24,840 bases of DNA from a virus: positions 1 to 24,840 of the IMG/VR virus record IMGVR_UViG_3300030060_005467, one strand, 5' to 3'. The notes below the pieces were generated by a model. That model did no database searches. It had not been told where the DNA came from and saw nothing but the letters and a program-made list of their open reading frames with translations. This document shows, one piece after another, positions 1 through 24,840 of the stretch (its first letter is position 1; every line of letters starts with the position of its first letter). A program made the translations under genes and the position numbers.

Positions 1-18
1 AAAATCCTTCGCAAAATC

Positions 19-49
19 AATAAGGAGCTAAATGCCCCTTATTTTAGAT
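19..49 (-). terminator. Hairpin, likely terminator of the 76-2830 minus-strand operon
   Basis: Inverted repeat AATAAGG (19-25) and CCTTATT (37-43), extended inward by GC/GC after one A-C mismatch, with a TAAAT loop. It lies about 30 bases past the last minus-strand stop codon. The U-rich tail on the minus strand is imperfect (ATTTT after a TTG), so termination is plausible but not strong. The rest of 1-75 shows no gene. Confidence 0.5.
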
Positions 50-75
50 CGACTGTCAATCAATTAAATATTACA

Positions 76-267
76 TTAATCAAGCTCTAAAGGTATTTCT
101 AATATTGGATTTTTAATGCCAAGTTCTTTTGCTGACCTTCTCATAGTCTTATCAGCTTCAATCATTTCCTGATAAATCTTTTTATCTTCATCAGTTGCCC
201 AACTTTCTAGCTTTTTACCAGTTTGAGCCATAGCTAATAATTGAACGTATCTTTTGTTAGTAGTCAT
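76..267 (-). CDS. Small unknown phage protein (63 aa)
   Basis: A 63-residue, charged, mostly helical protein with no motif I recognise. Lysines and glutamates dominate, and there is no signal peptide or membrane segment. Its ATG overlaps the TGA of the preceding structural gene in an ATGA arrangement, so it is probably translationally coupled to that gene. It is the last gene of the minus-strand neck/tail unit, immediately before a hairpin. Position in a virion-structure operon hints at a small tail or assembly factor, but nothing in the sequence confirms it. The tight overlap, correct orientation and codon use like its neighbours support it as a real gene. Confidence 0.6.
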   Translation of the reverse strand: MTTNKRYVQLLAMAQTGKKLESWATDEDKKIYQEMIEADKTMRRSAKELGIKNPILEIPLELD

Positions 268-1235
268 GCTTTTGTCTCCTTTAATTTTTGATTTTTTGCC
301 ATTTTTAGTAATCTTTCAATACCATCATCAAATGCGGTATCAACATTAGATGCCTTTGCATATGGATAAGCTCTAACGTGAGCCTCATAGTTATGTCCCA
401 TACTTTTGCAAACAGTACCAACATCAATATTGGCAATCGCTGAATGGGCACCTAAAAAATAATGACCACCTGTAACATCTCTAGCCACCCTACCTTTAAG
501 CGTAGCTAACTTACCTGCACCAGCGGCGTTTATATATTCTGCTTGTGCCCAAAAATGCCATCCGCTATCGGCTTTTGAACCATCTAAGTTTAAAATAGAA
601 GAACTATTAAATTCAAATTCTGCCGATGAGCCTTCGTATAGATAAAGTACTGCACCTTCTGTAACTGACGGTTCAGTTCTTGCGGTAAAGTCTCCGTGTC
701 CCGTTATTTTAAAGAAGAGTGGGTTTGCTCCACTAGTAGTTTTAGTAAGGTCAGTAAATATTTTTCCAGTAGTTGTAGCATTTTTCACACCAGTTCCAGG
801 TAAAAAATGATAAGCAATCTGGTCCTTACCCAAATTAATTTCTTCATATTGCATAGTGGTCACTATTATTGTGTCACCACTTGTAACTCCAGATTCTGCA
901 GCCGATATCGTTTTATAAGGTTTAGTAATATAACCCTTTTGACCGTTGGTGTCATCACCATTTACATAATCAACGTAAGCAATATCACCTAAAACCACAT
1001 CACTTGTAATTCCAGTTATACTAACATTAGTTCCTGTTGAATTATTTATTGTTATTGTCCCAGCACTATACGTTCCACCAGTAACACTGTCGCCAATAAG
1101 GTCCTTTACTGTTCCATCAGTGAATTTAACTGAAGGATGGTTATCATTAGTACTATCTGAAAATAAAGTTATTCTACCACCACTTGGTGTAGTAACATCC
1201 GACTTATCTATGTTTGATATTGTAAATTTTGACAT
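264..1235 (-). CDS. Putative tail fibre/spike-like virion protein with beta-helix start
   Basis: A 323-residue Gly/Thr/Ser-rich protein of phage appendage type. Residues 1-75 carry a motif common at the N-termini of phage tail proteins (a G-G-R-I-T-L-F segment, then K-F-T-D-G-T-V-K-D-L). Around residues 88-125 a YVNGDD segment followed by KPYKTISAAE and SGDTIIV matches the opening turn of right-handed beta-helix proteins (pectate-lyase/DUF1565-like). The remainder is beta-rich and ends in a short Lys-rich helix. It lies 13 bases downstream of the gp15-like gene and overlaps the next small gene by 4 bases, so it belongs to the neck/tail operon. It could be a short fibre, a decoration protein or a spike. 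I see no catalytic residues that would support a depolymerase. Confidence 0.5.
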   Translation of the reverse strand: MSKFTISNIDKSDVTTPSGGRITLFSDSTNDNHPSVKFTDGTVKDLIGDSVTGGTYSAGTITINNSTGTNVSITGITSDVVLGDIAYVDYVNGDDTNGQKGYITKPYKTISAAESGVTSGDTIIVTTMQYEEINLGKDQIAYHFLPGTGVKNATTTGKIFTDLTKTTSGANPLFFKITGHGDFTARTEPSVTEGAVLYLYEGSSAEFEFNSSSILNLDGSKADSGWHFWAQAEYINAAGAGKLATLKGRVARDVTGGHYFLGAHSAIANIDVGTVCKSMGHNYEAHVRAYPYAKASNVDTAFDDGIERLLKMAKNQKLKETKA

Positions 1236-1248
1236 ATCTTTTTTTATT

Positions 1249-2301
1249 TTATATTATATCACCTATTAATGTAAATTTAGCTGCTGTGCCTAAATCTCTA
1301 GTCACACTTATAAATATGCTATCACCAGCGTTTACAATGAAATTATTATTAAAATCTAAACCATTAAATACTTGAACACCATTTACTGATATAAATATGT
1401 TAGTAGTACCCTCAATATTAATAATGTTAGTATATTTTGAATCATATTCAGCAACATAACTAAAATCAGAATTAGCTTGAGGTCTAAATATTACATTATA
1501 AGTAAACGTACCATTACTCTCATTGACAGCACTAGTAACTCTAGGCGTAACAGGCGTCTCAAGTACTTCACCCATAACTAATGCTCTGTTAATTGCTGGA
1601 ACTACTGTAAAATCATCTTCATCAATTACAAAACCTTCCAATACAATCTCAAAGGGTTGTACATAAAACCTTCTGTTTTCAAAATCATCAATATTACTTT
1701 CATCACCAACATTATTTAACAATAAAGGCATTGGATGACCCTTAACCCTAATATAATATTGTATAGAATTAAACGCCTTTAACACCTTTACATTAAACTT
1801 ATTTAAGTCTCTCATTTTATTTGAAAAAATCCTAACTTCATAAGTTATGTCTACAGATGTTGGTTGCGGAACCTTATAAATATCAATACCCTTTCTACCA
1901 CCTTCAAAAGTTGGAACCTTGTAGTATGTGTAATTATTTCTACCTGGTATGTTATATAAACCAGACTGATTATTACCAACTTGTGGATTTGGTTGCCTAA
2001 CTATCGTAATAAAAGGCATTTTAATGTTTTTGTATTTATCGGAATGTTGCCAAGTCTTACTAAATTCAGACCATCTTTGAAGTGTTAAAAATATCACCTC
2101 TACCTTTTCACCATCAATTGTCAGATTTAAATCCTTATCCACAAATTCAATGAAAGACTTATCCATATCCTCATACATAACACCCCTAGGCAAAAACGTA
2201 CCACCCTTACTGAAATCATCAATAAGTTGTTCTCTTCTAGCTAAACCAGTCTTTGGTTTAACTATTCTTATGTTATTTCTAAATCCTTTAGGTAAAGCCA
2301 T
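1249..2301 (-). CDS. Putative tail sheath stabiliser/tail completion protein (T4 gp15-like)
   Basis: A 350-residue protein whose layout matches T4 gp15, the hexameric cap that finishes the contractile tail and docks it to the neck. Visible parallels are: an early 'LPRGVMYED' segment before a long strand-rich stretch; a PFITIVRQPNP segment; a 'PTSVDITYEVRIFSNKMRDLNKF' type core at about residues 145-170, corresponding to the gp15 core of tyrosine/glutamate then 'I-F-T' and an acidic helix; and an 'RRFYVQPFEIVLEGFVID' strand near residues 210-230, corresponding to the gp15 'RRR..W.L.F...G' strand. An extra C-terminal beta domain of about 100 residues (250-350) is longer than in T4. It sits 4 bases after the gp14-like gene, as gp14 and gp15 adjoin in T4. 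The match is by eye only. Confidence 0.5.
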   Translation of the reverse strand: MALPKGFRNNIRIVKPKTGLARREQLIDDFSKGGTFLPRGVMYEDMDKSFIEFVDKDLNLTIDGEKVEVIFLTLQRWSEFSKTWQHSDKYKNIKMPFITIVRQPNPQVGNNQSGLYNIPGRNNYTYYKVPTFEGGRKGIDIYKVPQPTSVDITYEVRIFSNKMRDLNKFNVKVLKAFNSIQYYIRVKGHPMPLLLNNVGDESNIDDFENRRFYVQPFEIVLEGFVIDEDDFTVVPAINRALVMGEVLETPVTPRVTSAVNESNGTFTYNVIFRPQANSDFSYVAEYDSKYTNIINIEGTTNIFISVNGVQVFNGLDFNNNFIVNAGDSIFISVTRDLGTAAKFTLIGDII

Positions 2302-2305
2302 TTAA

Positions 2306-2830
2306 TTAAAGTCCTCTAAATTCTTGTTCGTCAACAGGGGCACACTTAACAGTTCTGTAAGCTCCCTTGTATCCCATTATTGTATGTTTATTATCGTAAT
2401 TTTTAATACCATCATTTGTTACTGAAAAATATCTAACTTCAGTCTCACTTACTGGATAACCTATATAATCACCGTAACTAAGTTCAGTATCAAGCTCAGC
2501 TAATTGAGAACTGTAAATACCAAAAGTTAAATTTCCATCTTGTAAATATCTAAGACTCCCAGCACCGCTATTATACGCCTTATTTTCAGCCTCTTCAAGA
2601 ATCGGTATAACTCTCAATTCCACTGGTGGGAAAAATTTAATACCGTCTTTAGGCGCTTCGCCATATAAATCATCAGAAGCAGTATTCTCTCTATCAACCC
2701 TATATAATATAACAACAAAGTTACCGTCACCTTCAATGGCTTCTCTACCCATTGATATATCTAAATCAAAGTCTTCATTAGAAAAAAACTTGTTTACTCG
2801 ATTTATAGGTATTTTTCTTGGTGTTGACAT
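2306..2830 (-). CDS. Putative neck protein (T4 gp14-like)
   Basis: A 174-residue protein, first gene of the minus-strand neck/tail unit. The C-terminal half has a 'YGDYIGYPVSETEVRYFSV' segment and then 'GYKGAYRTVKCAPVDEQEF', resembling the part of T4 gp14 where a 'GDLIYFPMDN..FEI' strand precedes the conserved beta region. In T4, gp14 with gp13 forms the neck that seals DNA-filled heads and joins them to tails. The gene is followed 4 bases later by the gp15-like gene, matching T4 order. It is shorter than T4 gp14 (256 aa), so this is a distant or reduced relative. A different head-tail connector fold is possible. No signal or membrane segment is seen. The start is the only ATG near the N-terminus and follows an AAAAAGAT tract. 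Confidence 0.4.
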   Translation of the reverse strand: MSTPRKIPINRVNKFFSNEDFDLDISMGREAIEGDGNFVVILYRVDRENTASDDLYGEAPKDGIKFFPPVELRVIPILEEAENKAYNSGAGSLRYLQDGNLTFGIYSSQLAELDTELSYGDYIGYPVSETEVRYFSVTNDGIKNYDNKHTIMGYKGAYRTVKCAPVDEQEFRGL

Positions 2831-2862
2831 ATCTTTTTAGATAAATATTTGAAAATAAGTAA

Positions 2863-2870
2863 TAATTATA
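2863..2870 (-). promoter_or_regulatory. Weak late-type promoter candidate for the 2830-76 unit
   Basis: On the minus strand TATAATTA stands 32 bases before the ATG at 2830. It is one mismatch from the T4 late box TATAAATA found elsewhere in this window, at a similar distance from its gene. One short AT-rich box is weak evidence on its own. Confidence 0.2.
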
Positions 2871-2876
2871 AAACAC

Positions 2877-2906
2877 TTGATTTTTTATTAAAATTCAATA
2901 CCTTTG
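2877..2906 (+). promoter_or_regulatory. Bacteroidota-type promoter for the helicase gene
   Basis: TTG at 2877-2879 and TACCTTTG at 2899-2906 are separated by exactly 19 bases, matching the Bacteroidota primary-sigma consensus TTG-N19-TAnnTTTG. Transcription would begin about 7 bases after the box, leaving a leader of roughly 25 bases before the ATG at 2937. It fires away from the neck operon on the other strand. This is the best-matching promoter in the window and the main sequence evidence for the host group. Confidence 0.8.
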
Positions 2907-2936
2907 TAAGTAATAAAACCTTTAACAAGTTAGATA

Positions 2937-4802
2937 ATGGACTTAAGTGATATTAATAGTGTGAAAGCAATTACCATACTAAAAGAGTATGAAGGTAAAA
3001 ACCCATATATTAAAAAATTAAAACTTAAACTAGAAAAAAACAACAAGTTGTTACTAACTAACAACCAATCTAATTATATTGTAAACAATCATGAGTTCAA
3101 ACCAAAAGCAATCAATAAGATTATAAGTATAACCAATTACTTAGGTGAAGAACTAAAAAAATCAGAACAACTAACCTTTACACCAGAAAAAATTCTAATA
3201 GAATATCTGTTAGCTGATAACGATAAAACTTTTCACGTTTATGGTAAAGTAAAAAGAAATCAAAAAAATAGTGAAATGTACTTTATACCTAAGTCACAAA
3301 TTTTAGATGATTTCTTATTTGAAGAAAAAGAAGTAGAAGTTGATTTTGAAAAGTATACAAAATTAGATACATTCGTATTAGATGATGGTACTGTGGGTAG
3401 AACACCATATGAACATCAAGTAGCTGGTATTAAATTTCTACTATCTAGAGATGGTTGTCTTTTGGCCGATGACATGGGTTTGGGTAAGACTTATCAATCA
3501 ATTATCGCTGCGTTAGAGAGTGGTGCCGAAAAGATACTTATCGTTTGTCCTACATCTATGAAAATAACTTGGGAAAGAGAAATAAACCACTTCCAATGTT
3601 TTGACACCGCAATTGTTAAAGACGGTAAAAAATGGGAAGAAGATAAATTTACCATAATCAATTACGATATACTTAAGAATTATCATGTAATTCCTGGTGT
3701 TGATATACCAAAGGATGATATATGTTGGGAGAATCAAAAACTAGTAATGGGTAATTTTGACTTAATCATTATGGATGAGGCACATAAGTTAAAAAACCAT
3801 AAGAGTAAGAGAGGGGCTATAATGAAAGACATCTGTACTAACTATGGTGATAAAAAGGTTTGGCTTTTAAGCGGTACCCCTGTAGCTAATAGACCTATGG
3901 ATTACTATAACTTATTAGCACTTATAGGTTCACCAATAGTAGCTAACTGGAAACACTATGTTATACGTTACTGTGACGGTAGACAAATCACCACTACACT
4001 TAAAAACGGATACAAAAAGAAAGTATGGCTTACTAATGGCTCTAGTAACCTAGAAGAATTAGCGCTGAAGACTAAAAACGTATACCTAAGAAGACTTAAG
4101 ACTGAAATAGGTGATATGCCTGAAAAGAATATCTCACCTACCTATCATAAGTTTACGGATAAGCAATGGGATACATATAATGAATTATGGGAAGAATACT
4201 TAGTTGAAAGAAAGAAAAAAAAGAAACGTGGAGAACCAGATAGAGATTTAGTTGAGTTAGGTTTACTTAGAAAATTTGTAGCAATGCAAGCAATCCCAGA
4301 AACTATTGATTTAGCTGAAGACATTATTGAACAAGAAAATAAGGTTATTATCTTTACCAACTTTACTGAGGAATTAATGGAATTACAAAAACACTTTGGT
4401 GATAAATGTGTTGTACACCATGGTAGCATGAGTGATTCTGAAAAACAAATATCAGTTGATAGATTTCAAAATAGTGATAAAGTAGAGGTCTTTATTGGTA
4501 ACATTATCTCTGCTGGTGTCGGTATTACCCTAACTAAGGCTACTCACGTCATCTTTAATTCATTCGATTGGGTTCCAGGTAACAATGAGCAAGCTGAAGA
4601 TAGAGCGTACCGTATAGGTCAAAAGAATAACGTTACGGTCTACTATCAATTATTTGAGAATACAGTATCGGTTAGAATGTGGCGAACACTTAAACAAAAA
4701 CAAAATGTAATCGACACAATAATGGGTGAAAAAGAAATTGATGAAGAAGCGGTTATGGAAATAATGTTTGAAGAAATACTAAATGATTATGAAGAGAGTT
4801 AG
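2937..4802 (+). CDS. SNF2-family DEAD/H helicase (ATP-dependent DNA translocase)
   Basis: A 621-residue SNF2-type ATPase expected to translocate on double-stranded DNA in replication, recombination or remodelling. The RecA-like core is complete: a Q-like 'PYEHQ' region near 160; Walker A DDMGLGKT at 178-185; motif Ia 'IVCPTSM'; DEAH box at 280-283; motif III SGTP at 312-315; a C-lobe with 'KVIIFTNF'; motif V 'GNIISAGVGITLTKA'; and motif VI QAEDRAYRIGQ at 552-562. The 'NEQAEDRAYRIGQ' form is diagnostic of SNF2/SMARCAL1-like proteins rather than UvsW. Residues 1-150 are Lys-rich and match nothing I recognise; they may be a DNA-binding or partner domain. The gene has its own host-type promoter and overlaps the glutaredoxin gene by 20 bases. 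T4-like phages more often carry UvsW, so this may substitute for it. Confidence 0.93.
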   Translation: MDLSDINSVKAITILKEYEGKNPYIKKLKLKLEKNNKLLLTNNQSNYIVNNHEFKPKAINKIISITNYLGEELKKSEQLTFTPEKILIEYLLADNDKTFHVYGKVKRNQKNSEMYFIPKSQILDDFLFEEKEVEVDFEKYTKLDTFVLDDGTVGRTPYEHQVAGIKFLLSRDGCLLADDMGLGKTYQSIIAALESGAEKILIVCPTSMKITWEREINHFQCFDTAIVKDGKKWEEDKFTIINYDILKNYHVIPGVDIPKDDICWENQKLVMGNFDLIIMDEAHKLKNHKSKRGAIMKDICTNYGDKKVWLLSGTPVANRPMDYYNLLALIGSPIVANWKHYVIRYCDGRQITTTLKNGYKKKVWLTNGSSNLEELALKTKNVYLRRLKTEIGDMPEKNISPTYHKFTDKQWDTYNELWEEYLVERKKKKKRGEPDRDLVELGLLRKFVAMQAIPETIDLAEDIIEQENKVIIFTNFTEELMELQKHFGDKCVVHHGSMSDSEKQISVDRFQNSDKVEVFIGNIISAGVGITLTKATHVIFNSFDWVPGNNEQAEDRAYRIGQKNNVTVYYQLFENTVSVRMWRTLKQKQNVIDTIMGEKEIDEEAVMEIMFEEILNDYEES

Positions 4803-5052
4803 ATTATACGGTTATGATGATTGTCCCTATTGTCAAGAACTAAAAGAACTTTACGAAAAAAACAACATAGAATTCACTTACATCGATGTTGAAAACCCTA
4901 AGTATAAAGAAGAGTTTAAAAAAGTTATGGAAATAGGTAAAACTGATAGTGTACCTATAGTATTGGTTAATAAAACAATACTCGCACCCGAAAACAGCTT
5001 TAAAACGATAAATGAAGCCCTACTATTAACAAATAAATTCCTTAATGACTAA
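4783..5052 (+). CDS. Glutaredoxin
   Basis: An 89-residue thioredoxin-fold redox protein. The strand 'RVRLYGYDDCPYC' places a dithiol CPYC active site at residues 14-17, followed by a helix. A 'TDSVPIVLVN' segment holds the cis-proline that positions the substrate, and a 'KTINEALLL' C-terminal helix follows. Length and motif order match classical glutaredoxins. Phage glutaredoxins usually supply electrons to ribonucleotide reductase, which is not in this window. The start overlaps the 3' end of the helicase gene in another frame, and a second in-frame ATG at 4789 gives an almost identical protein, so the exact start is uncertain. The overlap implies co-transcription from the helicase promoter and probably translational coupling. 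Confidence 0.9.
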   Translation: MIMKRVRLYGYDDCPYCQELKELYEKNNIEFTYIDVENPKYKEEFKKVMEIGKTDSVPIVLVNKTILAPENSFKTINEALLLTNKFLND

Positions 5053-5070
5053 GATTACTAATTTATCATA

Positions 5071-5086
5071 TATTTATTAATAAATA
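5071..5086. promoter_or_regulatory. 16-base perfect palindrome just upstream of the gp13-like gene
   Basis: TATTTATTAATAAATA reads the same on both strands. Its right half, AATAAATA, is one base from the TATAAATA late box and ends 6 bases before the ATG at 5093. It may be a late promoter for the neck gene, an operator, or chance in AT-rich DNA. Confidence 0.3.
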
Positions 5087-5092
5087 GATATT

Positions 5093-6235
5093 ATGAGTGT
5101 TAGCAACGAAGATAAAAGTAGAATTTACGAACAGTTGAGAGTATCTTTAGGTGCTCCATTAAGACAAATTGAGCTTACTGATGATATGTTGTGTACTCTT
5201 CTTGGTATTGCTATAGAGGATTATTCACAATATATTGGTGAATGGCTTATAGAACATCAATGGCAGTCACTATTAGGTAAGAGTGTTGATACAACAGACA
5301 TGGCTTTCGCACTAAGTGTTAGAGACTTTGACTTCATGACACAATACACATACGCTTACTCCAAACAAGTTGGTTTACAAGCTAGAGGACCTTGGGAACT
5401 TAAAAAAGACTATATTGACCTAGAAGCAGGTAGACAAAACTATGTCATACCAGCAGGTAGAGAAATAAATGAAGTTCTTTGGATTACCCCTCCAACCACA
5501 AACATGGCTCTTTTTGCAAATTACGGAGGTATAGACTACGGATTTGCTGGCGGGTTTGGACAAATGGGTAGTAGCGGCGGTGGTGGTTACGGATTAGGTG
5601 GTAATGGAGGTTACTATATATCACCAGCTTACGACATACTACTTACTGCATCAGATTTAAATCTAAAAAATAGAATACTAAGAAGTGAATTAGTATATAA
5701 ACTAACAGCTGGACCAAACGGAACAAGAATATTACACCTATTAAGTGTTCCAGGCTCTAAACTTAGTTTTGGTCACGGTATTGGTGGTGCTGGGAGTACT
5801 ATCGGTTTAAATGGGTGTCAAGTATGGTATCACTATTACGATACAACTAGTGATAATGTAGAAGATTGTAGAAATGAAAATTCAGACATTATAAAATTAC
5901 CAAACGAAGTTCCGTTAGCCAAATTAGACTTTTCTAAATTTAACGAACCTACTAAAGTTTTAATAAGACAGTTATTTGTAGCTGAAGCAAAAAGAGCTTT
6001 AGGTAGAACTAGAGGTAAATTTGGAGGTATTGTAGGTCCACCTGAAGCAGAAAGAACCATGGACTTTGATACATTACTTTCAGAAGGTAATGAAGAAAGA
6101 AAAGCGATACTTGAACGTTTAGACACTAGACTAGAAAGATTGTCAACAACTAAACAAATTGAAAGGGCAGCTAACGAATCTGAACAATTAAACAAACACT
6201 TAAAATATAGACCACTAGGGTTTTACTTAAAATAA
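5093..6235 (+). CDS. Putative neck/head-completion protein (T4 gp13-like)
   Basis: A 380-residue protein with the layout of gp13-type neck proteins, which close the portal after packaging. An N-terminal helical segment (1-65) with 'LRVSLGAPLRQIELTDDML' is followed by a 'DLEAGRQNYVIPAGREINEVLWI' strand (109-131), the position where gp13 relatives carry a 'VLPI' strand before a disordered loop. A later 'YDILLTASDLNLKNRILRSELVY' helix leads to a beta region with 'VWYHYYDTT'. Towards the end 'LFVAEAKRALGRTRGKFGG' plus an acidic helix parallels the gp13 'K.QWG.NL.KF.G' segment. Residues 145-173 are an unusual Gly-rich loop. It lies 40 bases after glutaredoxin, ends at a strong terminator, and is on the opposite strand from the gp14/gp15-like genes. 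Confidence 0.55.
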   Translation: MSVSNEDKSRIYEQLRVSLGAPLRQIELTDDMLCTLLGIAIEDYSQYIGEWLIEHQWQSLLGKSVDTTDMAFALSVRDFDFMTQYTYAYSKQVGLQARGPWELKKDYIDLEAGRQNYVIPAGREINEVLWITPPTTNMALFANYGGIDYGFAGGFGQMGSSGGGGYGLGGNGGYYISPAYDILLTASDLNLKNRILRSELVYKLTAGPNGTRILHLLSVPGSKLSFGHGIGGAGSTIGLNGCQVWYHYYDTTSDNVEDCRNENSDIIKLPNEVPLAKLDFSKFNEPTKVLIRQLFVAEAKRALGRTRGKFGGIVGPPEAERTMDFDTLLSEGNEERKAILERLDTRLERLSTTKQIERAANESEQLNKHLKYRPLGFYLK

Positions 6236-6236
6236 C

Positions 6237-6261
6237 AAAGGGAGCAACGCTCCCTTTTTTT
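6237..6261. terminator. Rho-independent terminator between convergent genes
   Basis: A perfect 9-base stem AAAGGGAGC (6237-6245) / GCTCCCTTT (6249-6257) with an AAC loop, running into a T-tract on the plus strand. It begins 2 bases after the neck-gene stop and touches the stop codon of the convergent polymerase gene. It should stop plus-strand transcripts efficiently. On the minus strand the trailing sequence TTTGTTATTTT could also allow termination, so it probably works in both directions. Confidence 0.92.
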
Positions 6262-9200
6262 ATGGTTTAATTATTAAATCATCTGGGTTTTGATTCTTAA
6301 CTGTCTCTAGGTTTTTAATACGTTGTTTAATACTAGCAACGGCTTCTTTAGTCGTTCTACAAGCTTTATAGTAATCAACTTTACCTTCCTTAACTATATA
6401 TTTCTCAACCCAATAACCATCAAGAACCTCAATCCAACCATCATCCTTTAATAACTTAATATCATTATCAACTTCTTCCATTTCACTTTCTGCATTATAA
6501 ATGTCCTCTAACCACATACCATATTTATCATTATTATTAACATCTTCAAGGGTTTCGTAATATCGATTACGCTTTATTGCTAAATCCTCATATTTGAAAA
6601 TATCCTTAAAGTCAGCTAATTTAATATCCCATTCTTTTGAGTTAAAATAAAAGTCTCCATTATCATCTTTAACCAAACTAACAAAACTAAGTTCTTTAGG
6701 TAATTTATTTTTAGACCTCAAGGCATCATAGTCCGAAACCTCAAGCCTTTTAAATACATCATTTATTAATTTAGACTCTTTATTTATACCTTCAGCCCTC
6801 TTAATTCTTTCTCTTTCTTTCCAGTCATCTCTAAGGTTAATCCACTCACCATACTCCATAAAGTTAGGGATTTTATTAACAGAATCCCAGAACCTAATCT
6901 CTCTATCTTCCATTTTCATAAGGTCCTCATGATAGTCATCTTGGTCTGATGGGTCAAACGGTTTACCAGCAATTAACTCACATTGTTTTTTAGTAAAAAC
7001 ATTCTTCTCATCTAACTTAACAACCTTAGTCTTTTTATCTTTATATACTGTTCTAATAATGTCAGACCTTATTTCAGTATCAAAACAAACCAATAATGGT
7101 TTAATTCTTTTATTAAAACTATCTAAATATTTAGCAACATTATATTCATCGGTAGTAAATTCTGGATTATTTTCAATTTCTTCTTTTGGTAACAACTTAC
7201 AGTTAAATAATATTTCTATGTTTCCATTTTCCTTATCTGTAACCTTTTTAATATCACTATGGGACTTAGCTGTACCAGTATTAACATAATAGATTATATC
7301 ACCTAAATCCACACTTAAATCATGCATTTCTACCAACTCCATATGAGCCTGTCTAGACTTATAATTACCAGCTTTATTCTTTTGTTTACAATAAACATTT
7401 ACATAATTATCTCTAGTCATCTTAACCTTAGACTTAGAAGCTATTTTTAAAACTGGAATCCTATAATTATAAATATCCTCAACAGTTTTATGATATAACT
7501 CTATAAATTCATAACCCTTACCATATAATAATAGCTTAACACCTTCATTTATAAATTCTTCTATATAAACAGGCATAGCCTTAGATTTAAGTGAGTTACC
7601 AACAAGTTTAACCTTACCGTCAATAAGGTTACCATAGTTCTTTCTAGCAAAGTTAATAGTAGATTCACATATATCATCTATATCTAACCCCATTCTACCT
7701 TCCATGTATTTTTCATTAAACTCAGCTAAAACGGCATCAATACCTTTAAGTACTTGACCCTTTTCATAATGCTCAGTCTTCCAATGCGAAGCTTGGCAAA
7801 CATACTCAACATCATCAACAGAATCTGGTATAGAAAAGTTAAATCCATCCGTATCACCCACTAACGCTCTAAATTTATATTTATCGGTGAAATGCTTAAC
7901 CATTAACCTTAATGACTGTCTACCCCTACACGTTGTTTCTTCAGCACAATCTGAATCACCCCAATTAAATATATAAGGGGCACCATAAGCACCAAAGAAT
8001 GAGTTAGCCAAAATCTTCAATGGTAATTGTTTTTTATCGTAATCAGAAGCTAATTTTTTATTATAGCTAATCATTTCTTCAGCTTTAGCTATTCTTTCTG
8101 GCGTTAACTTATGTATATTTTTATCTAAAAGTTTCTGTAATCTTTTAGCCTCGGATTTATGTTTACCTGTAAGAAATTTAAACTCATCCCGTTTATCAAC
8201 AATATATGTCAATAAACCTTCCATAACGCCAGATATATCCAAATCTGGGAATATACCCCAAGTAAGTTGTGTTTTTGGATATAAGGCTGCGAAATCCAGC
8301 TTAACAACCCTCTTAGCATAACCAACCTCAATCAACCTAGCAAGACCACCGACAAATTTTCTTTTCTTTTCTAAATCAGGCACAGCCAGTTCATTCTCAT
8401 ATGACCAAGCAGCCATGATTAACTTCCACTGTCCAGCAGTACCCATAGTAGAACTTCTCATGTAAGAAGTAGGTAACAATTTAGCTATTAAATAAGCAGC
8501 TTGGTTATATATCCCATCAATTTGTTCAGTCTCCCAAAGGTCATCCAATAAATATCTTTGAACTATGTAATCACCCCTCTTAATCTCATAACCCTCTTTT
8601 AAAGGATTATCTTCAGTTATCTTATACCAATCACCATTAGCATCATTAAAAGCATGGTCTGACTTATCTAACCAAGTCTTATTGATTATATTACCAGGAA
8701 CATAAACTCTATTCTGTTTAGCCACACCAGAATACTCCGTAATATACTTAAGACCCCAAGATTTAATATCTGAATTTATAGCTTGCGCTCTACGAACAGA
8801 ATGTGATATATCTAGGATATTATAACCCCACATATAAGTCTGTTTATAATACTCTTGTTCACCACCAAGTTTTATTATAGCATCTTTCCACCTTATCTTA
8901 GATTTAGGTTTTAAGGTTTTAGCTATCTTTGTAATATCCAAACCTAATCTATCACATCTTTTTTGAAAAAATGGCCAATCAAAGTTTTCAGAGTTATATG
9001 CGGTTATTATATCTGGAACTAATTCACTAATAATAGAGAAAAACTTTTTTATATTGTACCTCTCAGAATCTCTTTTTTCTTTAGGCGTATCACCCAAGGT
9101 TTCTAATACAACCTCATACCCTTTATTATCTCTAATACCTATTTGAAATATCGCATCATTATCAGCGTCTAACCCTTCTGTTTCAAGGTCAAACTGAAAT

Positions 9201-9742
9201 CTATGAACATCGTTATAATCATCCATCCCCTTAAACAACCTCTTACCTGTTTGAATAAGAAACTGTTCGTCTGGTGAAAATCTAACAAATAAGTCTTTAA
9301 ATTTAACAGTTGAGTTTTCATCTTTAGGATAAGCTTTTTCAGCACTAAAAATATCAATACCACCCTCCTTAAAGAAATTAACTATAGAACCATAACTTTC
9401 GGTAGAGGTAACCATAAACCTATACCCATTTTCCATCCTACTAGGAACGTTACCATTAGAATCTTCATTTTTCAACCCCTTAATCCTAATTTTACGCTCC
9501 CTCATGGCCTTTTTTATTAAAGACCTATCGCCATTATATATTAAATCAACAACCTCATGCTTCATCCACAAAAATGGGGTTAGGGTATGCTTTTCAATAT
9601 ATTTACCCTTTTCAGGGTCATTAATAATTAGGGATACAAAATTTTCATAATATGTAGCTTCGATTCCTACGATATATTTTTGAGGGTCTCTACCAACTAA
9701 AAAACTTTCTATTTCCTCAAAATCAACTTTTGTTTCAGACAT
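6260..9742 (-). CDS. Family B DNA polymerase with 3'-5' exonuclease (T4 gp43-like, extended)
   Basis: The replicative polymerase, 1160 residues. Proofreading motifs: ExoI FDLETEG (D185, E187), ExoII NSENFDW (D255), ExoIII YLLDD near 397-401. Polymerase motifs: A 'KLDFAALYP' (D483), B 'KILANSFFGAYG' (N580), C GDTDGF (D630, D632). All catalytic acids are present. Compared with RB69/T4 gp43 (about 900 aa; motif C aspartates at 621 and 623), the motif A-to-B interval is shorter and about 250 extra residues follow the thumb. That tail is highly charged and predicted helical. The C-terminus (NPDDLIIKP) does not resemble the usual clamp-binding tail. The gene stands alone on its strand between a terminator and its own Bacteroidota-type promoter. 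I see no intein or frameshift. Confidence 0.96.
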   Translation of the reverse strand: MSETKVDFEEIESFLVGRDPQKYIVGIEATYYENFVSLIINDPEKGKYIEKHTLTPFLWMKHEVVDLIYNGDRSLIKKAMRERKIRIKGLKNEDSNGNVPSRMENGYRFMVTSTESYGSIVNFFKEGGIDIFSAEKAYPKDENSTVKFKDLFVRFSPDEQFLIQTGKRLFKGMDDYNDVHRFQFDLETEGLDADNDAIFQIGIRDNKGYEVVLETLGDTPKEKRDSERYNIKKFFSIISELVPDIITAYNSENFDWPFFQKRCDRLGLDITKIAKTLKPKSKIRWKDAIIKLGGEQEYYKQTYMWGYNILDISHSVRRAQAINSDIKSWGLKYITEYSGVAKQNRVYVPGNIINKTWLDKSDHAFNDANGDWYKITEDNPLKEGYEIKRGDYIVQRYLLDDLWETEQIDGIYNQAAYLIAKLLPTSYMRSSTMGTAGQWKLIMAAWSYENELAVPDLEKKRKFVGGLARLIEVGYAKRVVKLDFAALYPKTQLTWGIFPDLDISGVMEGLLTYIVDKRDEFKFLTGKHKSEAKRLQKLLDKNIHKLTPERIAKAEEMISYNKKLASDYDKKQLPLKILANSFFGAYGAPYIFNWGDSDCAEETTCRGRQSLRLMVKHFTDKYKFRALVGDTDGFNFSIPDSVDDVEYVCQASHWKTEHYEKGQVLKGIDAVLAEFNEKYMEGRMGLDIDDICESTINFARKNYGNLIDGKVKLVGNSLKSKAMPVYIEEFINEGVKLLLYGKGYEFIELYHKTVEDIYNYRIPVLKIASKSKVKMTRDNYVNVYCKQKNKAGNYKSRQAHMELVEMHDLSVDLGDIIYYVNTGTAKSHSDIKKVTDKENGNIEILFNCKLLPKEEIENNPEFTTDEYNVAKYLDSFNKRIKPLLVCFDTEIRSDIIRTVYKDKKTKVVKLDEKNVFTKKQCELIAGKPFDPSDQDDYHEDLMKMEDREIRFWDSVNKIPNFMEYGEWINLRDDWKERERIKRAEGINKESKLINDVFKRLEVSDYDALRSKNKLPKELSFVSLVKDDNGDFYFNSKEWDIKLADFKDIFKYEDLAIKRNRYYETLEDVNNNDKYGMWLEDIYNAESEMEEVDNDIKLLKDDGWIEVLDGYWVEKYIVKEGKVDYYKACRTTKEAVASIKQRIKNLETVKNQNPDDLIIKP

Positions 9743-9761
9743 ACTTATAGAATTATTTCTA

Positions 9762-9792
9762 CAAACTTACTACTAATAGAATGATTTGACAA
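9762..9792 (-). promoter_or_regulatory. Bacteroidota-type promoter for DNA polymerase
   Basis: Read on the minus strand, TTG (9792-9790) is followed after 20 bases by TAAGTTTG (9769-9762), fitting TTG-N19/20-TAnnTTTG. The box ends 19 bases before the ATG at 9742, so the leader would be only about a dozen bases. Spacing is one base longer than the best consensus, hence slightly lower confidence than the helicase promoter. Confidence 0.7.
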
Positions 9793-9815
9793 TGGGTCGG
9801 TGTGTAAAAACATTT

Positions 9816-9840
9816 TTAAGCAATTTAAAAAATTGCTTAA
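9816..9840. terminator. AT-rich 11-base hairpin, possible terminator or operator
   Basis: A perfect inverted repeat TTAAGCAATTT (9816-9826) / AAATTGCTTAA (9830-9840) with an AAA loop. It lies between the end of the tail operon and the polymerase promoter. On the minus strand it is followed by AAATGTTTTT, so the U-tract is displaced by several bases. Low GC and poor tail make this a weak terminator. A dyad binding site upstream of the polymerase promoter is an alternative. Confidence 0.45.
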
Positions 9841-9878
9841 CAAAATTACTTATTTAATGTGAAATAAACAACACTCAG

Positions 9879-10253
9879 TTATCTTTTTATTGAACCATCC
9901 AATACATTTATTATTAATTCTTCCTGTATTGGAACTACTAACGTACCTGACCCGTCTAAAAATTCAACAATAAAAGTACCTATATAGGTACCTGGTTTTG
10001 AGGTTTGTTTTTTGGTAAATTGATATGTTAAATAATATTCTTCATCTTCACATCCATTATATTGAGATTTAAGAGTTAAGGTCGCAGCTTTCTTACCAAT
10101 CACCTTAACCCCAGTATTTAAATCTGACATTGTGAAAAATATGTTACTATTCTGAATTTTATCATTAAACTCTTTATACGTATACCTCCCATCCTTAATT
10201 AATTCCATATTTAAGACTGGCAAAGTTGAGTTTTTATTTATGTTAAAATTCAT
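9879..10253 (-). CDS. Putative virion protein with BppU-like beta-sandwich
   Basis: A 124-residue single beta-sandwich protein. The order of segments, namely an N-terminal Asn/Lys stretch, 'NIFFTMSDLNTGVKVIGKKAATL', then a strand-turn-strand 'YYLTYQFTKKQTSKPGTYIGTFIVEF' and a final 'LVVPIQEELIINVLD', resembles the N-terminal domain of BppU-type upper baseplate proteins, in which an aGtY.a.F.v..dG strand pair is typical. It is the last gene of the minus-strand tail operon, two bases after the DUF1353-like gene. A baseplate or fibre-attachment role is an inference from fold and place. No signal peptide is present. Confidence 0.45.
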   Translation of the reverse strand: MNFNINKNSTLPVLNMELIKDGRYTYKEFNDKIQNSNIFFTMSDLNTGVKVIGKKAATLTLKSQYNGCEDEEYYLTYQFTKKQTSKPGTYIGTFIVEFLDGSGTLVVPIQEELIINVLDGSIKR

Positions 10254-10255
10254 AT

Positions 10256-10714
10256 TTATTTTTTTAATAAATTCTTTAATTTAATTACTTCTTCAGGAAT
10301 ACCTAAAACATTACGTTTAAAGGCATGTTTGATGTATAAAACTGGTGAAACTAACATAAGTGCTATATATCTCTTATATGCTTTAAATTTACCATAACCA
10401 GTCATAATTAACATCTCTCTGTATATAACATCAGCGGCATTACCAACATAACCCATTCTATACAAATAATCATGTAAAAAATTATCTATTCTAGGCTCTC
10501 TATTGTCTTTAACTAATGTAGCCCCATCATAACCTCTTTTTTCCCAGAACCTACTGTTCCATGCTATTTTAAAAACATCAATTATCTCTACTGGCAAGTT
10601 ATATTCTTCAATCTCTTTAATATAACTTTTAAATATATATTTTTCACTTATGTACGGGTATCTACCAAAAGAGTAAACATCCTTAACTATGTAATCGCTA
10701 ACATCTATCATCAT
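10256..10714 (-). CDS. DUF1353-like phage protein
   Basis: A 152-residue protein with the DUF1353 pattern: 'GYDGATLV', then a charged turn and 'NFLHDYLYRMGY' (an HDYLY core with His and Asp conserved), then 'NAADVIYREMLIMTGYGKFKAYKRYIALMLVSP', where DUF1353 proteins have 'ADxIFxEAL...WxxxxxYLAVRLFG'. The family is widespread in phages next to lysis or tail genes; its function is unsettled, and an HD-like or cell-wall role has been imagined. One moderately hydrophobic segment (ALMLVSPVLYI) could contact membrane. Two consecutive ATGs (10714 and 10711) make the start ambiguous by one residue. A TATAAATA box ends only 6 bases upstream. Confidence 0.5.
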   Translation of the reverse strand: MMIDVSDYIVKDVYSFGRYPYISEKYIFKSYIKEIEEYNLPVEIIDVFKIAWNSRFWEKRGYDGATLVKDNREPRIDNFLHDYLYRMGYVGNAADVIYREMLIMTGYGKFKAYKRYIALMLVSPVLYIKHAFKRNVLGIPEEVIKLKNLLKK

Positions 10715-10720
10715 TTGTTT

Positions 10721-10728
10721 TATTTATA
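10721..10728 (-). promoter_or_regulatory. T4-late-like TATAAATA box before the DUF1353-like gene
   Basis: TATAAATA on the minus strand within the palindrome TATTTATAAATA (10721-10732), in the only sizeable gap (48 bases) of the tail operon. It lies 6 bases from the ATG. If used as a late -10 box, transcription would start at or next to the start codon, giving a leaderless mRNA. Chance occurrence in AT-rich DNA is possible. Confidence 0.3.
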
Positions 10729-10762
10729 AATATATTATTATTAATAAAAGTATAAATTATAA

Positions 10763-12469
10763 TTAGTCAATATATCTACTCTTATCTATATTGAATCCAT
10801 TATTAATGTCTACCCAATTTAAATCACATATATAAAATTTAAATTCAGATATGTCACCAATAAACGTACCAGCAAAATTCTTTTCAATATTAAGTCCTAA
10901 ATCATCAGGGTCTTGACCGTCAAATGTCATTGACTCTAACAAACCTTGACTACCACCACCCAAACTAATATTAAACGGAACACCTAATTGCTTATCTTTG
11001 TATTCACTTAATCTTTTACTAACGAATTCTTTAAAATCATCAACAACATACTTGAGTCTACCATCAACATAAAACATAAGTCTACCAACTCTCAAAGGAG
11101 CACACTTTAACTCATTAGCTGGTATGTTTTCATCTAAAGAAAATCTTATAGAAATTTTATGCCATTTGTCATCTGAAACCATACCACTAATCGAATAAGA
11201 CTCATTGACAGTAACACCAGTAGTATAAACTTCGTTAACACAAGCCCCAGTCATTTGAAGACTTCTGTAACCTATACTACCATCATCTTTAATTCTGAAA
11301 CCTAGAGCGTTATCTATTATATCAATATCTTTATCTAGTTCTTTTAATTCAGAGGTAAATCCAGTAAACGTACACACTGTCTTATCACCAAACCCAGAAC
11401 CACTAGCACCACAAGTTCCACAACTACCGTCATTACCTGCCCTACCGTAAATTAAAAATGGGTTTTGTTTATTAACTATTTCTTTAGTATAGCCAGTTAT
11501 AGTTACCGTCTTACCAGTATCACATACGGTCAACGTACCTAATTCACCCTTGGTGGCACCACATGTCCCGCATTCATTACCAGCAGCCCTTCCGTACATT
11601 AAGAACTGATTGTCTATAACTGTAACATCTAAGGGTGGTGGACTTAATTTTACAGGGTAACCAGTATCACCACTAATAGCTACGTCAGTTTCTTTAGGCA
11701 CAGTACAATATGTTGTTACCGTTCCAGTACAAGCACTTGAAGAAGTACACCCACTAGTACAACCAGTGTTTAACCCATCAAATATGTTCCAAAATTTATT
11801 TTCAGCCCTAGTACCCATATAAAAGAAAAACCCCTTATTATCTGGGTAAGTATCATTAAGTGTTGTCCCAGTGTAACCAGAACAGTTTAAATCCGACTTT
11901 CTAATCCAAAACTCAGAAGTCCAACCCTTTTCTACCCTATCTGGTAATACCTGATAATCATACCCATCTAATTTGTAATACCCTTGGTAGAATCCACCAC
12001 ATAGTTTAGCATAACTACCAGTAGAACCAGAAAGTATATCTATAGGGTATTCATAGGATTCAGTCATACCCGTAACACGATTTAGTTTTAATCTTTTATC
12101 TCCAGACGTTAAATTAGTCGTTGTACCAGTCAATGCACTTAACAATGCAATATTAGAGGTGTCGCCAGTGGTTTTGTTAAATGTTATGTATCCATTATCT
12201 ATTCCAGTAAGTCCAAAGGTATTAAATGTGTAACCAGTATTAACAGCCCCACTCCATGTTTGCAAACTAGAAATTGTATTTGCTGAAGTTGTTCCAGTTG
12301 AATATATATTAGAATCATTGAAATCATATTGAACAACAAAACAGTCACCACTTACTGCACCGCTATAAGGTATTGCATCACCATTCATACCTAAATAGTA
12401 ATCATGATATTGATAACTAGATAAGAACGCATCTGTCTTATTGAATTTGAAGTTTTTTAAATTACCCAT
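10763..12469 (-). CDS. Cys-rich tail protein with concanavalin/LamG-like lectin fold
   Basis: A 568-residue protein, probably an adhesin on the tail. Lectin-fold signs: 'WTSEFWIRKSDL' near residue 180, 'DDKWHKISIRFSLDENI' near 435 (the strand-turn typical of laminin-G/concanavalin domains), 'GRLMFYVDGRLKYVVDDF' and a closing 'FAGTFIGDISEFKFYICDL'. The fold is interrupted between about 215 and 380 by a Cys-rich segment with a GCTSGCTSSSACTG patch and two copies of a roughly 49-residue unit (FL[MI]YGRA...CGTCGA...TVC...TG[YF]T). The N-terminal 130 residues are Ser/Thr/Gly-rich as in other tail proteins. It is two bases after the GT25-fusion gene. Binding to host glycans is inferred from the fold only. 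Confidence 0.65.
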   Translation of the reverse strand: MGNLKNFKFNKTDAFLSSYQYHDYYLGMNGDAIPYSGAVSGDCFVVQYDFNDSNIYSTGTTSANTISSLQTWSGAVNTGYTFNTFGLTGIDNGYITFNKTTGDTSNIALLSALTGTTTNLTSGDKRLKLNRVTGMTESYEYPIDILSGSTGSYAKLCGGFYQGYYKLDGYDYQVLPDRVEKGWTSEFWIRKSDLNCSGYTGTTLNDTYPDNKGFFFYMGTRAENKFWNIFDGLNTGCTSGCTSSSACTGTVTTYCTVPKETDVAISGDTGYPVKLSPPPLDVTVIDNQFLMYGRAAGNECGTCGATKGELGTLTVCDTGKTVTITGYTKEIVNKQNPFLIYGRAGNDGSCGTCGASGSGFGDKTVCTFTGFTSELKELDKDIDIIDNALGFRIKDDGSIGYRSLQMTGACVNEVYTTGVTVNESYSISGMVSDDKWHKISIRFSLDENIPANELKCAPLRVGRLMFYVDGRLKYVVDDFKEFVSKRLSEYKDKQLGVPFNISLGGGSQGLLESMTFDGQDPDDLGLNIEKNFAGTFIGDISEFKFYICDLNWVDINNGFNIDKSRYID

Positions 12470-12471
12470 AA

Positions 12472-13632
12472 TTAAAATGTTTCTAAGCTAGACCTTTTCC
12501 AACCACTATTAGTTTTAATATAAATATAATCATTATCCCTAACCACCTCACCAAGCTTACCCTTATCGTCTAAACTAGATGTTGGTGTGTATTCTGGTAT
12601 TATTAAACCATATGATTTTATATAGTTATTAGTTACCCAATCTCCATCCGAATCTATAAGAAACTCTGAATTAGTATCATCATCAATACCCTTATTTACG
12701 AATATTCCCCCATCTACTGCAGAATCTACAGTACCGTTATAATTTAATTCTATATTGTTATCTTCTGAAGCTACTGTTTGACTATTAATTATAACTTCTT
12801 CTTTACTGAATAATGTAGAATTATTAGAAGATATATCCTTAATGGTTTTATCCAATAAATCACGAACCTCTTTATAAGTAAGTCCAACAATATTGTCATC
12901 CTTTTTTAAAGTATTATCTACCTCAGTCTCAACAACTAAGTCACTTTTATCTACCTCTATCTCAGGAACGCTAGGTGCCATAGTTTCAATTTCACCTTTA
13001 CCACTTATACCATAATTCATCATAGTACCTCTTATTGTTGAATAATTGGGTACAGTAGTTATTAAATCATTTATTGACGCATATGATTTACCTCTTGGGT
13101 GTATTATACGACTAGTGATACTATCAATTGGCCTATCAACCAACTCCAACCACTCTAAATATTCATCGTATATTCTTTCACTTATCATATATATTTGACA
13201 TGACCAAGCACCAGTTAATCTAATTAAATCACCAAATCTTGCTGGAACCCCCATGTAATTTTGAGAAGCTAAGTGAAATAGCTCCCAATCTTCTGGTAAT
13301 TGATTAAAAAGTCTTTTACCATCTTTATATACATTATTTTTAAAGATTATATCATCCTCCATAATCATTATGGATTTATAACCTTTTTCCTTAGCCTCTT
13401 TAATTATCCTTTTAGTTGTATATACCAATCCAGCCGCACCTTGAGTCCATCCTTCAAATTTTGAGTTCATATTATTATTAACCCACTCTACATTTTCAGC
13501 CTCACCATCAACAGCTTCAACCAACTCAAATTGAGTACCTATTTTATGACATTGAGCTTTTATATTAGCCCTTCTATCATTACTTCTTTTTAAGTTTATT
13601 GCGTATACCTTATCAACTAATTTATGAAACAT
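12472..13632 (-). CDS. GT25-family glycosyltransferase fused to virion-type C-terminal domain
   Basis: A 386-residue fusion. Residues 1-205 form a glycosyltransferase family 25 domain (LPS-biosynthesis type galactosyl/glucosyltransferases): 'AINLKRSNDRR' (11-21), 'GAAGLVYTTKRIIKEA' (about 65-80), the metal/nucleotide-sugar site 'IMEDDII' with EDD at 92-94, then 'GAWSCQIYMISERIYDEYL' and 'RPIDSIT', matching the family's 'AYxIS...PID' end. Residues 205-335 are an acidic, low-complexity linker. Residues 339-386 carry a 'GKLGEVVRDNDYIYIKTNSGWKRSSL' type ending, a module common at the C-termini of Bacteroidota phage tail proteins. It lies between the beta-solenoid fibre and the lectin-like tail protein with 2-base gaps on both sides. 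All catalytic motifs look intact. Confidence 0.85.
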   Translation of the reverse strand: MFHKLVDKVYAINLKRSNDRRANIKAQCHKIGTQFELVEAVDGEAENVEWVNNNMNSKFEGWTQGAAGLVYTTKRIIKEAKEKGYKSIMIMEDDIIFKNNVYKDGKRLFNQLPEDWELFHLASQNYMGVPARFGDLIRLTGAWSCQIYMISERIYDEYLEWLELVDRPIDSITSRIIHPRGKSYASINDLITTVPNYSTIRGTMMNYGISGKGEIETMAPSVPEIEVDKSDLVVETEVDNTLKKDDNIVGLTYKEVRDLLDKTIKDISSNNSTLFSKEEVIINSQTVASEDNNIELNYNGTVDSAVDGGIFVNKGIDDDTNSEFLIDSDGDWVTNNYIKSYGLIIPEYTPTSSLDDKGKLGEVVRDNDYIYIKTNSGWKRSSLETF

Positions 13633-13634
13633 AA

Positions 13635-16600
13635 TTACTGTAGTTTTGTTGTAGTTGAGGCTGAAAAAACTCCTGAGTTATCAATATTAATACTCCATCT
13701 ATTACCATCAGCACTTTTTTTATCAAAAACAACTCCGTTATAACTTGTTGTTGCTGTAACAGCATTACCATCAACTAATACGCTATTACTAGCAAATGTA
13801 AACCCTGTAACAGATTTAACATTAGTAATATTATCACTAAAAGTGTTACCAGATTGACCAATACCAATTACTCTAATATTGTCACAATTTGAACCTATAA
13901 CAGTTTCGTGACACAATTTACCATCAAGTACCGTTGCACCTGTAACTGTAGCCAAGTTAATAGAATTCATATAACCACCAGTGTTACCAAGAGTGTATGA
14001 ATTAGAATATGTTGTATCACAACCTATAGCTATATTAGTGGTATTATCTCCAATTACACAATCATCACTATTAACTATAAAAATTTCTTCACAATTATTA
14101 CCTATTACACTTCTACTATTATAAGTACCAGGAGTTAGACCATTTCTAGTACCTAAAGAAGCTGACCAATCACTACCTCCAGAAGCTGGTGCTGTTGACC
14201 CAGTTAGAAATGTAGTTGCACTATTGTACGCCCTACCGTAAATAGCATTATCAAGTCTAAAAGAGTAACTTGTAAATGAAGGGTAACCAGGTTTAAAAAC
14301 CAAACCAACATCAGCTAAAGCAATATTACTATTATAATCACCAATTTTAGTAAATTCAGAACTTTCTAAAAATATATCAGCATTTCGATTACCTATAATA
14401 AGTTCTTTAGAATTTCTAGCTATAATATTTTCATTATAATCACCTATTTTTATCTTAGAAGCAGTACCACTAAGATATATACCAGTGCAAGCATTACCTA
14501 TACTAAAGTCACTAATACCATTACTTATTAATACGTTAGAACAAAACTCACCAATAGTTGAAATAGTAGCACTTGGAGTCCCCTGTAGAATTTTAATACC
14601 TGTGCTTTTATTACCTATATTGGCACTTGCAACACCATTAATCTCAACATCCAAGACTGAATCCCCTATTGTTACATATTGACCATTTACATTTGTTATG
14701 TTCTTAGAGCTTGGACCTATTTCATTATACAATGAACCAAATAGTATTATATTTTCACACTTAGCCCCAATATTACTAGCGCTTGACGAAGTTATAAACA
14801 TTTTTTTACAAAGAGGACCTATTACGATACCCCTATCTGTAGATTCACTAGTAGTAATACTAGACCCAAATCCATCAGGAAATGTCGCATTTACAGGGGT
14901 AACACTAGGCACACCGTTTTTAACTAAATCAATATCATTACACTCACTACCTAAAGTTACATTATTACTATTACTAATCCTAATATTAGTCATCCAATCA
15001 CCTAGTTTATTGTTATTACTATAATATGAATAAACTAAAGTATTATAACTACCTAAAGTGTTATTATTACTTAAAGCTTGAAATATAACTCCAGTGTTAC
15101 TACTACCCATTGTCAACCTTCTAACCCCTGAAGACACTAAAACATTTCTATTATTACTACCTATTACAATATTTTCGGAAAAGTTAGCTGTAGATGCTGT
15201 AATACCATTATATGTTGGCGCAGCTAAACTTCCACCTATTATAATATTTTCATTATTATCACCAATATTTATCTCTTTAATAACACCACCAGTAACCATG
15301 ACACCACTAGCATTTTTACCTATTCTTACGTTTTCAGCAGACTTAGTAAAAAACACAACATTGGCTATTTTACCATATATACTAGAAGTAAGCGTGGTAC
15401 TTATGACACCACTACCCGATGTGATACTAGCCTGGCTTTCTGAATTATCTATATGGATATTTATAAATCTAGGTGATTCGGTTCCGTAAATGTTGGCACC
15501 CATACCCACAAATGTTTTAAAATCCCTGAAAGTCCCATCAGTGTGAGTATTCATTGCACCAATATCGGCATGCCCAGCTGTAGAAAAATTAGCAAACCCA
15601 GGTATTAAGTCACCACCACTAGAAGAATTATAAACTACAGGATGATTTACGGTACTTGGCGTAGCATCAAACCCAATCATAGTTTTAAAATCTGCCACTC
15701 TAGCCGTTCCAGTATCAGTGACATCCATATCAAAACGTCTATGTATTACGTTTCTCCAATCGTAATGGGCTGATATATTGTTCACCGTATCCTCCCTGTA
15801 TGTTATAAATCCAGGTCTACTTTGAAGACCGTCTTCAGTTAAATTATCAGTAACATCATAATATATTATATCATTTGGATATTGTTCTGAGTAAACTTCG
15901 GTATGTATCTTATTAGGGGCTATCGCTAAAACTAAAAAGTTTTCAGTCTCTGCCGTTAATGTACTCTTAACTCCAGTTCCATCATCGTAATGTACTGAAG
16001 TATCATTATATTCAGCGGTGGTACCCCCAATTAAATGTTTAGTGTTATAAGCAAACTTATAAAATTTACCACCTATTAAACCACTATTAGATATTGCATT
16101 TGATAAGTCATTATAAGTTGTGGCAGACATACCAGACGTTATACCACTAACAGGCTGCCAAGAGCCAAGCCCTTCACCACTACTACAAGTCCACACATGT
16201 CCAGCTAACGGGTTGTCAGTTATTATAAGTTTTCTAGTTCTACTAATTTCTTTACAATCAGACCATATAGTTCTACCTGTATAATCTAAAGAACTAGCAC
16301 TATAAACATCAAATATAGTCATTGAAGTTGTACCAGTATAAATACCTGGGCTAGTCTCAGTCATAGCACTAACGTTGATGTTACCAACAGATACACCACT
16401 ATAAGACAACACAACAGGATTTCCATCTATAGTTGTTGTTTGATTTTCAACTAAAACAACCCCACTATTTTGAGTTTGAGCACTATTTGAAGATGTTATT
16501 GCTGATAAATATGTGTCAACTATGGACATTCTAGCATCTGGCCAAGTAAATGTAGTTGTGGTTGTATTTCCAGAAAAAGACCCATAAATAACTACTGAGT

Positions 16601-16757
16601 TGCTTTCCGTTATACCAGTATTACCATAATCAATACCACTTGTTAATCCACTAAACGGTACACCAAAGACTGTGGCACCACTTAAAGTAGTAGATGTTTT
16701 CTCTCTTTGTTTTATCTGTCTATTATCTGAATAATCTAATTTTGTTCTAAAGGACAT
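13635..16757 (-). CDS. Long tail fibre with beta-solenoid repeats
   Basis: A 1040-residue fibre, first gene of the tail operon. Residues 1-200 are Ser/Thr/Gly-rich and probably attach to the tail. Residues about 205-345 have a 'GGKFYKFAYNTKHLIG', 'EQYPNDIIYYDV', 'GFITYREDTVNNISAHYDWRNVIHRRF' domain that I know from tail proteins of marine Bacteroidota phages. Residues about 479-970 contain some 20 copies of an IG-x5-I-x-I unit, mostly spaced 17-18 residues, predicting an elongated beta-solenoid. The C-terminus 'YNGVVFDKKSADGNRWSINIDNSGVF' is a strand-rich tip. No hydrolase active site is evident, so receptor binding is more likely than depolymerisation. Plus-strand open frames inside are antisense shadows. 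Confidence 0.8.
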   Translation of the reverse strand: MSFRTKLDYSDNRQIKQREKTSTTLSGATVFGVPFSGLTSGIDYGNTGITESNSVVIYGSFSGNTTTTTFTWPDARMSIVDTYLSAITSSNSAQTQNSGVVLVENQTTTIDGNPVVLSYSGVSVGNINVSAMTETSPGIYTGTTSMTIFDVYSASSLDYTGRTIWSDCKEISRTRKLIITDNPLAGHVWTCSSGEGLGSWQPVSGITSGMSATTYNDLSNAISNSGLIGGKFYKFAYNTKHLIGGTTAEYNDTSVHYDDGTGVKSTLTAETENFLVLAIAPNKIHTEVYSEQYPNDIIYYDVTDNLTEDGLQSRPGFITYREDTVNNISAHYDWRNVIHRRFDMDVTDTGTARVADFKTMIGFDATPSTVNHPVVYNSSSGGDLIPGFANFSTAGHADIGAMNTHTDGTFRDFKTFVGMGANIYGTESPRFINIHIDNSESQASITSGSGVISTTLTSSIYGKIANVVFFTKSAENVRIGKNASGVMVTGGVIKEINIGDNNENIIIGGSLAAPTYNGITASTANFSENIVIGSNNRNVLVSSGVRRLTMGSSNTGVIFQALSNNNTLGSYNTLVYSYYSNNNKLGDWMTNIRISNSNNVTLGSECNDIDLVKNGVPSVTPVNATFPDGFGSSITTSESTDRGIVIGPLCKKMFITSSSASNIGAKCENIILFGSLYNEIGPSSKNITNVNGQYVTIGDSVLDVEINGVASANIGNKSTGIKILQGTPSATISTIGEFCSNVLISNGISDFSIGNACTGIYLSGTASKIKIGDYNENIIARNSKELIIGNRNADIFLESSEFTKIGDYNSNIALADVGLVFKPGYPSFTSYSFRLDNAIYGRAYNSATTFLTGSTAPASGGSDWSASLGTRNGLTPGTYNSRSVIGNNCEEIFIVNSDDCVIGDNTTNIAIGCDTTYSNSYTLGNTGGYMNSINLATVTGATVLDGKLCHETVIGSNCDNIRVIGIGQSGNTFSDNITNVKSVTGFTFASNSVLVDGNAVTATTSYNGVVFDKKSADGNRWSINIDNSGVFSASTTTKLQ
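13850..15323 (-). repeat. Protein-level tandem repeat of the fibre solenoid (about 20 units)
   Basis: Within the fibre gene, a motif of the form (I/L)-G-x-x-x-x-x-I-x-(I/L) recurs with a usual period of 17-18 residues (51-54 bases), e.g. IGAKCENIIL, IGDYNENIIA, IGNNCEEIFI. Nucleotide copies have diverged, so it is not a simple DNA repeat. A few units are longer by 3-20 residues, suggesting loops that project from the solenoid. Confidence 0.8.
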
Positions 16758-16773
16758 ATTAAAATGGTTTTAT

Positions 16774-16781
16774 TATAAATA
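16774..16781 (+). promoter_or_regulatory. T4-late-like TATAAATA box, plus-strand cluster
   Basis: TATAAATA ending 39 bases before the ATG at 16821. It faces a reverse-strand copy at 16798-16805 in the same 63-base divergent gap. The leader it would create contains AAGGA five bases before the ATG, one of the few Shine-Dalgarno-like sites in the window. Confidence 0.5.
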
Positions 16782-16797
16782 TTACTAATTTTCATTA

Positions 16798-16805
16798 TAT
16801 TTATA
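16798..16805 (-). promoter_or_regulatory. T4-late-like TATAAATA box, fibre operon
   Basis: On the minus strand TATAAATA ends 40 bases before the fibre ATG at 16757. The two opposed boxes overlap in reach, and each has a nearly identical leader length, which favours a genuine divergent late promoter pair over chance. Confidence 0.5.
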
Positions 16806-16820
16806 TTAAAAAGGATATTT

Positions 16821-17423
16821 ATGAAATTTAGTAAGAAAGATTTCCAAAAGAATTATAAAACAAAGGAGGTTGATGAACTATATGACCCGAACAAGGGTGA
16901 AATAGGCGGGGATACTGTAATTACACAAAATCAAATAAGTACAGATACTCAGGTTATACCAGCTGATGACACAACTGATAGAAAGAAGGGTATTTCTATT
17001 GATAGTGAGAAATTCGCTGCCAATACCAAAAACACCAGTGCTGATATAGCAAGGTCTATATTCAACATGGGTACACCCTACGGTTACGCACTTAGAGAAG
17101 ATGACGAGGACATGGAAGAGGAAGAAAGTGTGGAAGAGTCAGCTAAAGATAAAATGAAGAATATGATTAAGGAGTTGCTTAATTCTAAAAATGATTCATA
17201 TGAGATAGTTAAAAATACAAACTACTCAGACGTTAATAGAAATAAAATTCCAGACGTTGAAGAACTTGAAGATATTCACTTAAGTAAATTAACTTCAGAT
17301 TTTATTAAATCATTTAGTGATAAGTCACCAGAAGAAATTGCAATCGTAATAAACGATTTAATTATTAAATTAGGTGATTCAATACCATCAGACTATAAAA
17401 ATATAATTAAGGGTAATTTATAA
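16821..17423 (+). CDS. Acidic protein of unknown function (200 aa)
   Basis: I do not recognise this family. The N-terminus (1-75) is polar and looks disordered. A conserved-looking patch 'SADIARSIFNMGTPYGYALREDDED' (about 73-97) is followed by a strongly acidic run of Asp/Glu (95-109) and a helical segment 'KDKMKNMIKELLNSK'. The last 70 residues form a predicted helical domain ending in 'DYKNIIKGNL'. There is no membrane segment or signal. It leads a five-gene plus-strand cluster under a possible late promoter and has a Shine-Dalgarno-like AAGGA. The late-type promoter and disordered acidic character would fit an internal head or scaffold-like protein, but that is a guess. Confidence 0.75.
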   Translation: MKFSKKDFQKNYKTKEVDELYDPNKGEIGGDTVITQNQISTDTQVIPADDTTDRKKGISIDSEKFAANTKNTSADIARSIFNMGTPYGYALREDDEDMEEEESVEESAKDKMKNMIKELLNSKNDSYEIVKNTNYSDVNRNKIPDVEELEDIHLSKLTSDFIKSFSDKSPEEIAIVINDLIIKLGDSIPSDYKNIIKGNL

Positions 17424-17424
17424 T

Positions 17425-17907
17425 ATGAAAAATCTTAACGAAAAAAATGAAGAACACGAAAGTAGTACTTACACAGTACCACCACAATTTCATTCTTCGT
17501 TAGGTAAAAAAATAAGTGGTAATAATATTACTACTAAAATAAGTAGATTATCTAAAAAAGAAAATTTAACTGATGAAGAAGAAAAAACTCTTAAATGGTT
17601 AAAGGGTAAAAATAATGCGGAAGTAAATAAAATAGATGCCCAAAAAAGAATTATAATGAGAACTGACGGTGTTGGTAAAAAGAAGGGTGGTAATGCATTT
17701 ATAGATACCCATGAAAAAGATAAAGATAACGCCAATCCTACAAAGGTTGGTGGATTAGCAGATATGAAAGTCAGAGGTAAACATTCAAAAGTTTCTGACC
17801 AAATTGAAAACAATAGAGTACAATATTATGAATCATATAATAAAGAAATTAAAGATATGAAATATTTAATAGAGTACATGTGTAATAAGAATAATAAAAC
17901 AATTTAA
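17425..17907 (+). CDS. Lys/Asn-rich basic protein of unknown function (160 aa)
   Basis: A 160-residue basic, polar protein one base downstream of the acidic 200-residue gene. Features are a 'VPPQFHSSLGKKISG' segment near 18-32, a helical 'KENLTDEEEKTLKWLKGKNNAEV' stretch, a Gly/Lys patch 'DGVGKKKGGNAFIDTHEKDKD', and a C-terminal amphipathic helix 'EIKDMKYLIEYM'. It lacks membrane or secretion signals. Strong positive charge next to a strongly acidic neighbour could mean the two interact, or that this one binds nucleic acid. Neither is demonstrated. I know no family match. Confidence 0.7.
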   Translation: MKNLNEKNEEHESSTYTVPPQFHSSLGKKISGNNITTKISRLSKKENLTDEEEKTLKWLKGKNNAEVNKIDAQKRIIMRTDGVGKKKGGNAFIDTHEKDKDNANPTKVGGLADMKVRGKHSKVSDQIENNRVQYYESYNKEIKDMKYLIEYMCNKNNKTI

Positions 17908-17909
17908 TC

Positions 17910-18245
17910 ATGAGTAACAAACTAGAAGAAATAGCAATCTCTAAAAGAGAGAGTCTTATTGGTAAAAACAACTACAATAACGAAGACGATGCAAACAACT
18001 ATAGTACAAAACACACTAGAGCTATATCCGACACTGAAACACCAGTATATGGTAAAGGTACGGGTATATTTTTAGACACATACAATGGTGGTGGTGACTT
18101 TGATGTTAACGGTAACCCAGGAATCGCTGGCTCTGGTAGACTTGCAGCATTTGCAAACAATACATCTACATGGGGGTATGGCCCAACTCAATATTATAAA
18201 GCTCCAGACACTAGCCTAAACCAAGGTCAAGTAGTTATAGGTTAA
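17910..18245 (+). CDS. Gly-rich small protein of unknown function (111 aa)
   Basis: A 111-residue protein two bases after the previous gene. The first half is charged (an N-terminal helix 'KLEEIAISKRESLIGKNN'). The second half is Gly/Tyr/Asn-rich ('NGGGDFDVNGNPGIAGSGRLAAF', 'TWGYGPTQYYKAP'), more like a virion surface or assembly protein than an enzyme. No catalytic motif, signal or membrane segment is present. It shares orientation and tight spacing with the cluster that starts at 16821, so it is probably made at the same time. Function unknown. Confidence 0.7.
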   Translation: MSNKLEEIAISKRESLIGKNNYNNEDDANNYSTKHTRAISDTETPVYGKGTGIFLDTYNGGGDFDVNGNPGIAGSGRLAAFANNTSTWGYGPTQYYKAPDTSLNQGQVVIG

Positions 18246-18256
18246 AAAAAATTAAG

Positions 18257-18694
18257 ATGAAACTTTACAATATATTTAAATCGATTATATTAGAGGATAA
18301 GGAAACGTTATTAACTGAAAATGTTAAAGACGAAATACTTAAAGCTATTGACGGTAAATATAATGTTTGGTTTAAGTATAGGGACGATAATAACACTGTA
18401 ACCGATAGGTATGTTCAAATATATGACCTAGGTATGTCCGCTAAAAATAATGAAATGATAAGCGCATATCAATTAGGTGGTAATATAAAACCAACTAAAA
18501 AGGGTAATAAAGCATACGGGTGGAAACAGTTTAGATTAGATAAAATAATTGATGGGTCAATTAAACCCGTTAACATAACTTATAAACAACCAGTTAGTGA
18601 TTTACCTTCATATGGTGCTGGACCTAAATTTAATCCAAGTGGAAATAAAAATATGAGAGGTAATATAACGAGAGTAAATTTTAACGAAAAATGA
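18257..18694 (+). CDS. WYL-domain-like protein
   Basis: A 145-residue protein with a WYL-like core at about residues 27-102: 'EILKAIDGKYNVWFKYRDDNN' (first strand pair), 'DRYVQIYDLGMSAKNNEMISAYQLGG' (the central R..VP.gL.....w.l.AY pattern), and 'WKQFRLDKIIDGSI' (the R.FRLDRI closing strand). WYL domains are small Sm-like barrels that sense nucleic-acid or nucleotide ligands and usually sit behind a helix-turn-helix in regulators. Here no DNA-binding domain is attached. The N-terminal 25 residues form a short amphipathic helix (LYNIFKSIILED) and the last 40 are a Pro/Gly/Asn-rich tail. It overlaps the next gene by 4 bases (ATGA). Confidence 0.6.
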   Translation: MKLYNIFKSIILEDKETLLTENVKDEILKAIDGKYNVWFKYRDDNNTVTDRYVQIYDLGMSAKNNEMISAYQLGGNIKPTKKGNKAYGWKQFRLDKIIDGSIKPVNITYKQPVSDLPSYGAGPKFNPSGNKNMRGNITRVNFNEK

Positions 18695-19278
18695 ATTCAA
18701 TACCACAACCTGCAGACTTAAGCAAACTAAAGGGAATTTTAGGAAAAGCTAAAGCTGTTATGAATACAGTAAACGAAGGCAATTACCAAACTGGTAATAT
18801 AGACGCATCTTCATTAGTTCAAAATACAGATAATTATTCACAAACACCAGTTCAAGGTCAAATGCATAGTCAACCAAGCGCTTACGCTCCAAGTAGTGCG
18901 CCTCAAAGACCTATAACTGAAGAAGCCATAAGCAAATCTGGTATGCCAGATTCAATAAAAAAGATTATGTTGGAGAACCCAATTCAACAACCAAGCATGA
19001 ATCATTCCTTTAGTTTAGATGATGTATCTGAGCTTATGGAAGAAAAACCAATGCCAGCACCTACAGCTAATAGAGCAAGTAGGTCTCAAGTAAATGAATC
19101 GGTTATATCTCAACAAAATGATAAATTCACAGTTAGTGAATCAACATTAAGAAGCATCGTTAAAGATGTTTTAATTGAATATTTGACAACCGATTATCAA
19201 AAACAATTAACCGAAGGTGTGATTAAGAAAACAATTAACACTCTTATTAAAGAAGGTAAAATAAAAACAAAACGATAA
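18691..19278 (+). CDS. Unknown protein, disordered with C-terminal helices (195 aa)
   Basis: Starts inside the stop of the WYL-domain gene. Residues 1-30 are helical ('LSKLKGILGKAKAVMNTV'). Residues 35-130 are a Gln/Pro/Ser-rich, apparently disordered region. The C-terminus has two amphipathic helices, 'STLRSIVKDVLIEYLTTD' and 'GVIKKTINTLIKEGKIK'. A helix-disorder-helix plan with high Gln/Ser content resembles scaffold or internal-core proteins of myoviruses, but I cannot name a family. It is the last gene before a strong terminator, closing the cluster that began at 16821. Confidence 0.7.
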   Translation: MNSIPQPADLSKLKGILGKAKAVMNTVNEGNYQTGNIDASSLVQNTDNYSQTPVQGQMHSQPSAYAPSSAPQRPITEEAISKSGMPDSIKKIMLENPIQQPSMNHSFSLDDVSELMEEKPMPAPTANRASRSQVNESVISQQNDKFTVSESTLRSIVKDVLIEYLTTDYQKQLTEGVIKKTINTLIKEGKIKTKR

Positions 19279-19306
19279 CAAAATAAAGCGTTTAAAAAGA
19301 TTAATT

Positions 19307-19330
19307 AAGCCCATTTTTATGGGCTTTTTT
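19307..19330 (+). terminator. Rho-independent terminator after the 16821-19278 cluster
   Basis: An 8-base stem AAGCCCAT (19307-19314) / ATGGGCTT (19319-19326) with a TTTT loop, followed by further T residues (to 19330). It lies 28 bases past the last stop and separates the unknown cluster from the glycosyltransferase island. The 75 bases after it (to 19404) are AT-rich, and I see no clear promoter box there. Confidence 0.9.
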
Positions 19331-19404
19331 AATTATTAAAAATATACCAATTAATACTTTACTAATTATAATTAACACTTATCATTATGTAAAATTATAA
19401 TCAT

Positions 19405-20718
19405 ATGGAAAGTTACGCCAAAGACAAAGACTTGTCGTTAAATAAAAAAACAAAAATAAAAGTATTAGTATGTCCTTCAGATAGAACGGGGGTCGGTTAT
19501 TTTAGAAGCACTAAACCACACGTTACATTAGAAGAACTATATCCCGATGAATTTCATGTAGATATAGACTATACACCAAAATACGACAACGAAGAATGGC
19601 TTAAACAATATGATATAGTTCATTATCATAGAACATTCGGTCCTTTTGAGCAAATGGAACAAACCCTAAATAGGTTAGACAAATTAGGTATTATTAGTTT
19701 TATGGATATTGATGACCATTGGGCACCTGGTCAACATCACCCAGCTTATATGATGATTAAAAATAGCGGTATGGATGTTAAAATAAAAAACAACATCAAA
19801 TTAGCCAGAAATGTAATAACAACAACAGATTTATTTGCAGAAGTTATTAGAAAAATAAATCCAAATGTTTTTGTATTACCAAATGCGATTGACCCAAACG
19901 AATCCCAATACATACCTAAGTCTGAACCTTCAGAAAGACTTAGAATAGGTTGGCTCGGAGGTTCTTCTCACCTAAAAGACCTAGAGATATTAAACGGAGT
20001 TTCAGGTAAATTAAAATCAGAAGGCTTAATAGATAAAGTCCAATTTGTTATTTGTGGATTTGACCTTAGAGGTACCATAACTATGATTGACCAACAAACG
20101 GGTAAACAAACACAAAGACCAATCAAACCAATGGAAAGTGTTTGGTATCAATATGAAAAAATATTTACAGATAATTATACCACAATAAGTGAAGAATATA
20201 AAAACTTTTTACTTTCATTTAAAAATGAAGAATATTCTAATGTGGCTAATGAACCATACAGAAGAGTATGGACAAAACCAATTACTACATACGCCAGTAA
20301 CTACAACTTATTTGACGTTTCATTAGCCCCAATTGAAGAACACACATTTAATAAGGTTAAGTCTCAATTAAAAGTTATTGAAGCTGGATTTCATAAGAAA
20401 GCAATCATAGCTCAAGATTATGGTCCGTATCAAATTGACCTAGAGTCTTATTTAGTTAAAAGTGGTAATAAAAAAATACAAGAACCAGTTGTTAACCCAA
20501 AAGGTAACGCACTTTTAGTCAAAACCTCTAAAAACCATAAGGATTGGTATAGAAATATTAAGAGATTAATACAAAACCCAAATATGGTTGAGGATATTAG
20601 AAATAATTTACACGACACAGTTAAAAATACTTATAGTATTGAGGCTGTTTGTGAAGATAGAAGAAGATTATATATTAAACTACTAATAGATAAGGGTACA
20701 TTAGTAACTGTTTTATAA
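19405..20718 (+). CDS. GT4-like (GT-B fold) glycosyltransferase
   Basis: A 437-residue cytoplasmic glycosyltransferase. The N-lobe shows 'KVLVCPSDRTGVGYFRSTKPH' (19-39) and a 'FMDIDDHWAPGQHHPAY' segment (DIDDHW at 101-106) seen in family-4-like phage enzymes. The C-lobe opens with 'LRIGWLGGSSHLKDLE' (about 179-194), the usual donor-binding strand and loop. The signature 'PIEEHTFNKVKSQLKVIEAGFHKKAIIAQDYGPY' lies near 311-345 and corresponds to the E-x7-E region of GT4 enzymes. Donor and acceptor cannot be deduced. It starts the island after a terminator, without an obvious promoter, and is separated by 86 bases from the HD-like gene. Possible acceptors are DNA bases, virion proteins or host surface glycans. 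Confidence 0.88.
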   Translation: MESYAKDKDLSLNKKTKIKVLVCPSDRTGVGYFRSTKPHVTLEELYPDEFHVDIDYTPKYDNEEWLKQYDIVHYHRTFGPFEQMEQTLNRLDKLGIISFMDIDDHWAPGQHHPAYMMIKNSGMDVKIKNNIKLARNVITTTDLFAEVIRKINPNVFVLPNAIDPNESQYIPKSEPSERLRIGWLGGSSHLKDLEILNGVSGKLKSEGLIDKVQFVICGFDLRGTITMIDQQTGKQTQRPIKPMESVWYQYEKIFTDNYTTISEEYKNFLLSFKNEEYSNVANEPYRRVWTKPITTYASNYNLFDVSLAPIEEHTFNKVKSQLKVIEAGFHKKAIIAQDYGPYQIDLESYLVKSGNKKIQEPVVNPKGNALLVKTSKNHKDWYRNIKRLIQNPNMVEDIRNNLHDTVKNTYSIEAVCEDRRRLYIKLLIDKGTLVTVL

Positions 20719-20760
20719 AAAATATTTAAAAATTTAAGTACATTTATTGATAATAAAACG

Positions 20761-20768
20761 TATTTTTG
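20761..20768 (+). promoter_or_regulatory. Partial Bacteroidota promoter (-7 box only)
   Basis: TATTTTTG fits TAnnTTTG and lies 36 bases before the ATG at 20805, in an 86-base gap. No TTG is found 19-20 bases upstream (the nearest ends 11 bases away), so this is a half-match and possibly a weak promoter for the HD-like and dUTPase genes. Confidence 0.35.
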
Positions 20769-20804
20769 TGACATTATTAATAACTTAAAACTAAATATTA
20801 GATT

Positions 20805-21359
20805 ATGTTAACAGAAGAAAAAATTAAAAAGAATGTACAAAAATTTAACGAAACTGGGGTTAAATACGGTGTTATTAATGATGAATTAATAACACTACTT
20901 GGTGTAGACTTTATAACCGCACCATGTACTACCACAACAAAATTATATGGAGCTTATGAAGGTGGGTTAGTTCAGCACATACTAAACGTAACCAAACACG
21001 CTATAGCAATAAACAACTCACTACCAGAATCAAAACAAGTTACCAAAGAAGCTATTATTAGAGTGTGTTTAATTCATCAGATAGGTAAAGTAAACATGTA
21101 TTCTGAACAAACATCACAATGGCACAAAGACAACAAGGGTGAGATGTATACATTCAATGAAGAGTCGTTAAGTATGAGTACCGCTGAACGCTCAGTATTT
21201 TACGCTTTAAAATCAGGAATAGACTTAACTGAAGATGAGGTTTATGCCATATTTAACTATAATAGCGATTTCGCTTATTGGTCACTAGAAAAAGAAGGTG
21301 AAAAATTAGCATCATTACTTAAAACAGCTAACTTAATAGCAATAATTGAAGAAAAATAA
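20805..21359 (+). CDS. HD-domain-like protein with altered HD motif
   Basis: A 184-residue protein resembling phage and bacterial HD-superfamily phosphohydrolases: 'LYGAYEGGLVQHILNVTKHA' has the first metal-site histidine (H58), and 'EAIIRVCLIHQIGKVNMY' occupies the position of the usual 'LLHDIGK'. In this protein the invariant Asp is Gln (H91-Q92), read clearly as CAT CAG. The later 'ERSVFYALKSGIDLTEDEVYAIFNYN' helices match the family's C-terminal part. Loss of the Asp should weaken or abolish metal-dependent hydrolysis, so a regulatory, binding or repurposed role is likely. It lies directly before dUTPase, between two glycosyltransferase genes. Confidence 0.75.
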   Translation: MLTEEKIKKNVQKFNETGVKYGVINDELITLLGVDFITAPCTTTTKLYGAYEGGLVQHILNVTKHAIAINNSLPESKQVTKEAIIRVCLIHQIGKVNMYSEQTSQWHKDNKGEMYTFNEESLSMSTAERSVFYALKSGIDLTEDEVYAIFNYNSDFAYWSLEKEGEKLASLLKTANLIAIIEEK

Positions 21360-21369
21360 AATATTATTT

Positions 21370-21993
21370 ATGAATGAAATAGAAACATCATATGATGACA
21401 TAAACGAAAAACTATCTAGAGCCATAGACCCTAACGATAGTTATACCCTAGATGATTTTGATAAAGAATTTGGGAATGTTAGTCATACATTTGACCCAAC
21501 ACTTAATGGTAGTTTAGTAACAACCCCAAAGTACGATATTAAAATCAAAAATAATTCCAGAAACGAAACACCTAAGTATGAAACAAATGGTGCTGCTGGT
21601 TTTGACTTTAGGGCAAATTTAGAAGACGGTGAATCAATCGTAATAGGACCTTCAGGTAGCGGTAATAATGTGGCTATGGTACCAACTGGATTACATTTCC
21701 AATTACCTCCAATTATGGAACTTCAAGTAAGACCAAGAAGTGGATTGGCTGCTAAGAAATCAATCACGGTTTTAAACTCTCCAGGTACTGTAGATAGTGA
21801 TTACAGAGGTGAGGTTAAGGTAATACTAATTAATCATGGAACTGAAGATTTTGTTATAAGTAACGGAGACAGAATAGCCCAAGGAGTTATTTCTTCAGTA
21901 TTTAGTATGGATTATATAAACTTTAGTCAAGTTGATGAACTAGATGAAACGGAAAGAGGTTCTGGTGGATTTGGTAGTACAGGTATAAAATAA
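21370..21993 (+). CDS. dut: dUTPase (deoxyuridine triphosphatase)
   Basis: Hydrolyses dUTP to dUMP and pyrophosphate, keeping uracil out of phage DNA and feeding dTMP synthesis. All five trimeric dUTPase motifs are present (numbering from this ATG): 1 AAGFDFRA (about 75-82), 2 RPRSGLAAK (121-129), 3 NSPGTVDSDYRGEV with catalytic D142, 4 GDRIAQGV (166-173), 5 RGSGGFGSTG (196-205). The ATG at 21370 was chosen over an in-frame TTG at 21346 because it follows an AT-rich Bacteroidota-type leader and avoids overlap with the HD-like gene. The first ~55 residues before the fold are an acidic extension not found in typical 145-155-residue enzymes. Confidence 0.95.
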   Translation: MNEIETSYDDINEKLSRAIDPNDSYTLDDFDKEFGNVSHTFDPTLNGSLVTTPKYDIKIKNNSRNETPKYETNGAAGFDFRANLEDGESIVIGPSGSGNNVAMVPTGLHFQLPPIMELQVRPRSGLAAKKSITVLNSPGTVDSDYRGEVKVILINHGTEDFVISNGDRIAQGVISSVFSMDYINFSQVDELDETERGSGGFGSTGIK

Positions 21994-22000
21994 AATAAAC

Positions 22001-23647
22001 ATGATTAGTATAGTATACTGCACAAGGGAGTCAAATCCTAAACATTCTGAGCATTTAAGAAAATGCTCTGGAGAGTTAAAAAAAGTTGAAATTATTGAAT
22101 ATATAAACAAGGGTGAAGGATTAACAAAATTTTATCAAAAAGCCCTTGAAGAAGCTAAGTATGATATCATCGTGTTTTGTCACGATGATATTTTGTTAGA
22201 GACTAATCAGATATCTAAAAAAATAACTAAACTTTTTAATAACAACCCAGAGTATGGAATTATAGGTGTTGCTGGGACTAAATACATGTCAGAAACTGGA
22301 AGATGGTGGGATGATAAGAAAAAGATGTATGGTAAGGTTAAACACACACATAATGGTAAATCTTGGTTATCTAGCTATAGCGGTGATTTGGGTAATGAAT
22401 TAACGGAAACCGTTATAGTTGATGGATTGTTTTTTAGTGTTCATAGAGGTAGAATTAAAAAGGGGTTTAATTTAGATGTTAAAGGATTTCACTTTTATGA
22501 TGTAGATTTTTGTTTTAGAAACTACATAGAGGGTGTTAAAATAGGTGTACATACCAACGTTAGAGTTAATCACATGTCTATTGGTGAAACAAACCAAGAG
22601 TGGGAGGATAATAGGTTGATTTTTTCTGAAGAATACAAAGAACACCTACCAGTTAAAATTGATAAAATATTTGGGCCAAAAGACAAGATAAAGGTTTTAA
22701 TAGGGTGTATTAACTTCCAAGGCCTTACTGGTTCTGAACTATATGTTTATGAATTAGCCAAATCGTTACTAAAGAAAGGGTGTGAGGTATCAATTTGTTC
22801 AAACCTAGGCTCACCTTTAAGTAACTGGGCAAATAGATTAGGAATAAAAGTTTATACTATAGATGAACCACCTGGGTATAAAAAGGGTGATGGTAATTGG
22901 CAAATAAGCACCCCACAAGGGATTGAACCATCAAAACCAGGGTTATTATATAAGATAAAGGATATTGAGTTTGATATAATGCATTTAAACCATAAACCAG
23001 TAACCGAACACTTGTTGAGGTTATATCCTAACACCCCAACAATATGCTCAATACATTCTGAAGTTATATCACTAGAAGAGCCAGTATTATCACCAAATAT
23101 AAAAAAATATATTGCGATTAGACAAGAGATTAAAGACCATATAGTTAATAATCATTCAGTCCCATCTGAATTGGTTAATGTGGTTTACAATCCAATTGAT
23201 ACAACTAGATTTAGGAAATTAAATAAACCAAAAAATAACAAAAAAAGAATTTTATTTGTTGGTACCATAGATTATTTAAGAAAGAATACAATACAAGATT
23301 TAATAAACACAACTAAAGATAATAATCAAGAGTTATATATTGTTGGTAAAAACAATGACAATTACCTTGATAATATGTTAATTGGTAATGAGCATGTTAA
23401 ATATTTTCCACCAACAAACAGGGTTGAAGACTACATTCACATGTGTGACGAAACCGCAGGTATATTATTAGGTAGAACAACAATCGAAGGCTGGTTATGT
23501 GGTAAAAAGGGTTGGATTTACGATATAGATAAAGAAGGTAATATAATTAATAAAAAATTACACGACATACCTAGTGATGTTGAAAAGTTTAGTTCAGATA
23601 AAGTTTCAGAACAAATAACAAAGATATATAAAGAGATTTTAAAATGA
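22001..23647 (+). CDS. Two-domain glycosyltransferase (GT2-like plus GT4-like)
   Basis: A 548-residue fusion of two transferase folds. Residues 1-225 are GT-A/GT2-like: 'MISIVYCTRES', 'YDIIVFCHDDILLE' with the metal-site HDD at 61-63, 'GIIGVAGTKYM', and 'VDGLFFSVHRGRIKKGFNLDVKGFHFYDVDFCFR', the acceptor and general-base region of GT2 enzymes. From about 229, 'IKVLIGCINFQGLTGSELYVYELAKSLLKKGCEVSIC' opens a GT-B/GT4-like domain, with 'KRILFVGTIDYLRKNTIQDLI' starting its C-lobe near 415. Such fusions can add two sugars in succession. It begins 7 bases after dUTPase and overlaps the next gene by 4 bases (ATGA). Confidence 0.88.
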   Translation: MISIVYCTRESNPKHSEHLRKCSGELKKVEIIEYINKGEGLTKFYQKALEEAKYDIIVFCHDDILLETNQISKKITKLFNNNPEYGIIGVAGTKYMSETGRWWDDKKKMYGKVKHTHNGKSWLSSYSGDLGNELTETVIVDGLFFSVHRGRIKKGFNLDVKGFHFYDVDFCFRNYIEGVKIGVHTNVRVNHMSIGETNQEWEDNRLIFSEEYKEHLPVKIDKIFGPKDKIKVLIGCINFQGLTGSELYVYELAKSLLKKGCEVSICSNLGSPLSNWANRLGIKVYTIDEPPGYKKGDGNWQISTPQGIEPSKPGLLYKIKDIEFDIMHLNHKPVTEHLLRLYPNTPTICSIHSEVISLEEPVLSPNIKKYIAIRQEIKDHIVNNHSVPSELVNVVYNPIDTTRFRKLNKPKNNKKRILFVGTIDYLRKNTIQDLINTTKDNNQELYIVGKNNDNYLDNMLIGNEHVKYFPPTNRVEDYIHMCDETAGILLGRTTIEGWLCGKKGWIYDIDKEGNIINKKLHDIPSDVEKFSSDKVSEQITKIYKEILK

Positions 23648-24306
23648 GATTATTAATTAAATTCCCCACTAGAAATAGACCTAGGAAATTTTTAAGTACA
23701 CTTATTAAATACAATAATAAAATGGTAGATAAAAATAACATCGTTGTATCAATAGACAATGATGACGAAACAATGAAAGAACCTTATGTTATGGAGTTTC
23801 TAAACGAATTAGACCATGTTACGGTTTGCTCAGGGGACAATAAAACTAAGATTGAAGCCATTAATGCTGATGTACCTGAAGAAGGGTGGGACATACTTTT
23901 ACTAGCCTCTGACGATATGATACCAATCATAAATGGGTTTGACACCATTATAAAGGAAAAAATGCTAGAAAATTTTCCAGATACAGACGGTGTTCTTTGG
24001 TTTAATGACGGATACCAAGGTAATAAATTAAATACATTATCCATTATTGGTAAAAAATATTACGATAGATTTAAATACATTTACAATCCAGAATATATTG
24101 CCTGCTGGTGTGATAATGAATTCACTAAGGTTGGTAACTTACTTAATAGGCAGAAATATTTTGAAGAAACTATAATTAGACATGAACACCCAGACTACGG
24201 TTATGGTAAAATGGATTATGCACATCAGATGAATGTTAAATATTATTATTCTGACATGGATATTTTTAACCGAAGACAATTAAATAATTTTAACTTAGAC
24301 TTATGA
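23644..24306 (+). CDS. Small GT-A-fold glycosyltransferase-like protein
   Basis: A 220-residue protein with a GT-A start: 'RLLIKFPTRNRPRKFLSTL' then 'NIVVSIDNDDETM', a 'KIEAINADVPEEGWDILLLASDDMIP' segment with SDD at 89-91 in the position of the metal-binding DxD, and a C-terminal 'YIACWCDNEFTKVGNLLNRQKYF' followed by 'RHEHPDYGYGKMDYAHQ' that resembles acceptor-site sequences of GT2 enzymes. Shorter than most GT2 enzymes (no C-terminal membrane region), so soluble. It is linked by 4-base overlaps to the genes on both sides, which suggests one coupled transcript. Confidence 0.75.
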   Translation: MRLLIKFPTRNRPRKFLSTLIKYNNKMVDKNNIVVSIDNDDETMKEPYVMEFLNELDHVTVCSGDNKTKIEAINADVPEEGWDILLLASDDMIPIINGFDTIIKEKMLENFPDTDGVLWFNDGYQGNKLNTLSIIGKKYYDRFKYIYNPEYIACWCDNEFTKVGNLLNRQKYFEETIIRHEHPDYGYGKMDYAHQMNVKYYYSDMDIFNRRQLNNFNLDL

Positions 24307-24840
24307 AAAATATTTGTACCGTTTCAGATATAAATTACTTAACTAAAGGTTTAGCTTTACTAGACTCTTTATGTAAACACACTAACGATGTTGTATTACA
24401 TTATCTTTGTATAGATAAAGAATCACATGACGTACTTAAAAAACACGAATCTGACAGATTAATCGTTTATAATATTAAAAACTATCTTGAATCCGACAAC
24501 AACTTATTAAGATTAAAAAACACTGAGTACAGGTATTTCTGCTGGTCATTAGCTTCGTATTTTACTAATAAATTATTAAGTTCTGGAAAGTATTCTGAAA
24601 TAACATACATTGATAGTGATATCTATTTCCATAAAAGTTTTGACTTAATACTGAACGAGATAGGTGACAAAAGTGTTGGTATGTTTAGGCACAGGCAGTT
24701 CCCACTAGACGCAAATAGACCTGAAGGGGCTTTTAATGTCGGTGTAGTATATTTTAAATCCTCAAAAGTTGGATTATCCCTTTGTAATTGGTGGGCTGAT
24801 GCTGTTTTAAATAAAAAGTATCCTAAATACGCTACTTGCG
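24303..24840 (+). CDS. DxD glycosyltransferase, partial (runs off the window)
   Basis: Begins with an ATG overlapping the previous stop (ATGA) and stays open to the window edge, 179 codons. The protein starts MKNICTVSDINYLTKGLALL, a nucleotide-sugar transferase opening, with 'LCKHTNDVVLHYLCIDKES', then 'EITYIDSDIYFHKSFDLI' holding the DSD metal site at 104-106. 'PEGAFNVGVVYFKSS' and 'LCNWWADAVL' follow, as in GT8-like and related GT-A enzymes of surface-polysaccharide synthesis. The stop codon and full length lie beyond this window. It extends the glycosyltransferase island downstream. Confidence 0.8.
   Translation, partial: MKNICTVSDINYLTKGLALLDSLCKHTNDVVLHYLCIDKESHDVLKKHESDRLIVYNIKNYLESDNNLLRLKNTEYRYFCWSLASYFTNKLLSSGKYSEITYIDSDIYFHKSFDLILNEIGDKSVGMFRHRQFPLDANRPEGAFNVGVVYFKSSKVGLSLCNWWADAVLNKKYPKYATC

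Follow-up and report, generated by a model that had tools for sequence, protein, structure and literature searches.

Glycans have been described on phage virions, with the capsid and tail tube of mycobacteriophages as the reported sites (Freeman et al. 2023, as cited in PMC12619734). A separate body of work concerns phage fibres that carry a Peptidase_S74 chaperone domain. The C-terminal helix of S74 domains drives trimerization by assembling into a triple coiled coil, and the chaperone is released from a Ser residue onward once it has folded (PMC4690869, PMC8326128). Our literature search found neither a glycosyltransferase–fibre cassette nor a glycosyltransferase fused to the end of an S74 fibre, and the glycosylation by phages of their own fibres thus looks little studied.

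Here we examine a fibre locus in a 24,840-nucleotide stretch of viral DNA (hereafter the window; IMG/VR record IMGVR_UViG_3300030060_005467) in which a GT25-family glycosyltransferase is continuous with the C-terminal end of a fibre. A preliminary description, made from the sequence alone, had proposed that this enzyme is recruited to, or incorporated in, the virion, where it might glycosylate the Ser/Thr-rich fibres or modify host glycans on contact. Of these roles, glycosylation of the fibre is, in our analysis, the best reading.

A GT25 enzyme joined to a fibre C-terminus

The 386-codon open reading frame and the 2-base gaps that separate it from the genes on either side are confirmed (Table 1). 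The designation of the 568-aa neighbour as lectin-like holds only weakly (Laminin_G, E = 0.083, below the cut-off). Four proteins tested against NCBIfam gave no match.

Table 1. Coordinates of the chimeric gene, its parts and its neighbours in the window
Feature	Position	Strand	Description
Whole chimeric ORF	12472..13632	(-)	386 aa: GT25, linker and S74-fibre C-terminal stub
GT25 domain, residues 1–209	13006..13632	(-)	Pfam, alignment, AF2/Foldseek, tree
Linker, residues 210–242	12907..13005	(-)	Predicted disordered; dN/dS about 0.78
Residues 243–268, remnant of last strand and C-terminal helix of Peptidase_S74	12829..12906	(-)	Without Ser–Lys dyad
Residues 269–386, post-S74 C-terminal fibre module	12475..12828	(-)	EDNNIELN...GGI...DGDW...RDNDYIYIK..GWKR; dN/dS 0.16
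Partner fibre, 1040 aa	13635..16757	(-)	TKLDYSDNRQ N-terminal peptide, head domain (A9), beta-helix-like repeats; without S74
C-terminal tip of the 1040-aa partner fibre	within 13635..16757	(-)	GNRWSINIDNSG...TTKLQ
Replaced stretch (fibre body and GT25), approximate extent	12878..16223	(-)	Flanked by two L004-homologous blocks
568-aa tail-region protein	10763..12469	(-)	Follows the fibre locus in the window, L001 and L004

Profile, fold and homologue matches all bear out the earlier claim that an intact GT25 enzyme is joined to a tail-fibre C-terminus within a fibre operon. The enzyme occupies residues 1–209 and carries the expected INLKR (residues 12–16), EDD (92–94) and PID (168–170) motifs. 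Pfam PF01755 matches residues 8–122 with an E value of 2.6e-14 (54 bits, against a curated cut-off of 24), and PHROG 2835 (glucosyltransferase) is matched with an E value of 2e-13. AlphaFold models residues 1–195 mostly at pLDDT 80–98, and a Foldseek search with the GT25 domain returns human COLGALT1 as the best PDB fold match (E = 9e-14), with mimivirus R655 and bacterial beta-1,4-galactosyltransferases ranking next. The IN pair (residues 12 and 13), EDD and PID are invariant among seven aligned sequences, and the EDD aligns with that of COLGALT1, such that a GT-A fold with its EDD metal/donor motif is present. Sugar transfer is the activity predicted from this fold and these motifs. A search of bacterial genomes with the GT25 domain produced one distant match.

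Other phages carrying the fusion were sought, and one further, independent contig (L001) bears an equivalent 386-aa gene of 89% identity whose alignment with the window protein includes the linker. This recurrence excludes chance and makes an assembly artefact unlikely. The possibility that the C-terminal module is produced as a unit from its own start was also rejected, as the window and L001 have no internal start codon in common within the linker.

The C-terminal stub derives from an S74 fibre

Relatives retrieved from IMG/VR and confirmed by tblastn form two groups, one matching GT25 only and the other matching only residues ~243–386. Standalone GT25 homologues stop at about residue 209 of the chimera and carry no module. 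For residues 243–386, C-terminal matches at 41–76% identity were obtained in 33 other proteins from viral contigs (88% for L001), and most members of this module-only group are large proteins that match over their extreme C-terminus. The C-terminal module reported previously is real, but it begins near residue 243 rather than 330 and is larger than had been claimed.

Almost all of the scanned proteins that share this end are S74-type fibres. Among the 28 other carriers scanned, 27 have Peptidase_S74 just before the module, 27 have a Ser-x4-Lys dyad of the form SDxx[LM]K (S+5=K) about 194–233 residues from the end, and 12 have YadA head repeats. An exception to the S74 rule is a 133-aa protein (L015:7980-8381) in which an N-terminal fibre peptide, TKIDISNNRQ, is directly joined to the module. 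The chimeric protein itself gives no match to PF13884 (S74) and lacks the Ser–Lys dyad, and the 85-kb record, which is incomplete, contains no S74 match and no second copy of the module. Residues 243–268 (with IVGLTYKEVRDLLDKTIKDI) can nevertheless be aligned to the final strand and helix of the S74 domain (VHYKDVTALLVEAIKEL). The helix is kept in the chimera and is predicted to be helical, with LLVEAIKEL changed to LLDKTIKDI. When folded alone, the module reaches a pLDDT of 58 and yields weak matches only, some of them to annotated fibre or structural proteins, which we do not count as evidence; this low value may perhaps reflect an intertwined trimer.

This ancestry bears on whether the enzyme reaches the virion. 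In S74 fibres the module forms the extreme C-terminus, downstream of the site of autoproteolysis; it thus lies on the chaperone side of the cut, and in those fibres it would be expected to come off together with the chaperone. A TKLDYSDNRQ N-terminal peptide, the putative virion anchor, is found in the neighbouring fibre and in 25 of the 28 carriers, and is absent from the glycosyltransferase protein. With its module on the shed side and this peptide missing, the enzyme has no evident route into the virion, and the earlier suggestion that the module places it there is not supported. A related proposal is that the enzyme becomes part of the virion via the fibre module and modifies host glycans when the particle meets the cell. 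The module is indeed fibre-derived and under purifying selection (see below), and the L015 protein, which joins an N-terminal peptide to the module without S74, implies that some virions may retain the module. However, this proposal is improbable given the missing anchor and the position of the module relative to the cleavage site; moreover, the standalone homologues are entirely without the module, and a transferase outside the cell would have no nucleotide-sugar donor.

The gene arose by recombination

One contig (L004) appears to preserve the arrangement before the fusion. It has the same downstream genes as the window and a short, ordinary fibre composed of an N-terminal part, S74 and the module, with the first bases lost at the contig end. 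Two blocks of DNA align: L004 positions 2–439, encoding the fibre N-terminus, correspond to window positions 16661–16224, and L004 positions 736–3813 correspond to window positions 12877–9806. Between them, the S74 core (L004 positions 440–735) is swapped in the window for ~3.3–3.35 kb encoding a beta-helix-like fibre body and GT25. The last fibre residues and GT25 of the window share 80% DNA identity with another contig (L002), wherein GT25 stands alone as a 210-aa gene that ends at a stop codon of its own, and the chimera is thus joined where GT25 naturally ends. Judged from these alignments, in which both junctions are visible, the gene is a recombination chimera; the event probably proceeded by entry of a cassette into an S74 fibre gene.

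The histories of the two halves have since become mixed. A block of 94–98% identity between the window and L001 spans the fibre 3′ end and GT25, and the dS value is 0.13 in GT25 versus 0.38 in the stub. This inequality, along with the highly similar block, suggests that the cassette was probably re-exchanged between the two lineages. The fusion would be older than the re-exchange, because the linker is common to both lineages and is more diverged.

The stub is maintained by selection

Comparison of the window with L001 yields a dN/dS value of 0.19 over the 144 codons of helix and module (Fisher p = 7e-8), derived from 26.5 synonymous differences at 88 sites and 23.5 nonsynonymous differences at 344 sites; this estimate rests on one sequence pair in which recombination has mixed the histories of GT25 and stub. 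The same comparison gives 0.78 for the linker (p = 0.75), with no sign of purifying selection, and 0.23 for the GT25 half, which is also constrained. On these values, the stub is under purifying selection since the fusion.

This constraint weighs against the idea that the stub is a functionless, neutral scar of the recombination. The stub did apparently arise as a leftover, and the adjoining linker evolves without visible constraint, but a dN/dS of 0.19 next to an unconstrained linker makes neutrality very improbable. Another interpretation is that the stub represents the functional gain, in which helix and module chaperone the S74-less fibre in trans and the glycosyltransferase is a passenger. 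The event that created the stub also deprived the fibre of its S74 end, the incomplete record offers no S74 and no other copy of the module that might substitute, and the stub is constrained. Even so, we regard this interpretation as quite unlikely, because the same fibre type in three other contigs (L003, L042 and L103) is accompanied by a standalone GT25 with no stub, and the GT25 half of the chimera is constrained as well.

A GT25 clade is paired with one fibre type

Profiles of GT25 and of the fibre head domain were run against all fetched loci. GT25 lies directly behind a fibre with the A9 head domain in the window, L001, L002, L003/L005, L042, L103, LR756504 (L046, with identical sequence in L104/L105), L106 and L108, with gaps between fibre and GT25 of 2–30 bp (2 bp in the window). 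In phylogenetic trees, nine GT25s form a core clade (support 99/97), and 9/9 are directly behind a fibre, including one case in a 636-kb phage. The GT25 of L108 falls near this clade, and neither it nor a second GT25 of LR756504 is firmly placed. By comparison, 16 to 18 other GT25s in two trees are not behind such a fibre; several other phage GT25s reside in glycan clusters adjoining dUTPase, and the second LR756504 GT25 is likewise in a glycan cluster.

Two further arrangements were observed. L002:206-1457 holds a tandem pair of GT25 genes behind a fibre that is truncated by the contig end; the second GT25 of the pair groups with the L106 GT25. In L085:2927-5054 (also L086, L087 and L092), the final 14 nt of a head-domain fibre gene are shared with a very divergent GT25, and the pairing may have originated here a second time.

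The N-termini of the paired fibres vary, being a TKLDYSDNRQ peptide, a collagen-like GxxGxx sequence or, in LR756504, another sequence. The persistence of the pairing across these differences indicates that the fibre body and GT25 behave as a module. Of 40 fibre sequences in the head-domain family, 32 are without a GT25, and the enzyme is thus not a general requirement of this fibre type. Relative to unpaired fibres, GT25-paired fibres display no clear peculiarity in S/T, N or sequon composition. A separate locus (L069:5478-12247) has four tandem head-domain fibres, 2–4 bp apart and without GT25, whose tips end in SPDGxLW forms.

S74 and fibre-paired GT25 never occur together in 17 records: 9/9 with the paired GT25 are without S74, and 8/8 with S74 are without a paired GT25. 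We treat this exclusivity as a lead only, because the S74 records were picked for S74 and most records are fragments. It is a speculative and rather improbable extension that GT25 glycosylation of the fibre is a maturation route alternative to the S74 self-cleaving chaperone, with this locus being a snapshot of the replacement that reuses the trimerization helix.

Many phage glycosyltransferases modify host surface glycans, and this GT25 could do the same, for receptor masking or superinfection exclusion, while being merely co-expressed with late fibre genes. The window contains, at 19405-24840 (+), a glycan cluster apart from the fibre locus, in which a phrog_7162 glycosyltransferase, a fusion of GT2-like and GT4 domains, and a GT8 surround dUTPase, and related phages keep GT25s in such clusters. 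The paired clade, in contrast, is found outside glycan clusters, directly following a single type of fibre in phages that differ greatly from one another, and its GT25 appears to move with its fibre. A host-glycan role for the fused enzyme is accordingly unlikely.

A probable fibre-dedicated glycosyltransferase

The best explanation, to which we assign a probability of about 0.5, is that GT25 is dedicated to the upstream fibre, which it glycosylates, and that the stub trimerizes or docks the enzyme. Its strongest support is the core GT25 clade, which is always behind the same fibre type. Against it stand the many fibres of the head-domain family that have no GT25, the absence of a clear compositional difference between paired and unpaired fibres, and an estimate of stub constraint drawn from a single pair of sequences with mixed histories. 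If this model is correct, the enzyme would move a sugar, probably galactose or glucose from a UDP-sugar as judged by family resemblance, onto the immediately upstream beta-helix fibre in the infected cell, before assembly or as it proceeds. The fibre body and GT25 would travel between phages as one cassette, which in this lineage would have taken the place of the S74 core in an older fibre gene. By virtue of this replacement, the GT25 frame would have run into the leftover 3′ end, comprising the S74 trimerization helix and the C-terminal module. Selection has retained this stub, probably for a role in trimerizing the enzyme or in docking it onto the trimeric fibre. Whereas fold, chimera, stub constraint and pairing are read directly from sequence, the activity, the fibre as acceptor and the trimerization or docking are what we infer from them.

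Taken together, fusion and pairing suggest that these phages glycosylate their own fibres. Host range is decided by phage fibres, and a glycosyltransferase gene tied strictly to one fibre family names an enzyme, a probable acceptor and the phages in which to test them. The locus also indicates that the swapping of fibre modules can yield a new enzyme architecture that is then kept by selection.

Comparison with known systems

The window GT25 has a GT-A fold and EDD motif in common with COLGALT1, mimivirus R655 and bacterial beta-1,4-galactosyltransferases, with COLGALT1 being the best solved match (sequence E = 1.7e-4, profile E = 3e-9, fold E = 9e-14). Unlike this group, it is phage-encoded, paired with a tail fibre and fused to a fibre C-terminus. 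Collagen as an acceptor, which the likeness to COLGALT1 brings to mind, was considered and set aside: long Gly-X-Y runs are present in the L003 and L042 fibres and such runs are absent from those of the window, L001 and LR756504, and without a run in the window fibre a collagen acceptor is unlikely here. Elsewhere, L120:3807-5243 encodes a GT25 fused to a C-terminal 2OG-Fe(II) oxygenase-like region (OGFOD2-like, E = 5e-6; 2OG-FeII_Oxy_3, E = 0.0014; both below curated cut-offs), which recalls the bifunctional collagen hydroxylase-glycosyltransferases.

Among phages, Burkholderia phage AP3 (L048) has a GT25, annotated as a glucosyltransferase, that ends a tail gene block; it differs from the window gene in having a GpD-type tail protein as its neighbour, in its 26.6% identity and in the lack of any fusion. 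In mycobacteriophages, virion proteins bear glycans, as we propose for the window fibre, although the sites reported in the cited part of that source are the capsid and tail tube rather than a fibre, and that part describes no glycosyltransferase–fibre cassette or fusion. The final helix and module of the chimera descend from a fibre of the Peptidase_S74 chaperone type, exemplified by endosialidase and the T5 L-shaped fibre pb1. Compared with those fibres, the chimera has lost the Ser–Lys dyad and most of the chaperone, and a glycosyltransferase takes the place of the fibre.
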